Of a DNA stretch of 64,000 bases, positions 1-64,000 are shown piece after piece. The stretch is taken from positions 1-64,000 of the forward strand of contig NZ_JAERQF010000019.1 of NCBI RefSeq assembly GCF_016734815.1, written 5' to 3'. A program made the position numbers and the translations under genes. Below the pieces are notes generated by a model that saw only the letters and a list, made by a program, of their open reading frames with translations, searched no databases and was not told the origin of the DNA. Positions within the stretch are counted from its first letter, which is position 1. Every line of letters begins with the position of its first letter. This stretch comes from Hymenobacter rubidus. Lineage in GTDB: Bacteria; Bacteroidota; Bacteroidia; Cytophagales; Hymenobacteraceae.

Positions 1-77
1 CGCAGCGAAGGACCTTATCACGTCAGAATAGGCGTTGTTCTGACGTGATAAGGTCCTTCGCTGCGCTCAGGATGACA
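1..77. repeat. REP-like palindrome, family A (cut by window start)
   Basis: Inverted repeat whose right arm (aaggtccttcgctgcgctc, then aggatgaca) mirrors the left arm starting at base 1. It is the 'tcatcctgag / aaggacctt' subtype of the element that recurs throughout the window. Its left tip lies outside the window. Confidence 0.85.
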
Positions 78-136
78 ACGATTTTGACTTTCTAAACAGC
101 TTCGATTTGATGACTTCTTGCCTCTATAACTAAATT

Positions 137-1156
137 ATGTCCTCTCGTCGCAAATTTTTGCAATCCTCGGCCGCTGGCCTGGCCGGCCTGGCCGCTTCTC
201 CCCTGGCGGCGGTGGCGCTGCCGGCCGCCCCGGTTGCGACCAAACCCATCGTCATCTCGACCTGGGACGCGGGCGTGAACGCCAACAAAGGCGCCTGGAA
301 AATCCTGGGGCCCGGTGGCTACGCCCTCGACGCCGTGGAAGCCGGCGTGATGGTGACCGAGGCCGAGCAAGGCTGCTGCGTGGGCCTTGGCGGCCACCCC
401 GACCGCGACGGCATCGTGACGCTCGATGCCTGCATCATGGACGAGAAATTCAACTGCGGCGGCGTGGCCGCGTTGGAACGAATTAAGCACCCCATCAGCG
501 TGGCGCGGCGCGTGATGGAGCGCACCCCGCACGTCCTCATTGTGGGCGAAGGGGCGCAGCAGTTTGCCGTGGCACAGGGCTTCCCACTCGAACCGCAGAA
601 GCTGAGCGCCGATGCCACGGCAGCCTACAAAGAGTGGCTCAAAACCAGCCAGTACAAGCCGGTGGTCAACATTGAAAACTCGGGCCGGCCGCGCCCTACC
701 GGCCCGGTGGGCGACCGCCAGAACCACGACACCATTGCCATGCTGGCCCTCGATGCGCAGGGCCGGCTCAGCGGCAGCTGCACCACCAGCGGCATGCGCT
801 TTAAGATGCACGGCCGCGTGGGCGACTCGCCCCTCATCGGCTCGGGGCTGTTTGTGGACCCGGCCGTGGGTGCCGCCGCCGCCACCGGCCAGGGCGAGGA
901 CGTGGTCCGCATTGCCGGCGCCCACACCGTGGTGGAGCTGATGCGCCAGGGCCGCACCCCGCAACAGGCCTGCAAGGAAGCCATCGAGCGCATTGCCGCC
1001 ATCAAAGGCGCGAAAGCCAAAGACATCCAAGTAGCATTCATCGCCCTCGACAAAAACGGCCAGACGGGTGCCTACGCTTTGCAAACCGGCTTCAACTTCA
1101 CTGTGAGCACCACTGATAAACCGCTGTTGCGCGACAGCGAGTTTTTGCTGAGGTAG
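137..1156 (+). CDS. Tat-exported glycosylasparaginase (N4-(beta-N-acetylglucosaminyl)-L-asparaginase family)
   Basis: An Ntn-hydrolase that cleaves the GlcNAc-asparagine bond of N-glycopeptides, or acts as a related asparaginase/isoaspartyl peptidase. The N-terminus is a twin-arginine signal (SRRKFLQ followed by an Ala/Gly/Leu-rich stretch to about residue 30), so the folded enzyme should be exported. The autocatalytic nucleophile is Thr199 in NHDTIAM, followed by the substrate-binding block SGCTTSG-like (here SGSCTTSGMRFKMHGRVGDS) that typifies the family. The length of 339 aa fits the single-chain precursor that self-cleaves before the Thr. A family A palindrome starts 12 bases after the stop. 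Family assignment is strong; the exact natural substrate is not shown by sequence. Confidence 0.92.
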   Translation: MSSRRKFLQSSAAGLAGLAASPLAAVALPAAPVATKPIVISTWDAGVNANKGAWKILGPGGYALDAVEAGVMVTEAEQGCCVGLGGHPDRDGIVTLDACIMDEKFNCGGVAALERIKHPISVARRVMERTPHVLIVGEGAQQFAVAQGFPLEPQKLSADATAAYKEWLKTSQYKPVVNIENSGRPRPTGPVGDRQNHDTIAMLALDAQGRLSGSCTTSGMRFKMHGRVGDSPLIGSGLFVDPAVGAAAATGQGEDVVRIAGAHTVVELMRQGRTPQQACKEAIERIAAIKGAKAKDIQVAFIALDKNGQTGAYALQTGFNFTVSTTDKPLLRDSEFLLR

Positions 1157-1168
1157 ACAATTATATTC

Positions 1169-1257
1169 TGTCATCCTGAGCGCAGCGAAGGACCTTATCA
1201 CGTTCGAACAGGTTCTGTTCAGCTGTGACAAGGTCCTTCGCTGCGCTCAGGATGACA
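1169..1257. repeat. REP-like palindrome, family A
   Basis: Long inverted repeat with arms tgtcatcctgagcgcagcga and its complement tcgctgcgctcaggatgaca. It starts 12 bases after the asparaginase stop. Confidence 0.9.
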
Positions 1258-1276
1258 GACAGAAAACCAACAATCC

Positions 1277-1981
1277 ATGACCAGAACCCTGGAAATCTGC
1301 GCGGCCTCGCTGCCCTCGGCGCTGGCGGCACAGGCGGGCGGCGCGCACCGCATCGAGCTATGCCAGAACCTGGAGCAAGGCGGCATCACGCCCTCTTACG
1401 GGCTGATTCAGGAGACACTTCGACAGCTTCATATTCCAGTGTTCGTGCTGATTCGGCCCCGGCCAGGCGGCTTCGTGTACAGCAATGATGAACTGGAAAT
1501 CATGCGGGCCGATATCATAATGTGCCGCAAGCTGGGCTGCGCGGGCGTGGTGCTGGGCGTGCTGGATGCGTGGGGCCGCGTGTCCAGGACGCCATGCCGC
1601 TGGCTGATTGCAGCCGCTCGTTCAATGGAAGTCACCTTCCACCGCGCATTCGATTCCTGCCCCAACCAAGCCGAAGCGCTGGAAGTTATTATTAAAATGG
1701 GCTGCCAGCGCGTGCTCACCTCCGGCGGGCAGCCCACCGCCGTGGCGGGGCAAGACCAGCTGGCGCAATTGGTGGCGCAGGCGGCCGGACGCATTTCCAT
1801 CATGCCGGGGGCGGGGGTTTCGGCGGCCAATATCCAGCAGTTGGCGCGCCACACCGGTGCCGTGGAGTTTCATACCAGCGCCAAGCAACTGGTGCCGGCC
1901 AACCCAGCCGACGGGCTGTTTCAGACTGAACGTTTTGAGACGGATGCGGCTTTGGTGGCGGAACTGGTGGCGCTGCTGTAG
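1277..1981 (+). CDS. cutC: CutC-family protein (copper homeostasis protein CutC)
   Basis: A TIM-barrel protein of the CutC family, historically linked to copper tolerance but with an unproved biochemical role. The whole 234 aa align in style with the family: N-terminal LEICAASLPSALAAQAGGA, then RIELCQNLEQGGITPSYGLI, the motif VTFHRAFD at residues 119-126, and RVLTSGGQPTA. The length is typical. The TAG stop codon lies inside the left arm of a family C palindrome, so this repeat abuts or has trimmed the 3' end of the gene. The next gene, the tandem ligase, has its own promoter element, so co-transcription is possible but not required. Confidence 0.9.
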   Translation: MTRTLEICAASLPSALAAQAGGAHRIELCQNLEQGGITPSYGLIQETLRQLHIPVFVLIRPRPGGFVYSNDELEIMRADIIMCRKLGCAGVVLGVLDAWGRVSRTPCRWLIAAARSMEVTFHRAFDSCPNQAEALEVIIKMGCQRVLTSGGQPTAVAGQDQLAQLVAQAAGRISIMPGAGVSAANIQQLARHTGAVEFHTSAKQLVPANPADGLFQTERFETDAALVAELVALL

Positions 1982-2059
1982 CGCGAGCTTTGTAGTTCGC
2001 GTGCCGGAACATCAATCGCTGAATTGGCGCGGAAATGCGAACTACAAAGTTCGCGCTAC
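1978..2059. repeat. Palindromic repeat, family C
   Basis: Arms gtagcgcgagctttgtagtt and its near complement aactacaaagttcgcgctac enclose an asymmetric centre. A second copy lies at 8908-8984. The left arm contains the cutC stop codon. Confidence 0.8.
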
Positions 2060-2077
2060 GACGCACTACGGCTTTCT

Positions 2078-2085
2078 TACCTTTG
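2078..2085 (+). promoter_or_regulatory. Bacteroidota -7 element TACCTTTG for the tandem ligase gene
   Basis: A perfect TAnnTTTG match 8 bases upstream of the ATG. With the usual spacing the transcript would start at or almost at the start codon, which supports the ATG at 2094 and suggests a leaderless or very short leader. Confidence 0.55.
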
Positions 2086-2093
2086 CTGTACTT

Positions 2094-4880
2094 ATGAAAA
2101 TCGGTATTTTTTTCGGAGGCACGTCGCGCGAGCGGGAAATTTCCTTTGCCGGCGGCCGCACCGTGTTTGATAATCTGGACAAGGCGCTGTTTCAGCCCGT
2201 GCCCATCTTCGTTGATAGCCTGGGGCAGTTCATTCTGCTCGACTGGCAGTTTATTTACAAAGGCACCATTCGGGATTTTTACCCGCCGGTGAGCTCGCAG
2301 CCGCCGTCGCTGCACCATTTGCAAGTCTACATTGAAAGCCTGGGCGAGCTAAGCCACGACGAGCGGTTCGAGGCCATTGCCAAAGTGGGCCGCGAGGTGA
2401 AAGTGCAGGAGCTGCCGCTGCTGATGGATTTTGCCTTCCTGGCCCTGCACGGGCCGGGCGGCGAGGACGGGTCCATTCAGGGCCTGCTGGAGTGGCTGGG
2501 CATCCCCTATTCCGGCTCGGGCATTCTGCCCTCGGCCTTTGGTATTGATAAAATTGCGCAGAAAAACCTGCTCCGCGCCACCAATCAGCCCACGCCCGAT
2601 TTCCGGGTGGTCAAGGCCGAAGAATGGGACACGGCCGCCGACAAAACCGCCATGCTGCGGGTGCTGGTGAAGCAGCTGGGCCTGCCGCTGGTGCTGAAAG
2701 CGCCGCGCCAGGGCAGCAGCCTGGGCATCAGCATCCTGAAGACGGCCGACCCGGCGGCCTTCGAGCAAGCCATGCAGAAAGCGCTGTTCCGCCGCACCGT
2801 GACGCGAGCCGAATGGACGGCCCTGACCGACGAAGCCAAAGTAGCCTGGGTGCGGCAGCTGGCCGACATCCGGGATGGCATCGGCTTGCCCGTAGTTGCG
2901 CTTGCGCTTAATGAAGGATTAAGAACGAAGAATGAAGAATGGAGGACGCAGGAGAATTCCTCATTCCTCATTCCTCATTCCTCATTAAGCGAAGCGTCCA
3001 TTTACCATCCCGAAACGCTGCTGGATTTCCTGAATTTAAGCTTCGAGGAGGGTGCCGAGCTGGTGCAGCTGAGCAGCACCACGGGCGAAACGCAGGTGCT
3101 GGTGGAAAGCTTCGTGGCGGGCCGTGAGTTCAGCTGCATTGTGGTGGAAAACGAAAACGGCGACCCGCTGGCCTTGCCGCCCACCGAGATTGTGAAGGGC
3201 GAGGAGATGTTCGACTACCGCTCGAAGTACCTGCCCGGTCTGGCCCGCAAGGTCACGCCCATCGACCTGCCCGAAGCTGAAATTTCGGCCATCCGCAAGG
3301 CCTGCCAGCGCATGTTTCACACCTTCGGCTTCCAGGTGTATGCCCGTTTGGATGGCTTTTACACGCCCAGCGGCCAGATTTTCCTCAACGACCCCAACAC
3401 GACTTCCGGCATGTTGCCGGCTTCGTTCTTCTTTCACCAGGCGGCCGAAATTGGGCTCAACCCCAGCCAGTTCCTCACCTACCTCATCCGCACCTCGCTG
3501 GCCGCCCGCCAGCGCGGCGGCATGAAGCCCACGCAGCTCAAACAGCAGATAGAGCGGCTGGACCAGGCCGTGGCCGCCCGCCAGAGCGAAGCCACCGAAC
3601 GCATCCGGGTGGCCGTAATAATGGGCGGCTACTCGTCGGAACGGCACATTTCGGTGGAAAGTGGGCGCAACATTTACGAGAAGCTCAGCTCCTCGGCCAA
3701 GTACGCGCCGGTGCCGGTGTTCCTCACCGGCTCGGCCCAGGAGCACAAGCTCTACGTGCTGCCCGTGAACGTGATGCTGAAGGACAACGCCGACGACATT
3801 CGCGAGAAAATAGAGCACGCCGAGGCCGGCGAAGCCCCGCACCCCATTCTGGAGCGCATCCGGCGCGAGGCCGGCGCCATCACCAGCACCTACGCCGGGC
3901 AGGCGCTGGCCCAGCCGCGCCGCATCTCGTTCGAGGAATTGGCCGAAATGGCCGATGAGGTCTTCATTGCCCTGCACGGCCGGCCCGGCGAGGACGGCGC
4001 CCTGCAACAGGAGCTGGAACGCTTCAACCTGCCCTACAACGGCTCGGGCGTGGCCAGCAGCAGCGTCACCATCAACAAGTTCGAAACCAACAAGCGTCTG
4101 CGCGAGGCCGGCCTGCTGGTAGCGGAGCACCGCATGGCCAACAAGCTGGAATGGCAGGCCGACGCCGAAGGCTTCTACCGCGGCCTCGAAACGCAGTTCC
4201 CCTACCCCTTCATCGCCAAGCCCGCCGACGACGGCTGCTCCTCGGCGGTGAAGAAAATCAAGAACCGGGCGGAGCTGGAAGCGTTTTCGCAGTTGATTTT
4301 CAGAACGCAGGAAGACCTGATGGCCGGCCCGGCCGAGGTGCTGCACCTGGGCTTCAAGGAGGAATTTCCGCAGAAAGATGCCTTCTTGGTCGAAACCCTC
4401 ATTGGCCGCGACGGGGCCGCGCACTTTCTGGAAATCACGGGCGGCCTGCTCACGAGCTACGACGAGGACGGGCTGCTCGACATCGAAGTGTTCGAGGCCA
4501 GCGAGGCCCTGGCCACCGGCGAGGTGCTGAGCCTGGAGGAAAAATTCCTGGCCGGCGAAGGTCAGAATATCACCCCCGCCCGCTACGATGTGGACGCCGT
4601 GGAGCGCCAGCGCATCTCGAACGAGGTGAAGGCTGTGCTGCGCCGCGTGGCCGAAGTGCTCGATATTCAGGGCTACGCCCGGATTGATGCCTTTGTGCGC
4701 GTGCGCCAGGAGGGCGAGGTGGAGGTGCTCATCATCGAGGTGAACTCGCTACCCGGCATGACGCCCGCCACCTGCATTTTCCACCAAACGGCGCTGGCCG
4801 GCTACACGCCCTACGAGTTTATCGACCGGATTCTGGAGTTCGGCAAAGCGCGGGCGGCCAAGGCGGTACCCGCCAACTAG
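2094..4880 (+). CDS. Tandem (double) D-alanine--D-alanine ligase fusion
   Basis: Two ATP-grasp D-Ala-D-Ala ligase units in one 928-residue chain; ordinary Ddl is about 310-370 aa. Unit 1 starts at MKIGIFFGGTSRERE (residues 1-15) with LHGPGGEDGSIQGLLEWLG; unit 2 starts near residue 504 with VAVIMGGYSSERH and has LHGRPGEDGALQQELE. Unit 2 ends in the canonical metal-binding block EVNSLPGMT, whereas unit 1 reads NDPNTTSGM, with Asp for Glu and no Pro-Gly, so unit 1 may be altered in catalysis. The product would feed D-Ala-D-Ala to peptidoglycan synthesis in the cytoplasm. Residues about 271-300 (TKNEEWRTQENSSF and flanks) come from an in-frame palindromic insertion. The open frame continues upstream through cutC in another frame; the start is fixed by the Ddl N-terminal motif and the promoter. 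Confidence 0.9.
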   Translation: MKIGIFFGGTSREREISFAGGRTVFDNLDKALFQPVPIFVDSLGQFILLDWQFIYKGTIRDFYPPVSSQPPSLHHLQVYIESLGELSHDERFEAIAKVGREVKVQELPLLMDFAFLALHGPGGEDGSIQGLLEWLGIPYSGSGILPSAFGIDKIAQKNLLRATNQPTPDFRVVKAEEWDTAADKTAMLRVLVKQLGLPLVLKAPRQGSSLGISILKTADPAAFEQAMQKALFRRTVTRAEWTALTDEAKVAWVRQLADIRDGIGLPVVALALNEGLRTKNEEWRTQENSSFLIPHSSLSEASIYHPETLLDFLNLSFEEGAELVQLSSTTGETQVLVESFVAGREFSCIVVENENGDPLALPPTEIVKGEEMFDYRSKYLPGLARKVTPIDLPEAEISAIRKACQRMFHTFGFQVYARLDGFYTPSGQIFLNDPNTTSGMLPASFFFHQAAEIGLNPSQFLTYLIRTSLAARQRGGMKPTQLKQQIERLDQAVAARQSEATERIRVAVIMGGYSSERHISVESGRNIYEKLSSSAKYAPVPVFLTGSAQEHKLYVLPVNVMLKDNADDIREKIEHAEAGEAPHPILERIRREAGAITSTYAGQALAQPRRISFEELAEMADEVFIALHGRPGEDGALQQELERFNLPYNGSGVASSSVTINKFETNKRLREAGLLVAEHRMANKLEWQADAEGFYRGLETQFPYPFIAKPADDGCSSAVKKIKNRAELEAFSQLIFRTQEDLMAGPAEVLHLGFKEEFPQKDAFLVETLIGRDGAAHFLEITGGLLTSYDEDGLLDIEVFEASEALATGEVLSLEEKFLAGEGQNITPARYDVDAVERQRISNEVKAVLRRVAEVLDIQGYARIDAFVRVRQEGEVEVLIIEVNSLPGMTPATCIFHQTALAGYTPYEFIDRILEFGKARAAKAVPAN
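2905..2991. repeat. 87-bp palindromic element inserted in frame in the ligase gene
   Basis: Bounded by a perfect 10-bp inverted repeat, cgcttaatga at the left and tcattaagcg at the right. The left arm carries purine-rich gaagaatgaagaat, the right arm tandem attcctc. At 29 codons exactly it keeps the frame and has no stop. Its composition is unlike the surrounding ligase code. Confidence 0.7.
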
Positions 4881-4895
4881 CACGTCATAAGCACC

Positions 4896-4994
4896 CGTCA
4901 TGCAGAGCGCAGCGAAGCATCTTTACCGCAGTAGTAATTCCATTGGCAGGATTTACTTGCGCGGGCAAGATGCTTCGCTGCGCTCTGCATGACG
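4896..4994. repeat. REP-like palindrome, family A
   Basis: Arms cgtcatgcagagcgcagcga and tcgctgcgctctgcatgacg, starting 15 bases after the ligase stop. Confidence 0.9.
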
Positions 4995-5031
4995 TTCTTT
5001 GGATTCCAACTGTCGCAATTACGTTACCCTT

Positions 5032-5799
5032 ATGTCTTTTTTCACCTCCAACACCCCGCTCGACGTCGTTAAGCATCTTGTGCTGATTCTGATTGCCGGG
5101 GTGCTGCTCGTGCTGGGCTTTTTCTTTGTGTACCTGCCGGTGAGCACCCACCACGGCGAGACCATTACGGTGCCCAAGGTGACGGGCATGAACGTGGCCG
5201 ACCTGGAGGCTTACCTCGACGAGCGCAAGCTGGCCTATTTCGTGGACGACTCCAGCTACAGCCCCGACCCCAGCGTGCGGCCCTTCACGGTGCTGGTGCA
5301 GGACCCCAAGCCGGGTGAGAAGGTGAAAGAAGGCCGCAAAATTTACCTGCAGGTGAGCATGAAAAACCCGCCGGTTATCAAGATGCCCACCCTCACCGGC
5401 GGCTCGTCCAAAACGGCCATGCTCATTCTCAAAAGCTATGATTTGGTGGCCGGCCAGATTCAGCTGGTGCCCGACCTGGCCTCCGGGCAGGTGCTCAAGC
5501 AGCTGGTGAACGGCAAGGAGATTGCGCCCGGCGCGCCTATCACCAAAGGCACCAAAGTAGACCTGGTGGTGGGCGACGGCCAGGGCAACCAAACCTTCTC
5601 CGTCCCCAACCTCATTAACATGCCCGAGGACGAGGCCCTGACGCTCCTCACCGGCCAGGGCCTGCAAAAAGGCGAAGTGTTTGAGCAGCCCGCCGAAGAA
5701 GGCCAGGTGCCCGGCACGGTGGTGCGCCAGCGCCCCGTGGCCGGCCCCGACGCCACCATTCGCATGGGCCAACTGGTAGATATCTGGGTGGCGAAGTAG
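5032..5799 (+). CDS. PASTA-domain inner-membrane protein
   Basis: A 255-residue bitopic protein: a short cytoplasmic N-terminus, one membrane helix (about residues 15-37, rich in Leu/Val/Phe), then three PASTA-type repeats in the periplasm (about 44-110, 113-184 and 190-255), each beginning with a Pro-x-hydrophobic-x-Gly-like motif (VPKVTGM, MPTLTGG, VPNLINM). PASTA domains bind muropeptide or peptidoglycan in serine/threonine kinases and penicillin-binding proteins; here no kinase or transpeptidase is attached. Its position directly after the D-Ala-D-Ala ligase supports a cell-wall role. ATG at 5032 is preferred over an upstream in-frame ATG that would lie close to the repeat and add a non-conserved leader. 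The exact partner is unknown. Confidence 0.85.
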   Translation: MSFFTSNTPLDVVKHLVLILIAGVLLVLGFFFVYLPVSTHHGETITVPKVTGMNVADLEAYLDERKLAYFVDDSSYSPDPSVRPFTVLVQDPKPGEKVKEGRKIYLQVSMKNPPVIKMPTLTGGSSKTAMLILKSYDLVAGQIQLVPDLASGQVLKQLVNGKEIAPGAPITKGTKVDLVVGDGQGNQTFSVPNLINMPEDEALTLLTGQGLQKGEVFEQPAEEGQVPGTVVRQRPVAGPDATIRMGQLVDIWVAK

Positions 5800-5922
5800 G
5801 GCCGTATATTGCTCGGCTGGTTGCGCATAACCGCCTGCAGCAAAACAGACGAAACCAAGGCCTTGCCCGTTTGCATGCACTATTTCGGCCGCTGCCGTCG
5901 TTAGCCTACCAAAGCCCTTTCC

Positions 5923-7878
5923 ATGACTACACTTTTCCGCACCTGCCGTCGCCTGTTGCTGCCCATGCTGCTGCTAGCCGCCGGGGCTGCTGCCGCCCAG
6001 GACGTGCTGCCGCGCCCCCTTTCGGCCGACCCCGGCCGGGCCGTGTATGACCCAGCCGAAAATCCGCAGGTGCAGCGGCGCGGCACCACTGCACTGGCCC
6101 TGCCCTTTTTCGACGACTTCACCACGCCGCTGGAAGGGGCGCCCAAGGCCCAGAACTGGCAACCCAAAGGCGGTGCCCTGGTCAACAACCGGATGGCCAT
6201 TCAGCCCCTGACGCGCGGCACGGCCACCCTGGATGGTCTGAAGGCGAACGGACAGAATTACAGCGGGGTGCCCACGGTGCAGTATGGCGTCATCGACTCG
6301 CTGTGGTCGCAGCCCATCAACCTAGCGGGCCTCTCGCCGAGCGACAACGTGTACTTAAGCTTTGCCTGGCAGGCGGGCAGCATTGCCAGCGTGCCCAGTT
6401 CCAGCTTCGGCATCACAACCGTGCGGCTGGCCCTTATGGTGAAAACCAATACCGGCATTTGGGAGCAAGCCTGGGTGTACAACAGCCAGGGCCGGCGCAC
6501 GCCCTTTCGTCAGCAGGTCATCGACCTGAACCAGGCCAAATACCTCCACGGCGACTTTCAGTTCATGCTGGTGGCCAGCGGCAACCGCTCCGACAACAAC
6601 GACAACTGGGGGGTAGACTACGTGTACCTCAACCGGGGCCGGTCGATGACCGATACCACGTACACGGATTATGCCACGGCCGCCGGCCTGCGCGGCGGCA
6701 ACCCGTCGGGGGGCCTGCGCAGCCCTTTGCGCCGGTTCACGGCCATGCCCATCTGGCAATTCAACGCCTCGCCCGTGAGTGAGCTGAATCCGCGCTTGGG
6801 GGTGAATATTTCCAACCTGCGTTCGGGGAATTTGCCAACGCTCATCAACTTTCAAGGCACTGTGCGCGAAGTACCGGCCGGGCCCCAATTGGGTATGTGG
6901 TTTCAGCGACTGGTGGGCGTGCCAACCGCTCCCCGGCTGGACAGCGTGACGGGCCACGCCAATAGCCTGGCCATTGCCACTTCCACTACTCCCCGAACGC
7001 TGCGCTACACCCTGGCCCTCAACACCAACGAAACCAATCCGCTCACGCTGTCGAACGACACCATTTTCCGCGATGTGGAGCTGAACAACTATTATGCTTA
7101 CGACGACGGCACCGTGGAAGGCTTTTTAAACATTTTGCCCTACACTTCGGGCCAGCAGGCGGGTTATGCCTACCGCTTCGACCTGAACCAGGCCGACCAC
7201 GTGGGGGGCCTGCGCCTGTACCCGGTGTATCCGGGCACGGACGGGACCGGTTCCGGCACGGGGGCTTTTGACTATGCCGCCCGCACGGTCACCATCAGTG
7301 TGTGGGACGATGCCAACGGCCAGCCGGCAGCTACCCCCCGGGCTTCCAAAGTAGCCACCATTCCGGCTGCCACGGCATCTACCACGCGCGGCCAGAGCTA
7401 CCAAATTAATTTCGACCAGCCCGTGCCCGTCTCCGGCACTTTCTACGTTGGTTTTTCGCAGCCCCCCACCAACCGTATTCTTCCTTACGGCTTCGACTTT
7501 AATAGCACCTACCCCACCGGCTACCTGATGAGCCGCAGCAACACCGGCACTTGGAGTGCCGTCAACTACACTACCGGCGCGCTGATGATGCGCCCCGTGA
7601 TGACCAATATGGTGACCACGGCCACCACGCCCGCCGCCCGCGAAGCCGCGGCCTACCGCATTTATCCCAACCCTACCCGCGGCAGCGTGACGGTAGAAGG
7701 GCCGGCATTTGCCCGCGCTGCTGTGGTCGATGCCGTGGGCCGCACCGTGTGGGAGCAGCCGGCCGCGCAGGCTGGTCAGGCCGCGTTGCTGTTGCCGGTT
7801 TTGCCCGCCGGCCTCTACACCGTGCGCCTCACCCTTCCCGACGGACGCACCGCCAGCCGGCGGCTAGCCATTGAGTAG
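5923..7878 (+). CDS. Secreted protein with T9SS C-terminal sorting domain, function unknown
   Basis: A 651-residue exported protein. A signal peptide covers about residues 1-25 (basic RTCRRL, hydrophobic LLLPMLLLAAGAA, cleavage near AAAQ). The body contains no enzyme motif I recognise; two stretches (about 55-210 and 380-540) look like beta-rich, extracellular adhesion-type domains. The C-terminal 80 residues form a type A T9SS sorting domain: YRIYPNPTRGSVTVEG, a central GRTVWEQ, and LPAGLYTVRLTLPDGRT near the end. It should be carried across the outer membrane by the type IX system and attached or released. It follows the PASTA gene on the same strand with a 123-base gap and is followed by a terminator. 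Confidence 0.8.
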   Translation: MTTLFRTCRRLLLPMLLLAAGAAAAQDVLPRPLSADPGRAVYDPAENPQVQRRGTTALALPFFDDFTTPLEGAPKAQNWQPKGGALVNNRMAIQPLTRGTATLDGLKANGQNYSGVPTVQYGVIDSLWSQPINLAGLSPSDNVYLSFAWQAGSIASVPSSSFGITTVRLALMVKTNTGIWEQAWVYNSQGRRTPFRQQVIDLNQAKYLHGDFQFMLVASGNRSDNNDNWGVDYVYLNRGRSMTDTTYTDYATAAGLRGGNPSGGLRSPLRRFTAMPIWQFNASPVSELNPRLGVNISNLRSGNLPTLINFQGTVREVPAGPQLGMWFQRLVGVPTAPRLDSVTGHANSLAIATSTTPRTLRYTLALNTNETNPLTLSNDTIFRDVELNNYYAYDDGTVEGFLNILPYTSGQQAGYAYRFDLNQADHVGGLRLYPVYPGTDGTGSGTGAFDYAARTVTISVWDDANGQPAATPRASKVATIPAATASTTRGQSYQINFDQPVPVSGTFYVGFSQPPTNRILPYGFDFNSTYPTGYLMSRSNTGTWSAVNYTTGALMMRPVMTNMVTTATTPAAREAAAYRIYPNPTRGSVTVEGPAFARAAVVDAVGRTVWEQPAAQAGQAALLLPVLPAGLYTVRLTLPDGRTASRRLAIE

Positions 7879-7986
7879 CGCGCTTTGTGGCCTGCTGAGC
7901 GCCCAGGAAATAGCACTTGCACTCACCCCAAAGCACGGTCCTGCTGAGCTTTTGCATAATCCCTCTTCTCAATCTGTCATCGACAA

Positions 7987-8017
7987 AAAGGCCCGTCAGA
8001 TAATCTGACGGGCCTTT
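7987..8017. terminator. Bidirectional intrinsic terminator between convergent genes
   Basis: A perfect hairpin aaaggcccgtcag / ctgacgggccttt with a four-base loop, flanked by A-rich and T-rich tails. It serves the T9SS gene on the left and the FAS1 gene on the right. Confidence 0.85.
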
Positions 8018-8041
8018 CTGTGCTCAAAGCAGTAAAACCTG

Positions 8042-8746
8042 CTACTTGGTTGGCATGAGCACGGCATCGACCACGTGGGTCACGCCGTTGCTGGAAATTA
8101 CGTCGGGAATGGTGACGCGGGCCAGGCCGCCTTTAGCGTCTTTTAGCATCAGGCCGTTGCCGTTTTTCATCACGGTCAACGGTTCGCCTTCGACGGTGGT
8201 TAGCACCTGGCCGGGCTTGAGTTCAGCGGCAGTGAAGCGGCCGGACACCACGTGATAGGTAAGAATAGTGGTCAGTTTAGCCTTCATTTCCGGCGTCACC
8301 AGCGAGTTGGCTGTGCCGGCGGGCAGTTTATCAAACGCCGCGTTGGTAGGCGCAAAGACAGTGAAAGGGCCGGCGCTCTTCAAGGTCTCGGCCAGGCCGG
8401 CGGCTTTCACGGCGGCCACCAGCGCGGTGTGGTCGGCACTGCCCATGGCGTTGTCTATAAGGTCTTTATCGGGGGCCATCAGGGCGCCGCCCACCAGCAC
8501 GCCGCCTCTGCTCGTGCTCACGTCGCCTTTGCGGAGCGTGGTCTTGGCCTTCAGTTTGTCGCCCTCGTCAGACTTGCCTTTTACTTTCGTTTTGCCATCG
8601 TCCGCCATTTTGGTTTTGGTGGTCATGCCATCGGCGGTGGCTTTGGTTTTTTCGGCGTCGCTCTTGGTTTTGGTGCCGGTCTGGGCAATGGCTGGGGCTA
8701 CCAGGGCGACGGACAGAGCGCAGGTAAGGACAACTTTCGTATTCAT
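8042..8746 (-). CDS. Secreted fasciclin (FAS1) domain protein
   Basis: A 234-residue exported protein with one FAS1 fold, a cell-adhesion domain often found on bacterial surfaces. The signal peptide is MNTKVVLTCALSVALVAPAIAQ-like, residues 1-21. Residues 22-80 are an unusual low-complexity linker of Lys, Thr, Asp and Met with repeated KTK/TKT units. The FAS1 domain covers about 98-232, with the H1 block TVFAPTNAAFDKLP, the YHV motif (LTYHVVSGRF) and the H2 block THVVDAVLMP. It is a single gene reading towards the T9SS cargo gene with a shared terminator. The ligand is unknown. Confidence 0.9.
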   Translation of the reverse strand: MNTKVVLTCALSVALVAPAIAQTGTKTKSDAEKTKATADGMTTKTKMADDGKTKVKGKSDEGDKLKAKTTLRKGDVSTSRGGVLVGGALMAPDKDLIDNAMGSADHTALVAAVKAAGLAETLKSAGPFTVFAPTNAAFDKLPAGTANSLVTPEMKAKLTTILTYHVVSGRFTAAELKPGQVLTTVEGEPLTVMKNGNGLMLKDAKGGLARVTIPDVISSNGVTHVVDAVLMPTK

Positions 8747-8907
8747 CGGGATGGAACGCTGGGGAAGAAAGACCTAATGGTAATGGCTCCGCTATACGGC
8801 CAGGCCCCGGCCAGCGGTTTTGGCCGCGTCCCACGCGCTTGGGCCACTCCCCGCTTCTTGCAGAATTCGTCAACAGCTAAGCTAGTGCGGTGTCGGGGTT
8901 GGTGTAG
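8747..8907. other. Gene-poor stretch upstream of the FAS1 gene
   Basis: Together with the family C repeat and the 168 bases that follow it, this forms a 406-base gap between the divergent FAS1 and GAF genes. I see no RNA gene or clear TAnnTTTG promoter in it. Confidence 0.4.
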
Positions 8908-8984
8908 AGTAGCGCGAACGTTGTCGTTCGCGTCCCCGCGCCGCGAGCTCGTTCTGGCACGCGAACTGCAAAGTTCGCGCTACT
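8908..8984. repeat. Palindromic repeat, family C
   Basis: Left arm agtagcgcgaacgttgtcgt, right arm gcgaactgcaaagttcgcgc and then tact. Same family as the copy behind cutC at 1978-2059. Confidence 0.75.
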
Positions 8985-9152
8985 GACCGCACGTACACTG
9001 ACTTCGAAACGGCTGCAATAGTATAGACAAGAAATCAGGAAGGTGCTGAACGGCTTGCGCCTCCAACGGATTCTTCGCTTGGTCATTGCCACATGTCGAG
9101 AAGCCAACAATTGCTTTCGCCAAGTATGTTTGTGGCCTTGCCTTTCCTTGCC

Positions 9153-9863
9153 ATGTCTGCTACCCCTTCCCTGGTGCCCGATGACGACGCCCAACGGCTT
9201 TACAGCCTGCGGGCCTACGACTTACTGCCTGCGCTCACCGAACCTGTATTTGATGAGTTTGTGGCCCTGACGGCCCGCATCTTCAGCCTGCCCATCTCGT
9301 TGATTTCGGTTGTCGAGGAAGCCGACGTGTACTACCCCGCCAACCACGGCATGCCGGGCAATAACCAGCAGCCCCGCGCCGATGCGCTGTGCTCCACCGC
9401 CATTTCGCAGGCCCACGCCGTCGTCTACCACGACCTGGCCCTCGAAGACGAGTCGCATATTCCCCCGGAAGCACTGCGCGAGGCCGAATCCAACGGGCTG
9501 CGCTTCTACGCCGGGGCCTTGCTGCGCCTGCCCAACCAGCAGCCCCTGGGCACCTTGTGCATCATCGACCGCCAGCCCCGCGACTTCACCCCCGATGAGC
9601 AGCACATCCTGGAACTGCTGGCGGCCCTGGTCAGTCAAACCGTCGTGGTTCGGCACCTCTGCCGAACCAACCCCGATACCGGCGAGCACCAATGGGCACG
9701 CCTGAGCGCGGAGCTTCAGGAAGAAGTGCAGGCCCTGAATGCTCTGGTCCGCTACCTCTTTGCGCGCCGCGGCACCCAGGTCCCGGTCCCGGCAGAATTT
9801 CTCAGCCAGGTCGAAAGCCGTATTCACGACCTGCAGGACCTGCTCAATCGGTACCATCCCTAG
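9153..9863 (+). CDS. GAF-domain sensor-like protein
   Basis: A 236-residue cytoplasmic protein made almost entirely of one GAF domain (about residues 15-165) with the family's landmarks: FDEFVALTARIFSLPISLIS, then ALCSTAISQ, LRFYAGALLRL and LGTLCIIDRQPR followed by LLAALVSQTV. The C-terminal 65 residues are predicted helical and may dimerise. No kinase, cyclase or DNA-binding domain is attached. Stand-alone GAF proteins of this type occur often in Cytophagales and are thought to bind small molecules or act in signalling, but the ligand cannot be read here. In-frame ATGs also exist at 9093 and 9126; the one at 9153 begins the conserved part and avoids a leader that looks like untranslated sequence. 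A strong hairpin follows the gene. Confidence 0.8.
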   Translation: MSATPSLVPDDDAQRLYSLRAYDLLPALTEPVFDEFVALTARIFSLPISLISVVEEADVYYPANHGMPGNNQQPRADALCSTAISQAHAVVYHDLALEDESHIPPEALREAESNGLRFYAGALLRLPNQQPLGTLCIIDRQPRDFTPDEQHILELLAALVSQTVVVRHLCRTNPDTGEHQWARLSAELQEEVQALNALVRYLFARRGTQVPVPAEFLSQVESRIHDLQDLLNRYHP

Positions 9864-9897
9864 ACTTCTATAAGGACCTAAAGCACCTACGCCCCGG

Positions 9898-9941
9898 CCA
9901 GCAAAAAGCCTGTTCTCAACGAAAAACAGGCTTTTTGCTGG
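9898..9941. terminator. Intrinsic terminator after the GAF gene
   Basis: A perfect 17-bp stem, ccagcaaaaagcctgtt pairing with aacaggctttttgctgg, around a ten-base loop. The poly-T lies in the descending arm, so it can work on both strands. Confidence 0.8.
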
Positions 9942-10247
9942 CCACTGCATGCCTGTAATCGTTGCGAAGACCAGGGTTCCGGCCAGCGTCGTTGGTCTTC
10001 AAAGGGTGGTGCAAAAACAGGCACGTGGCTGCGCGGAAATACTGGGGGTGGTGGGCAGCAACCCCACGCCTACAAGGCTGGCCCAATACCCTTGTGGTAA
10101 AGAACCGACTGCTTAAACAACTTCAATAATTTGTTTCGATTATTTGCTTTTATTTTTGTTTTGTTATGATATTTTGTAATATTGCTACCGGCAGCGGCAA
10201 TAAGGACTTTTTCCTGAGAGCTGAAAGCGCTTTTATCCTGGTTATCC
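9942..10247. other. AT-rich regulatory gap before the sugar operon
   Basis: The last 150 bases are strikingly AT-rich compared with the flanks (runs such as tttgcttttatttttgtttt). An inverted repeat tattgc / gcaata lies at 10180-10202, some 45 bases before the regulator's start, a plausible operator position. No gene is seen. Confidence 0.45.
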
Positions 10248-11012
10248 ATGCTGGCGACGCAACGCAGAGAAAAAATCTTAGAGCTGCTAAAAGAAGACGG
10301 GTCGGCGAAGGTCATCGCGCTGGCCAGGCTTTTTAAGGTCACGGAAGTCACCATTCGGCAGGATTTGGACAAGTTGGAAAAGGAAGGCCTGGTGGTGAAA
10401 GAGCACGGGGGCGCCTACCTGAAAAACGTGGAAGACCAGGTGCGCACCTTCTCCCTGGCCAACCAGGAAAACCTGGATAAGAAAGAACTGATTGCTGCTA
10501 AATGCCTGGAATACATCCAGGAAGGCGACAGCATCATTCTGGATTCCGGCTCGACGACCACCGAAATTGCCAAGCGCCTGACCGGCTACCGCCACCTCAC
10601 CGTCATCACCAACGCCCTGAACATTGCCCTGATTCTGGGGGCGCAGCCGGGCATCGAGGTGATTATGACGGGCGGAGAATTTAAGCCCCCCACGCTGTCG
10701 CTGACCGGACAAAAGGCCGCCGACTTTTTCCGAGGCCTGAACGTGCAAAAGCTGTTTCTAGCCACGGCCGGCCTGTCGTTAAAGTCGGGGCTTACCTACC
10801 CGAGTATCAGCGACATCGTGGTAAAAAAGGCCATGATTGACGCGGCTGACACCTCCTACCTGGTGGCCGACTCGACGAAGATTGGCAAAAGTGCATTTGC
10901 CAGCCTGGGGGCCCTGTCGCTGATTGACTACATCATCACCGATTCGGGCATAGAAGAGAAACACAAGGCCCTGTTCAGGGAGCACGAAATAGAGTTGATA
11001 GTTGCCAACTGA
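10248..11012 (+). CDS. DeoR/GlpR-family transcriptional regulator of the sugar operon
   Basis: A 254-residue repressor of the DeoR class. Residues 1-57 are the winged helix-turn-helix (RREKILELLKEDGSAKVIAL, then VTEVTIRQDLDKLEKEGLV, which is the DeoR recognition signature). Residues about 75-235 form the sugar-phosphate-sensing domain related to ribose-5-phosphate isomerase A, with DSGSTTTEIAKRL as the phosphate-binding loop. DeoR proteins usually bind a phosphorylated intermediate of the pathway they control. It is the first gene of the operon, 16 bases upstream of the isomerase, so it probably regulates itself and everything to the FGGY kinase. The effector is inferred to be the kinase product. 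Confidence 0.92.
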   Translation: MLATQRREKILELLKEDGSAKVIALARLFKVTEVTIRQDLDKLEKEGLVVKEHGGAYLKNVEDQVRTFSLANQENLDKKELIAAKCLEYIQEGDSIILDSGSTTTEIAKRLTGYRHLTVITNALNIALILGAQPGIEVIMTGGEFKPPTLSLTGQKAADFFRGLNVQKLFLATAGLSLKSGLTYPSISDIVVKKAMIDAADTSYLVADSTKIGKSAFASLGALSLIDYIITDSGIEEKHKALFREHEIELIVAN

Positions 11013-11028
11013 AAATAAAACAAACTAA

Positions 11029-12438
11029 ATGAAAGGTAATGTTACCCTGGGGGTCATCATTGGCAACCGCGACTTTTTTCCCGATAAGCTGGTGGGCGAG
11101 TGCCGGCAGGACTTGCTGGCCGCTTTTGCGCAGGCCGGCATCACGCCCATCATGCTGGATGAGAGCGCCACCAAGCTGGGCGGCGTCGAAACTTTTCAGG
11201 AAGCGCAGAAGTGCGCCGCGCTGTTTCGGCAGCACGCCAACGACATCATGGGCGTGCTGGTGGTGCTGCCCAATTTCGGCGACGAAAAGGGCGTAGCCGA
11301 AACCCTGAAACTCTCGCGCCTCGATGTGCCGGTGCTGGTGCAGGCCTACCCCGACGACCTCGCCCGCCTCGACGTGGCCCACCGCCGTGATGCCTGGTGC
11401 GGCAAGATTTCGGTGTGCAACAACTTGTACCAGTACAACATCAAGTACTCGCTGACCACCAAGCACGTGGTACACCCCTCGGACCCCAGCTTTATTGAGG
11501 ACCTGAAAAACTTCGCCGGCGTGTGCCGCGTCACGAAAGGCGTGCGCAACGTGCGCATCGGCGCCGTGGGTGCCCGGCCGGGCGCGTTCCAGACGGTGCG
11601 CTACAGCGAGAAGATTCTGCAGCGCAGCGGCATTTCGGTGGTGACCATTGATTTGTCGCACATCCTGGGCTTTGCCGACAAGCTGACCAAGGACGACCAG
11701 AAGGTGAAGGAGCGGCTGGAAGCCATTCAGGCCTACACGCCCACCGGCCGCACGCCCGGCGACAAACTCATCCAGATTGCCAAGCTCGACGTGGTGCTGC
11801 GCGACTTCGTGGAAGAGCACGCCCTCGACGCCACGGCCATTCAGTGCTGGACCTCGCTGCAGCAGAACTACGGCTGCAACGTGTGCACCAGCATGAGCAT
11901 GATGAGCGAAAACATGCTGCCCAGCGCCTGCGAAGTGGACGTGACCGGCACCCTGAGCATGTACGCCATGCAGCTGGCCTCGGGCTCGCCGAGCGCGCTG
12001 GTGGACTGGAACAACAACTACGCCTCCGACCCCGATAAGTGCGTGCTGTTCCACTGCGGCAACTGGGCGAAGTCGTTTTTGCCGGACATTCAGATGAGCA
12101 CGGCCCCGATTCTGGGCACCACCGTGGGCGAGGAAAACACCTACGGCGCCCTCGACGGCCGCACGCCGGCCTCGCCGCTCACCTTTGGCCGCATCAGCAC
12201 CGACGACCCCAAGGGCATCATCAAAGCCTATGTGGGCGAGGGCGAGCTGACCGACGACGCCCTGAACACCTTCGGCAACCGCGCGGTGGCCAAAATCGAC
12301 AACCTGCAAGGCCTGATGCAGCACGTGTGCCGCCACGGCTTTGAGCACCACGTGGTGATGAATGCCTCCAAAACGGCGGGCATTCTGGAGGAAGCCTTCG
12401 GCAACTACATGGGCTGGGACGTGCACCGGCACAAGTAA
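11029..12438 (+). CDS. L-fucose/L-arabinose isomerase-like sugar isomerase
   Basis: A 469-residue member of the fucose/arabinose isomerase superfamily, which interconverts aldoses and ketoses with a divalent metal. N-terminal MKGNVTLGVIIGNRDFFPDK and the GVLVVLPNFGDE block match the Rossmann-like first domain; the middle and C-terminal parts carry QCWTSLQQNYG, CNVCTSMSMMSE and CEVDVTGTLSMYAMQLA, in which the acidic and His residues that bind metal in this superfamily would lie. No true FucI (about 590 aa) or AraA (about 500 aa) is matched in full. With the downstream kinase and split transketolase it fits the aldose-to-ketose step for a pentose or branched pentose; D-apiose is the leading candidate by context, not proof. 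Confidence 0.8.
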   Translation: MKGNVTLGVIIGNRDFFPDKLVGECRQDLLAAFAQAGITPIMLDESATKLGGVETFQEAQKCAALFRQHANDIMGVLVVLPNFGDEKGVAETLKLSRLDVPVLVQAYPDDLARLDVAHRRDAWCGKISVCNNLYQYNIKYSLTTKHVVHPSDPSFIEDLKNFAGVCRVTKGVRNVRIGAVGARPGAFQTVRYSEKILQRSGISVVTIDLSHILGFADKLTKDDQKVKERLEAIQAYTPTGRTPGDKLIQIAKLDVVLRDFVEEHALDATAIQCWTSLQQNYGCNVCTSMSMMSENMLPSACEVDVTGTLSMYAMQLASGSPSALVDWNNNYASDPDKCVLFHCGNWAKSFLPDIQMSTAPILGTTVGEENTYGALDGRTPASPLTFGRISTDDPKGIIKAYVGEGELTDDALNTFGNRAVAKIDNLQGLMQHVCRHGFEHHVVMNASKTAGILEEAFGNYMGWDVHRHK

Positions 12439-12444
12439 GCAGAA

Positions 12445-12541
12445 CGTCATGCCGAGCGCAGCCGAGGCATCTCGCTCGCTTCGTTGTAATGGCATTGATT
12501 ACTGCCACACGCGAGATGCCTCGGCTGCGCTCGGCATGACG
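12445..12541. repeat. REP-like palindrome, family A
   Basis: Arms cgtcatgccgagcgcagccg and cggctgcgctcggcatgacg. Begins 6 bases after the isomerase stop, inside the operon. Confidence 0.9.
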
Positions 12542-12569
12542 ACCTTTTCTAACTGATATCGTTCTGTGT

Positions 12570-13415
12570 ATGATTTCCGAAGCAACGATTTCCACCGCCG
12601 AGCTGGCCCGCAAGTCGGTGCAGTACCGGCGCAACATTCTCAAGTACATTGTGGGGGCCAAGGCCGGGCACACGGGCGGCAGCCTTTCGTGCGTCGACAT
12701 TCTCAACGTGCTGTATAACTATACGATGAATGTGTCGCCGGATAACTTCACTTCGCCCGACCGCGACCGGTACATTCAGAGCAAAGGGCACACGGTGGAG
12801 GCGCTGTTTGTGGTGCTGGCCGACCAGGGTTTCTTTCCGGAGTCGGACCTGGAAACGCTGTGCCGGTACCAGTCGCACTACATCGGCCACCCCACCCGCA
12901 AGGTGCACGGCGTGGAGCAAAACACCGGCTCGCTGGGCCACGGGCTGCCGCTGAGCGTGGGCACGGCCCTGGCCGCCAAGCTCGATGGGCGCAGCTACCG
13001 CACCTTCACCCTGCTCGGCGACGGCGAATTGCCCGAGGGCTCAAACTGGGAAGGCGCGCTGCTGGCGTCGCATTACAAGCTCGATAACCTCTGCGCCATC
13101 ATCGACAAGAACGGCTTGCAGATTTCGGGCCCCACCGCCACAGTGTGCAACACCGACCCGATGGACCAGAAATTCGAGGCCTTTGGCTGGGCCGTGCGCC
13201 ACGTGGACGGCAACGACGTGGCCGCTCTGCAAGCGGCCTTTGATGCGCTGCCGTTGGCGGCCGGCAAGCCGAGCCTCATCATTGCGCACACGGTGAAAGG
13301 CAAGGGCGTCAGCTTTATGGAAAACCAGCTGAAGTGGCACCACGGCGTGCCCTCGGCCGAGCAGTACGAAGCGGCCGTGCAGGAGTTGGACGCGGCCGAA
13401 GCGGCGCTGGCATAA
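12570..13415 (+). CDS. Transketolase, N-terminal (ThDP pyrophosphate-binding) subunit
   Basis: The 281-residue first half of a split transketolase. It carries GHTGGSLSCVDILNVLY, SKGHTVEALF, the NTGSLGHGLPLSVG block and the ThDP/Mg motif GDGELPEGSNWEGALLASH, which ends with DNLCAIIDKN. Cytoplasmic; it forms the active site only with the C-terminal subunit, whose gene starts 19 bases downstream. Split transketolases in sugar operons often act on an unusual ketose phosphate; the published D-apiose pathway uses such a pair to transfer a two-carbon unit from apulose 4-phosphate to glyceraldehyde 3-phosphate. The family is certain; the donor substrate is inferred. Confidence 0.92.
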   Translation: MISEATISTAELARKSVQYRRNILKYIVGAKAGHTGGSLSCVDILNVLYNYTMNVSPDNFTSPDRDRYIQSKGHTVEALFVVLADQGFFPESDLETLCRYQSHYIGHPTRKVHGVEQNTGSLGHGLPLSVGTALAAKLDGRSYRTFTLLGDGELPEGSNWEGALLASHYKLDNLCAIIDKNGLQISGPTATVCNTDPMDQKFEAFGWAVRHVDGNDVAALQAAFDALPLAAGKPSLIIAHTVKGKGVSFMENQLKWHHGVPSAEQYEAAVQELDAAEAALA

Positions 13416-13434
13416 GCAATTAGCACCTATTGAT

Positions 13435-14448
13435 ATGGGAGAACTAACCCCAACCGTTGCCGCGCCCGGCGTGGCCCAAGCCAACCTCGACGTCTTCTCG
13501 GGTACGCTGCAAGAACTTGCCGCTACCGACCGCGACCTGCTGGTGGTGACCAGCGACTCGCGCGGCTCGGGCAAGCTCGTGCCGTTTGCCGAGCGTTTCC
13601 CCCGGCAGCTGGTCGAAATCGGGATTGCCGAGCAAAACCTGGTGGGCGTGGCCGCCGGGCTGGCCTCCACGGGCAAGCGCGTGTTTGCGGTGTCGCCCGC
13701 CTGTTTCCTCACGGCCCGCTCCTTCGAGCAGATTAAAACCGACGTGGCTTACTCCGACAACCCGGTGAAACTCATCGGCATCAGCGCGGGCGTGAGCTAC
13801 GGGGCGCTGGGCTCGACGCACCACAGCCTGCACGATTTTGCCGCTCTGCGCGCCGTGAACAACATTACGGTGGTGGCCCCGGCCGACAATTTCGAAACCG
13901 AACAAGCCATTCGAGCCGCCGCGGCGCTGGATAAGCCGGTGTACCTGCGCTTCGGCAAGAAGCCCATGCCGCTGCTCACCAAGGAGGATGTGCCGTTCGC
14001 CTTCGGCAAAGGCCGCGTGGTGCGCCAGGGCGCCGACCTCATCCTCATTGGCACCGGCGAAACGACCTACCCGGCCCTGCAAGCCGCCCAAAAGCTAGCT
14101 GCTGAACACGGCATCGAAGCCACGGTGGTGAGCATGCACACCATCAAGCCGCTCGACTACGACCTGCTAGCCGAGCTGGCCGCCACGGGTGCGCCCATCG
14201 TCACGGCCGAAGAGCACAGCATCTTCGGCGGCCTGGGCGAGGCCTGCGCGTCGTTTCTGCTACAAAACGGCTTCCGCAACCGCTTCAAAATCATGGGTAT
14301 TCCTGACGAATACACCGTGACGGGCTCGCAGCTTGAAATCATGAACCACTACGGACTGTCGGAGGCGGGCATTGCTGAGGCGGCACTGAAGCTATTGAAG
14401 CTAAGCGTCATGCCGAGCGCAGCCGAGGCATCTCGCGTGCAGCAGTAA
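13435..14448 (+). CDS. Transketolase, C-terminal (pyrimidine-binding) subunit
   Basis: The second half of the split transketolase, 337 aa. It has the pyrimidine-domain pattern VTSDSRGSGKL, FPRQLVEIGIAEQNLVGVAA (with the catalytic Glu that activates ThDP) and the C-terminal transketolase domain (VVSMHTIKPLDYDLLAE, then IVTAEEHSIFGGLGEA). The last twelve or so residues, SVMPSAAEASRVQQ, are encoded by the left arm of a family A palindrome, which also supplies the TAA stop. The native C-terminus has therefore probably been replaced. It lies between the N-subunit gene and the ABC binding-protein gene in one operon. Confidence 0.92.
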   Translation: MGELTPTVAAPGVAQANLDVFSGTLQELAATDRDLLVVTSDSRGSGKLVPFAERFPRQLVEIGIAEQNLVGVAAGLASTGKRVFAVSPACFLTARSFEQIKTDVAYSDNPVKLIGISAGVSYGALGSTHHSLHDFAALRAVNNITVVAPADNFETEQAIRAAAALDKPVYLRFGKKPMPLLTKEDVPFAFGKGRVVRQGADLILIGTGETTYPALQAAQKLAAEHGIEATVVSMHTIKPLDYDLLAELAATGAPIVTAEEHSIFGGLGEACASFLLQNGFRNRFKIMGIPDEYTVTGSQLEIMNHYGLSEAGIAEAALKLLKLSVMPSAAEASRVQQ

Positions 14449-14503
14449 TCAATGACGGCTGCAACGATTCGAGTGAGATGCCTCGGCTACGCTCGGCATG
14501 ACG
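14406..14503. repeat. REP-like palindrome, family A, overlapping a coding 3' end
   Basis: Arms cgtcatgccgagcgcagccg and cggctacgctcggcatgacg. The transketolase subunit stop (TAA) falls inside the element. Confidence 0.9.
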
Positions 14504-14548
14504 TTCTTTTCTTGCTCCTCCTGGCTGCTTTTTCCCAAAATCCCACCC

Positions 14549-15484
14549 ATGTCCAACCCACGCAAATTGCTGTTGCTCTGGCTGCTCCCGCTGCTCCTTG
14601 CGGCAGGCTGCGGCCAGAAGAAGGCCGCTGGTCCGAAGAAGGTCGCCGTCATCGTTTCGACGCTGAACAACCCGTGGTTTGTGGTGCTGGCCGAAACAGC
14701 GGCGGCGCGGGCGCGGGCCCTGGGCTTTGAGGCCAAAATATTTGACTCGCAGAACAATACCTCGCTGGAGGCCGACCATTTCGAAAACGCCATCGTGTCG
14801 GGCTTCGACGCCATTCTGCTGAACCCTACTGATTCGGACGGCTCCATCGTGAACGTGCAGAAGGCCAAGGACGCCGGCATTCCGGTGTTTTGCATGGACC
14901 GGGAGGTGAATTCCTCCAAAGCCGCTACTTCGCAGATTTTGTCGGACAATTACTCCGGCTGCGTGGCGCTGGGCAAGGAGTTCGTGCAGGACCTGCACCA
15001 GCGCGGCAACTACGTGGAAATCCTCGGCATCGTGGGCGACAACAACACCTGGAACCGCTCCAAAGGCTTCCACAGCGTGGTGGACCGCTACCCCGGCCTG
15101 AAGATGGTGGCCCAGCAAAGCGCCGATTTCGACCGCAACAAGGCCATGGAAGTGCTGGAATCGGTGCTGCAGGCCCACCCCGACATCAACGCCGTGTTTT
15201 GCGGCAACGACGCCATGGCCATGGGCGCCTACCAGGCCCTGGTAGCGGCCGGCAAAGCCAAAGAGGTGGGCGTGTACGGCTTCGATGGCGCCGACGACGT
15301 GCTGGGCGCCATTGGCGAGGGCAAAATCAAAGCCACCGGCCTCCAATCGCCCCAAACGATGGCGAAAACGGCGGCCGACTACGCCGCTGAGTACTTCAAG
15401 GGCAAGCGCGACTTTGCCCAGCGCGTGCCGGTGGCCGTGGAGCTGGTAGATGCCGCTAATATTCGGGATTATCGCAACAAGTAA
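14549..15484 (+). CDS. Sugar ABC transporter substrate-binding lipoprotein (RbsB-like)
   Basis: A 311-residue type I periplasmic binding protein. The N-terminus is a lipoprotein signal, LLPLLLAAGC, with Cys19 as the predicted lipidation site, so the protein is probably membrane-anchored in the periplasm. The body matches the ribose-binding family: VAVIVSTLNNPWFVVLAETA, FDAILLNPTDSDGS, VFCMDREVNSS, then AVFCGNDAMAMGAYQAL and VYGFDGADDV. It should deliver a small sugar or polyol to the RbsA/RbsC pair downstream. The ATG at 14549 is chosen because it starts the lipoprotein signal; a frame-open upstream ATG overlaps the preceding repeat. ABC sugar importers of this class are uncommon in Bacteroidota. 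Confidence 0.9.
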   Translation: MSNPRKLLLLWLLPLLLAAGCGQKKAAGPKKVAVIVSTLNNPWFVVLAETAAARARALGFEAKIFDSQNNTSLEADHFENAIVSGFDAILLNPTDSDGSIVNVQKAKDAGIPVFCMDREVNSSKAATSQILSDNYSGCVALGKEFVQDLHQRGNYVEILGIVGDNNTWNRSKGFHSVVDRYPGLKMVAQQSADFDRNKAMEVLESVLQAHPDINAVFCGNDAMAMGAYQALVAAGKAKEVGVYGFDGADDVLGAIGEGKIKATGLQSPQTMAKTAADYAAEYFKGKRDFAQRVPVAVELVDAANIRDYRNK

Positions 15485-15490
15485 CGCGCC

Positions 15491-16132
15491 ATGAAGAAAA
15501 CGCTGCAATACGTGGTACTGGCGGCCGTGTTGGTGCTGGTGGCCTTCAAATCGGTGTATTTCGAGAAGCTGAGCACGCACAAAGCGGCGACCGGTCCCGA
15601 CGCGGCCGGCAAGTTCGACGCGGCCAGCTACGCCCAGCGCTTCTGGACCGAGAAGCTGCTGCCGGCCACGGCGCAGGCCCCTGATTTGTCGGCTTTGCTG
15701 ACGGAGCTAAAGGCTAACCCGCAGGCGGCTTTCGCTCAGTCGCACGCCTTGGGCATCGGCAACATTCGCTATTTTCTGGTGCGGGGTGCGGGCACCGTGG
15801 CAAAGGTGGACAAGAACGACGTGACCGTGCGCCTGGCCGATGGCAACGACGTGCAGCTGGCCACCGAATACGTGTTCGGCAACGCGGCCCGCGATGCCTC
15901 TGGCTTGATACGCAACCAGGATTTCGACAACACGGCCGACCTCAACGCGCTGGCCGAACAGCTTAACGGGCTGATTCGGGCGCGGGTGGTGCCGGGCCTG
16001 CGGGCCGACGCCAGGCCGGGTAGCGCGGTGCAGTTTGCAGGCGCGCTGGAGCTGAACCAAGCCCACCTGCACCTCGACAAGCTGGAGGTGATGCCGCTGG
16101 CGGTGACTTTTTCGCCCACTGTAAAGCCGTAG
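15491..16132 (+). CDS. DUF2291-family membrane-anchored periplasmic protein
   Basis: A 213-residue protein with an N-terminal hydrophobic segment (about residues 6-22) and then a beta-rich domain, with the family-like FDAASYAQRFWTEKLLPA stretch near residue 43 and GIGNIRYFLVRGAGTV. DUF2291 proteins are repeatedly encoded within RbsABC-type polyol and sugar transport operons; their function is not established, though an accessory role in transport is assumed. Here it sits 6 bases after the binding protein and 3 bases before the ATPase gene, so it is translated as part of the transporter. No catalytic motif is visible. Confidence 0.82.
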   Translation: MKKTLQYVVLAAVLVLVAFKSVYFEKLSTHKAATGPDAAGKFDAASYAQRFWTEKLLPATAQAPDLSALLTELKANPQAAFAQSHALGIGNIRYFLVRGAGTVAKVDKNDVTVRLADGNDVQLATEYVFGNAARDASGLIRNQDFDNTADLNALAEQLNGLIRARVVPGLRADARPGSAVQFAGALELNQAHLHLDKLEVMPLAVTFSPTVKP

Positions 16133-16135
16133 CGT

Positions 16136-17641
16136 ATGCTGGTCGCAGAAAATATTACGAAGCGGTTTGCGGGCGTCACGGCGCTGGATAAGGTATGCCT
16201 GGAGTTTCCGGCCGGCCAGGTCACGGCCGTGATTGGCGAGAATGGAGCCGGCAAATCCACGCTGATGAAGATTTTGTCGGGCGTGTACGCCGATTATGAG
16301 GGGCAGATTTATTTCCGTGGGCAGCCGGTGCGGTTTGCGTCCATTCGCGACGCGCAGGCCTGCGGCATCGCCATCATTCACCAGGAACTCAACCTGGTGC
16401 CCTACCTCAGCATTGCCGAAAACCTGTTTCTGGGCCGCGAGCTGACCACCGACTGGGGCCTGCTCGACCAGAAGCAGATGCGCCGCAAAACCCAGGAGCT
16501 GCTCACCCGCCTCAAGCTCGACGTGCCCCCCGACACGCTGGTGGGCGAGCTGAAAGTGGGCCAGCAGCAGGTGGTGGAAATTGCCAAGGCCCTGCTCGAA
16601 GAATCGGAGGTCATCATCATGGACGAGCCCACGTCGGCCATCAGCGAAAGCGAGGTGGCGGTGCTGTTCGGCCTCATTCGGGACCTGCGGCGCGAGGGCA
16701 AGGCCGTGGTTTACATCTCCCACAAGCTCGACGAGCTGTTCACCATCGCCGACCGCTACGTGGTGCTGCGCGACGGCCATTCCATCGAATCGGGCCCGAT
16801 GGCGGGGATGACGCCCGACGACATCATCCGCAAGATGGTGGGGCGCGACATCACCATCATCCGCCAGCAGGCCGGCAAAACCTGCGGCGAGCCCGTGGTA
16901 ACCGTGCGCGACCTGTGTTTGCGCCACCCCACCCGGCCGAACGAAAATCAGCTCAAAAACCTGTCGTTCAGCGTGGGTCGGGGGGAAATCGTGGGTTTGT
17001 TCGGGCTAATGGGCGCGGGGCGGACCGAGCTGCTCGAAACCCTGTTTGGCCTGCACCACGGGCGCGCCAGCGGCCGCGTGTGGGTGGAAGGCAAGGAAAC
17101 GTTTTTTACCGCGCCCATTGGGGCCATCAAAGCCGGCCTGGGCCTCGTGCCCGAGGACCGCAAGCGCGACGGCCTGGTGCTGGGCCTCGACGTGCAAACC
17201 AACATCAGCCTGGCCGACCTCGGCAACGTGGAAAAAACCGGCCTGCTCAACCGCGTGAAAGAAGCCCTGCTGGCCCGCAAATACATCACCGACCTGCGCA
17301 TCAAAACGCCCTCCGAAAAGCAGGAAGCCCGCAACCTGAGCGGCGGCAACCAGCAGAAAATCGTGCTGGGCAAGTGGCTGGCCACCAACCCGCGCCTGCT
17401 GATGCTGGACGAGCCCACGCGCGGCATCGACATCAACGCCAAAAACGAGATTTATAAGCTGATGCTGCAGCTGGCCGATGCCGGCATGGGCATCCTGGTC
17501 GCCTCTTCCGAGCTGCCTGAAATCCTGGCCGTGTCCGACCGCGTGCTGGTGCTGAGCGAAGGCCGGCTCACGGCCGAGTTCAGCGCCGCGGAGGCGACGG
17601 AGAATGCGATTTTGAAGGCCGCCATTCCGAGCACGATTTGA
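16136..17641 (+). CDS. Sugar ABC transporter ATPase with two nucleotide-binding domains (RbsA-like)
   Basis: A 501-residue duplicated ABC ATPase of the ribose/monosaccharide class. The first half has a full Walker A, GENGAGKST at residues 34-42, and Walker B VIIMDEPTSAISESE. The second half has a degenerate P-loop, GLFGLMGAGRTELLETL, with a normal signature LSGGNQQKIVLGKWLA and Walker B LLMLDEPTRGID, as in RbsA and MglA. It powers the RbsC-type permease encoded next, although a family A repeat separates them. Soluble, at the inner face of the cytoplasmic membrane. Confidence 0.95.
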   Translation: MLVAENITKRFAGVTALDKVCLEFPAGQVTAVIGENGAGKSTLMKILSGVYADYEGQIYFRGQPVRFASIRDAQACGIAIIHQELNLVPYLSIAENLFLGRELTTDWGLLDQKQMRRKTQELLTRLKLDVPPDTLVGELKVGQQQVVEIAKALLEESEVIIMDEPTSAISESEVAVLFGLIRDLRREGKAVVYISHKLDELFTIADRYVVLRDGHSIESGPMAGMTPDDIIRKMVGRDITIIRQQAGKTCGEPVVTVRDLCLRHPTRPNENQLKNLSFSVGRGEIVGLFGLMGAGRTELLETLFGLHHGRASGRVWVEGKETFFTAPIGAIKAGLGLVPEDRKRDGLVLGLDVQTNISLADLGNVEKTGLLNRVKEALLARKYITDLRIKTPSEKQEARNLSGGNQQKIVLGKWLATNPRLLMLDEPTRGIDINAKNEIYKLMLQLADAGMGILVASSELPEILAVSDRVLVLSEGRLTAEFSAAEATENAILKAAIPSTI

Positions 17642-17662
17642 TGCATTAGAACGAAAACAGTC

Positions 17663-17750
17663 CGTCATGCAGAGCGCAGCGAAGCATCTTTACCTCAATA
17701 CCAATTAATTACTGCTGCGGTAAAGATGCTTCGCTGCGCTCTGCATGACG
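17663..17750. repeat. REP-like palindrome, family A
   Basis: Arms cgtcatgcagagcgcagcga and tcgctgcgctctgcatgacg, 22 bases after the RbsA-like stop and 30 bases before the permease start. Confidence 0.9.
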
Positions 17751-17779
17751 TTGCCACTTCCCACTTCCTTCCCACCCCC

Positions 17780-18763
17780 ATGCAACTCGCCTTACCTGCC
17801 AATTCCCGGCCCCTGCTGCTCAAGTTTCAGTCGCTGATTGCGCTGTTTGTGCTTTGCCTGGGCATCAGCTTGCTGAGTGATAAGTTCCTGACCGGGGCCA
17901 ACTTCTGGAACGTGCTGCGGCAGATTTCGGTGAACGTGTGCATCTCAACGGGCATGACGCTGGTGGTGCTCACGGCGGGCATCGACTTATCGGTGGGCTC
18001 GGTGCTGGCGTTGGCGGGCGCCATAGCGGCGGGGCTGCTGCGCAACGGCATTGCCCTCACCGGGCCCGACTTGTTCATCGGCTTCACGGTGCTGGGCGCG
18101 GTGGTGGCGGGGCTGGGCACGGGCACGGCTTTGGGCTGGTTCAACGGCTGGGTGATTACGCGCTTCCGGCTGCCGCCCTTCGTGGCCACGCTGGCCATGC
18201 TTACCATTGCCCGCGGCCTCACCATGCTCTGGACCGGCGGCTTTCCGATTACCGGGCTGGGCGACTCGTTCGACTACCTGGGCACGGGCTGGCTGCTGGG
18301 CATTCCGGTGCCGGTGTGGGTGTCGGGGCTGATTGTGGCCCTGGCCGTGCTGGTTACCAACAAAACCCGGCTGGGCCGCTACATCTACGCCATTGGCGGC
18401 AGCGAAAGCGCGGCCCGGCTCTCGGGCGTGAACATCAACCGCGTAAAAACCACCGTGTACGCCCTGGCCGGGGCGCTGGCCGCGGTAGGCGGCCTGCTCG
18501 TCACGGCCCGCCTCGATTCGGCCCAGCCCAACGCCGGCAGCAGCTACGAGCTCGACTCGATTGCGGCGGTGGTGATTGGGGGCACCTCGCTGGCGGGCGG
18601 GCGTGGCAGTATTTTGGGCACGGTGCAGGGCGCCGTCATCATCGGCGTGCTGAACAACGGGCTGGTGCTGCTCAACGTGTCGCCCTTCTGGCAGCAGGTG
18701 GTGAAAGGCTTTGTGATTCTGCTGGCCGTGATTATTGACAAATCCAACGCTAAAAACGACTAG
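17780..18763 (+). CDS. Sugar ABC transporter permease (RbsC-like)
   Basis: A 327-residue membrane permease with eight to ten predicted helices. It carries the family blocks GMTLVVLTAGIDLSVGSVLA, NGWVITRFRLPPFVATLAML, the EAA-like region with IGGSESAARLSGVN, and VVIGGTSLAGGRGSILGT, all typical of RbsC. It would form a homodimer with the RbsA-like ATPase. The ATG at 17780 follows the repeat and gives a normal N-terminus; a longer reading frame begins inside the repeat and is rejected. The stop is 2 bases before the kinase start, so the two are translationally linked. Confidence 0.93.
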   Translation: MQLALPANSRPLLLKFQSLIALFVLCLGISLLSDKFLTGANFWNVLRQISVNVCISTGMTLVVLTAGIDLSVGSVLALAGAIAAGLLRNGIALTGPDLFIGFTVLGAVVAGLGTGTALGWFNGWVITRFRLPPFVATLAMLTIARGLTMLWTGGFPITGLGDSFDYLGTGWLLGIPVPVWVSGLIVALAVLVTNKTRLGRYIYAIGGSESAARLSGVNINRVKTTVYALAGALAAVGGLLVTARLDSAQPNAGSSYELDSIAAVVIGGTSLAGGRGSILGTVQGAVIIGVLNNGLVLLNVSPFWQQVVKGFVILLAVIIDKSNAKND

Positions 18764-18765
18764 CC

Positions 18766-20253
18766 GTGTTTCCTCCCTTCATCCTGGCCATCGACCAGGG
18801 CACCAGCAGCACCAAAACACTGCTATTCGATGCGACTGGCCAGGTGGTGGCCCGTGCCACGGTGCCACTGCCAACCAACTATTTTGGCAACGGCTACGTG
18901 GAGCAAGACCCCGAGGGCATCTACCAGAACGTGCTGGATTCGGTGGGGCAGTGCTTAACGGCATTTACCACCGCCGGGGGCAACCTGACGGATATAAAAT
19001 CGGCGGGCATCTCCAACCAGCGCGAAACCTTCGTGGTGTGGAACGCGGCCGGCAAACCGCTGCACCCGGCCGTGGTGTGGCAGTGCAAACGCTCCATCGG
19101 CGTGTGCGAACGCCTGAAAGCCGCGGGCCTGGAAGATGAAGTACAGGCCAGAACCGGGCTGTTCATCGACCCTTATTTTTCCGGCACCAAGCTCATCTGG
19201 CTGAATGAAAACGTGCCCGCCGTGCGCGAGGCCATCCACGCCGGCCAGGCCTACTTCGGCACCGTCGATACTTGGCTGCTCTACAAGCTAACCAACGGCC
19301 AGCGCTACCTCACCGACCACACCAACGCCTCGCGCACGCTGTTTTTCAACCTGCACACCCTGAACTGGGACGCCGATTTATTGGCCAAATTTGGCCTCGG
19401 CCGGTTGAATCTGCCGGCCCCCCGGCCATCGGCGAGCAGTTTCGGCGCAACTACATTTGGGGGCCTGCTCAGCCAGCCGGTGCGCCTGACGGCCATGATG
19501 GGCGACTCGCACGCCGCCGCATTTGGCGAGGGCTGCTTCGCGCCCGGCACCGCCAAAGCCACGCTGGGCACCGGCAGCTCCATCCTGATGAACATTGGCC
19601 CGGCGCCCAAAACCTCGCAGCACGGCATGGTCACCACCATTTGCTGGAGCATGGAAGGGCGCGTGGATTATGCGCTGGAAGGCGTTATTGTGACCTGTGG
19701 CGCTACCATCGAATGGCTGAAGAACAGCCTGGGCCTGTTTGCTGAAAGCCGCGACACCGAGGCCCTGGCCACCGCCGTGCCCGACAACGGCGGCGTGTAC
19801 CTCGTGCCCGCCTTCAGCGGCCTGGGCGCCCCGCACTGGCAGATGGACCGCAAGGCCAGCATCACGGGCCTCACCTTTGGCAGCACCAAAAACCACCTCG
19901 TGCGCGCCGCTCTCGAGTCCATACCGTTTCAGATACAGGACGTGCTGCAGGCCATGGCCCAGGACACCGGCCTGCCCCTGGCCGAGCTGATGGTGAACGG
20001 CGGCCTTACCGCCAACCGCTTCGTGCTCCAGTTGCTGGCCGACCTGCTCGGCACGCCCGTCAGCAACCAGAACAGCCCCGATATCTCGGCCCAGGGCGCC
20101 GCCTACCTGGCGGGCCTGCAAGCCGGCCTCTACCCCGATTTGGCGTATCTGGAAACCCTGGCTACCGGCCGTAACAGCATCCGGCCAGGGGCGGGCGCGC
20201 CCGCGGCGCAGGCAGCCCACGCCGGCTGGCGGGCAGCCATAGGCGAAGGCTAA
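18766..20253 (+). CDS. FGGY-family sugar kinase (glycerol kinase-like), GTG start
   Basis: A 495-residue carbohydrate kinase of the FGGY family that resembles glycerol kinase most closely. It has the ATP-binding DQGTSSTK at residues 10-17, GISNQRETFVVW, VDTWLLYKLTNG, MGDSHAAAFGEG, LGTGSSILMNIG and the C-terminal family signature VNGGLTANRFVLQLLADLLG. It would phosphorylate the ketose or polyol made by the isomerase. The GTG start is 2 bases after the permease stop. Glycerol kinase itself is possible on sequence, but glycerol would not need an isomerase or split transketolase; the known apulose kinase is also an FGGY protein, which makes it a credible alternative. Last gene of the operon. Confidence 0.88.
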   Translation: MFPPFILAIDQGTSSTKTLLFDATGQVVARATVPLPTNYFGNGYVEQDPEGIYQNVLDSVGQCLTAFTTAGGNLTDIKSAGISNQRETFVVWNAAGKPLHPAVVWQCKRSIGVCERLKAAGLEDEVQARTGLFIDPYFSGTKLIWLNENVPAVREAIHAGQAYFGTVDTWLLYKLTNGQRYLTDHTNASRTLFFNLHTLNWDADLLAKFGLGRLNLPAPRPSASSFGATTFGGLLSQPVRLTAMMGDSHAAAFGEGCFAPGTAKATLGTGSSILMNIGPAPKTSQHGMVTTICWSMEGRVDYALEGVIVTCGATIEWLKNSLGLFAESRDTEALATAVPDNGGVYLVPAFSGLGAPHWQMDRKASITGLTFGSTKNHLVRAALESIPFQIQDVLQAMAQDTGLPLAELMVNGGLTANRFVLQLLADLLGTPVSNQNSPDISAQGAAYLAGLQAGLYPDLAYLETLATGRNSIRPGAGAPAAQAAHAGWRAAIGEG

Positions 20254-20288
20254 CCCGCTGTCGGCGGGCGCGCCGGGCCGGAATCCGG

Positions 20289-20296
20289 TATCTTTG
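20289..20296 (+). promoter_or_regulatory. Putative -7 element TATCTTTG for ribB
   Basis: TAnnTTTG match 49 bases upstream of the ribB ATG; no clear TTG box is seen at the usual spacing. Confidence 0.45.
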
Positions 20297-20344
20297 GGCC
20301 CTTGTTGTTCTACTCAAGCAGCTCGCAGAGGCTGCGCCCCGTTC

Positions 20345-20986
20345 ATGAAAGCAGCTGAAGTGCCCGTTCTGGAGCCCATTGTGCTCGATACCATTGAAGA
20401 AGGCGTTGCCGCCGTTCGGGCCGGCCAGGTCATCATTGTGGTGGACGACGAGGACCGCGAAAACGAGGGCGACATGATTTGTGCCTCCGAGTGCGTCACG
20501 CCGGAGCTGGTCAACTTCATGGTACGCGAGGGCCGGGGCCTGCTCTGCGTGTCGCTGCCGGCCGAGCGCTGCCAGCAGCTGGACTTGCCGCTGATGGTGG
20601 CGGACAACACAGCATTGCACCAAACGGCCTTCACCGTGTCCGTCGATTTGCTGGGACCCGACTGCGGCACCGGCATTTCGGCCAGCGACCGCGCCCGCAC
20701 CATCCAGGCCCTCATAAATCCGGCAACCAAACCGGCGCAGCTGGGCCGGCCGGGGCATATTTTCCCGCTGATTGCCAATGCCGGCGGCGTACAGGCCCGC
20801 CCCGGCCACACCGAGGCAGCCTTGGATTTTGCCCGCTTGGCGGGTTATCAGCCTTCGGGCGTGCTCATTGAGGTGCTGAGCAAGGACGGTAGTATGGCCC
20901 GTCTGCCTGAACTGCGCCAGTTGGCCACCCGGCTTGGATTGAAACTGGTGAGCATCCAGGACTTGATAGCACACCTCAGCGCGTAA
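20345..20986 (+). CDS. ribB: 3,4-dihydroxy-2-butanone-4-phosphate synthase
   Basis: Converts ribulose 5-phosphate to the four-carbon precursor of riboflavin plus formate. The 213 residues contain the Mg-binding motif VVDDEDRENEGD (residues 32-43), REGRGLLCVSL, the catalytic block GTGISASDRARTIQ, RPGHIFPL and GHTEAALDFARLAGY, ending in the expected RLGLKLVSIQDLI. There is no GTP cyclohydrolase II domain, so it is the single-function form. The ATG at 20345 fits the family start. Its own promoter suggests it is independent of the kinase upstream. Confidence 0.95.
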   Translation: MKAAEVPVLEPIVLDTIEEGVAAVRAGQVIIVVDDEDRENEGDMICASECVTPELVNFMVREGRGLLCVSLPAERCQQLDLPLMVADNTALHQTAFTVSVDLLGPDCGTGISASDRARTIQALINPATKPAQLGRPGHIFPLIANAGGVQARPGHTEAALDFARLAGYQPSGVLIEVLSKDGSMARLPELRQLATRLGLKLVSIQDLIAHLSA

Positions 20987-21267
20987 GCACCTGATAACCT
21001 ACACGTAGGCCACAGCAATGCTGCAGCCAAGCAAGCCTTTTCGCTCGCGGCAGCACTCCCTTATTGGCATTCGTCAAATGCAGCATCCAGACCCGCCGGG
21101 GGCCGCCTGGGGCGCTTCGTTCATGCCGCAATGCGGTTGTTTGCATTGGCTGAAAGGCAGAAGTAACCGAAGCATTTAAGGTATTTCCGCCGTCCTCTTT
21201 GCTGATGAGGCACGCACTGGGTATTAAAGCAAAAACCGCCCCTGTGTTTCACAGAGACGGTTTTCAG
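20987..21267. other. Gap between ribB and tRNA-Arg
   Basis: I see no gene, repeat or convincing terminator in these 281 bases. Confidence 0.4.
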
Positions 21268-21339
21268 TGGCCACGTTAGGAATCGAACCTAAATCAAGAG
21301 CTTCGGAAACTCTCATACTATCCGTTGTACGACGTGGCC
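21268..21339 (-). tRNA. tRNA-Arg (anticodon CCG)
   Basis: A full 72-nt cloverleaf on the minus strand. The acceptor stem ggccacg pairs with cgtggcc; D stem gtac/gtat; anticodon stem agagt/gctct around loop ttccgaa gives anticodon CCG, reading the codon CGG; T arm ttagg, ttcgatt, cctaa. The discriminator is A and no CCA is encoded, as usual in this phylum. Confidence 0.93.
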
Positions 21340-21442
21340 AGGGCCGGATTGGACTGCAAAAGTAGCCGCAAAAGCTTCGGCAGCCAAATAGTGCGGCCGC
21401 TTTTCTATTCAACTGCTGCTTCTACCGGCTGACTGCATAAAC

Positions 21443-21483
21443 GAAAAAAGCCTCGCCGACACAACACCGGCGAGGCTTTTTTC
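21443..21483 (-). terminator. Intrinsic terminator of sucC
   Basis: Hairpin aaaaaagcctcgccg / cggcgaggctttttt, 18 bases beyond the sucC stop on the minus strand; it can also act on the plus strand. Confidence 0.88.
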
Positions 21484-21500
21484 GTCAAACTTTCAGCGGC

Positions 21501-22697
<1,197 letters not shown>

Positions 22698-22747
22698 AAA
22701 AACGGGTAAGGGAGTGGTGATTCTACGCGGACCTTCGGTTGCTGACG

Positions 22748-22755
22748 CGAAAGTA
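22748..22755 (-). promoter_or_regulatory. Putative -7 element TACTTTCG for sucC
   Basis: Near-consensus TAnnTTTG variant on the minus strand, 50 bases upstream of the start. The same variant stands before the rhodanese gene. Confidence 0.4.
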
Positions 22756-22807
22756 CGACGATGGCTGGCAAAAGCGGAATAATATGTAGCAGAAGCTTCA
22801 TCTTACG

Positions 22808-23977
22808 CTACTGCGCATACCAGCGGGCCAATACGGCTTCGGCCGGCTTGTGCTGGGGCGTGAAATCGGCGTGGCGGCGCGCCGGGCCGTCGGCGGCCAG
22901 GCCGGGGTACCATTTCCAGATAAACAGGCCTTTCAGCCACGGCTGGCCCCAGCAGGCCCGAAACAGGGCCTCGTAGCAGCGCGCCTGCGTGGCCTCGTCG
23001 GGCGTGGCGAAGGCGGCCGTGCGCTCGGGCCATTCCCAGGGCCGGGCGGCGGCGTCGGGGGTGGTTTTGTAGCCCACTTCGGTAAAAACGATGGGTCGCT
23101 TGATTTTTTTCTGCCAGGCAGCGAGCCGTTGCAGGTGCGGCGCCCAACCCAATAACAGCGCATCAAGCGAAGGGCTGGCGGCCGTGCTCAGCGGAAAATA
23201 GGCCTGAATGCCCACGTAGTCCAGCGCGTCCCAGAAACGGATTTGCTCGTACTCGCCGCTCCAGTTGGCGGCGTAGGTTAGCGGGCCGTGGTAGACCTTG
23301 CGAATGGCTTTGATGAGGCCGCGCCAGGCTTTCTCGTGGGCCGGCTCCGTGGCGTGCAACAGCTCGGTGCCAATGCAGAGGCCGTCGAACCGATTGGCTT
23401 CGGCCAGAGCCGCGTAGTGCAGCATGAACGTAGAATAATTGGCAAACCACGCCTGCCAGTCGGCCGGGGTAGCCATGTTGATGTCGCCGGGCCAGGACTT
23501 GGGCCCGCGCACCCACAAGTGCGGCTTGAGCAGCGTGCGGATGTGGTGCCGGTGCGCCAGCGCCGCCGTGTAGACAAGCCCGGCGTCGCTCTCACCCCAC
23601 AGCCCGCGCCGGCCAGCGGGCCGCGCGGTATTCACCCGGATAGCGGGCTCAGCCGCGCCGCCCTGCCAGCCAAACGGCATCTGAGCAATCCAGCTGACGT
23701 GGTCGCGCAGCAGCGGGGCCAGCTCGGCCTCGGTAATGGAGTCGCCGCCTACCCAGCTCACGCCGCGCAAGCGGGTGCTGTCGGCCGGCGCGGCAGCGGG
23801 CCGGGGAGTGCCAGAAGCCCCGGCGGCCAGCTCGGCTGCTATTGCCAGGGTGGCTTGCGGGCTTGCGCGGCGGCTGGCCATTCCGTTCCCCAGCAAGCGC
23901 CGCAGCACCAGCAGCAATGCCGTCACGAACAGCAGCGCCAGCCACCAGCGGCGCCCCAACAGTGAGGAGAAAGGCAT
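22808..23977 (-). CDS. Membrane-anchored GH113-like glycoside hydrolase
   Basis: A 389-residue protein with an N-terminal membrane helix (about residues 10-27, WWLALLFVTALLLVL) and an exported TIM-barrel domain resembling GH113 beta-mannanases. Motifs are RGVSWVGGD, then HHIRTLLKPHLWVRGP, the acid/base candidate Glu205 in IGTELLHA and the nucleophile candidate Glu300 in VFTEVGYKT, followed by WLKGLFIWKWYPG. It probably cleaves beta-mannan or a related cell-surface glycan. The start at 23977 is preferred because a -7 element lies at 24008-24015 on this strand, so the upstream in-frame ATG at 24010 would not be transcribed. Divergent from the ABC gene on its right. Confidence 0.75.
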   Translation of the reverse strand: MPFSSLLGRRWWLALLFVTALLLVLRRLLGNGMASRRASPQATLAIAAELAAGASGTPRPAAAPADSTRLRGVSWVGGDSITEAELAPLLRDHVSWIAQMPFGWQGGAAEPAIRVNTARPAGRRGLWGESDAGLVYTAALAHRHHIRTLLKPHLWVRGPKSWPGDINMATPADWQAWFANYSTFMLHYAALAEANRFDGLCIGTELLHATEPAHEKAWRGLIKAIRKVYHGPLTYAANWSGEYEQIRFWDALDYVGIQAYFPLSTAASPSLDALLLGWAPHLQRLAAWQKKIKRPIVFTEVGYKTTPDAAARPWEWPERTAAFATPDEATQARCYEALFRACWGQPWLKGLFIWKWYPGLAADGPARRHADFTPQHKPAEAVLARWYAQ

Positions 23978-24007
23978 CGCAAAAAAATTTCCAGTCACAG
24001 GCATACC

Positions 24008-24015
24008 CAAAGCTA
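24008..24015 (-). promoter_or_regulatory. -7 element TAGCTTTG for the GH113-like gene
   Basis: Perfect TAnnTTTG on the minus strand, about 30 bases before the chosen ATG. Confidence 0.5.
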
Positions 24016-24069
24016 CGCGTTGGCCGAAGTTGCGTATAGCTCCCGGCTGCGCTCCGCCCGGATTGTGCG

Positions 24070-24077
24070 TAGCTTTG
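24070..24077 (+). promoter_or_regulatory. -7 element TAGCTTTG for the LolD-type ATPase gene
   Basis: Identical octamer on the plus strand, 37 bases before the TTG start; forms a divergent promoter pair with the one at 24008. Confidence 0.5.
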
Positions 24078-24114
24078 CCGTACCCGCACCATTCACGTCT
24101 ATCGCCGCCTACCG

Positions 24115-24774
24115 TTGCTGCAAGCTATCAACATTCATAAGAGCTACAATGCTCTGAACGTGCTCAAGGGCATCGATTTAACGATTGAGAAGTCGGAAAT
24201 CGTGAGCATTGTCGGCTCCTCGGGGGCCGGCAAAAGCACGCTGCTGCACATTCTGGGCACGCTCGACACGCCCGATTCCGGCGATATCCTGTTCGATGGC
24301 GAGTCGGTGAGCTCGTTGGGGCGCAACGATTTGGCCCGGTTTCGCAACCGGCACATCGGCTTCATCTTCCAGTTTCACAACCTGCTGCCCGAGTTCACGG
24401 CCCTCGAAAACGTGTGCCTGCCCGCCTACCTGGCTGGCCGCACCGAAAAAGAAGTGCGCGTGCGGGCCCGTGAGCTCCTCGCCATGATGAACATGGAGCA
24501 CCGCGCCGAGCACAAGCCCAGCGAAATGAGCGGCGGCGAGCAACAGCGTGTGTCGGTGGCGCGCTCACTCATCAACTCGCCCGAAATCATTTTCGCCGAC
24601 GAGCCCAGCGGCAACCTCGACACCAAAAATGCCCAGGAGCTGCACCAGATTTTCTTCCTGCTGCGCAAGGAACTGGGGCAGACCTTCGTCATCGTGACGC
24701 ACAACGACCAGCTGGCCGAAATGGCCGACCGCAAGATTGTGATGCGCGACGGCCATATTCTGGAGGGCGGGTAA
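24115..24774 (+). CDS. LolD-type ABC transporter ATPase, TTG start
   Basis: A 219-residue ATPase of the LolD/MacB/FtsE class. Walker A is GSSGAGKST at residues 34-42, the signature is [15 protein letters not shown], and Walker B is [13 protein letters not shown]. LolD pairs with LolC/E-type permeases to release lipoproteins from the inner membrane, but no permease gene is adjacent, so the partner is elsewhere. The TTG start is inferred from alignment with the family's opening ([20 protein letters not shown]); no ATG is available before the Walker A region. Confidence 0.85.
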
Positions 24775-24811
24775 GTCTTCGGTTGAGAAACCAATAATCA
24801 GCACATAAAAA

Positions 24812-24841
24812 CGTCATGCTGAGCGCAGTCGAGGCATGACG
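24812..24841. repeat. Truncated family A element
   Basis: Only the tips remain: cgtcatgc and gcatgacg enclose a short tgagcgcagtcgag from one arm. It looks like an internal deletion derivative, 38 bases after the LolD-type gene. Confidence 0.7.
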
Positions 24842-25417
24842 TTCTTATGTTAACGCTCTGCCTGCTCCCCTACCGCGCCGCGGGGCTGCCGGAAAAATGG
24901 GCCAAGCGCAAGGCTTGGCTGCCAGAAAAAGGGATGAGTGAACAACCGGCCGGGAACGGGCAATGGAAGCCGGCGCCAACATTCCATCATCCGGCCACGG
25001 GCCGGGCCAGGACGCGTCAGGCGGTACCGGTCGCGAGTCGGTGTGCCGCTGCCGTATCAGGGGCTACAAACTTCTACCCGGAAGGAACAGAAAAATGGTT
25101 GTTTCGGCCGGTAAAAAAATCGAAGCTGCATCTGTAAAACGGCAGCCGCCATGCGGAGCGCAGTCACGGCACCCAGCGGGCTTCAACTTATTTCTCTCGA
25201 TTGGGCCACTGCGTTAGGCAAGCGGTTGCGCCGCGCTCGGCGTGGCGGTGCTTGCTGCGGCTTTTTTAACCCGTGCCTTCGCTGTGTCTCCTCATTGCTA
25301 AAGCCAGTGGCCGGCTAAAGTTCGTTCGCACCAGCGATTCAGGGCCGGAATGGAACCTTTAGCCACTCAGAATTGCTTCATTGCCATTCCTCCAACCTGA
25401 TTAGCTTTTACTAAAAG
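24842..25417. other. Gene-free stretch
   Basis: A 96-codon open frame from 24847 has no recognisable domain, no promoter and a composition unlike neighbouring genes, so I do not call it. Nothing else is seen until the AT-rich promoter zone. Confidence 0.45.
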
Positions 25418-25450
25418 CAAATATTTTTTGTTATTGCTGATAAATATTTG
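25418..25450. promoter_or_regulatory. Inverted repeat upstream of the orphan gene
   Basis: Perfect 9-bp arms caaatattt and aaatatttg separated by 15 bases in an AT-rich zone; a second small palindrome cttttactaaaag lies just before it. A regulator-binding site is possible. Confidence 0.4.
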
Positions 25451-25479
25451 ATTTACAGCAGTAAAATTTACCAATATTT

Positions 25480-25512
25480 TTGGCTTTTTTCGCACGATTT
25501 CTTTTACCTTTG
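25480..25512 (+). promoter_or_regulatory. Bacteroidota promoter of the orphan phage-like gene
   Basis: TTG at 25480-25482 and TACCTTTG at 25505-25512 with 22 bases between, in the range used by this phylum, 45 bases before the ATG. Confidence 0.65.
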
Positions 25513-25557
25513 GGTTATACTCACGAACATCAGTTGGACACATAAAAAAATACCGCC

Positions 25558-26343
25558 ATGAACGAGGCCACCAAAACCACCAAGGACATTACCAAAAAGG
25601 TTAAAATCGAGAGCTACGACATCAGCCGCTCCGACGAAACGCTGGATTTGGCGAAGGACCTCGCTAAGTTCATCAAGGACAACAAGCTCACCACCAACGT
25701 GCAGGGCAAAGAGTTCGTGAACGTGGAAGGCTGGCAATACGCCGGCTCGCGCCTGGGCATTGTGCCCATCGTGGAGCACGTCATCAACGTGAGCAGCCCC
25801 GAGGAAATGAAATACCAGGCCAAAGTGACGCTGTTTGACATTCGTCATCAGACCACGGTTGGTGCCGGCTTTGCCGTGTGCTCGAACAAAGAGAGCGGCA
25901 AGAAATTCTACCAGGAGTTTGCCATCATGAGCATGGCCCAGACGCGCGCCATCGGCAAAGCCTACCGCAACTGCCTGGCTTGGATTATCCGCGCCGCCGG
26001 CTACGAGCCCACGCCGGCCGAAGAAATGGACTACAACACCAACACGCCCGCCGCTGCTCCGGCCCCGGCGGCTGTGGCCCATGCCGTGCCCGCCATGCAG
26101 GTGGTACCGGCTGAGGCGCCTGCCGTAGCGGCTGAGGCCCCTGCTGCGCCCGTGCAGTACGCCACGGCCGCTCAGAAAGAGGAAATCATCCGCTTGCTGA
26201 ACCACCCGGTCATCACCCGTCCGGAGAAAACCAAAATGCTGCTCAACATCAACCGCCTCGACGAGGAGCGTGCGGTGCAGGCCATTGCCAAGCTGCGCAA
26301 AGCCATCGACGACCGCGAGAACGGCGAGAAGGCCGCTGCCTAA
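25558..26343 (+). CDS. Orphan phage-like protein of unknown function
   Basis: A 261-residue soluble protein that I cannot assign. Residues about 25-165 form a compact domain with KEFVNVEGWQYAGSRLGIVP and SMAQTRAIGKAYRNCLAWII followed by AAGYEPTPAEEMD; this layout resembles proteins near recombination genes in phages and haloarchaeal viruses. Residues 166-205 are an Ala/Pro-rich linker. Residues 206-261 are a small helical module (AAQKEEIIRLL, then LDEERAVQAIAKLRKAIDD) like the C-terminal tails of some phage recombination proteins. It has a textbook promoter and terminator and no phage neighbours, so it may be a domesticated gene. A decayed copy of its 3' end lies at 29166-29316. Confidence 0.55.
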   Translation: MNEATKTTKDITKKVKIESYDISRSDETLDLAKDLAKFIKDNKLTTNVQGKEFVNVEGWQYAGSRLGIVPIVEHVINVSSPEEMKYQAKVTLFDIRHQTTVGAGFAVCSNKESGKKFYQEFAIMSMAQTRAIGKAYRNCLAWIIRAAGYEPTPAEEMDYNTNTPAAAPAPAAVAHAVPAMQVVPAEAPAVAAEAPAAPVQYATAAQKEEIIRLLNHPVITRPEKTKMLLNINRLDEERAVQAIAKLRKAIDDRENGEKAAA

Positions 26344-26360
26344 GCTTCGGCTGCATGAAC

Positions 26361-26396
26361 AGAAAAGCCCGGCACCTTGCGGTGCCGGGCTTTTCT
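26361..26396 (+). terminator. Intrinsic terminator of the orphan gene
   Basis: Hairpin agaaaagcccggcacc / ggtgccgggcttttct with loop ttgc, 17 bases after the stop. Confidence 0.9.
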
Positions 26397-26534
26397 GTTC
26401 TTCCATCCATCCTTCTAGCGACAATGGAAGAAAGGCGGCTTCTTTTAGCAATGCCTCGGCTCGGAGCCGGATTGATTGAGTTAACCCGGCTCCGAGCCAA
26501 GCCTGCTACTTAAATCCGCCAAAGCGGACTTGGG

Positions 26535-28793
26535 TTATTGCTTGAGCAAGCGGCCCGTTCGCAGGTAGCCGTCTTCGTCGCGAATTTGAATGAGGTACAG
26601 CCCTGGTTTCACCTCTTTCAAGTCAACGCGCTGGTTGGTCATGCCGGTTTTCAACAGGCTGCCCGTGATGGTGTAGATAGAAAACGCGCGGTTGCTTTTC
26701 CACTCCACCGTCACGGCATCGGTGGCGGGGTTCGGGTATACCTTCACGGCTTGCGCGTCTTGCTGCTGCAGCGTGGCCAGAACGCCTGTGTAGACGGTGC
26801 TCATGTAGTAGATGTTCGCAGTGGTGCCTTTGGTGATTTGGTGGGCACCGATGGGCAGCGTGAGGGTGAGCAGGCCCGCACTCACGGTGCGGCTGGTGCC
26901 GTCCACTATAACCGTTCCGCTAAAGGTGCTATTGAATACCAGCGTGAGCGTGGCGGCTGCGGTTGTCGTGAAGGCAATGTTCGTGGCCGACTCCAATTTC
27001 AAGCACTGCGTCAGGTTCAAGCCGTTATAAGTAACCGTTCCTTGCGAAGTGGAGAGGTTGCCGGTGATGGTGTAATACGTGCTGGAGGTGCCGGACAGGG
27101 TGAAATTGTGTATCATGCCGGCCGTGCTGGTGCCACCGCCGCCCCCGCCTCCGCCTGGGGTAGCGGGTGCGTCGCCCTGCACAGAAACCAGGCCGGTCGT
27201 GTAATGAACCAGCGCGTATTGCAGCGGTAAGTTGACGGCGGAAGAAGCATCGTCGACCGAATTATTGAAGGTCCACTGGAAATCACCGCCCTTCACGCGT
27301 CCCGAGTACAGCGTCACGTTGGTTTGCGCCCCGGTAGGGCTGTCCGGCGTGTAAGTGTACATGACGGCCGGGTTGGTGTCGAAGTTGTTGTAGGTGTTGT
27401 TTCCGTACGCCGAATGGACGGTGCTGGGCACCAGCTGCGTCCGGGTAGTCACCACGTACGCATCAAAGTCAACCGTCGAATTGGGATAGCCGGCCGCGCC
27501 GTAGGGCACAAAGCGCTGCTGCCCGGTCATCGTATTGTTGAATGCCTTGATGGTTCCGCCGTCCTCGTTCGAGAAAATCGGCATCGTGTTGTAGTCGTTC
27601 TGCTGCGTGGCAGGGTTGTAAACATCCGTGCCCTGCATCGAGGTCAGCATCGGGTACTTGCAATTGCGGAAGTAGTTGTTTTCCATGAACACGGAGGAGC
27701 CCTCCGTGGAGCCGGCCCCGTATTTGGCGTTGCCGTCGTAGTAGTTGTTGTAGACGTGGGCCGAATAAAACCGAACCCGAGGATGACGCGAATCCGAATG
27801 GTCGTACCAGTTGTGGTGGTAGGTGATGTACAGCCCCTGGGTGGTGTTCTCGCTCAGGCCCAGTAGGTTGCATTTGCCCGAATCCCAGAAGTGGTTGTAG
27901 GAGAACGTCACGTAGGTTGACTTTTTGCAGTCCAGCGCGCCGTCGCCTTTCACTTGGTCGGCGGCGCTGCCGGCGTGGCCGTAGAAGAAATCGCAGTTGT
28001 GCACCCAGATGTGGTCGTTGTCCTGCTGCAGGCCGATGTTGTCGCCCTCGTCGCTGTCGCAGTTCATCGTGCCCATGTTGCGGACTTCCACGTTGGAAGC
28101 CCCTTTTATCCGAATGCCCCAGCCATCGGCCACGGCATCGTTTCCTACGCCTTCCATGGTAATGTTGCCGGAAGCATAGTTGCCGTTCTCGACCACAATG
28201 TCGCCGTTCAGCATGTAGGTCAGGTCGGTGATTTGCCCGACGAAGCGGACAATCAGCGGCCGCGCATCACGGCCTTTCTTGAAACCATCCAGAATGGTTT
28301 GCAGCCCCACGCAGGGGTTGGTGGTGGCCCCGGTCACGTTGAGGGAGACGGTATTCTTGCTGTTTTGCGTGATGTAGAGAATGACCGCGTTGCTTTTTAC
28401 GGTGCCGTTGGCGTTGTAGCCCCCCGGCACCCGGCCGCCGTCAAAGGCAAATCCGGTCCGGTCCTGGGCCAGCACCGTTAGGGACGGGGTCACCGTTGCG
28501 GCACCTTCTACCCCCGAAACCACGGGCACAATCCGGAGCGTATACGTGCCTGGCGTAAGGCCCAGGGCATCAGCCCGGTAAAAAGACCCATAGTTGCGGA
28601 CAAGCTGGTCGTCGAGCTTCTGGTTGACAATGCCGGCGCCGCTGTAGTACACATTGTAGCTTTGCGCCGTGGCAATGGGCTGCCACCGCACATACGCCGT
28701 TTCGAGCCAACCCGAAGATTCCAAGATAGTTACCGTTTGAGCTCGCAGCGCCATCGGCAACAGCAGCAAAAACAAGAATAGAAATTGTTTCAT
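26535..28793 (-). CDS. Secreted pectate lyase (PL1) with T9SS sorting domain
   Basis: Cleaves polygalacturonate by beta-elimination outside the cell. In the 752-residue chain: signal peptide (MKQFLFLFLLLLPMALRAQ), a fibronectin-III-like segment (about 25-110), the parallel beta-helix PL1 domain (about 115-500) with VKGDGALDCKKSTYVTFSYN, then HHNWYDHSDSRHPRVRF, where the Arg is the catalytic base of PL1, and a glycine spacer followed by a beta-sandwich (about 560-670) that resembles the pectin-binding CBM77. The last 75 residues are a T9SS sorting domain (VKVYPNPATDAVTVEW). The start at 28793 begins the signal peptide. It stands alone near the PUL that also degrades uronate polymers. Confidence 0.9.
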   Translation of the reverse strand: MKQFLFLFLLLLPMALRAQTVTILESSGWLETAYVRWQPIATAQSYNVYYSGAGIVNQKLDDQLVRNYGSFYRADALGLTPGTYTLRIVPVVSGVEGAATVTPSLTVLAQDRTGFAFDGGRVPGGYNANGTVKSNAVILYITQNSKNTVSLNVTGATTNPCVGLQTILDGFKKGRDARPLIVRFVGQITDLTYMLNGDIVVENGNYASGNITMEGVGNDAVADGWGIRIKGASNVEVRNMGTMNCDSDEGDNIGLQQDNDHIWVHNCDFFYGHAGSAADQVKGDGALDCKKSTYVTFSYNHFWDSGKCNLLGLSENTTQGLYITYHHNWYDHSDSRHPRVRFYSAHVYNNYYDGNAKYGAGSTEGSSVFMENNYFRNCKYPMLTSMQGTDVYNPATQQNDYNTMPIFSNEDGGTIKAFNNTMTGQQRFVPYGAAGYPNSTVDFDAYVVTTRTQLVPSTVHSAYGNNTYNNFDTNPAVMYTYTPDSPTGAQTNVTLYSGRVKGGDFQWTFNNSVDDASSAVNLPLQYALVHYTTGLVSVQGDAPATPGGGGGGGGTSTAGMIHNFTLSGTSSTYYTITGNLSTSQGTVTYNGLNLTQCLKLESATNIAFTTTAAATLTLVFNSTFSGTVIVDGTSRTVSAGLLTLTLPIGAHQITKGTTANIYYMSTVYTGVLATLQQQDAQAVKVYPNPATDAVTVEWKSNRAFSIYTITGSLLKTGMTNQRVDLKEVKPGLYLIQIRDEDGYLRTGRLLKQ

Positions 28794-28844
28794 AGTTGGG
28801 GACATTTTGGGTGGGCCAGGTGGAAAAAAAGGAAATTGTTTACA

Positions 28845-28852
28845 CAAACCTA
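28845..28852 (-). promoter_or_regulatory. -7 element TAGGTTTG for the pectate lyase gene
   Basis: Perfect TAnnTTTG on the minus strand, 52 bases upstream of the chosen start; supports that start over longer readings. Confidence 0.5.
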
Positions 28853-28913
28853 GCGCTAAGCTGCAGGGATTGAGTATTTAAATAGAACAATGGCATAGCT
28901 AAAGTTATGCAAA

Positions 28914-28970
28914 CGATGCCGGCATCGTTGCCGGCATCGTTGCCGGCATCGTTGCCGGCATCGATGCCGG
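28914..28970. repeat. Tandem 12-bp palindromic repeat upstream of the pectate lyase
   Basis: About four and a half units of ggcatcgttgcc in direct succession, bounded by the palindromes gatgccggcatc and gatgccgg. Each unit is itself near-palindromic. It lies some 60 bases upstream of the lyase promoter, so it may be a repeated operator or a simple tandem array. Confidence 0.75.
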
Positions 28971-29165
28971 TTAAATTTACGCTAAAAACCAGCCCCGTTA
29001 GCTTGGCAGTTCCTGCTGTTTGAATGAGCCGAAGCAGAAGGGAAGTAGGCTAGCGCCTGTTAGCTATTCGCGTTCCGTTGGGAAGGCAGAAAACAGGTAG
29101 ATGCCAGGCTAACAAGACGAAGGAAAACGGATGCAGGTACCTGCTTTTCCAGTTCGATGCGCCGG

Positions 29166-29316
29166 GACAACGCAGAAAGAGGAAATCATCTGCTCTGAAA
29201 AAACCAAGCTGGCGTGCAAAATCAGCCCCCTCGATGAGGAGCGCGCCCTGCAGGCCATTGCCAAGCTGCGCAAAGCCATCGACGGCCGCGAGAGCAGCGA
29301 GAAGGCCGCAGCCTAA
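29166..29316 (+). pseudogene. Decayed duplicate of the 3' end of the orphan phage-like gene
   Basis: Matches the last 55 codons of the gene at 25558-26343: cagaaagaggaaatcatc, an internal deletion of about 27 bases, then the LDEERAxQAIAKLRKAIDxRE module and the ending EKAAA with the same TAA and the following gcttcgg. No start, promoter or upstream domain is present, and the copied terminator has lost most of its pairing. It is therefore a remnant of a segmental duplication that now flanks the pectate lyase gene. Confidence 0.75.
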
Positions 29317-29370
29317 GCTTCGGCCTGATTGAAAAGTCCGGTCCCGCGAGGTGTCGAGCTTTTTCGCTTT

Positions 29371-29694
29371 CCCGGCGGGGGTCTAATGGCATGCGCGCAA
29401 CGCATCGGTCCCATGCTAACCTTGGTTCGATGCGGCCGGTGCTCCGGTGGGTAGGTGCGCAAACACGACAGCAACGGCGGATAAGTCGTGTAGCAAAGCA
29501 CAACCGGCGGCTACCGAAGCTATTTGCAGGCCGCGGTCCGTGTTGCCGGCCCGCTGCGCCGCCACTGCTGGCACCCCACTTGCGCATGCTACCTCTGCTG
29601 CCGTGCTAGTGCCCGTTGATGCCGCACGTCCATCGGCACGGCAAATCCGCGCAATGTATTATACATGAAAATGTTGCTGTTATTACAACACCTC
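29371..29694. other. Gene-free stretch
   Basis: Between the pseudogene and the convergent lacI-type gene I see no gene; short open frames on both strands lack domains and promoters. Confidence 0.4.
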
Positions 29695-30717
29695 CTAACG
29701 CGGCGTACTGCCCGTTGATGCCCTGGCAATCAGCTCCGATTTCAATTCCAGGCTTTGGGTAGGGAGTACCGGTTTGTGCTTGATAATGGCATGAAACAGA
29801 ATGCGGGCGGCCTCTTTGCCAATGGCGTAAGCCGGTTGGGTGATGGTGGTCAGGCTGGGCGCCAGCAATGAAGCGGTTTCCATGTTGGAAAACCCGATGA
29901 TTTTGACCTGTTTCGGAATGCTGATGCCTAAGCGTTGGCAGGCCTGGTAGCTGCTCAGGGCCAGGCGCTCCACGGAAGCGAAAATCCCATCAATGTCCGG
30001 CCGCTGCTGCAGCAGTCGGGTGATAAGGCGCAGGTTTTCGTCATTGCTGCCCCGGCCATTGAGCACCAGACCTGCATCGTAAGGTATCTGGTGGTCGCGC
30101 AGGGCCGCCTGGTACCCGTGCAGGCGTCGGCTTCCAATGGAAAGGCTCTCGGAAATGAGCAAGTGCGCAACGGTGCGGCACCCGGCCTTGATAAGATGTT
30201 CGGTGGCCTGGTAGCTACTCGCGAAGTCGTCGGTGGTAACGGTGGCTGTTTGAAGCGCTTTGTTCACCCGGTCGAACTGCACAAGCGGCACGCCGGTCAG
30301 CTTGAGTTTTTCAAGGTGGCTGACGCTGCGCGTCCCCGTGGCCAGCGCCAGCAAGATTCCATCGACGCGGCCGCTCATGAGGTACTTGGACACGGCCTTC
30401 TCCTTCTCCCCGCTGTCGTGGGTGAGGTAGATGAGGACGTGGTAGCCGTTTTGCTGCGCCACCTCCTCAATGCCGTTGATGGCAAGGGAGAAAAAGTGGT
30501 TATCAAGCTGGGGCAAAATCACGCCAATGGTTTTGGTCACGTTGTTGCGCAGGCTGCTGGCAAAGGGGTTGGGCTGGTAGTTGAGCAGCTGGGCCACAGC
30601 CTTCACCCGCTCGCGGGTAGCCGTGCTGATTTCGTAGGAGTCGCGCATGGCCCGCGACACGGTGGACGACGACAAGCCGAGCTCACCGGCCAGCTGTTTC
30701 AGATTGACAAAGCTCAT
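29695..30717 (-). CDS. LacI-family transcriptional regulator
   Basis: A 340-residue LacI/PurR-type regulator. Residues 1-55 are the DNA-binding domain (VNLKQLAGELGLSSSTVSRA, then LNYQPNPFASSLR with the hinge helix). Residues about 62-335 form the periplasmic-binding-protein-like effector domain (TIGVILPQLDNHFFSLAING, then VDGILLALATGT and the KIIGFSNMETASLLAP region). It should sense a sugar or uronate from the neighbouring PUL. The start at 30717 begins the canonical HTH; longer readings are not family-like. Candidate operators are the palindrome 163 bases upstream and LacI-like sites before susC and before the lyase gene at 47893. Confidence 0.93.
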   Translation of the reverse strand: MSFVNLKQLAGELGLSSSTVSRAMRDSYEISTATRERVKAVAQLLNYQPNPFASSLRNNVTKTIGVILPQLDNHFFSLAINGIEEVAQQNGYHVLIYLTHDSGEKEKAVSKYLMSGRVDGILLALATGTRSVSHLEKLKLTGVPLVQFDRVNKALQTATVTTDDFASSYQATEHLIKAGCRTVAHLLISESLSIGSRRLHGYQAALRDHQIPYDAGLVLNGRGSNDENLRLITRLLQQRPDIDGIFASVERLALSSYQACQRLGISIPKQVKIIGFSNMETASLLAPSLTTITQPAYAIGKEAARILFHAIIKHKPVLPTQSLELKSELIARASTGSTPR

Positions 30718-30879
30718 GGGGCGGGGTGGGATGGGAAAGCGAAGCGTGGCCGGAACCGGCCTTTCCAAGCGGCCGTTTTGGCCGGCGGCCTCACACAAAA
30801 TTCACCGCCCCCGCAGCGCGGGGCTTGCTCAATTCTTGCAATTCCTGTTCAAAAAAAGAATTTGCTATAACCTGCTTTC

Positions 30880-30891
30880 AAACAATTGTTT
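30880..30891. promoter_or_regulatory. 12-bp perfect palindrome upstream of the lacI-type gene
   Basis: aaacaattgttt, a perfect dyad in the gap between the two regulator genes. Position and symmetry suit an operator for autoregulation, though its centre AATT differs from the CG centre usual in LacI operators. Confidence 0.4.
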
Positions 30892-30897
30892 ATGTAT

Positions 30898-30929
30898 AAA
30901 AAAACCGAGCCCGGCAAGGGTTCGGTTTC
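30898..30929 (-). terminator. Intrinsic terminator of the hybrid regulator gene
   Basis: Stem aaaccgagccc / gggttcggttt with loop ggcaa; on the minus strand it is followed by a run of T. It lies 30 bases beyond the stop. Confidence 0.85.
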
Positions 30930-30958
30930 GTTTTTGGAACAAGGGTTTTGACTTTGTA

Positions 30959-33745
30959 TCAGGACGGCGACGCCACATGCAAGGCCCGGAACTCGGATGG
31001 CGACAACTGGTAGCGCGCCCGGAAGCTGGTGGAAAAGTACGACGGGGACGAGAAGCCCAGCTCGTAGGCCACGTCGGAAATGGTGCGCCGTTCGTCGAGT
31101 AGCAGTTCCCGCGCTTTCGTCAGGCGCACGCCTTGGATAAAATCGGTGACGCCGGTGCCCAGCACGGCCTTCACCTTGCGGTAGAGCTGCATGCGCGAGA
31201 TGCCCAGCTGCTGGGCGATTTCCTCTACACTCAGGTTGGTTTTGGTCAGGTTGGCCTCGACTGTGGCCGTGAGGTCGGCCAGAAACTTCTGGTCGGGGCT
31301 GGTTAGCACGGTGGCCGTGTCCAGGCTCAGCTCGCGGCGGAAATGCTCGCGCTGGCGGGCGCGGTTGGCGAGCAGCGTGCGCACGCTCTCGAGCAAAAAC
31401 GTGGGGTTGAAGGGCTTGGTCAGGTAGAGGTCGGCGCCGGCCTGCACGCCCTCCACCTGCTGCTCGGGAGCGCCCCGGGCCGTGAGCAGGATGACGGGGA
31501 TGTGGGAGGTGCGCCAGTCGGCCCGCAGCTGGGCCACCACTTGCAGGCCGCTCAGGCCGGGCATCATCACGTCGCACACTATCAGGTCGGGAATCAGCTC
31601 GGTTGCCCGGCGCAGGCCGGTGTGGCCGTCGGTGGCGCTCTGCACCCGGAAGTCGCCGCGCAGCTTGCGCGTCAGGAAGTCGTTCACCTCCTGGTTATCC
31701 TCCAGCACCAGCACCAGGGTTTCGCTGCCGGTTCCGGCCACCGTCAGGGCCTCTTCCGCGTCCGCTTTGGCTGGCAGCCATTCCGGCTCGGGCAGGGCAA
31801 TGGCCGGCTGGTCGGGCTGGCCAGTGGCGCGCAGTTCTGCCGGCAACTCCCGGGGCAGCGTCACGGTGAAGGTGCTGCCCTGACCCGGCTGGCTGCTAAA
31901 GGCCAGCTGCCCCTGGTGCAGGCGCACCAGCCCGTGCGCGAGCGCCAAGCCCATGCCCGAGCCTTTGGCCAGGGCGCCCGGCGCGCCTTGCTCGCCCTGG
32001 TAGAACCATTCGAAAACGTGGGCCCGGTCTTGCGCACCGATGCCGGGCCCCGTGTCGGCCACGCTCACGCTGAGCGTGCGGCCTTGGTCAGCGCTTTGCA
32101 CGCTCACGGTAATCTGGCCGTGCTCAGGCGTGAATTTCAAGGCATTCGAGAGCAGGTTGAGAAAGACCTTGTCCAGCAGATTCGCATCAAACCAAGCCCG
32201 TAGTTCCGGCTCGGCGGCCAGGAAGTGCAGGCGCACGCCCCGCAGCTGCGCCGGCTTCTCGAAAGCCTCCACCAGCTCACGCACAAAAGCCACCGCGTCG
32301 GCTTCGGTGGCGCGCACAGCCATTTTCCCCACTTCAATTTTGCGAAAATCCAGCAGCTGGTTCACCAGCTGGAGCAGGCGCTGGGTGTTGCGGCGCACCA
32401 GGGCCAGGTCCTGCCGGGCCGGCCCCGACAGGTCGGCCCGGCTGCTAAGCAACTCTTCGACCGGCCCCAGGATGAGGGTGAGCGGCGTGCGCAGCTCGTG
32501 CGAGAAGTTGGTGAAGAAGCGCAGCTTGGCTTCGGTATCGGCGCGGGCCTGCTCGGCCAGTTCCTGAATATGGTTGCGCTGGGTGCTGATTTCCTCGTTC
32601 TGCGCACTCAGCCGGGCGTTGAGCTGCGCCAACTGCTGGTTGATGAGCCGGTTGCGGCGGGCCGACCGCCAGGCCACCGCGCCCAGCAGCAACGCCCCCA
32701 GCAAGGTGGCCAGCAGGCCATACAGCACGGTGCGCTGGCTGGCGTAGGTGGCGCGCAGGCGCAGCAGCAGGCCGTGTTGCTGCTCAATGTCCTGCTGCTG
32801 CGTGAGAATCTTCTCCCGTTGCTGCATCATCATGCCCACGTTGGTCGAGTCAATCACCACCGTGCTTAAGCGGTTTTCCCGCTCGAAGGGCTGATGGTTA
32901 AGAATTTTCAGGGCCGTGCGAATGGCGTCCTCTCCGGCCGGCGAGTACAGCAGCGAAGCTTGCAGCACCCGCCGCTGCACCAGGTCCAGCGCCAAGCCAT
33001 CGACGCCGATGATGCGCACCTTTTGGGTCAGGCCCAGTTCCTGCAGCACCTCGGCGGCGCTGCGGCCCATGTTGTCGTTGTGGGCAAAGATGAGCGAGGC
33101 TTCCGGGTGCGCCCGCAAAGCGGCCTTCAGGGGCGCTTTCAGGGTTGTGACGTTCCAGTCGCCGTTTACCTGCGCGGCAACGTGCAGGTTGGGGTAAGCC
33201 GCCAGGCCTTGCGTAAAGCCCTGGTGCCGCCCCGCTGTGGCCGCCGACCGCAACGCGCCCAGCAACTCGATAACGGCGCCCCGTTCTTTCAGCAGCTGGG
33301 CGGCGTAGCGGGCCGCCGTCTGGCCCACGTCTACGTTGTCGCCGCCCACGTAGGCCGTGAAATTCGGCGAAGTAGTGCGGCGGTCGAGTAGCAGCACCGG
33401 CACACCGCTTCGGAAGGCAGCGTCCACTGCCGGCGTCACCGGGCCGGGCTCGTAGGGCGACACAATCAGCAAATCGATGCCGCCGCGCAGCAACTCCCGG
33501 ATTTGCTGGCTTTGGCGCTGGCTGTTGTCCTGGGCATCCAGCATGCGCAGCTGCACTTCGGGGTGGAAGCTCAGCTCGCGCTCCATACCGGCCAGCACGG
33601 CCTGCCGCCAGATGCCGTGCGTGCTGCACTGCGAGAAGCCGATGCGGTAAGGGCGGGGCGGAGCAGGACGGGCGTCGCTGCAGCCACTCAGCAGTGCCAA
33701 CGCCAGCAACAGCCACTCCAGCCCTCGAAAAAAAGTCCTGTTCAT
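30959..33745 (-). CDS. Hybrid two-component system (HTCS) with periplasmic sugar-binding sensor, histidine kinase, receiver and AraC output
   Basis: A 928-residue one-protein signalling chain. A lipoprotein-like signal (LLLALALLSGC) precedes a periplasmic-binding-protein sensor (about 32-300: YRIGFSQCSTHGIWRQA, then IDLLIVSPYEPGPVTPA, YVGGDNVDVG and IFAHNDNMGRSA). One membrane helix follows (about 338-360), then HisKA with FSHELRTPLTLILGPVEELL, HATPase with DTGPGIG and GSGMGLALAHGLVRLH, a receiver (LVLEDNQEVNDF, phospho-Asp in LIVCDVMMPGLSG) and an AraC domain at the end (SVEEIAQQLGISRMQLYRKV). In Bacteroides such HTCSs bind a sugar directly and switch on a PUL. It is divergent from susC, so it probably controls the locus. 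Confidence 0.95.
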   Translation of the reverse strand: MNRTFFRGLEWLLLALALLSGCSDARPAPPRPYRIGFSQCSTHGIWRQAVLAGMERELSFHPEVQLRMLDAQDNSQRQSQQIRELLRGGIDLLIVSPYEPGPVTPAVDAAFRSGVPVLLLDRRTTSPNFTAYVGGDNVDVGQTAARYAAQLLKERGAVIELLGALRSAATAGRHQGFTQGLAAYPNLHVAAQVNGDWNVTTLKAPLKAALRAHPEASLIFAHNDNMGRSAAEVLQELGLTQKVRIIGVDGLALDLVQRRVLQASLLYSPAGEDAIRTALKILNHQPFERENRLSTVVIDSTNVGMMMQQREKILTQQQDIEQQHGLLLRLRATYASQRTVLYGLLATLLGALLLGAVAWRSARRNRLINQQLAQLNARLSAQNEEISTQRNHIQELAEQARADTEAKLRFFTNFSHELRTPLTLILGPVEELLSSRADLSGPARQDLALVRRNTQRLLQLVNQLLDFRKIEVGKMAVRATEADAVAFVRELVEAFEKPAQLRGVRLHFLAAEPELRAWFDANLLDKVFLNLLSNALKFTPEHGQITVSVQSADQGRTLSVSVADTGPGIGAQDRAHVFEWFYQGEQGAPGALAKGSGMGLALAHGLVRLHQGQLAFSSQPGQGSTFTVTLPRELPAELRATGQPDQPAIALPEPEWLPAKADAEEALTVAGTGSETLVLVLEDNQEVNDFLTRKLRGDFRVQSATDGHTGLRRATELIPDLIVCDVMMPGLSGLQVVAQLRADWRTSHIPVILLTARGAPEQQVEGVQAGADLYLTKPFNPTFLLESVRTLLANRARQREHFRRELSLDTATVLTSPDQKFLADLTATVEANLTKTNLSVEEIAQQLGISRMQLYRKVKAVLGTGVTDFIQGVRLTKARELLLDERRTISDVAYELGFSSPSYFSTSFRARYQLSPSEFRALHVASPS

Positions 33746-33799
33746 TACCACGTGCGTTCGACGGGCCAGCCGGAGGTGAAGCAGTCGGCCCGACTCACC

Positions 33800-33807
33800 C
33801 AAATATA
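33800..33807 (-). promoter_or_regulatory. -7 element TATATTTG for the HTCS gene
   Basis: Perfect TAnnTTTG on the minus strand, 55 bases before the ATG at 33745; it lies inside a longer open frame and so excludes the far upstream start. Confidence 0.5.
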
Positions 33808-33979
33808 AGGCCTGAGCCCCCTTGACTGTCCGCCGCAGTCGTAGCGCTTCGAGGATGCACGTCCGAGACGGCCATTGCAATGCCAAACTCTACGCCTGGT
33901 ATCACCTTCATTTTTGGTGCGGCAATTTCGGCTGTTATCACACAATCAACTTATAATCAGCATTATAATTATAATTTTC

Positions 33980-34003
33980 ACGTAAACGATTCCGTAAAAA
34001 ACC
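33980..34003. promoter_or_regulatory. LacI-like operator motif upstream of susC
   Basis: acgtaaacgattccgtaaaa with a following aacc. The core aaACGatt has the central CG of LacI-type operators. A near-identical string lies at 47756-47780 before the second PUL transcription unit. Confidence 0.5.
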
Positions 34004-34088
34004 ATTTTTCTGGAGCGGTTTGCGGAGTTGGCGGCTCTTTATTTACTGAACAAATGAGCCCTCACTCACTCATGTAATCCCACCTACT

Positions 34089-37000
34089 ATGTTAAAACAT
34101 CGACTCATTTTACTGCTGCTGGCGTTCCTGGGAACGTTTGCGGCGCATGCGCAAACCCGGCAAGTGTCCGGGCGCGTGCTGAACGCGGCGGACAAGACGC
34201 CGCTGCCCGGCGTATCAGTGCTGCTGAAGGGCACCACCACAGGCAGCACCACCAACCCCGACGGCGTGTACGAGCTAAACGTGCCGGCCAACGGCGCCGG
34301 CACGCTGGTGTTCTCGTTCGTCGGCTTTGAGTCGGTGGAAATGCCGGTCGGCACGTCGGCTTCGATGAATATCCAGCTCAAAGAGCAGAGCCAGGGCCTC
34401 AACGAGGTGGTGGTGGTGGGCTACGGCACGCAGCGCAAGCGCGACATCACCGGCTCGGTGGCCTCCATCTCGGCCGAGCAGGTGGCCGAAACGCCCATCA
34501 CCCGCGCCGACCAGATTCTGCAGGGCCGCGTGAGCGGTGTGCAGGTGACCCAGACCAACTCAGAGCCGGGCGGCAACGTGTCCATCCGCATCCGCGGCAC
34601 CAACTCCATCAACACCGGCAACGAGCCGCTGTTCGTGGTGGACGGCTTCCCCGGCGCGGGCGATTTGAACTCCATCAACCCGAGCGACATCGAGAGCGTG
34701 GAGATTCTGAAAGACGCCTCGGCCACGGCTATTTACGGCTCGCGCGGAGCCAACGGCGTGGTGCTCATCACCACCAAAAAGGGCAAAGTGGGCAAGGGCA
34801 CCGTGAGCCTGGAGGGCTACACCGGCGTGCAGGTGGTGCGCCACAAGTTCGATTTGATGAACGCCAAGGAATTTGCGCAGTACCTCAACGACGTGAACGC
34901 CGGCTCGACCACCCTGCCCCCGCCCTACCGCCAAAGCCAGATTGACTCGCTGGGCGAGGGCACCGACTGGCAGAAGGAGCTGTTTCGGCCGGCGCGCATG
35001 AGTAACTACCAGCTGGGCTTCAACGGCGGCACCGAAGAGACGCGCTATAATCTGAGCTTCAACTATTTTGACCAGGATGGCGTGGTGATTAATTCGGGCT
35101 TCAAGCGCGCCACGGTGCGGCTGAACCTCGACAAGAAAATCGGCAGCAAGCTGAGCTTCAACTTTTCGAGTCAGGTGGCCGGCACGTTTGAGAACCGGGC
35201 GTTTGTGAACTCCTCGGGCGGCAGCAACGGCGGCGTGCTGCTCGACGCCCTGCGCATCAGCCCGGTGGTGCCGGTGCGCGACGCCTCGGGCGCCTTCACC
35301 TATTCCAACAGCCCCCTGCCCTATGTGGAGGACGTGGGCAACCCCATTGCCTACGCCGAGAAGGTGAAGGACCAGCGCACCACGGCCCGCGGCCTGTTCA
35401 ACGTGGCGGCCAACTACGAAATCATCCCCGGCCTGACGGCCCGCGTGACCGGCGGCTTCGACTACAACAACAACCAGGTGAACGTGTACCGGCCTTCGGA
35501 CATCTTCCTAGGCCGCCTCACCAACGGCTCGGCCACGCGCAGCACCACCTACCGCTACAGCTGGCTGAACGAGAATACGCTGACCTACGACAAGAAGCTC
35601 AACGAGAACAACGCGTTGAACGTGGTGGTGGGCGTAACGGAGCAGCAGTTCTTCGGCGACAACTTCGGCACCTCGGCCAACGGCTTCTTCACCAACACGC
35701 TGGGCTCCGACAACCTGGCCCTGGCTTCCACCCTGCTCACGCCCAACTCGGGCAAGCCGTCGAACTCGCTGGCCTCGTTTTTTGGGCGGGTGAATTACCG
35801 GCTGTTCGAGCGGTTTTTGTTCACGGCCACGCTGCGGGCCGATGGCTCGTCGCGCTTCGGGGCCAATAACAAGTGGGGCTACTTCCCCTCGGCGGCCTTC
35901 GCCTACCGGCTGATTGACGAGCGGTTTATGAAGGATTTGAGCTTCCTGAGCGACCTGAAGCTGCGGGTGGGCTTCGGCATCACGGGCAACCAGGAAATCA
36001 GCAACTACCAGTCGCTGGCCCGCTACGATGCCGGCTCCTACGCCTCGGGCAGCACCCGTTTGGTGGGTCTGGTACCGCTGAACATCCCGAATCCGAACCT
36101 GAAATGGGAGTCGACGGCGGCCTCCAACGTGGGCATCGACATGGCCTTTTTGCAAAACCACATTGTGGTGACGGCCGATGCCTACTACAAGAAAACCAGC
36201 GACTTGCTGCTGCAGGTTTCGACGCCCCGCACCAGCGGCTACAACAGCATTTTGCTGAACGCGGGCAGCGTGGAAAACAAGGGCGTGGAATTCGCGCTGA
36301 CCACGACCAACATCGACAGCAAGCAATTTTCCTGGACCACGAACTTCAACATCTCGGCCAACCGCAACAAGGTGCTCGACCTCAACGGCGAGTACGAGCG
36401 CTACGTGGGCAGCTCCAGCTCCAGCCTGTTTGTGGGTTCGGGCCTGGGCAACACCAGCTTGCTGCGCGTGGGCGAGCCCATCGGTACGTTCTTCGGCTAC
36501 CAGTTCGATGGGATTTGGCAGACGCAGGACGAGATTACGGCCAGCGGCACCAAGACCGGCGCCCGCCCCGGCGACCCGCGCTATGTGGACCAGAATGGCG
36601 ATAAGGCCATCACGGCCGACGACCGGGTGATTATCGGCCGGGCCCAGCCCAAGTTCATCTACGGCTTCACCAACGGCTTCAAGCTGGGCGGCTTCAACCT
36701 GAGCGTGTTCATCCAGGGCGTGCAGGGCGACGACGTGCTCAACCTGAACCGCTACGAGCTGGAATCGGGCATCACGACCACCAACAAGCTCAAAACCGTC
36801 ATCAACCGCTGGACACCGACCAACACGAACACCACCATTCCGCGGGCCGGCAGCACTCTGCGCCGCAGCACCGGCATCGTGAGCGACGTGGTGGAGGACG
36901 GCAGCTTCCTGCGCCTGAAAACGGTGACGCTGGGCTACACGCTGCCCAAGTTCAGCAAGGTCATCAAGTCGGCCAGCGTGTACATCACGGGCCAGAACGT

Positions 37001-37136
37001 GCTGACGTTCACCAAATACACCGGCTACGACCCGGAGGTGAACTCCTTCGGCAGCGACAACCTGAGTTTGAACACCGACTACAACGCCTACCCCAGCACC
37101 CGCACCTTCATTGCGGGGGTGAAGCTGGGGTTCTAA
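34089..37136 (+). CDS. SusC-like TonB-dependent outer-membrane transporter
   Basis: A 1015-residue outer-membrane receptor that imports oligosaccharides with its SusD partner. The signal peptide (about 1-22, ending AAHAQ) is followed by a carboxypeptidase-regulatory-like domain (VSGRVLNAADKTPLPGVSVL), the plug with VVVGYGTQRKRDITGSVAS, RGTNSINTGNEPLFVVDGFP and DIESVEILKDASATAIYGSR, and the 22-stranded barrel to the terminal Phe (VKLGF). These are hallmark SusC features. It has no N-terminal secretin-type signalling extension, so it is not directly coupled to an anti-sigma factor. It heads the PUL and is divergent from the HTCS gene. Confidence 0.97.
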   Translation: MLKHRLILLLLAFLGTFAAHAQTRQVSGRVLNAADKTPLPGVSVLLKGTTTGSTTNPDGVYELNVPANGAGTLVFSFVGFESVEMPVGTSASMNIQLKEQSQGLNEVVVVGYGTQRKRDITGSVASISAEQVAETPITRADQILQGRVSGVQVTQTNSEPGGNVSIRIRGTNSINTGNEPLFVVDGFPGAGDLNSINPSDIESVEILKDASATAIYGSRGANGVVLITTKKGKVGKGTVSLEGYTGVQVVRHKFDLMNAKEFAQYLNDVNAGSTTLPPPYRQSQIDSLGEGTDWQKELFRPARMSNYQLGFNGGTEETRYNLSFNYFDQDGVVINSGFKRATVRLNLDKKIGSKLSFNFSSQVAGTFENRAFVNSSGGSNGGVLLDALRISPVVPVRDASGAFTYSNSPLPYVEDVGNPIAYAEKVKDQRTTARGLFNVAANYEIIPGLTARVTGGFDYNNNQVNVYRPSDIFLGRLTNGSATRSTTYRYSWLNENTLTYDKKLNENNALNVVVGVTEQQFFGDNFGTSANGFFTNTLGSDNLALASTLLTPNSGKPSNSLASFFGRVNYRLFERFLFTATLRADGSSRFGANNKWGYFPSAAFAYRLIDERFMKDLSFLSDLKLRVGFGITGNQEISNYQSLARYDAGSYASGSTRLVGLVPLNIPNPNLKWESTAASNVGIDMAFLQNHIVVTADAYYKKTSDLLLQVSTPRTSGYNSILLNAGSVENKGVEFALTTTNIDSKQFSWTTNFNISANRNKVLDLNGEYERYVGSSSSSLFVGSGLGNTSLLRVGEPIGTFFGYQFDGIWQTQDEITASGTKTGARPGDPRYVDQNGDKAITADDRVIIGRAQPKFIYGFTNGFKLGGFNLSVFIQGVQGDDVLNLNRYELESGITTTNKLKTVINRWTPTNTNTTIPRAGSTLRRSTGIVSDVVEDGSFLRLKTVTLGYTLPKFSKVIKSASVYITGQNVLTFTKYTGYDPEVNSFGSDNLSLNTDYNAYPSTRTFIAGVKLGF

Positions 37137-37148
37137 TCGCCCGGCGGC

Positions 37149-37274
37149 GCGACCGGGGAACCTCACCCCCGGCCCCTCTCCAAAAGAGAGGGGAGCCTGA
37201 AGATTCTTAATTGCGCAAAACCGGTGCCCCCTCTCTTTTGGAGAGGGGGTCAGGGGGTGAGGTCCTCCGGTCGC
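37149..37274. repeat. Long palindrome, family B
   Basis: Outer arms gcgaccgg / ccggtcgc, then cctcacccccggcccctctc and gagagggggtcagggggtga mirror one another, around an AT-richer centre. It sits between susC and susD. Confidence 0.88.
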
Positions 37275-37304
37275 GCATCCTCCCGACTTTCCCATCAATT
37301 CCCG

Positions 37305-38732
37305 ATGAAAAAAAATATCCTTTTGCTCGGCATTCTGGCCCTCGGCCTGAGCCTGGGCGCCTGCGAGAAATTCCTACAGGAAAACCCGGCCGACTTTCTG
37401 GCCGCTGAGAACTTTTACCAAAACGAGAGTGACGCCATTGCGGGCCTGAATGGCGTGTTCAACGCGCTGCTGCCCCAGACGTACTACGGCCGCACGGGCT
37501 GGCAAATCACGGAGCTGCCCGGCGAGCTGATTCGCGTGGGCTCCAGCACCGACGAGCGGGCCCAGCTCTCGCGCTTCACCTACACGCCCACCAACACCGA
37601 AATCAACAGCTGGTGGACCAACTCGTACCGGATGATAAACCGGGCCAACGACGTGATTGAGAAGGTGCCGGCCATCGCAATGGACGCCACGCGCAAGGCC
37701 AACATCATCGGCAACGCCCGCTTTCTGCGCGCCCAGGGTTACTTCGACTTGGTGCGCTGTTTCGGCGACGTGCCCCTGATTACGGCCACCGTGAAGGGGC
37801 CGGCCGACGATTTGCGGCCCAGCCGCACGCCCCTGGCGCAGGTATACCAGCAGATTATCGACGACCTGACGTTTGCCGAAGCCAACTGCTACCGTGAAGA
37901 CCGGATTGCGGCCGGCGAAAAGGGCCGCGTATCGAGCGGCGCGGCGGCGGCCGTGCTGGCCAAGGTATACCTGACCCGCGCCACGACCACCGCCGCCCAG
38001 CCCGGCGACAACCAGAGCGCCCTCGACGCCTGCAACCGCGTCATCAACTCGAACGTGTACCAGCTGCTGCCGGTGTACGGCGACGTATTCAACCCCGACA
38101 AGGAAAACGGGCCCGAGCACATCTTTAGCATTCAGTTCGACCTGCCGCCGAACACGGGCAGCATCATCGTGCGGCAGTTTTTGCCCTCGCAGCTGGCTGG
38201 CCTGGGCACCTTCACGGTGGAAGACAGCCTCGTGCGCTCCTACCGCGCCAACGACTTGCGCCGCGCCTGGAACATCAGCAACATGGCCGGCACCACCACG
38301 CTGGCCCGCTACTACTTCAACAAATTCCGCGACGACAAGCGCATCATCAACGACTCGCGCTGCAACTACCTCATCACGCGCTACGCCGACGTGCTGCTGC
38401 TGCAATCGGAAGCCCGCAACGCCCTCAACCCCAACGACCCGCTGAAATACGACGGCTACAACAAAGTGCGCCAGCGGGCCGGCATCGCGCAGTGGGCCCC
38501 CACCCGCACCACCACCAAAGATGCCTTCGTGGACATGCTGCTGCGCGAGCGGGGCTGGGAGCTGTGCCAGGAAGGCCACCGCTGGTTCGACCTCGTGCGC
38601 CTGAGCCGCCTCTTCGAGCGCGAGCGCGCCATCTTCAACCGCACCGTCGACCCGCGCTACGTACTGTTTCCCATTCCGCAGCCCGAGCTGCAGCTGAACC
38701 CGAACCTGACCCAGAACCCGGGGTATAACTAA
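37305..38732 (+). CDS. SusD-like nutrient-binding outer-membrane lipoprotein
   Basis: The surface glycan-binding lid for the SusC channel, 475 aa. Lipoprotein signal LLGILALGLSLGAC gives lipidated Cys20. The helical SusD fold is shown by FLQENPADFLAAENFYQNES, NFYNAR-type ANIIGNARFLRAQGYFDLVR, the RagB/SusD C-terminal block with LLREGWELCQEG-like LLRERGWELCQEGHRWFDLV, and YVLFPIPQPELQLNPNLTQN at the end. The ATG at 37305 starts the lipoprotein signal; upstream sequence is the repeat. Substrate type cannot be read from SusD alone; neighbours point to uronate-rich glycans. Confidence 0.95.
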   Translation: MKKNILLLGILALGLSLGACEKFLQENPADFLAAENFYQNESDAIAGLNGVFNALLPQTYYGRTGWQITELPGELIRVGSSTDERAQLSRFTYTPTNTEINSWWTNSYRMINRANDVIEKVPAIAMDATRKANIIGNARFLRAQGYFDLVRCFGDVPLITATVKGPADDLRPSRTPLAQVYQQIIDDLTFAEANCYREDRIAAGEKGRVSSGAAAAVLAKVYLTRATTTAAQPGDNQSALDACNRVINSNVYQLLPVYGDVFNPDKENGPEHIFSIQFDLPPNTGSIIVRQFLPSQLAGLGTFTVEDSLVRSYRANDLRRAWNISNMAGTTTLARYYFNKFRDDKRIINDSRCNYLITRYADVLLLQSEARNALNPNDPLKYDGYNKVRQRAGIAQWAPTRTTTKDAFVDMLLRERGWELCQEGHRWFDLVRLSRLFERERAIFNRTVDPRYVLFPIPQPELQLNPNLTQNPGYN

Positions 38733-38764
38733 GTCCTTCTACTGACTCAAACGGGGCGGACGTG

Positions 38765-38878
38765 GGCGCCTCACCCCCTGACCCCCTCTCCGAAAAGGAG
38801 AGGGGGCACCGGACTTGCACTAAACGGAATCGGCTGGCACCCCTCTCCTTTTCGGAGAGGGGCCGGGGGTGAGGCGCC
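38765..38878. repeat. Long palindrome, family B
   Basis: Arms ggcgcctcaccccctgaccc and ggccgggggtgaggcgcc, with cctctccgaaaaggagaggg inside. It lies between susD and the first lyase gene. Confidence 0.88.
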
Positions 38879-38921
38879 ACGTTAGCGCCGTTTAAGAAAC
38901 CAATCAATTCAGTAATACCCA

Positions 38922-40115
38922 ATGCGTCCTTTCCTTTTTTTCCTAACGCTGTGGTGGGTGATGAGCGCACCGGCGCGGGCGGCTGCAACCGCCGCGCCGG
39001 CGGCGTTCATCCTGCTCGACCCGGCTGCGATGGCCGCCTACAAAACGGCCTACAAAGCCGGCCACCAGCCCGAAGCCGCGCAGGTGAAAAGCCTGCTGGG
39101 CCGGGCCGACCGCGCCCTGAAAACCGCGCCGTACACCATTGCCACCAAGCCCCAGACGCCCCCCAGCGGCGACAAGCACGACTACATCTCGCAGGCGCCC
39201 TACTGGTGGCCCGACCCCAGCAAGCCCAACGGCCTGCCCTACATCCAGAAAGACGGCCTGCACAACCCCGAAGCCGAGGCCATGAAAGACAGCGAGACGC
39301 TGAGCAAGCTCTGCACCGACGTGCAGGCGCTGAGTCTGGCCTACTATTTCTCGGGCGAGGAGAAATACGCGCAGCAGGCCACGCGCCAGCTGCGCACGTT
39401 CTTTCTCGAGCCCGCCACCCGCATGAACCCCAATCTGAACTTCGGGCAGGGCATTCCGGGTATCAATTCGGGCCGGAATTTCGGCATCATCGAAACGCGG
39501 CATCTGGTGAATATCCCGGAAGCGCTGGCGCTGATGAACGGCAGCAAAAGCGTAGATGCCTACTTGACTTCGGGCTTGAAAACCTGGTTTAAAGCCTTCA
39601 ACACCTGGCTTACCACCAGCCCCATTGCGCTGCCCGAAGGCCAGGCCAAGAACAACCACGGCACCTTCTACGACACGCAGGTAGTCGATTTTGCCCTCTT
39701 CACCGGCGACGACGCCCTGGCCAAACGCATCCTGCAGCAACAAACCTGGCCCCGCGTGGCCGTGCAGCTGGCCCCCGACGGCGCCCAGCCCCTGGAACTG
39801 GCCCGCACCCGCCCCTGGAACTACGTGAGCATGAACCTGCAAGGCTGGGTGCGCCTGGCCCTGATGGCCCCGCACGTCGGCCTCGACCTCTGGCACTACA
39901 CCACCCCCGACGGCCGCGGCCTGCGCCCGGCCGTGGAGTGGTTCCGGCCCTACCTGCTGGGCGAAAAAAAGATGGCTAAAGCCGACGTGGCCGGCACCTC
40001 CAACGCGTTGGCCCTCGACGCTTTCGCCCAGGCTGCCCGCGCCTACCCCGACCTGCAGGCGAACGAAGTATTTGCCCACCACCCAGACTTCACCCCCGTG
40101 CCGTGGGCTTACTGA
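38922..40115 (+). CDS. Alginate-lyase-fold polysaccharide lyase (PL38-like), copy 1
   Basis: A secreted 397-residue (alpha/alpha)-barrel lyase of the alginate_lyase superfamily. Signal peptide about 1-23 (ending ARAA). Diagnostic strings are DYISQAPYWWPDPSKPNGLP, YIQKDGLHNPE, GRNFGIIETRHL and the NNHGTFYD motif, whose Asn-His pair (residues 244-247) belongs to the active site in this fold. PL38 members that have been studied act on glucuronan-type uronate polymers, so beta-elimination of a glucuronate polymer is inferred. The stop overlaps the next gene's ATG by one base (TGATG), a sign of translational coupling to the GH88 gene. A paralogue lies at 49284. Confidence 0.82.
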   Translation: MRPFLFFLTLWWVMSAPARAAATAAPAAFILLDPAAMAAYKTAYKAGHQPEAAQVKSLLGRADRALKTAPYTIATKPQTPPSGDKHDYISQAPYWWPDPSKPNGLPYIQKDGLHNPEAEAMKDSETLSKLCTDVQALSLAYYFSGEEKYAQQATRQLRTFFLEPATRMNPNLNFGQGIPGINSGRNFGIIETRHLVNIPEALALMNGSKSVDAYLTSGLKTWFKAFNTWLTTSPIALPEGQAKNNHGTFYDTQVVDFALFTGDDALAKRILQQQTWPRVAVQLAPDGAQPLELARTRPWNYVSMNLQGWVRLALMAPHVGLDLWHYTTPDGRGLRPAVEWFRPYLLGEKKMAKADVAGTSNALALDAFAQAARAYPDLQANEVFAHHPDFTPVPWAY

Positions 40116-41323
40116 TGAAGAAGCATTTTCTCGCTCTCCCCGTGGCACTGCTTGGCCTGACGGTTGGCTTCCTGCGGGCCCAGCCGAAACCGGCCGCTAA
40201 GCCCGTGGTGCCGGTGGCCGCCGTGGTGGCCCGGGCCGAAGCCCAGTACGCCGCCTACCTGCGCCAGTACCCCGACAGCACCCTGCACCCGCGCAGCAAC
40301 AACGAGGACGGCAGCATCCTGCTCACCACCTCGCGCAACTGGACCAGCGGCTTTTTTGCCGGCAACCTGTGGTACCTGGCCCGGCTGAGCGGCCAGCCCC
40401 GGTGGCCGCGCCGCGCCGCCGCCTGGACCGAGACGCTGGACGCCGAGAAGAACGTGACCACTACCCACGACCTCGGCTTCATCCTGAACAACTCCTACGG
40501 CCAGGGCTACGCCATCACGAAAAACCCGAAGTACCGCGAGGTGCTGCTGCAGGCCGCTGCCACCCTGGCCAAGCGCTTCAACCCCAAAGTAGGGGCCATT
40601 CGCTCTTGGGACCACCACGCCGAGGTGTGGGCCTACCCGGTTATCGTGGACAACCTCCTGAACCTGGAACTGCTGTTTGCAGCCAGCAAGCTGAGCGGCG
40701 ATACCACCTACGCCCATATTGCCAAAACCCACGCGGCTACCGACCTGAAATACCGTTTTCGGCGCGACTTCAGCACCTACCACGTGCTGAACTTCGACCC
40801 GGTGAAAGGCAAGCTGCTCACCGCCGTGACCCACCAGGGCTACGCCGACAACTCGTGCTGGGCGCGGGGCCAGGCCTGGGCCATATACGGCTACACCATG
40901 GTGTACCGCGAAACCAAGAACCCCAAGTTCCTGCAGGCCGCCATGCACGCGGCCGACTATTTCCTGCAGCAAACCAGCAAGGTTCCGGACCACATTCCGT
41001 ACTGGGACTTCAACGCGCCCGACATTCCCAATGCGCCCCGCGATGCTTCGGCCGCCGCCGCCGCTGCTTCCGGCATGCTGGAGCTGAGCAAGTACGCGCC
41101 CAGGAAAAACCCGTATTTCGGCGCTGCCACGGCCATTCTTGCCAGCCTGAGCATGCCCCAGTACCTGGCTGCGGCCGGCACCAACAATTACTTCCTGCTG
41201 AAACACAGCACCGGCAACAAGCCGGCCAACTCCGAAGTGGACGCCCCGCTCATCTACGCCGACTATTACTACCTCGAAGCCTTATGGCGCTACCAGAACT
41301 ACGCCCAGCTGACCCTCAACTAG
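40115..41323 (+). CDS. Unsaturated glucuronyl hydrolase (GH88)
   Basis: Removes the 4,5-unsaturated uronic acid left by lyases from the non-reducing end of oligosaccharides, giving 4-deoxy-5-keto-uronate. The 402-residue chain has a signal peptide (about 1-21, ending LRAQ), then LTTSRNWTSGFFAGNLWYLA, Asp119 in TTHDLGF and Asp179 in VDNLLNLELL (the two conserved catalytic acids of GH88), and the family block DNSCWARGQAWAIYGYTMVY. The start overlaps the lyase stop, so lyase and GH88 are made together. The product would feed the SDR encoded next. Confidence 0.95.
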   Translation: MKKHFLALPVALLGLTVGFLRAQPKPAAKPVVPVAAVVARAEAQYAAYLRQYPDSTLHPRSNNEDGSILLTTSRNWTSGFFAGNLWYLARLSGQPRWPRRAAAWTETLDAEKNVTTTHDLGFILNNSYGQGYAITKNPKYREVLLQAAATLAKRFNPKVGAIRSWDHHAEVWAYPVIVDNLLNLELLFAASKLSGDTTYAHIAKTHAATDLKYRFRRDFSTYHVLNFDPVKGKLLTAVTHQGYADNSCWARGQAWAIYGYTMVYRETKNPKFLQAAMHAADYFLQQTSKVPDHIPYWDFNAPDIPNAPRDASAAAAAASGMLELSKYAPRKNPYFGAATAILASLSMPQYLAAAGTNNYFLLKHSTGNKPANSEVDAPLIYADYYYLEALWRYQNYAQLTLN

Positions 41324-41328
41324 CCCCC

Positions 41329-42144
41329 GTGGCCAACCGCTTTTCCCTCCAGAACAAGGTCATCGTCGTGACGGGCGGCACCGGCATCCTCGGCGATGCC
41401 TTCCTGGCGGGCATTGTGGAAGCGGGCGGTGCCGTGGGCATCCTGGGCCGCAACGCCGCCTTGGCCGAAGGCCGCGCCGCGGCCATCAACGCGCAGGGCG
41501 GCCGCGCCTTGCCCCTGATAGCCGATGTGCTGAACGAAGCCCAGCTGCAAGCCGCCTGCGATTTGATGATGAACACCTTCGGCCAACTAGACGGCTTGGT
41601 GAATGCCGCCGGCGGCAATGGCCCCGACGGCGTGCTGGCGCCTGACACCGACGTATTCGAGATGGACCTGGCCGGCATGCGCCGCGTGATGGAGCTCAAC
41701 GTGTGGGGCACGCTGCTGCCCACGCAGGTGTTCGGGCCGGCCATTGCCGAGTCGGGCGCGGGCAGCATCGTCAACATCTCGTCGATGAACTCGAAGCGCG
41801 CCATTACCAAAGTGCTGGGCTACAACATGGGCAAGGCCGCCGTGGACTGCTACAACCAGTGGTTTGCCGTGGAAATGGCCAACCGCTACGGCGACCGCCT
41901 GCGCATGAACGCGCTGGCCCCCGGCTTCTTTCTCACCGAGCAAAACCGGAGCCTGCTCACTACGCCCGAAGGTGGCTTCACGCCCCGCGGCGAACTCGTG
42001 ATTCGGCAAACGCCCTTCAAGCGTTTCGGCCAGCCCGACGAATTGAAAGGCGCCCTGGTGTGGCTGCTGAGCGACGCCTCGCGCTTCGTAACGGGGTCCA
42101 TGATTTGCGTGGATGGCGGCTTTTCCATCTTCGGCGGTGTTTAA
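41329..42144 (+). CDS. SDR oxidoreductase, D-mannonate/fructuronate-type, GTG start
   Basis: A classical short-chain dehydrogenase of 271 residues. NAD(P)-binding VTGGTGILGDAF near residue 15, VNAAGGNGPDG, the Ser in NISSMNSKRAIT and the YxxxK pair in LGYNMGKAAVDC, and a C-terminal VTGSMICVDGGFS. The AAGGN block and length match SDRs used in Bacteroidota uronate catabolism to reduce keto-acids to mannonate-type products. The GTG is 5 bases after the GH88 stop and gives the expected N-terminus (NRFSLQNKVIVVTGG). Cytoplasmic; substrate inferred from context. It could also be a gluconate or 2-keto-deoxy-sugar dehydrogenase. Confidence 0.85.
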   Translation: MANRFSLQNKVIVVTGGTGILGDAFLAGIVEAGGAVGILGRNAALAEGRAAAINAQGGRALPLIADVLNEAQLQAACDLMMNTFGQLDGLVNAAGGNGPDGVLAPDTDVFEMDLAGMRRVMELNVWGTLLPTQVFGPAIAESGAGSIVNISSMNSKRAITKVLGYNMGKAAVDCYNQWFAVEMANRYGDRLRMNALAPGFFLTEQNRSLLTTPEGGFTPRGELVIRQTPFKRFGQPDELKGALVWLLSDASRFVTGSMICVDGGFSIFGGV

Positions 42145-42152
42145 TTCGGCCC

Positions 42153-44978
42153 ATGAATGGTCTTCATTATCTTGATAGCCGGCACGGGCGGGGCACCTCA
42201 CCCCTGGCCCCTCTCCCCAAGAGAGGGGGGCCACGGCGGCGCGGCTTAAATCGTCAGGCTCCCCTCTCCTGGGGAGAGGGGCCGGGGGGGAGGTTCGCCA
42301 CCTGTGCGCTACTGCTGTTTCTCAGTTTCCTGGCCCGGCCGGCCGCGGCGCAGCGCGTGGTGCAGTCCATCAACGCTAACTGGCTCTTCCGCAAAGCCGA
42401 CGGCACCGATTTCGCCAAAACCCCGGCGGCGGCAGGTTGGGACAAAATCTCGCTGCCCCACACCTGGAACGCGGCCGACGTGCTGGACGACGAGCCCGGC
42501 TACTACCGCGGCGTGGGCTGGTACAAGAAGGCCCTGCACGTGCCCGCCGACTGGCAAAGCCGCCGGGTGTACCTACACTTTGAGGGCGCGGGCCAAGCGG
42601 CTGAGGTGTACGTGAACGGCCAGCTGGCCGGCCGCCACGCCGGCGGCTACACGGCTTTCCGCTTTTCCATCAGTCAGTGGCTGAAGTTTGGCCAAGCGGC
42701 GGTGAATGAGGTGGTGGTCAAAGTCGATAACAGCCACAATCCCGACCTGCCGCCGCTTTCCGCCGACTTCACGTTCTACGGCGGCCTCTACCGCGACGTG
42801 TACCTGGTGGCGGCTAGCCCCGTCCACCTCGCGCTTGACGACCACGCCTCCAGCGGCGTGTACGTGACCACGCCGAAAGTCTCCGCCGAAACCGCTGAAG
42901 TTGCTGTGAGCGGCACAGTGGCTAACGAGGGCGCGTCCCGCCAGCGCCTCACCATTGTGACGGAGCTGACCGACCGCGAAGGCCGCGCCGTGGCCCAGCA
43001 GTACAGCAGCCTCACGCTGGCGGCAGGAGAAAAGCACGCGTTCAAGCAGGCGTTTGCCGGCCTGAAAAAACCGCACCTGTGGTCGCCCACCGACCCGTAT
43101 TTGTATCACGTGAACACCACCGTGCACGAGGCCGGCCGCACCGAGCCGCTCGATGCCGTGAGTAGCCCCCTGGGCCTGCGCTGGTTTCGCTTCGATGCCG
43201 CCACGGGCTTCCACCTGAATGGCCAGTCACTCAAGCTCATTGGCACCAACCGGCACCAGGACTTTCCCGGCTTGGGCAATGCCCTACCCGATGCCTTGGC
43301 CGAGCGCGACGTGCAGCTGCTGAAGCAGATGGGCGGCAACTTCCTGCGCGTGTCGCACTACCCGCAGGACCCCGCCGTGCTCGCCGCTTGCGACCGGCTG
43401 GGCATCCTGGCCTCGGTAGAAATTCCGGTGGTAAACGCCATCACCGACTCGCCGGCCTTCTTTGAGAACTGCCGGAACATGCAAACAGAGATGATTCGGC
43501 AGGGGCACAACCACCCCAGCGTCATCATTTGGGCCTACATGAACGAGGTGCTGCTGCGCCTGCCCACGGGCCTCACCAAAGACAACGAGGCCGGCAAAGC
43601 CTACCTGGGCCGCGTGGCCGCCCTAGCGCAAGAGCTGGAAACCCTCACCCGGCGCGAAGACCCGGCCCGCTACACCATGCTGGCCAACCACGGCGCTTTT
43701 GAGTTGTACCAGCAGGCCGGCCTCACCAAAATCCCCATGTTGGTCGGCTGGAACCTGTACCCCGGCTGGTATTCGGCGGGCCTGCAGGGCTTCCCCGATT
43801 TCCTGGACCGCCACCGCCGCGAGCTGCCCGACAAGCCCCTGCTGGTGACCGAGTACGGCGCCGACTCCGACGCGCGCTTGCACGCCTTCAAGCCGCAGCG
43901 CTTCGACAAGACGATGGAGTACGCCAACGTCTACCACCAGTTTTACCTCAAGGAAATTCTGGCTCGGCCCTTCGTGGCGGGCAGCACCGTGTGGAACCTG
44001 GCCGAGTTCAACTCCGAAACCCGGCAGGAAGCCGTGCCGCACATCAACAACAAAAGCCTGCTTACGGCCGACCGCCAGCCCAAGGACGCCTACCTGTTTT
44101 ACCAGGCCCACCTGCTGAAAACGCCCTTCGTGCGCATTGGCTCCCGCGGCTGGAACCTGCGCAGCGGCACCGCCGCCGGCCCGGATTCGTTGTACTGCCG
44201 CCAACCCGTGGAAGTGTACACCAACCAGCCCAGCGCCGAGCTGCTGCTCAATGGCCAGTCGCTGGGGATGCGCCCGGCCGAGTTCGGCGTGGTGCGCTTC
44301 ACGGTGCCGTTCGGCCCCGGAACAAACCAGCTCACGGCTCGCGCCGGCACGGCTCCCCTCGACCACGCCGACATAGAGTTTCAACTCCTGCCAACCAACC
44401 TGGCGTCTGACAAGCTGCCCTTCACCGAGCTCAACGTGAGCCTGGGCGACCAGCGCATCTTCACCGATGCCCGGCTGCACCAGGTGTGGATGCCGGAGCA
44501 AGCTTACACGCCCGGCGGCTGGGGCTACGTGGGCGGCCACCCCTTTGTGCTGCCCGGCACCGGCCGCCTGCCCTACGGCTCCGACCGCAACGTCCTCGGC
44601 ACCGAGTACGATGCGCTCTACGAAACGCAGCGCATGGGCCTCAGCCAGTTTCGGGCCGATGTGCCGGCCGGCGACTACGAAGTAACCCTGCACTTTGCCG
44701 AGCTGGAAGCCGCCCCGCCCACCGAACAGCTCGTGTACAACCTCGCCAAAAACGACGCCGCCGCGCCTGCACCAGCCGCCAGCCGCCGCTTCGATGTGCT
44801 GCTGAATGGCCAAGTGGTGCTGCCGGGCCTGGGAGCTGATAACTACCTCACGCCGCTGCAGGCCACCAGCTTCAAGTTTCCGGTGAGCGTGCGGCGCGGG
44901 CAAGGCATCGTGGTCGATTTCAAAGCTGCGTCCGGCGAGGCCGTGCTGAATGGCATCCAGATAAAGCGGGTGGAGTGA
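42153..44978 (+). CDS. GH2 glycoside hydrolase with C-terminal malectin-like domain
   Basis: A 941-residue exported GH2, class beta-galactosidase/beta-glucuronidase. The sugar-binding domain starts RVVQSINANWLFRKADGTDF, the immunoglobulin-like domain follows, and the TIM barrel has the acid/base Glu465 in YMNEVLLR and the nucleophile Glu567 in LLVTEYGADSD. The last 170 residues (FTELNVSLGD, then HVFELEA-like HFAELEAAPP) are malectin-like, probably carbohydrate-binding. The first 46 residues are odd: a family B palindrome encodes residues about 15-47, so a 37-residue leader precedes the hydrophobic signal core (LLLFLSFLARPAAAQ). The ATG is 8 bases after the SDR stop. Confidence 0.9.
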   Translation: MNGLHYLDSRHGRGTSPLAPLPKRGGPRRRGLNRQAPLSWGEGPGGRFATCALLLFLSFLARPAAAQRVVQSINANWLFRKADGTDFAKTPAAAGWDKISLPHTWNAADVLDDEPGYYRGVGWYKKALHVPADWQSRRVYLHFEGAGQAAEVYVNGQLAGRHAGGYTAFRFSISQWLKFGQAAVNEVVVKVDNSHNPDLPPLSADFTFYGGLYRDVYLVAASPVHLALDDHASSGVYVTTPKVSAETAEVAVSGTVANEGASRQRLTIVTELTDREGRAVAQQYSSLTLAAGEKHAFKQAFAGLKKPHLWSPTDPYLYHVNTTVHEAGRTEPLDAVSSPLGLRWFRFDAATGFHLNGQSLKLIGTNRHQDFPGLGNALPDALAERDVQLLKQMGGNFLRVSHYPQDPAVLAACDRLGILASVEIPVVNAITDSPAFFENCRNMQTEMIRQGHNHPSVIIWAYMNEVLLRLPTGLTKDNEAGKAYLGRVAALAQELETLTRREDPARYTMLANHGAFELYQQAGLTKIPMLVGWNLYPGWYSAGLQGFPDFLDRHRRELPDKPLLVTEYGADSDARLHAFKPQRFDKTMEYANVYHQFYLKEILARPFVAGSTVWNLAEFNSETRQEAVPHINNKSLLTADRQPKDAYLFYQAHLLKTPFVRIGSRGWNLRSGTAAGPDSLYCRQPVEVYTNQPSAELLLNGQSLGMRPAEFGVVRFTVPFGPGTNQLTARAGTAPLDHADIEFQLLPTNLASDKLPFTELNVSLGDQRIFTDARLHQVWMPEQAYTPGGWGYVGGHPFVLPGTGRLPYGSDRNVLGTEYDALYETQRMGLSQFRADVPAGDYEVTLHFAELEAAPPTEQLVYNLAKNDAAAPAPAASRRFDVLLNGQVVLPGLGADNYLTPLQATSFKFPVSVRRGQGIVVDFKAASGEAVLNGIQIKRVE
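42196..42293. repeat. Long palindrome, family B, inside the GH2 signal region
   Basis: Arms cctcacccctggcccctctc and gagaggggccgggggggagg. It is translated in the GH2 frame and separates the start codon from the hydrophobic core. Confidence 0.85.
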
Positions 44979-44999
44979 TAAAAATGATTGCAACAAGCC

Positions 45000-45094
45000 C
45001 GTCATGCCGAGCGCAGCCGAGGCATCCCGCGTGCAGCAGTATTCAATGAATTAGTGGCGGCACGCGAGATGCCTCGGCTGCGCTCGGCATGACG
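45000..45094. repeat. REP-like palindrome, family A
   Basis: Arms cgtcatgccgagcgcagccg and cggctgcgctcggcatgacg, 21 bases after the first GH2 stop and 16 bases before the second GH2 start. Confidence 0.9.
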
Positions 45095-45110
45095 TTTTAG
45101 ATAACTCAAA

Positions 45111-47582
45111 ATGATGAAAAAGGCCATTACCGCATATGCCCTGCTGCTGTTGCTGCTTAGCGGCCTTGGCCGCCCATTGGCCGCGCAGCAAAGCACCCGC
45201 CTGAACGCCGGCTGGGAATTTGTGCGCCAGGACCTGGGCGGCGTGTGGGAAGCCGTGCGCCCCGTGGTGGCCGGCAACCCCGAAAGCGTGCCCCTGTGGG
45301 AACCCGTGACGCTGCCGCACTGCTTCAACGCCCGCGACGCCGTGGACCCCGACGTGAACTACTACCAGGGCCCCGGCTGGTACCGCTCCCAGCTCACCGT
45401 GCAAAACCCCTACGCCAACGGCCGCACCCTGCTGCATTTCGAGGGTGCCGGCCAGAAAACCCGCGTGTTCATCAACACCACTGAGGTGGGCAGCCACGTG
45501 GGCGGCTACGACGAATGGACCGTGGACATCACCCAGGCGGTGGCCGACTTTCAGAAAACCGACGCCTTCAAAACCCAATTCAAGGGCAAAATCCCGCTCT
45601 CCATTCGCTGTGACAACTCCCGCGACCTGGAGATGATGCCTTCTGACTTGTCGGATTTCAACGTGTACGGCGGCCTCTACCGCTACCTGAATTTGCGGTA
45701 CGAGCCGGCGGTTTCGCTGGAGCGCCTGGCGGCCAAAGCCGAAGTCGACAAAGCCGGCAAACAAGGGCAGCTGATGCTGAAAGGCCTTTTTCGGGAGCCA
45801 TTCGCGGGCGGCACTGCGCAAGTAAGCGTGCGCCTGCTGGACCCGCGCGGCAAGCTGGTAGCCAGGTCGCAAACTTCGCTCGGCATCAAAGGCGGGGAGC
45901 AGGAGTTGGCGGCATTCAAGCTGAAAGCGCCGCGCCTGTGGTCGCCCGAGCACCCCGAGTTGTACACCGTGCAGGTGACCGTGACGGCCGGTGGCCAACG
46001 CTTCGAGCAAACCGAGCGGGTGGGCTTCCGAAACATTGAGTTTGTGGAGCACGGCCCGTTTCTGCTGAATGGGCAGCGCCTGCTGCTGCGCGGTACCCAC
46101 CGCCACGAAGACCACGCCGGCGTGGCCGCCGCCATGACCGAGCCCCAGATTCGGCAGGAAATGCGGCTGATGAAGACCATGGGCGTCAACTTCATCCGGC
46201 TGGGCCACTACCAGCAGTCGCGCATCGTGCTGAACCTGTGCGACTCGCTGGGCATCACGGTGTGGGAAGAAATCCCCTGGTGCCGGGGCGGGCTGGGCGG
46301 CGAGGTGTACCAAAGCCAGGGCCGCCGCATGCTGCGCAACCTGATTCAGCAGCACTACAACCACCCGGCCATCCTCATCTGGGGCTTGGGCAACGAGAAC
46401 GACTGGCCCGGCGACTTTCCGGAGTTCGACAAGGAGAAAATCCGGACCTATATGAAGTCACTGAACGACCTGGCGCACCAGCTCGACCCCGCGCGTTACA
46501 CCGCCATCCGGCGCTGCGATTTCTGCAAAGACATCCCCGATGTGTATTCGCCCTCCATCTGGGCCGGCTGGTACCGCGGCATCTACACCGATTACAAGCA
46601 GGTGAGCGAGCAGGAATTCAAGGCCGTGAAGCGCTTTCTGCACGTGGAATGGGGCGGCGACAGCCACGCCGGCCGCCACTCCGAAAACCCCGACAACGCC
46701 TTGGCCAAAATCAGCCGCGGCCAGGGCGCCGACGAGCGGGCCGGCGACGCCTCCCTGTTCGGCGGCAGCGCCCGCGTGTCGAAGGACGGCGACTGGAGCG
46801 AAAGCTACCTCTGCAACCTCGTGGACTGGCACCTCAAGGAGCAGGAAACCATGCCCTGGCTGAGCGGTGCGGCCTACTGGCCGTTCAAGGATTTCTCCAC
46901 GCCCGTGCGCCCCGACAACCCCATTCCCTACATGAACCAGAAGGGCGTGGTGGAGCGCGACTTCACGCCCAAGGAGGCCTTCTACGTCTTCCAATCCTAC
47001 TGGACCACGGCGCCCATGGTGCACATCTACGGCCATTCCTGGCCGGTGCGCTGGGGCGAGGCCGGCGAAAAAAAGATGGTGAAAGTGTACTCCAACGCCG
47101 ACGAAGTGGAGCTATTCGTGAACGGGCAAAGCCAGGGCATCAGGAAGCGCAACAGCCAGGACTTTCCGGCCGCCGGCCTGCGCTGGCTGGTGGCGCTGAA
47201 CGAGGGCGCAAACACGTTCCGCGCCGTGGCCCGCAAAGGCAAAGCCACCGTGCAGGACCAACTTTCCCAGCGCTACCAAACCGCCAAATGGGGCAAGCCC
47301 GCCAAGCTCACGCTGGAAAGAACCGGCGAAACCAACGGCATTGCCACCCTCGAAGTGAAGCTGTTCGACGCCCAGGGCGTGCCGTGCCTGGACGCGGCCA
47401 ATTGGGTGCGGTTCGGGCTGGTGGGGGGCGGCGTGATGCTCGATGACCTGGGCACCAGCAGCGGCTCGCGCAAGGTGCAGGCCTACAACGGCCGCGCCAT
47501 CATCCGGGTGAAGACCAACGGCCTGCGCAGCGTAGCCAGTGTGGCTTCGGAGGGAATAGAAACAGCTTTTTTGAACTTGTGA
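45111..47582 (+). CDS. GH2 glycoside hydrolase, second copy
   Basis: An 823-residue exported GH2, only distantly like the first. Signal peptide about 1-25 (ending LAAQ). Domains run in order: sugar-binding (TRLNAGWEFVRQDLGG, WYRSQLTV), immunoglobulin-like, TIM barrel with acid/base Glu429 in LGNENDWPG and nucleophile candidate Glu513 in HVEWGGDSHAG, then two beta-sandwich domains (WLVALNEGANTFRAVARKGK). GH2 enzymes with a GNEN motif and HVEWGGD occur in Bacteroidota pectin and rhamnogalacturonan loci, but the exact glycosidic bond cannot be read here. It probably trims a side-chain or a galactosyl, arabinosyl or uronosyl end. Confidence 0.9.
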   Translation: MMKKAITAYALLLLLLSGLGRPLAAQQSTRLNAGWEFVRQDLGGVWEAVRPVVAGNPESVPLWEPVTLPHCFNARDAVDPDVNYYQGPGWYRSQLTVQNPYANGRTLLHFEGAGQKTRVFINTTEVGSHVGGYDEWTVDITQAVADFQKTDAFKTQFKGKIPLSIRCDNSRDLEMMPSDLSDFNVYGGLYRYLNLRYEPAVSLERLAAKAEVDKAGKQGQLMLKGLFREPFAGGTAQVSVRLLDPRGKLVARSQTSLGIKGGEQELAAFKLKAPRLWSPEHPELYTVQVTVTAGGQRFEQTERVGFRNIEFVEHGPFLLNGQRLLLRGTHRHEDHAGVAAAMTEPQIRQEMRLMKTMGVNFIRLGHYQQSRIVLNLCDSLGITVWEEIPWCRGGLGGEVYQSQGRRMLRNLIQQHYNHPAILIWGLGNENDWPGDFPEFDKEKIRTYMKSLNDLAHQLDPARYTAIRRCDFCKDIPDVYSPSIWAGWYRGIYTDYKQVSEQEFKAVKRFLHVEWGGDSHAGRHSENPDNALAKISRGQGADERAGDASLFGGSARVSKDGDWSESYLCNLVDWHLKEQETMPWLSGAAYWPFKDFSTPVRPDNPIPYMNQKGVVERDFTPKEAFYVFQSYWTTAPMVHIYGHSWPVRWGEAGEKKMVKVYSNADEVELFVNGQSQGIRKRNSQDFPAAGLRWLVALNEGANTFRAVARKGKATVQDQLSQRYQTAKWGKPAKLTLERTGETNGIATLEVKLFDAQGVPCLDAANWVRFGLVGGGVMLDDLGTSSGSRKVQAYNGRAIIRVKTNGLRSVASVASEGIETAFLNL

Positions 47583-47597
47583 GCGAATCATAAGAAC

Positions 47598-47703
47598 CGT
47601 CATGCAGAGCGCAGCGAAGCATCTCGCGTGTAGTAGTAATCAAATCTGATTGACGATTGATTTACCATTGCACGCGAGATGCTTCGCTACGCTCTGCATG
47701 ACG
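47598..47703. repeat. REP-like palindrome, family A
   Basis: Arms cgtcatgcagagcgcagcga and tcgctacgctctgcatgacg, 15 bases after the second GH2 stop. Confidence 0.9.
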
Positions 47704-47755
47704 ATATTTTTATTAGTTAACTAACTAAAAATCAAACAACAAATCACGCATTCTT

Positions 47756-47780
47756 ACGCAAACGGTTCCGTAAATAAACC
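47756..47780. promoter_or_regulatory. LacI-like operator motif upstream of the lyase gene at 47893
   Basis: acgcaaacggttccgtaaat then aaacc. Compared with the susC-upstream site (33980), 21 of the first 24 positions agree. It falls in an AT-rich gap after a family A repeat, as expected for a second promoter of the locus. Confidence 0.5.
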
Positions 47781-47892
47781 TGGCTTGTGCGTCACTTTTC
47801 GGGGTGGGAAGCGTCTACTTTTATGCCGCTCCCAGAGGATGGCCTAACTCCCGGAGCTGCCTGAAAATCATCGTTTCCATCCGTCAATTCCC

Positions 47893-49059
47893 ATGAAAAC
47901 CATGACGCATTTTACCGCTCTACCGCGCCTTGCCCGCTTGGGTTTGGCTGCCATCGCCTTGCTCAGCAGCTGCCAGAAAAAAACCGCGGCCGCGCCCGAC
48001 ACCAACGAAACCAAGACGGCCGATTCCACCATCACCACCTTCCGCCACCCCGGCGTGGTGGTCAGCGCGGCCAGCCTGGACTTAGTGGCCTCGCAAGCCA
48101 ACGCCGGCGACGCCACGCGCACGGCCGGCTACAACAAGGTGGTCGACTACATGAACCAGTACCCGGTGCCCACGTCGTTTCCGGCGGTGGTGTATGCGGT
48201 GGCCGGAGCCGGCAGCCCCACCGAAGACCAGATTCGGCGCGATTGCATTCTGGCCTATGCCTGCGCCCTGCGTTGGGCGAAAACCGGCAACGCCACCTAC
48301 GCCGGCCAGGCCAAGCAAATTCTGAACGGCTACGCTTATAATTTCCAGCGTTATTCGACCGCCGACGGACCAAACGGCCCCACTGAGTTCCGCCAGACTT
48401 ACCTGGAAGCCTCCTGGGTGGCACCCACTTTCGTGGCCGCGGCCGAGATTATCCGCTACTACCAGGTGAATGGGGCGGGCGCAGGCTGGTCGTCGACGGA
48501 CGTAGCCAAGTTTTCGGATTTCCTGAACAACCTCAAAAACAACTACGTCAACAACGTGCCCGGCGCCATCAGCGACATCAATAACTGGCAGGCTTCGTAC
48601 TGCTACGCCAAAATGGCCCTGGGCGTGTGGTTCAACAGCACGGCCGTGTACGACTCGGGCTACGACTACCTGCTGCAAATCATGCCGCAGCTGGTGTACT
48701 CCGACGGGGCCATTAAGGAGCTGCGCGACCGCGACTGCGTGCACCCGCAATACACCCTCACGGCCATGACCTACGCCGCCGAAACGGCCCGCATCCAGGG
48801 CAACACGGCCCTGTACGAAGCAAATACCCAGCTCATCAAAAACGGCTGGAACAAGTTTGAAGACGCCGAGGCCGGCAGCTATACCCGCAACTGCAGCGGC
48901 AGCCAGATTTTCCCGGGCATCGAAACCGCTTACAACTACTACGGCACCGCCAAGCTGGCCTCGCTGCGCGACCGCCAGGACCCCTACGGCGTGTCAGGCG
49001 ACAAAACCTTCCTGGGCTTCACGTCCTTCACGCACCGCAGCATCGGCACGGTGCGGTAA
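47893..49059 (+). CDS. Alginate-lyase-fold lipoprotein (PL5/PL38-like, lyase presumed)
   Basis: A 388-residue lipoprotein (signal LGLAAIALLSSC, Cys26) of the alginate_lyase fold. It shows the alpha/alpha barrel pattern: CILAYACALRWAKTGNATYA, TYLEASWVAPTFVAAAEIIR, then INNWQASYCYAKMALGVWFN and the C-terminal DCVHPQYTLTAMTYAAE. In place of NNHG it has NNWQ from residue 230, closer to the Asn-Asn-x motif of classic PL5 alginate lyases, so its specificity probably differs from the two NNHG paralogues. As a lipoprotein it could act in the periplasm or at the surface. It starts the second PUL transcription unit. Confidence 0.72.
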   Translation: MKTMTHFTALPRLARLGLAAIALLSSCQKKTAAAPDTNETKTADSTITTFRHPGVVVSAASLDLVASQANAGDATRTAGYNKVVDYMNQYPVPTSFPAVVYAVAGAGSPTEDQIRRDCILAYACALRWAKTGNATYAGQAKQILNGYAYNFQRYSTADGPNGPTEFRQTYLEASWVAPTFVAAAEIIRYYQVNGAGAGWSSTDVAKFSDFLNNLKNNYVNNVPGAISDINNWQASYCYAKMALGVWFNSTAVYDSGYDYLLQIMPQLVYSDGAIKELRDRDCVHPQYTLTAMTYAAETARIQGNTALYEANTQLIKNGWNKFEDAEAGSYTRNCSGSQIFPGIETAYNYYGTAKLASLRDRQDPYGVSGDKTFLGFTSFTHRSIGTVR

Positions 49060-49092
49060 GGCCTTGGGGCTTCCTGCTGAATAAAAACAGAA

Positions 49093-49256
49093 CGTCATGC
49101 TGAGCTGGTCGAAGCATCCCTCCCGCGCCTCTTGTCATGCTGACGAAGGAAGCATCTTATCACGCCAGCTAAATAGCCCGGACGTGAGAAGGTCCTTCGC
49201 TTTGCTCAGGATGACAGATGGCGCGGGAGAGATGCTTCGACCAGCTCAGCATGACG
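49093..49256. repeat. Nested family A elements
   Basis: An outer element (cgtcatgctgagctggtcga / tcgaccagctcagcatgacg) has in its loop a second element of the other subtype at 49133-49216 (tgtcatgctgacgaagga / tttgctcaggatgaca). The inner copy interrupts the outer centre cleanly. Confidence 0.85.
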
Positions 49257-49283
49257 TTTCAAGCCGAATAATTTTTTGAACAC

Positions 49284-50462
49284 ATGCTACCTCGAATAAC
49301 CGCTCTGCTGTTGATGCTGCTCTTCACCGCTACGCAAGCCGCCGCTACGCCGCCTGCCCGCAAGCTGCAGCAGGAAGCCACGCGCACCCTGCGCGCCTAC
49401 GTGCTAAAAGAAGCCGCCTGGGCCCTGCAGCAGGCGCCCGTGACGGTCACGGCCAGCACCTCGCCGCGCAGCGCGGGCGGCCCGCACGACTTCTTCTCCG
49501 AAGGCGACTACTGGTGGCCCGACCCGCAGAACCCCGGCGGCCCCTACATCCAAAAAGATGGCCTGACCAACCCCGACAACTTCACGGCCCACCGCCTGGC
49601 CATGATTCGGTTCAGCCGCGTGGTGGGGGCGCTGGCTTCGGCGTACAAGCTAACGGGCGACGAAAAGTACGTGCGCCACGCGCTGGTGCACCTGCGCGCC
49701 TGGTTCACGGATGCCCAGACGCTGATGAACCCCTCGCTGCTCTACGCCCAGGCCATTTCGGGCCGCTTCACCGGGCGCGGCATCGGCATCATCGACACCA
49801 TTCAGCTGATGGAGGTGGCCCAGGGCGTGCTGGTGATGCAGGCGGCAAAAGGCTTCGGTAAAAACGACCTGGCCGGCATCAAAAACTGGTTCGGCCAGTA
49901 CCTGACCTGGCTCACCACGCACCCCAACGCCCGGGAGGAAATGAACGCGGCCAACAACCACGGCACCTGCTGGACCATGCAGGTGGCCGCCTTCGCCCGC
50001 CTTACGGCTAACCAGGAGCTGCTGGCCCTCTGCCGCACCCGCTACAAAACCGTGCACCTGCCCACCCAGATGGCCCCCGACGGCAGCTTCCCGCTCGAAA
50101 CCAAGCGCACCAAGCCTTACGGCTACTCTTTGTTCAACCTCGATGCCCTGACCATGCTCTGCCAGATGCTGACCACTCCCACCGACAACCTCTGGGCCTA
50201 CCACACCCCCGACGGCCGCAGCATCCGCAAGGGCATCGAATTTCTGTACCCCTACGTGGCCGACAAAACCACCTGGCCCTTTCCCAAAGACGTGATGTAT
50301 TGGGAAAACTGGCCCGTGGCGCAGCCCTTCTTGGTGTTCGGCGCGGTGCAATTCAACAACGCTGCGTGGCTGGCTACCTGGCAGCGCCTGGAACACGCGC
50401 CGCAAGTGCCCGAAGTGGTGCGCAACTTGCCGGTGCGCAATCCGCTCATCTGGCTGGATTAA
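49284..50462 (+). CDS. Alginate-lyase-fold polysaccharide lyase (PL38-like), copy 2
   Basis: A 392-residue secreted paralogue of the gene at 38922. Signal peptide about 1-21 (ending AAAT). It shares FFSEGDYWWPDPQNPGGP, YIQKDGLTNPDNF, GRGIGIIDTIQLMEVAQGV and NNHGTCWTMQV (Asn-His at residues 224-227), then YKTVHLPTQMAPDGSFPLET, typical of the PL38 side of the fold. With copy 1 and the lipoprotein lyase it gives three lyases of one fold in a single PUL. No GH88 or regulator follows; the next features are a family D palindrome and recQ. Confidence 0.82.
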   Translation: MLPRITALLLMLLFTATQAAATPPARKLQQEATRTLRAYVLKEAAWALQQAPVTVTASTSPRSAGGPHDFFSEGDYWWPDPQNPGGPYIQKDGLTNPDNFTAHRLAMIRFSRVVGALASAYKLTGDEKYVRHALVHLRAWFTDAQTLMNPSLLYAQAISGRFTGRGIGIIDTIQLMEVAQGVLVMQAAKGFGKNDLAGIKNWFGQYLTWLTTHPNAREEMNAANNHGTCWTMQVAAFARLTANQELLALCRTRYKTVHLPTQMAPDGSFPLETKRTKPYGYSLFNLDALTMLCQMLTTPTDNLWAYHTPDGRSIRKGIEFLYPYVADKTTWPFPKDVMYWENWPVAQPFLVFGAVQFNNAAWLATWQRLEHAPQVPEVVRNLPVRNPLIWLD

Positions 50463-50540
50463 AGGACGCGGAGCCCCACGCCCCCAGCATAGGCGTCCTT
50501 TCAGCAAACCGCTGCCTACCGCGCTTTCGAAGTCAGTGAC

Positions 50541-50629
50541 TGTCGGGGCGGGGCCTGCCCCCGCCCGGCTAGTGGCGCCGTTTCAACGATTCCGTGCAAC
50601 GACGGGCGGGGGCAGGCCCCGCCCCGACA
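50541..50629. repeat. GC-rich palindrome, family D (single copy)
   Basis: Arms tgtcggggcggggcctgccc and gggcaggccccgccccgaca, with loop gcgccgtttcaacgattccg. The loop shares aacgattccgt (50585-50595) with the susC operator motif. The rest of the gap up to 50864 holds no gene I can see. Confidence 0.8.
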
Positions 50630-50864
50630 TGGTGTCGCATGTATACTAACTCTAAATCTGTTCTAGAGAGCCTTCCAGCCTGGCGAAGCGTCCTTATTGT
50701 CCAGATTGGGTTCAAAAACCATTCATTTTTCTAAATTCACGAGCTGCAAATTAGGCTTGCGTTTTCTGCACTGCTCCCCAACACGTTGCGCTGGCTTCTT
50801 CGTTGATTAGAACAGCGCACAGCTTCGCTCAAAGGAAAGCCACTGGCGCCTAAAGGCGAGGCAG

Positions 50865-50872
50865 TATCTTCG
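50865..50872 (+). promoter_or_regulatory. Putative -7 element TATCTTCG before recQ
   Basis: TAnnTTTG variant only 4 bases upstream of the ATG; if used, the mRNA would be leaderless or start inside the codon, so this is tentative. Confidence 0.3.
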
Positions 50873-50876
50873 CCCC

Positions 50877-52817
50877 ATGCCCTCCTCCCCTACCGAAATT
50901 TCGCCATTGGCCCTGCTGCGTGCGCATTGGGGACACGAGAAATTTCGGCCGGGGCAGGAGGAAATCATCAACTCGGTGTTGGCGGGGCACGATACGCTGG
51001 CGCTGCTGCCCACCGGCGGCGGTAAGAGCATCTGCTTCCAGGTGCCGGCGCTGGCGCGGCCGGGCATCTGCCTTGTGGTATCGCCGCTCATTGCCCTGAT
51101 GAAGGACCAGGTGGACAACCTACGCAAGCGCGGGCTGAAAGCGGAGGCCATTTACGCGGGCATGAGCCATCAGGAAATCGACCACGCGCTGGACAACTGT
51201 GTGTACGGCCGCAGCGTGAAGTTCCTGTACGTATCGCCGGAACGGCTGCTCACGGAGTTGTTTCAGGTGCGGGTGGCGAAGATGAACGTGGGCCTGCTGG
51301 CCGTGGACGAGGCGCACTGCCTCTCGCAATGGGGCTACGATTTTCGGCCGCCCTACCTGCGCATTGCCGAGCTGCGGGAGAAGCTGCCGGCCGGCACGCC
51401 GGTTATTGCCCTCACGGCCACGGCTACGGCCCAGGTGCAGGCCGACATTGTGGAGAAGCTGAAGTTTGGGACCAGCGGCCAGGTGTTTCGGCAGAGCTTT
51501 GCGCGTCCTAAGCTGTCGTATTCGGTGCTGCACACGGAAGACAAACTGCGCCAGCTGTTGGAAGTGGTGCGCGGCGTGGGCCCCGACAAAACCGGCATCG
51601 TGTACGCTCGCACGCGGCGGCAGACAGAGGACACGGCGGCTTTCCTGCAACAGCACAAGTTTGCGGCGGCGGCCTACCACGCGGGCCTGCCCCCGGAAAA
51701 GCGCACCCAGGTGCAGCAGGATTGGATTGCCAACAAAGTCCGGCTCATGGTGGCCACCAACGCTTTCGGCATGGGCATTGACAAGCCCGATGTGCGCCTC
51801 GTGGTGCACCTCGACGCGCCCGATACTCTGGAGGCCTACTACCAGGAAGCCGGCCGCGCCGGGCGCGATAACCTCTTCGCCTTCGCCGTGCTGCTGGCCG
51901 GGCCCAACGATGCCGACGAGTTGCGCCGCCGCACCAACCAGTCGTTTCCGCCCCTCGACACCGTGAAACGTGTGTACCAGGCGCTGGCCAACTACTCGCG
52001 CACGGCGGTAGGCGGGGGCGAATTGGCGGCGTTCGAGTTCGACATGCAGCAGTTTGCCGAAACCTACCGCATCAAGGCCGTGGACGCCCACAATTCGCTG
52101 AAGATTTTGCAGCGCGAAGGCTTCGTGCAGCTCAATGAGGCCGTGAATCAGCCGGCGCGGGTGCATTTGATTATAAACCATCAGGATTTGTACGCCTTCC
52201 AGGTGGCCAACGCGCAGCATGATTTGCTGATAAAAGCCCTGCTACGGCTGCATGGCGGCGAGCTGTTTGCCGACTTCCAGACGATTTCGGAAAATGCGCT
52301 GGCTACGCACCTGCGCCGCAGCGTGGTGGAGGTGCGCCAGCAGCTGCGCTACCTGCACACGGCCGGTATTCTGCACTACCAGCCCCGGCAAGAGTCGCCG
52401 CAGGCCCTCTTCACCACGCCGCGCTTCGATGCCGCCAAGCTGCCCCTCGACCAGGTGAAGATGACCGCGGCCCGCGACCTGGCCCGCGCCAAAACCACCG
52501 CCGTGGCCCAGTACCTGAGCGGCACGCGCTGCCGCCAGATTCTGCTGCTCACCTATTTTGATGAGGCCGACCCGGCCCGCTGCGGCGTGTGCGACATCTG
52601 CCTGGCCGAGAAGAAAGCCGCTCAAACAACCGAGCAGGCGCCCTCACTTCGAGAGCCGTTGTTGCAGCATATTCGTCAGGCAGCACGCTCTCCGCGTGAG
52701 TTGCTGGCTGCGTTTCCGCCCAAGGATGCGGCGGCCATTACAGCTGCCCTGCGGGAAATGGTGGACCGGGGCGAGCTGGCGTACGCGGCCGATGGGCGGC
52801 TGGTGCTTGGCTCCTAG
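50877..52817 (+). CDS. recQ: RecQ-family ATP-dependent DNA helicase
   Basis: A 3'-5' DNA helicase of recombination and repair, 646 aa. Motif 0 LRAHWGHEKFRPGQEEII, motif I LLPTGGGKSICF, motif II AVDEAHCLSQWGYDFRP, motif III ALTATATAQV, motif V VATNAFGMGIDKPDVR, motif VI YYQEAGRAGRD. The zinc-binding domain has Cys pairs in GTRCRQILL, then ARCGVCDIC. The C-terminal 90 residues resemble a degenerate HRDC or a winged-helix tail (LLQHIRQAARSPRELL). The length is shorter than full RecQ with three HRDC domains but normal for this phylum. Confidence 0.96.
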   Translation: MPSSPTEISPLALLRAHWGHEKFRPGQEEIINSVLAGHDTLALLPTGGGKSICFQVPALARPGICLVVSPLIALMKDQVDNLRKRGLKAEAIYAGMSHQEIDHALDNCVYGRSVKFLYVSPERLLTELFQVRVAKMNVGLLAVDEAHCLSQWGYDFRPPYLRIAELREKLPAGTPVIALTATATAQVQADIVEKLKFGTSGQVFRQSFARPKLSYSVLHTEDKLRQLLEVVRGVGPDKTGIVYARTRRQTEDTAAFLQQHKFAAAAYHAGLPPEKRTQVQQDWIANKVRLMVATNAFGMGIDKPDVRLVVHLDAPDTLEAYYQEAGRAGRDNLFAFAVLLAGPNDADELRRRTNQSFPPLDTVKRVYQALANYSRTAVGGGELAAFEFDMQQFAETYRIKAVDAHNSLKILQREGFVQLNEAVNQPARVHLIINHQDLYAFQVANAQHDLLIKALLRLHGGELFADFQTISENALATHLRRSVVEVRQQLRYLHTAGILHYQPRQESPQALFTTPRFDAAKLPLDQVKMTAARDLARAKTTAVAQYLSGTRCRQILLLTYFDEADPARCGVCDICLAEKKAAQTTEQAPSLREPLLQHIRQAARSPRELLAAFPPKDAAAITAALREMVDRGELAYAADGRLVLGS

Positions 52818-52827
52818 CAAAACAGAA

Positions 52828-52934
52828 CGTCCTGCTGAGCGCAGCCGAAGCATCTCGCGTGCCGTGGTAATTCTCTTCTGCAACGATTGAGTTACTACCA
52901 CAAGCGAGATGCTTCGGCTACGCTCAGCAGGACG
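52828..52934. repeat. REP-like palindrome, family A
   Basis: Arms cgtcctgctgagcgcagccg and cggctacgctcagcaggacg, 11 bases after the recQ stop, between convergent genes. Confidence 0.9.
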
Positions 52935-52952
52935 TTCTATTATTCACGGCCC

Positions 52953-53258
52953 TTAAATCCCCTCCGCCGCGTAGGCCTGGTAGCCGCCCAGCAGGTTGCG
53001 CACGTTGGTGAAGCCTTGCTGGGTGAGGTAGGCTTTGGCCTGGCCGGAGCGGGCGCCGCTTTTGCAATGCACGATGATTTCTTGCTCTTTCCAGGCGTCG
53101 AGGTCGTCGAGCTTTTCAGGCAGGGTGCCGAGCGGGATATTCTGGGCGCCGGGCATGCGGGCTTCTTCGTGCTCCCAGGGTTCGCGCACGTCGATGATGG
53201 TGGGGGTTTCGCCGGCTTGCTGGCGCTGGTGGAGTTCGGCGGGGGTGATGTCGGCCAT
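52953..53258 (-). CDS. Single-domain rhodanese-like protein
   Basis: A 101-residue sulfurtransferase domain. The active-site loop HCKSGARSG has Cys65 as the persulfide nucleophile; upstream are IIDVREPWEHEEA (the DVRE motif) and NIPLGTLPEKL, and downstream LTQQGFTNVRNLLGGYQAY. It transfers sulfane sulfur in the cytoplasm; partners are unknown. The start at 53258 is set by the normal domain N-terminus and by a -7 element 47 bases upstream; a longer frame adds a non-homologous arm. Confidence 0.93.
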   Translation of the reverse strand: MADITPAELHQRQQAGETPTIIDVREPWEHEEARMPGAQNIPLGTLPEKLDDLDAWKEQEIIVHCKSGARSGQAKAYLTQQGFTNVRNLLGGYQAYAAEGI

Positions 53259-53304
53259 GGTGGAAAAGGGATTGGGTGGTTGGGTAGTAACTGACTTGCT
53301 GGGA

Positions 53305-53312
53305 CGAAAGTA
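53305..53312 (-). promoter_or_regulatory. Putative -7 element TACTTTCG for the rhodanese gene
   Basis: Same variant octamer as before sucC, on the minus strand. Confidence 0.4.
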
Positions 53313-53372
53313 CGGCCGAAGGCTTCTTGGTTTCGTAACGGCAAGAGCACCAACCACGCACGGCGCAATCCT

Positions 53373-53380
53373 TACCTTTG
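53373..53380 (+). promoter_or_regulatory. -7 element TACCTTTG for the secreted nuclease gene
   Basis: Perfect TAnnTTTG on the plus strand, 112 bases before the ATG; divergent with the rhodanese promoter. Confidence 0.5.
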
Positions 53381-53492
53381 TCGTTTCCCAGAGGCTGTCG
53401 CATTTCCAACAGTAAGGGATTCAACCCACGCCCCCGTGTCTTTCTGCCACCCAAGTTCCTAAGACCCTAAGCCCCCAAGTCTCCTTTTTCCC

Positions 53493-55835
53493 ATGAAACA
53501 CTTCTTCGCTTCGGTGCTGCTGGTGCTGGCCTTGGTGCCAGCCGCGCTGCACGCTCAAACCGCGCCGCCCATGCCGCCGGCTGCGCCCGCCGGCCTTACG
53601 GGCCAGGCCCTGCGCACCTGGTACCTCGACAACTGGTACACCAACAAGCGCGTGGTGCTGAGCTACGCCGATGCCCGCGGCAAGATGTATAACTACGCCG
53701 ATAACTACAGCAACATCGTCACCTGCGTGTATTCGGGCTACACCGAAACGGTGCCTTACAGCACCACCAACACCAGCACCTCAGTGGTCAGCCGCATCAA
53801 CTGCGAGCACACCGTGCCCCAGTCATGGTTCAACCAGGTGGTGCGCATGCGCTCCGACATGCACCACCTGTTCCCGACTTACGATACCTGGAACAACCTG
53901 CGCGGCTCGGACCCCTACGCCGACATTCCCGACGCCACCACCCAAACCTGGATGCGCCTGCTGGTAAGCCAGAACACTATCCCGACCGCCAACATCAACG
54001 AATGGAGCGAGGATACCAACACGCAGTTTGAGCCCCGCGAAGACCACAAGGGCAACGTGGCCCGCGCCGTTTTCTACTTCTACACCATGCACGGCGGGCA
54101 GCCCGAGCTGGCCGCCACCAACCACCAGGACATCAACTCCGTGGCCAACATCAATACCCTCTACGCCTGGCACCTGGCCGACCCGGTCGATGCCCACGAA
54201 ATTGAGCGCAACCGCCGCGTGGCCGTCAGCCAGGGCAACTACAACCCCTACATCGAGCACCCCGAAACCGTGGCGCCCGCCTGGGGCCTCACGCCGCCCG
54301 GCCCGGTGTTCAGCTTCGCATCGCCCTCGGGTACCATCACCGAAGGCAACGCCGGCACCGCCACCTACACCTTCACGCTGAGCCTGGCCCCGGCGGCTAC
54401 CACCGCTACCACCGTACAGGTGAACCTGGACGCCGCGAATTCTACGGCCACCAACGGCACCGATTTCGCCTTCACCACCCCCACTACCGTGACCTTCCCG
54501 GCTGGCAGCACCAGCCAGACCGTGACGCTAACCGTGAACGGCGACACCCAGCCCGAGGCCGATGAAACCGTCATCCTGACCCTGAGCAACCCCAGCACCG
54601 GCAACAGCGTGGGCAGCCCCGGCACCCACACGCTCACCATCACCAACGACGACGGCCCCGCGCCCACGGTCAACTTTGCCACCGCCGGCGGCACCATCAC
54701 CGAAGGCAACACCGGCACCAGCACCTACACCGTGAACGTGACGGCCAGCGGCACCCTGCCCACCGGCACCTTCACCGTGCCGGTGAGCGTGGACGCGGCC
54801 AACAGCACCGCCACCACCCCCAGCGACTACGTGCTGAACACCACCAGCCTCACCTTCAGCAGCTCCGCCCTCACGCAAGCCGTGACCGTGACCGTGAACG
54901 GCGACCTGACCTTCGAGCCCAACGAAACCGTGCGCCTGCGCCTGGGCACGCCTTCCAACGCCACCGTCATTGTGGGGCAGCCCAGCCAGCACACGCTCAC
55001 CATTCTGAACGACGACGCGGCCCCGGCCGGCGCGCCCTGCACCAAGCCCTATTTCTCGCAGTACGTGGAGTCGAACGTGGGCAATACCAAGGTGCTGGAA
55101 ATTTACAATCCCACGCTCTCGCCCATGCCGCTGGCCGGCAAGCGCGTGGTGCTCTACCAACCGGGCTCTACCACCGCCGGCACCACCCTCAACCTGAGCG
55201 GCACCATTGCCCCCGGCGACGTGTACGTGATTGGCAACGTGGGTTTGACGGATGCGACCACGCTGGCCCAGACCGACATTTTATCCACCGTATGCTATTT
55301 CAGCGGAGCGCACTCCATTGCCTTGTTTGATGCCACGGATACGCTCGACGTTATCGGCGTAATCGGCCAGACGCCGCCTTCCGGCGGCTGGACAGTACCC
55401 AATGGCTCAACCCTGAACAACACCCTCGTGCGCCAGCCCACCACCAGCCAGGGCGGCCGCTGGAACGGCCCCAACGGCAGTGTGACCTGGAGCGCCGGTG
55501 GCGTGGACAACTACGCCGGCGTGGGCAGCTACGTCAGCTCCGCCTGCTTCATTCCCACGGCGGCCCGCACTGCCTCGGTACTGCGCAACGCCCTCGAAAT
55601 CTACCCGAACCCGGCCTCCGAAACCGTGCAGCTGCGCCTGCCCGGCGTGCCCACCGCCCGCCCCGCCACCGTGGAAGTGCTGGATATGCTGGGCCGCTCG
55701 GTGCGCCAGCGCACCGCCCAGCTCAGCGCCACCGAGGCCGTTTCGGTTGACCTGCGGGGCCTGCCCGCCGGCATTTACGCCGTGCGCGTCACCTGCGCCG
55801 ACGTGGAATACACTGGACGCGTTGTCGTGCAATAA
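53493..55835 (+). CDS. Secreted endonuclease I-family nuclease with Calx-beta, lamin-tail and T9SS domains
   Basis: A 780-residue exported DNase/RNase. Signal peptide about 1-21 (ending LHAQ). The endonuclease I domain (about 35-255) has RINCEHTVPQSWF and RSDMHHLFPT with the metal-binding His and Asn of the HNH-like fold. Two Calx-beta domains follow (about 270-385 and 388-510; repeated TVNGD and TLTITNDDG ends). A lamin-tail-like domain (FSQYVESNVGNTKVLEIYNP, then GDVYVIGNVG) comes next, and the last 75 residues are a T9SS sorting signal (EIYPNPASETVQLRL). It probably acts outside the cell in nucleic-acid scavenging or biofilm turnover. Confidence 0.93.
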   Translation: MKHFFASVLLVLALVPAALHAQTAPPMPPAAPAGLTGQALRTWYLDNWYTNKRVVLSYADARGKMYNYADNYSNIVTCVYSGYTETVPYSTTNTSTSVVSRINCEHTVPQSWFNQVVRMRSDMHHLFPTYDTWNNLRGSDPYADIPDATTQTWMRLLVSQNTIPTANINEWSEDTNTQFEPREDHKGNVARAVFYFYTMHGGQPELAATNHQDINSVANINTLYAWHLADPVDAHEIERNRRVAVSQGNYNPYIEHPETVAPAWGLTPPGPVFSFASPSGTITEGNAGTATYTFTLSLAPAATTATTVQVNLDAANSTATNGTDFAFTTPTTVTFPAGSTSQTVTLTVNGDTQPEADETVILTLSNPSTGNSVGSPGTHTLTITNDDGPAPTVNFATAGGTITEGNTGTSTYTVNVTASGTLPTGTFTVPVSVDAANSTATTPSDYVLNTTSLTFSSSALTQAVTVTVNGDLTFEPNETVRLRLGTPSNATVIVGQPSQHTLTILNDDAAPAGAPCTKPYFSQYVESNVGNTKVLEIYNPTLSPMPLAGKRVVLYQPGSTTAGTTLNLSGTIAPGDVYVIGNVGLTDATTLAQTDILSTVCYFSGAHSIALFDATDTLDVIGVIGQTPPSGGWTVPNGSTLNNTLVRQPTTSQGGRWNGPNGSVTWSAGGVDNYAGVGSYVSSACFIPTAARTASVLRNALEIYPNPASETVQLRLPGVPTARPATVEVLDMLGRSVRQRTAQLSATEAVSVDLRGLPAGIYAVRVTCADVEYTGRVVVQ

Positions 55836-55864
55836 CGTTCGGATGCACAAACCTTTGATGCTAT

Positions 55865-55900
55865 AAAAAGCCCCTTGCTGATATCAGCAAGGGGCTTTTT
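55865..55900 (+). terminator. Intrinsic terminator of the secreted nuclease
   Basis: Perfect hairpin aaaaagccccttgctgat / atcagcaaggggcttttt, 29 bases after the stop. Confidence 0.9.
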
Positions 55901-55949
55901 GATGTAGGGGGTTTAGAAGCCGTTAGAGTTGGTCGAAAACATTCCAGCC

Positions 55950-56039
55950 CGTCCTGCTGAGCTTGTCGAAGCATCTCTCCCGTAACAGTAAATGAATTAG
56001 TCCCCCGGTAGAGATGCTTCGACAAGCTCAGCATAACCG
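55950..56039. repeat. REP-like palindrome, family A
   Basis: Arms cgtcctgctgagcttgtcga and tcgacaagctcagcataacc; the arm sequence cttgtcga differs from other copies and is matched in the opposite arm. Confidence 0.85.
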
Positions 56040-56087
56040 TTTTGGTTAACTCAAACAGCTTCTCAGTTATACGCTCTTTCCCACAGC

Positions 56088-56188
56088 TGTCATCCTGAGC
56101 GGAGCGAAGGACCTTCTCACCGCTGAACCATTGGCAGTGATTCAGTTGATACAAGCGTGAGAAGGTCCTTCGCAAGCTCAGGATGACA
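56088..56188. repeat. REP-like palindrome, family A
   Basis: Arms tgtcatcctgagcggagcga and cttcgcaagctcaggatgaca's core; subtype with aaggaccttctcac. Lies 69 bases beyond the dnaX stop. Confidence 0.85.
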
Positions 56189-56256
56189 GACGAGCATTAA
56201 AATGACACCTATACTGAAGCACGAGAGTTGCTTCCTCCTCGCCACAAGCCGTGTCG

Positions 56257-58383
56257 TTAAAACTCTGCCTCCAACCCTAAACGTTGCTTGGCCTCGCGCA
56301 AGGCCGGAAACCGCTCGGCTAGGTACTCAAATTTATCGGTAGAGGTGTAGAGCTTTTTGGCCGTGGGCGCAGCCGCGTTCACTACGGGTTGCACGTTGAG
56401 GCGCGGGTTGCCGGTGCGGCGGCGCAGCTCGGCCAGGAATTCCACGCGCATTTCGTTGAACTGGTCGACCTGGATGGGGTTGTCCACGGCCAGCTCGATG
56501 TGGTGTTCTTCGTTGGCCGTCACGGGCCGGTTCAGCACCCAGAATTCGCTCATGCGGTCCTGGGCCCGGCGCTCTTCGGCCAGTTCCTGCCACACGCGCT
56601 GCAGCACGGCAGGGTCGGTGGGGGCCACCGGGCCGCTGGCGGCCGCCGGCTCGGCCGAAGCAGCGGCCGATGGGCCAGTGGCTGCACGGGCCCCCATGTT
56701 CTTGAGGCTGGGCAGCTTGCTGGCCAAGCTGGGAATCTTGGCAAAAGCGGCTTGCGGCGTTGGACGCGGCGCCGGCTCAATGCCCTCAAAGCTCGGCACG
56801 CCGATTTCGACGTGCGGCAGCGTGTCGCGCATCTGGTGCCGCTCGGTGATGGCGGCGTTCGGGTCGGCTTCAATGCTGGGCGTGTCGTGCAGCTCCTCCA
56901 CGCCGTTTTCGACGGGTAATGGGTCGGGGCCGTCGGCCGGGGCCGGGCCGGTGGCTACGGGTGCACCGGCCGGCATGGGCAGCGGCGCGGATGCGACGGC
57001 CGGGCGCGGTGCGGCCGTGTAGGCCGCGGCCGGCGACTCGGTGGCGTAAGCAGCCGGAGCGGCATAAGAAACTGATGAAACCGCAGCGGCAGCTGGGACG
57101 CTAGCAGATGGAGAGGCTACAGGCGCAGGCTGGGCGTGGCCGTTGGTGCTTCCACCGTAGATGCCATCACTGGTGCTGCCGCTGCTGCTTGGCGCAGCAG
57201 TTGCTGGCGTTTCACCGTCGCTTAGGCTGCTAGTTTTTTTTTTTGCCTCGCCGTTGGTGGCGGGGCTTAGCTCACGCACGAACTGCACGGCGCCGTTCAG
57301 GTAGGCCAGCTTCATCAGCGCCAATTCGACATGGAGGCGCTGGTTTTTGGCTTGCTTGAACTCGCGGTCACATTGGCTGATGAGGTTGAGCGCCGAGAGC
57401 AGGAAGGCCAGCGGCGCGGCCTGGGCCTGCTGCACGTACTTCAGCCGGATGCCGTCGGACACTTCCAGCAGCTGCACGGTCACGGCGTCTTTGCACACGA
57501 GCAGGCCGCGCAGGTGTTCGGCGGTGCCCACCACGAAGTTGTGGAGGTCGAAGCCATTCTGCATCACTTCATCGAGCAGGAGCAGCGCGGCCGAGAGGTT
57601 TTCGGTGAGCAGGCTGTCGACTAAGCGGAAGTAGTAGTCGTAGTCGAGGATGTGCAGGTTTTGCACCACCTCTTTGTAAGTGAGGTTGTTGCCGCCGAAG
57701 GTCACCATCTGGTCAAACATCGACAGGGCGTCGCGTAGGCCGCCGTCGGCCTTCTGGGCCAGCAGGTGAAGGGCGTCGTCTTCTGCCGTGATGCCTTCCT
57801 GGGTGGCCACATAGCGCAGGTGCCCGCGCATGTCCTCCACCTTGATGCGGCTGAAATCGAAAATCTGGCAGCGCGACAGGATGGTGGGAATAATCTTGTG
57901 GCGCTCGGTGGTGGCGAGGATGAAAATAGCGTAGCTTGGCGGCTCCTCCAGCGTCTTCAGAAACGCGTTGAAGGCCGCATTCGAGAGCATGTGCACCTCG
58001 TCAATAATGTAGATTTTGTACTTGCCGGCCTGCGGGGCGTAGCGCACCTGCTCCACCAGCGAGCGGATGTCTTCGACCGAGTTATTCGAGGCCGCATCCA
58101 GTTCGTGCACGTTGAAGGAGGCATTTTCCTGGAACGCCACGCAGGAGGCGCAGGTACCGCAAGCCTCGGTTTCGGCCGTGAGGTTGGTGCAGTTGATGGT
58201 TTTGGCCAGGATGCGGGCGCAGGTGGTTTTGCCCACCCCGCGCGGGCCGCAAAACAGGAACGCCTGGGCCAAGTGGTGGCTCTGAATAGCGTTTTGCAGC
58301 GTGGTGGTGACGTGCTGCTGCCCCACCACGCTGCGAAACGTGGAAGGACGGTACTTGCGGGCCGAAACGACGAAATTATCCAT
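56257..58383 (-). CDS. dnaX: DNA polymerase III subunit tau/gamma
   Basis: The clamp-loader ATPase and organiser of the replisome, 708 aa (tau). Walker A FCGPRGVGKTT at residues 44-54, a zinc-binding Cys group (CTNL to CGTCASC, about 64-80), Walker B YIIDEVHMLS, the sensor motif TTERHKIIPTILSRCQ, and domain III to about 365. After it comes a run of eleven A in codons 380-384 (Ala-Lys-Lys-Lys-Thr). One extra A gives a TAG after Asn384; one missing A gives a TAA after residue 386. Slippage would thus make a gamma-like 384-386 aa form. The rest is a Pro/Ala-rich linker (to about 590) and a C-terminal domain (LQRVWQELAEERRAQDRMSE) that in tau binds polymerase alpha and helicase. Confidence 0.96.
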   Translation of the reverse strand: MDNFVVSARKYRPSTFRSVVGQQHVTTTLQNAIQSHHLAQAFLFCGPRGVGKTTCARILAKTINCTNLTAETEACGTCASCVAFQENASFNVHELDAASNNSVEDIRSLVEQVRYAPQAGKYKIYIIDEVHMLSNAAFNAFLKTLEEPPSYAIFILATTERHKIIPTILSRCQIFDFSRIKVEDMRGHLRYVATQEGITAEDDALHLLAQKADGGLRDALSMFDQMVTFGGNNLTYKEVVQNLHILDYDYYFRLVDSLLTENLSAALLLLDEVMQNGFDLHNFVVGTAEHLRGLLVCKDAVTVQLLEVSDGIRLKYVQQAQAAPLAFLLSALNLISQCDREFKQAKNQRLHVELALMKLAYLNGAVQFVRELSPATNGEAKKKTSSLSDGETPATAAPSSSGSTSDGIYGGSTNGHAQPAPVASPSASVPAAAAVSSVSYAAPAAYATESPAAAYTAAPRPAVASAPLPMPAGAPVATGPAPADGPDPLPVENGVEELHDTPSIEADPNAAITERHQMRDTLPHVEIGVPSFEGIEPAPRPTPQAAFAKIPSLASKLPSLKNMGARAATGPSAAASAEPAAASGPVAPTDPAVLQRVWQELAEERRAQDRMSEFWVLNRPVTANEEHHIELAVDNPIQVDQFNEMRVEFLAELRRRTGNPRLNVQPVVNAAAPTAKKLYTSTDKFEYLAERFPALREAKQRLGLEAEF
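57234..57244 (-). promoter_or_regulatory. Slippery A11 run in dnaX (recoding or transcriptional slippage site)
   Basis: Eleven consecutive T on the plus strand, A on the coding strand. In-frame reading is gcA AAA AAA AAA Act; with one extra A the next codons are AAc tag, and with one A fewer cta gca gcc taa. Confidence 0.65.
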
Positions 58384-58395
58384 AAGTTCTGTCTA

Positions 58396-58403
58396 CAAAG
58401 TTA
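58396..58403 (-). promoter_or_regulatory. -7 element TAACTTTG for dnaX
   Basis: Perfect TAnnTTTG 12 bases upstream of the ATG on the minus strand, giving a leader of only a few bases. Confidence 0.5.
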
Positions 58404-58443
58404 CCCAGAAACGGGCGGCTTTGGAAGCGGTTTGCCCCTCATC

Positions 58444-58583
58444 TGTCATCCTGAGCGCAGCGAAGGACCTTATCACGCTGGCACAGTTAGAAGTAGAAAA
58501 TCAGCCTGCTTTTCGCATTAAACAAGAGTGCCGTTCAGCATCGTTCATCCGTGAGAAGGTCCTTCGCTGCGCTCAGGATGACA
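58444..58583. repeat. REP-like palindrome, family A, with long loop
   Basis: Arms tgtcatcctgagcgcagcga and tcgctgcgctcaggatgaca, with an unusually long 80-base centre. Confidence 0.88.
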
Positions 58584-58612
58584 GGCGTGAAAAGGAAACC
58601 TTCCCTCTTGCC

Positions 58613-58644
58613 TTGGCGTTTCTACCCCGAACCGCGTACCTTCG
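58613..58644 (+). promoter_or_regulatory. Promoter of the tmRNA gene
   Basis: TTG at 58613-58615 and TACCTTCG at 58637-58644 with 21 bases between; the mature tmRNA begins 49 bases on, so a short 5' leader would be removed by RNase P. Confidence 0.55.
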
Positions 58645-58693
58645 CGGCCCGCTTGGCATTAATCGGACTTGTGGGACTCGTTCTTTACCATTT

Positions 58694-59064
58694 GGGGATG
58701 ACCGGAATTGACAGCTTGCGCAAATTGCGGGTAAGCGTGCCAGGAGTTGATGGAAGCTCTCCTGTCAAAAAATCTATCAACAATCAACTGGCGACTATTC
58801 GTACGCCATGGCTGCCTAGTTCAGAATTAGGTAATTGCCATCGTTCCGCCCGGGTAAGTTTCTACACCTGGGAGTTCGGAGCGTCGTAAGTAGAAAATAG
58901 CCTTCGGGGAGCTGTGACCCGGGGGCGAAACCCAACTGCAGCTAAGGGAAGCTCAAGGGCCTGACTGACGCCTGGGCTTCTTCGAAAATTCAAGTCTGGA
59001 TACGCACGTAGAAAGCACGTTGATTTCCTTGTCTGGACCAGGGTTCGAATCCCTGCATCTCCAC
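58694..59064 (+). ncRNA. ssrA: Transfer-messenger RNA (tmRNA)
   Basis: Rescues ribosomes stalled on broken mRNA and tags the peptide for proteolysis. The 5' end ggggatgaccggaattgaca and the 3' end cagggttcgaatccctgcat plus ctcca form the tRNA-like domain: acceptor ggggatg pairs with catctcc, and the T arm carries ggttcgaatcc. The tag frame at 58790-58819 reads Gly-Asp-Tyr-Ser-Tyr-Ala-Met-Ala-Ala then TAG (GDYSYAMAA), close to known Cytophaga tags ending SYAMAA. Length is 371 nt; CCA is not encoded. Pseudoknot regions were not checked base by base. Confidence 0.93.
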
Positions 59065-59067
59065 TTT

Positions 59068-59101
59068 AAACCCCGTTTGCGGCAAGCAGGCGGGGTTTTT
59101 C
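59068..59101 (+). terminator. Intrinsic terminator of tmRNA
   Basis: Stem aaaccccg / cggggttt with a GC-containing loop and following T run, directly after the tmRNA 3' end. Confidence 0.8.
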
Positions 59102-59257
59102 GGTTTTCAAGGGGCGGTATATGAGACACGTCATCACACCCTGCACGACTCGCTATGTGATGAGGTGGTCTGGGCAAGGCGGGCAGCAGAAGGTCGTAAA
59201 CCAACTAAGCGATAAGCCACCGCCGGGGTTCATCGGCTAAAACCGGCGAGGCGCTAT

Positions 59258-60028
59258 TTATAAACGGCGGCGCGCTGGTGGCTCGGCTTGCGCGGTGTTC
59301 ATCCACCGGTCCCAGTGTGTGAAGTAATACCCGTAGTTTTTGGTGAAGAGCTGGTGGTGCAGGTTGTGGTGCGTGGCCGACGAGAGCAACCTGCCCCAGA
59401 AGCTGGACCGTTTTGTTTGCGGCACAAACTCGAAGCCTAAGTGCCCTACAATGTTGCTCAACAGCACTACCCCAAGGAAACCAGCAAACACATAAATGTG
59501 CAGCGGAAACACCAGAATGAGCGGAAACACTACGGCCCCTTCCAGCAGCGCCTCCACTGGATGAAAGGCATATGCGGCCCAGGGCGTGGGATTGGTGGAG
59601 CGGTGGTGCACGGTGTGCACGTGCCGGTAAAGCCAGCGCGTGTGCAGCAACCGATGCGTCCAATAAAAATACGTGTCGTGCAGCACCAGCACCAGCCCGC
59701 CCGACAGGCTCAGGTAGGCCCACCCGTGCTGGCGCACATCGGTATATAAGGTGGTGTGGCCTCGGGTATAAAGCCAGTACACCAGCACGCCGAGCAACGC
59801 AAAAATGTAGGCCGTGGAGCTGGAATAAACCAACTCGTGTCGGATTTGGTCGGCCTTAGGCGACCGGGGCTGAATTTTGAACCGCTGCAAGCCCGGTAGC
59901 CCGGGCCGGTAACACAGCGCGTAGCTCAGCCCGGCCAGCACCGCATAGCGCGCAAAGGCCAGCACCACCAGCGCCAATACAATGTTTCCTTCGTGTTCCA
60001 TGAGGCAGAGAAGTAACCGGTGCAACAA
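59258..60028 (-). CDS. Fatty acid hydroxylase/sterol desaturase family membrane protein
   Basis: A 256-residue integral membrane di-iron oxygenase. Histidine motifs are HDTYFYWTHRLLH, RHVHTVHHRSTNPTPW and the C-terminal THHNLHHQLF; these bind the two irons. Four to five membrane helices are predicted. Family members hydroxylate or desaturate fatty acids, sterols or carotenoids; carotenoid and lipid hydroxylation are both plausible here. Its start is 15 bases downstream of the desaturase stop, so both come from one transcript. Confidence 0.88.
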   Translation of the reverse strand: MLHRLLLCLMEHEGNIVLALVVLAFARYAVLAGLSYALCYRPGLPGLQRFKIQPRSPKADQIRHELVYSSSTAYIFALLGVLVYWLYTRGHTTLYTDVRQHGWAYLSLSGGLVLVLHDTYFYWTHRLLHTRWLYRHVHTVHHRSTNPTPWAAYAFHPVEALLEGAVVFPLILVFPLHIYVFAGFLGVVLLSNIVGHLGFEFVPQTKRSSFWGRLLSSATHHNLHHQLFTKNYGYYFTHWDRWMNTAQAEPPARRRL

Positions 60029-60043
60029 GAAGCCCGCCGAACG

Positions 60044-61111
60044 TTAGCAGGAACTCAGTTTTTTGAGCAGTCGGAAATGCGACCCCAGGGCCCCAAATAG
60101 GGAATTGTGCCGGTAGCGCAAGCCGAACTCCTGCGCCGTGGCTCGCACCAGCTTGGTGATGGCCGGATAGTGCACATGACAATAGCGGGGAAATAGGTGG
60201 TGGGCTACATGATGATTGAGGCCGCTAAAGAGGAAGCTGACGAGGCGCGAGTCGGGGCTGTAGTCGTCGGTGGTGCGCAGTTGGTGTTCGCCCCAACTGC
60301 AGTCCATGAGGCCGTCGGCGTTGGGCACGGCAAACACCGAGTCTTCTACGGCGTGGTTGGCCAGCAGGGCAAACATGGCCACCACCCCCGAACCCAGGTG
60401 CATGCACACAAACCCCAGCCCAATGTGCCAGAACGGCACCGGCAGCACCGCAGCCGGCACCACCAGCAGGTAGAACAGGTAAAAGGCTTTGCTGGCAACT
60501 AGCGTGAGCCAATGCACCGCAGCGTGGTGCGCCGTGGCCGTCCCAATCTTCGCGCGCCGGTAGTAGCTAAAGTCCCGAAACAGTACCCAGAACAAGATGT
60601 AGAATGGGTAGAGCACCCGCATGTACCAGTGCTGGAGCCGGTGTCTGGCGCGGGAAGTGGTGAAGGGTGTGACGCGCACCAGGGAGCTTTGCTCCAGGTC
60701 GATGTCCAGGCCCGGGATGTTGGTGTAGGCATGGTGCGACACGGTGTGCTTATACTTATACATGTAGCCGTCGCCCCCCACCAGGTTGGCAAAGTGTAGC
60801 AGCACCGCATTGACCCACGGGCGAGCCGAGAATACGCCATGTGCTGCATCGTGCACCATGCTCATGGCCGCCAGCAGCAGGCAAACGCCCATTAGAAACC
60901 ACATCGCCAAAAACAAGAATAATGGCATGGTTACCAGCAGAATAATGCCGTAGCTGAGGCCGAACGACCCCGCAAAAAAGGCCGCCTTCCACCGCGCCTC
61001 CGGCGTGGCGTAGCGCGGAATTCCTTCCTGTGCAAAGTAGGCCTGCACCCGGCTTTTTAGGGTGTGGTAAAATCCATCGGATGGTTCGGGCTGAAAGCGA
61101 ATACTGGCCAT
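60044..61111 (-). CDS. Membrane-bound acyl-lipid/acyl-CoA fatty acid desaturase
   Basis: A 355-residue integral membrane desaturase. The three His boxes are MVHDAAHGVFS, KHTVSHHAYTNIPG and LNHHVAHHLFPRYCHVHYPA, the spacing expected for the front-end/acyl-lipid group; LEQSSLVRVTPF lies after box two. Hydrophobic helices fill the gaps. No N-terminal cytochrome b5 domain is attached, so electrons must come from a separate donor; a ferredoxin-type reductase is encoded 1.6 kb away at 62753. The ATG at 61111 fits the family; longer readings add Cys-rich unconserved residues. Confidence 0.92.
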   Translation of the reverse strand: MASIRFQPEPSDGFYHTLKSRVQAYFAQEGIPRYATPEARWKAAFFAGSFGLSYGIILLVTMPLFLFLAMWFLMGVCLLLAAMSMVHDAAHGVFSARPWVNAVLLHFANLVGGDGYMYKYKHTVSHHAYTNIPGLDIDLEQSSLVRVTPFTTSRARHRLQHWYMRVLYPFYILFWVLFRDFSYYRRAKIGTATAHHAAVHWLTLVASKAFYLFYLLVVPAAVLPVPFWHIGLGFVCMHLGSGVVAMFALLANHAVEDSVFAVPNADGLMDCSWGEHQLRTTDDYSPDSRLVSFLFSGLNHHVAHHLFPRYCHVHYPAITKLVRATAQEFGLRYRHNSLFGALGSHFRLLKKLSSC

Positions 61112-61370
61112 GACTGTAGCAGGAAAAAGGTGAAAGCAAGAATGAGAAAAGCAAGCATCGCACGGGCACCACTGCGGCACCAGCCACTGGCCCACGCTGT
61201 GACGCAGGCATTTACCCAACTTCGGAAAGCTACCGCCCGGCCTTGCGCATCCCTAATTGACTGCTACCGGCGTCCATTTTTATTTCCGCTGGTGCTGCGC
61301 CAAAACTGCTATTGCAAAGGTTCGGGCCGCAGGCTTGCCTACTGCAAAGTCAGATTGAAGAGCTTGTGGC

Positions 61371-61408
61371 AATAATTACTACTTGCTCAAGGAAGCATCG
61401 TAATTATT
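61371..61408. promoter_or_regulatory. Inverted repeat operator candidate between divergent genes
   Basis: Perfect 9-bp arms aataattac and gtaattatt; the 3' flanks form a direct repeat (tacttgc / tagcttgc). It lies 18 bases before the regulator start and 260 bases before the desaturase start. Confidence 0.45.
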
Positions 61409-61425
61409 ACTAGCTTGCTTTCTGT

Positions 61426-62427
61426 ATGGAAACGCCCGATGCCCAGATTCGCTTCCTTCAGCAAGTCAAAGCCCAGTTGCTGCCTCACCAGTCGCTGGTG
61501 GAAGAAATAGCCGACGTGCTGGGCCTAAGCACCGATAGCGCCTATCGGCGCATTAGAGGCGAGAAGCCGCTGGACCTGCCCGAAGTGCAGAAAATAGGCG
61601 CCCGGTTTCGAGTGTCTATCGACCAATATCTTTTTCCGCAAACCGAGGGCATCCTCTTCACAGGGCGGCAGCCCTTGCAGCAGGACCACGCTCTGGAGCG
61701 GTGGCTGCAGGACGTAGAAAATCAGCTAACGCTGGTAAACCGCTTTCTCGACTCGCATATCTACTTCATCATCAAGGACATTCCTTTGTTCTACCATTTC
61801 CAGATACCGGAGTTGGCCGAATTTAAGTTTTTCTTCTGGATGAAGTCCATTCTCCACGACGACCAGTTGCGTGGGGTCAAGTTTCGGTTGGGTGATGCCC
61901 GGTACAGCCATCTGCACGTGGCCTGCCAGCGCATCATCAAGCTCTATACCCAAGTGGCCACCACCGAAATCTGGAACGTGGAAAGCCTAAACAGCGCCCT
62001 ACGCCAAATTCAATTTTACCACGAGTCCGGCAACTTTGCATCTGATGATGACGTGCGCCTGCTGTACGCCAAAGTAAGTGAGTTGCTCGACTACGTAGAG
62101 ACGCAAGCCGAGCACGGCGTCAAGTGCATCCTGAGTCAGGTCCCTGCCTCCACCGCCCCGCCCTACCGCCTGTTTGTGAACGAGTTGATACTAGGCGACA
62201 ACACGTTTGCCGCCGAACTGGGCAATACCCGCATCACCTTTCTCAACCACAGTGTGCTGTATTTTGTGGGCACCCGCGACGAGGGATTCAACGACTTCAT
62301 GTTTGCTCACCTATCCAACCTTATGAAGAAATCGACCCTCATCAGCGGCACTGGCGAAAAAGAGCGAACCCAGTTTTTCAACAGCTTGCGCCGCAACCTG
62401 CACACCCACGCGCTAGCCCTACGCTAA
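61426..62427 (+). CDS. HTH-type transcriptional regulator (BetR/XRE-like N-terminus), function unknown
   Basis: A 333-residue cytoplasmic protein. Residues about 20-60 are an XRE/BetR-like helix-turn-helix: LVEEIADVLGLSTDSAYRRI then RGEKPLDLPE. The remaining 270 residues are mainly helical with no known enzyme motif; FLDSHIYFIIKDIPLFYHFQ, WNVESLNSALRQIQFYHE and ITFLNHSVLYFVGTRDE suggest a ligand- or protein-binding domain. Proteins of this layout are common in Bacteroidota and uncharacterised. Gene order suggests it controls the divergent desaturase/hydroxylase pair or the reductase downstream, or both. Confidence 0.7.
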   Translation: METPDAQIRFLQQVKAQLLPHQSLVEEIADVLGLSTDSAYRRIRGEKPLDLPEVQKIGARFRVSIDQYLFPQTEGILFTGRQPLQQDHALERWLQDVENQLTLVNRFLDSHIYFIIKDIPLFYHFQIPELAEFKFFFWMKSILHDDQLRGVKFRLGDARYSHLHVACQRIIKLYTQVATTEIWNVESLNSALRQIQFYHESGNFASDDDVRLLYAKVSELLDYVETQAEHGVKCILSQVPASTAPPYRLFVNELILGDNTFAAELGNTRITFLNHSVLYFVGTRDEGFNDFMFAHLSNLMKKSTLISGTGEKERTQFFNSLRRNLHTHALALR

Positions 62428-62570
62428 GGACGTACTATCGCTGCTGTGCTTGTTCCACGTTGGGCAATGGTGGTCCACAGCCAACCCATTTCAGCGTAAT
62501 TGTCTCAACAAGAGTGAAAGTTGCCACTTCTGCAAAACGAACAGTCGTTAGTTTTTTTGCGGGAATGTAT

Positions 62571-62578
62571 TACTTTTG
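62571..62578 (+). promoter_or_regulatory. -7 element TACTTTTG for the reductase gene
   Basis: Perfect TAnnTTTG in the 325-base gap; the nearest TTG is 11 bases upstream, too close for a standard -33. No other feature is seen in the gap. Confidence 0.4.
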
Positions 62579-62752
62579 CCATTACTTTCACCCCTTCTTT
62601 TCCCACCCGTCAACTCTCCGCCTGCGCTTGACAGGCACCGCTTCCATAATTCCGGAGCTGTGGTGCTGATGCAACGCAAGAGGCACTGGCCGCGCCGACA
62701 GCATTTTGAAATCGAGCGCGCCTGCTTCTAAAAGCCAGAGCCGAGTTCCCAC

Positions 62753-63826
62753 ATGAGCAGGTTCCACAAACTCAAAATCAAGAACATCCGCCGCGAAACG
62801 CCCGATTGCGTTTCCCTGGCCTTTGAGGTGCCGGCCGAACTGCGCGAGGCTTTCCGCTACACCCCTGGGCAGTACCTGACCCTGCGCCGTGAGCACCAAG
62901 GCGAAGATTTGCGGCGGTCCTACTCCATTTGCAGCAGCCCGTTGGACGAGGAGTGGCGTGTGGCCATCAAGAAAGTGCCCGAGGGGCGCTTCTCGGCCCT
63001 GGCTGTGGATGGCCTGCACGTGGGCGACACGCTAGAGGTGATGCCGCCGCAGGGCCGTTTCACCGCTACGCTGCACCCTTCGCATGCCAAGAGCTATGCA
63101 TTGTTTGCAGCGGGCAGCGGCATCACGCCCATTCTGAGCATCGTCAAAACGATATTGCTGACCGAGCCGGGCAGCCAGGTGTACTTGGTGTACGGCAACC
63201 GGGGGCGCAACTCCATTATTTTCAAGGAAGCCATTGAGGGGATGAAGAATAAATTCCTTGACCGGCTGAGCGTGTTCCACATCCTGAGCCGCGAGCAGGG
63301 CGACAGCGACCTGTTTTTTGGCCGCCTCGACCAGGCCAAGACGGCGCAGCTACTTGAGAAAGTGCTGCCGGCTTCGTTGCTCGATGAATGCTTCATCTGC
63401 GGGCCGGAGGAAATGATTCACGGCGTGCGCGCCGCTCTAGGCGAAGCTGGCGTAGCACCCGAGAAAATTCACTTCGAGCTCTTCACCGCTGCCAACGGGG
63501 CCAAGGCCAAAGCCGCCGTGCAGCGACCAGTGGGCGACGACGACCAGAAAAGCCTGGTGACCCTGCGCCTCGACGGCCGCGCCTACTTGCTGGATATGTC
63601 GTACTACGGCGATACCGTGCTCGATGCCGCGCTGGCCGCCGGGGTTGATGCGCCGTATTCCTGCAAAAACGGCATGTGCAGCACCTGTCGGGCCCGCGTC
63701 ACGGCCGGCACCGCCGCCATGGACGTAAACTACTCGCTTTCGGAAACGGAAGTGGCCAAAGGCTACGTTCTGACTTGTCAGGCCCGGCCAACTTCGGCCG
63801 AGGTTACCGTTGATTTTGACCATTGA
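62753..63826 (+). CDS. PaaE-like ferredoxin-dependent oxidoreductase (FAD, NAD(P), 2Fe-2S)
   Basis: A 357-residue electron-transfer flavoprotein. The FAD domain has LRRSYSICSSP, the NAD(P) domain LFAAGSGITPILSIVK and LVYGNRGRNSI, and the C-terminal plant-type 2Fe-2S domain has the Cys pattern CKNGMCSTC with a later CQARP. The order matches PaaE-type reductases of phenylacetyl-CoA oxygenase and ring hydroxylases, and relatives serve membrane di-iron desaturases. No paaABCD genes are visible on this side, so donation to the nearby desaturase or hydroxylase is the likelier role. A family A repeat follows 15 bases after the stop. Confidence 0.93.
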   Translation: MSRFHKLKIKNIRRETPDCVSLAFEVPAELREAFRYTPGQYLTLRREHQGEDLRRSYSICSSPLDEEWRVAIKKVPEGRFSALAVDGLHVGDTLEVMPPQGRFTATLHPSHAKSYALFAAGSGITPILSIVKTILLTEPGSQVYLVYGNRGRNSIIFKEAIEGMKNKFLDRLSVFHILSREQGDSDLFFGRLDQAKTAQLLEKVLPASLLDECFICGPEEMIHGVRAALGEAGVAPEKIHFELFTAANGAKAKAAVQRPVGDDDQKSLVTLRLDGRAYLLDMSYYGDTVLDAALAAGVDAPYSCKNGMCSTCRARVTAGTAAMDVNYSLSETEVAKGYVLTCQARPTSAEVTVDFDH

Positions 63827-63841
63827 TGCGTTATTTAAGAA

Positions 63842-63936
63842 CGTCCTGCTGAGCGCAGTCGAAGCATCTCGCTCGCTTCGTTGACCGATTGATATACTGC
63901 TGCACGCGAGATGCTTCGACTGCGCTCAGCAGGACG
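63842..63936. repeat. REP-like palindrome, family A
   Basis: Arms cgtcctgctgagcgcagtcg and cgactgcgctcagcaggacg, 15 bases after the reductase stop. Confidence 0.9.
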
Positions 63937-63984
63937 CTGTTTTTTTATCCCTAGAATACACCCGCAACCCACTCATTCAGTCCC

Positions 63985-64000
63985 ATGGAAACCCTCGAAA
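63985..64000 (+). CDS. Possible start of a further gene (cut by window end)
   Basis: An ATG followed by five more codons that stay open (Met-Glu-Thr-Leu-Glu). Too short to identify; called only because it lies where a downstream gene would begin. Confidence 0.25.

Follow-up and report, generated by a model that had tools for sequence, protein, structure and literature searches.

The dnaX gene of Hymenobacter rubidus is open from end to end for tau, and the question raised by this locus is whether it also specifies a shorter gamma product and, if so, by what means. The gene lies in the 64,000-nucleotide stretch of contig NZ_JAERQF010000019.1 analyzed here (hereafter, the window), and matches NCBIfam NF011531 with 790.9 bits (cut-off 685). 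The Pfam match to domain III ends at residue 363, and just downstream is a run of eleven A (A11) in the coding strand, which reads AAC GGC GAG GCA AAA AAA AAA ACT AGC AGC CTA AGC. The first-pass annotation had reported this run, and its place after domain III in dnaX was confirmed, although the span given (57228-57250) was slightly wider than the run itself. It had also held that both alternative frames stop soon after the run, and computed edits bore this out. Adding one A gave a protein of 384 amino acids (aa) ending in AKKKN at TAG, and removing one A gave 386 aa ending in AKKKLAA at TAA (387 aa with two more A, 383 aa with two fewer). The coordinates are collected in Table 1, together with those of a neighboring transfer-messenger RNA (tmRNA) gene, for which the tag peptide given by ARAGORN (AAKGSSRA) looks doubtful.

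Table 1 Features of the dnaX locus in the window, and in-frame UAG elements of dnaX in other loci (locus:position).
Feature	Position	Strand	Basis
dnaX, full frame = tau, 708 aa	56257..58383	minus	DNA polymerase III gamma/tau, Pfam and NCBIfam
A11 run, putatively slippery, codons 380-384	57234..57244	minus	sequence; A10 after GCT or GCG in most relatives
AACGGCGAGGC, adjoins the run on its 5' side, holds SD-like GAGG	57245..57255	minus	near-invariant, 117 genus rows with run
TAG, would be reached with one extra A or a -1 ribosomal shift, predicted gamma 384 aa	57230..57232	minus	
TAA, would be reached with one A fewer, predicted gamma 386 aa	57222..57224	minus	
Domains I-III, residues 1-363, common to tau and predicted gamma	57295..58383	minus	Pfam PF13177, PF22608, PF12169
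Tau-only linker and C-terminal region, absent from predicted gamma	56260..57229	minus	
tmRNA gene beside dnaX start	58694-59066	plus	Rfam 110.9 bits
Repeated inverted elements CTGTCATCCTGAGC...GAAGGACCTT, both sides of dnaX	56075-56131, 58443-58477, 58540-58596		
In-frame UAG elements (candidate readthrough)	L093:4102, L100:4099, L081:2788; further UAG rows among L233-L306, L311, L312		

A total of 120 Hymenobacter genomes were searched and 118 dnaX genes were read past domain III; G095 and G099, with a best E value of about 1e-8 and no intact dnaX found, were left out. The run was in place in 117 of the 118 genes (A8, n = 1; A9, n = 3; A10, n = 105; A11, n = 8), and had at least nine A in 116 of these. 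In the 118th gene (L027) an A10 lies some 140 nt downstream of the usual place, and both other frames again contain stops (the shifted frames read AAC TAG and CTA GCT ACC TAA); the stops sit with the displaced run, and therefore run and stops have moved together. The refuting condition named by the first-pass annotation, loss of the run in close relatives, was thus not borne out. In all 109 standard genes of the genus the frame entered with one extra A stopped at codon index 5-6, and that entered with one A fewer at codon index 6-13. Eight genes were reversed, having the stop in frame 0 and needing a shift for tau. Over the approximately 100 nt read, three of them opened with one more A (L143, L144, and L178) and five with one fewer (L023, L029, L179, L190, and L198). 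Some reversed genes may be homopolymer errors in the assemblies; L143 and L144, from separate assemblies, have an identical A9.

Most of the genus encodes A-K-K-K at the run, and the A11 of the window corresponds to the usual A10 plus a GCT to GCA change that leaves the residue unchanged. The ratio of AAA to AAG for lysine in four Hymenobacter genes was 12:0 in the runs versus 24:60 elsewhere. On the 5' side of the run, GGCGAGG was near-invariant in the genus (column counts, 117 rows). As a separate observation, the DnaX match was split near residue 65-70 in about half of the genus (many rows from G062 on in the genome search), a pattern that an insertion of some 25-35 aa would give, with the frames open; we take these residues to be the zinc-site region.

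The first-pass annotation had argued that a chance A11 without a function is unlikely. A11 occurs once in the 5,487,430-base genome, whose two A10 windows are the same run, and there is no other A or T run of ten or more in these 5.49 Mb besides that in dnaX. For A or T runs of at least ten, 5.49 Mb would be expected to hold 0.65 under independent bases or 11 under a first-order model (dinucleotide composition taken from the window only); for runs of at least eleven the values are 0.13 or 3.0, respectively. A single run by itself is not astronomically rare, and rarity alone proves little. The argument from rarity was thus weak, and function is upheld through conservation: chance is excluded because the run is conserved in relatives, and an assembly artefact as the origin of A11 is ruled out on the same ground. 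The A10 pattern was matched only once in 28 of the 120 genus genomes; 27 of them carry A10 in dnaX, which is therefore their sole match, and the 28th is G099. Phase variation at the DNA level was considered as well, and rejected: run lengths vary among species, yet on/off switching of tau is unlikely because tau is expected to be essential.

Across the phylum, we profiled the best 80 of at least 594 Bacteroidota loci, three of them from Hymenobacter (hereafter, the phylum set, to which all phylum counts below refer), from -40 to +130 nt relative to the end of the domain III match. The contigs of two loci (L075 and L092) end short of the end of tau. A run of at least eight A was found in 65 of the 80 loci, in all three codon phases (A9, n = 10; A10, n = 49; A11, n = 4; A12, n = 1; A13, n = 1), with 47 genes standard and 18 reversed, i.e., with gamma in frame 0. 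The frame entered with one extra A was closed within ten codons in 47 of the 47 standard genes and that entered with one A fewer in 43, against background rates of 0.52 and 0.50, respectively, at 9,640 other linker codons (binomial 6e-14 and 2e-9, both overstated as the sequences are related). Among the reversed genes, tau needed one extra A in 17 of 18, the other (L086) needing one fewer, and the frame used for neither product was closed within ten codons in 17 of 18 (exception, L091). Lysine codons within the runs were 170 AAA and 6 AAG, and elsewhere 1816 AAA and 814 AAG.

The remaining 15 loci of the phylum set had no run in the searched window. Two of them have one further out (L044, A10 at +262; L062, A9 at +511), three (L081, L093, and L100) carry a UAG element instead, and two (L078 and L083) are cut by the contig end. 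In L077 (3001-4149) a TAA closes the dnaX frame after 383 aa, and tau lies in another frame, with no A-run; this may be an error in a metagenome-assembled genome or another shift site. For at least seven run-less loci (L061, L068, L071, L079, L101, L103, and L106) the tau frame is open and no other device was seen. In a search of 395 genomes, one genus (g14) had dnaX frames of only 362-378 aa in 23 of its 23 genomes; judged from frame lengths alone, run sequences aside, tau probably needs a shift throughout that genus, as with a fixed reversed form.

Given the conserved run and the stops in both other frames, the earlier claim that a pure open-frame annotation misses a gamma of 384-386 aa is strongly supported. 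We consider the A-run to be very probably a selected recoding site giving gamma, with domains I-III, beside tau, and it is highly likely that the window gene makes two products at all. From the run, its uniqueness and conservation, the stops, and the AAA bias, we infer the existence of gamma, its amount, and a slip in transcription as its source. RNA polymerase would slip on the run, giving a part of the mRNA with extra or missing A's. Where the run is read faithfully, or altered by multiples of three, the ribosome would make tau of 708 aa; in either wrong frame it would meet a stop within a few codons and release a gamma of 383-387 aa, which would consist of the clamp-loader core (domains I-III) without the tau-only C-terminus. 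Transcriptional slippage is probably the main cause at the A-run. The first-pass annotation had likewise invoked slippage; its two-product output is strongly supported, and transcription over the ribosome stands as the better reading of how this output arises.

The ribosome could bring about much the same outcome. In E. coli, gamma is made from dnaX by -1 ribosomal frameshifting at A_AAA_AAG with a 3' stem-loop, and the window gene could work likewise, with ribosomes slipping back in the run with upstream SD-like help and stopping at TAG after 384 aa on an mRNA of uniform length. A ribosomal stimulator is hinted at by SD-like 4-mers: in the phylum set, 23 of the 65 loci contain one in the 16 nt before the run, versus rates of 0.10-0.13 elsewhere, with a peak 1-9 nt from it; the GAGG of the window ends one base before the run (A11 counted whole), within the GGCGAGG that the genus keeps near-invariant. 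In the phylum set, folding of the 60 nt preceding the run was slightly stronger than that of shuffled sequence (mean z -0.88; z below -2 in 13 of 65). The direction of such a shift is also the one needed in 17 of the 18 reversed phylum genes, and a single tRNA-Lys, with anticodon UUU, is among the 42 tRNA genes found in the genome. Against this, most genes also close the frame that lies out of reach of a -1 shift (43 of the 47 standard and 17 of the 18 reversed ones in the phylum set), and five of the eight reversed genus genes, as well as L086, need the opposite direction, i.e., one A fewer (or two more in the genus genes), which a -1 shift cannot supply. Most genes keep 9-11 A although A6G suffices in E. 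coli, and the run of the window is followed by C (AAA ACT), so that it contains no A_AAA_AAG heptamer. A further point against is that the anti-SD in ribosomes of Bacteroidota is described as masked. A 3' stimulatory stem-loop was rejected, as 3' folds were generally no better than shuffles (phylum set, mean z -0.50 over 65 loci, 7 below -2; genus, mean z -0.24 over 40 rows, 3 below -2), and that of the window gene was unremarkable (z -1.4 and -0.5). The closed third frames, the long pure runs, the preference for AAA over AAG, and the shifts in both directions therefore favor a change in run length over a -1 ribosomal shift, which we regard as unlikely, if still a serious candidate.

Stops in both frames would be accounted for as well if ribosomes slid on the poly(A), alone or mixed with transcript slippage, losing the frame on iterated AAA and meeting a stop in either one. 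In a cell-free E. coli system, as described in excerpts of PMC4363877, three lysines encoded from A11 led to a robust truncated product; the same excerpts describe A9 and A10 as yielding little of it, but A10 is usual here (105 of 117 in the genus), and we hold sliding to be improbable, more so than the -1 shift. Least probable of all, to the point of being very remote, is the absence of any recoding, the stretch being retained for its lysines in the protein, or the run being due to chance or assembly. The A-K-K-K encoded by most of the genus would fit a protein motif; the runs, however, use AAA almost alone, and their phases, hence the residues, vary across the phylum, which rules out a lysine motif kept for the protein. 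A gene without recoding is also at odds with the 18 of 65 phylum-set genes with a run in which tau needs a shift, with the short frames in all 23 genomes of g14, and with the movement of run and stops as a unit in L027. Slippage in transcription stays our preferred reading of the A-run, with a share for the ribosome conceivable.

Transcriptional slippage in dnaX of Thermus thermophilus was reportedly described by Larsen in 2000. The Thermus run is an A9 that slips, with stops in both frames and with gamma and tau in equal amounts (as given in excerpts of PMC1088944 and PMC5009743). The window gene resembles it in having tau in a single open frame, a sense-strand run of at least nine A after the clamp-loader core, close stops in the other two frames, and a truncated product as its (predicted) gamma. 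It differs in the length of the run (A11 here and A10 in most relatives) and in its position, soon after domain III and about 54% into the gene, whereas that of Thermus is seven-eighths in. Slippage in Thermus is known as such, whereas that in the window gene is deduced from sequence. The excerpts of PMC5009743 suggest two lysine tRNAs as possibly relevant to slippage in Thermus; unlike Thermus and like E. coli, the genome of the window has one tRNA-Lys. According to the same excerpts, whether gamma matters, and how bacteria make it, is disputed. Further likenesses to E. coli are that the frame would be left on A-rich lysine codons to give gamma and that an SD-like element, a candidate stimulator, lies upstream; the long pure A-run, the stops in both other frames, and the lack of a conserved 3' stem-loop set the window gene apart. 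The GeneTack analysis of 2013 (PMC3711429) lists 17 two-ORF dnaX genes, 12 of them with poly-A (nine A10, three A7-A9). These share the A-run with the window gene and their organization with the reversed genes found here (e.g., L023 and L051), but with gamma in frame 0 and tau by a shift they are the opposite way round from the window gene. The window dnaX is of the Thermus kind, and the principle is already known from Thermus and from the A10 genes in PMC3711429. In the openly licensed literature we found no paper on the A-run across Bacteroidota dnaX, on UAG readthrough in dnaX, or on a UAG with tau in +1.

The three run-less loci with a UAG element (L081, L093, and L100) have one in-frame UAG at codon 367-368, after which the same frame is open to the end of tau. 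We searched 149 genomes of the Bacteroidales family of L100 with tau, reading UAG as Q. The best match contained exactly one TAG and no other stop in 71 of the 149, and a few genomes (G579, G597, and G523) had TAA in place of TAG. The motif UAGAUWGCNAG was present at the TAG site in 71 of 71, though the search had asked for TAG only, and also in G613 and G630, just beyond their tau match. A covariance model (R1) gave one match of at least 30 bits in 73 of the 149 genomes, always at dnaX; the next matches, 21.9 and 19.8 bits, were at the dnaX of G654 and G606, which have the +1-type variant described below, and the background was below 20 bits. Among 295 genomes drawn from the order, only the genome of L100 itself exceeded 25 bits.

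In the resulting 74 sequences (73 from the family, and L081), which are related, the Ile of the element is always encoded by ATT or ATA, not by ATC, and 73 have AGA or AGG as the third codon. A stem of at least 3 bp is possible in all 74, starting 9-10 nt after the UAG in 70, versus a mean of 25 and a maximum of 35 of 74 in shuffled windows. After the hairpin comes a CAY, in one reading frame in 41 sequences and in another in 33, which suggests a constraint on RNA rather than protein. The consensus fold of the UAG alignment, with four rows lacking the UAG included, had no pairs, and column-wise covariation in 32 of the 74 sequences was not beyond controls (the 63.3% of paired cells exceeded all 500 shuffles, yet a slide by -1 gave 71.6%). 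The hairpin count per sequence was used as evidence because hairpins of two loop sizes are misaligned in the alignment. We consider UAGAUWGCNAG and its hairpin a candidate programmed readthrough element, in which the UAG would end gamma and readthrough would give tau.

A dedicated amber suppressor tRNA was rejected for the genome of L100 (G120), with no CUA anticodon among the 41 tRNA genes found. Reassignment of UAG as a sense codon in the genomes with the element is still conceivable: dnaX itself ends in TAA or TGA in L081, L093, and L100, and open frames that end in TAG, of putative gene status, exist near it. Another reading is reinitiation after the UAG, which would give a separate C-terminal protein.

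No A9 was seen in the stretches read of the UAG dnaX genes, which for 46 of 74 span no more than about 600 nt around the UAG. The UAG motif is lacking in 18 family members that were read: 13 of these contain at least A9, one is cut by the contig end, and four carry AGGCYTAGCTAGRYCGC (in L307, L308, and L310, and displaced in L309). In each of these four, the UAG terminates the dnaX frame (R-P/L-S-stop), and a +1 frame that starts with G-L-A-R stays open for the rest of the stretch read; from its sequence, this UAG with tau in +1 is a possible +1 shift device. Four family members without UAG (L248, L251, L252, and L258) have their A10 deeper in the linker, by about 280-350 nt, showing that the run can move. 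It is likely that selection in Bacteroidota acts on the two products of dnaX as such, and that the devices after domain III are interchangeable: the A-run, in either orientation; in some members of a single Bacteroidales family, a UAG element that would be read through for tau; and, in a few others of this family, a UAG after AGGCYUAGC with tau in +1. Other candidate devices turn up at that position in genes that lack the run, which argues well for a role of the window's A-run in making gamma.

These patterns bear on how dnaX is annotated, as gamma is missed in standard genes, and in reversed or UAG genes tau may be taken for a pseudogene or for two genes. If true, the UAG element would add a programmed stop-codon readthrough element not described before, and this in an essential bacterial gene; efficient programmed readthrough in bacteria could then be studied in a compact system. 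A run that is kept throughout a genus and in most of the phylum set, reversed or moved in some lineages, and replaced by UAG devices in one family points to lasting selection on the gamma/tau pair in much of Bacteroidota.
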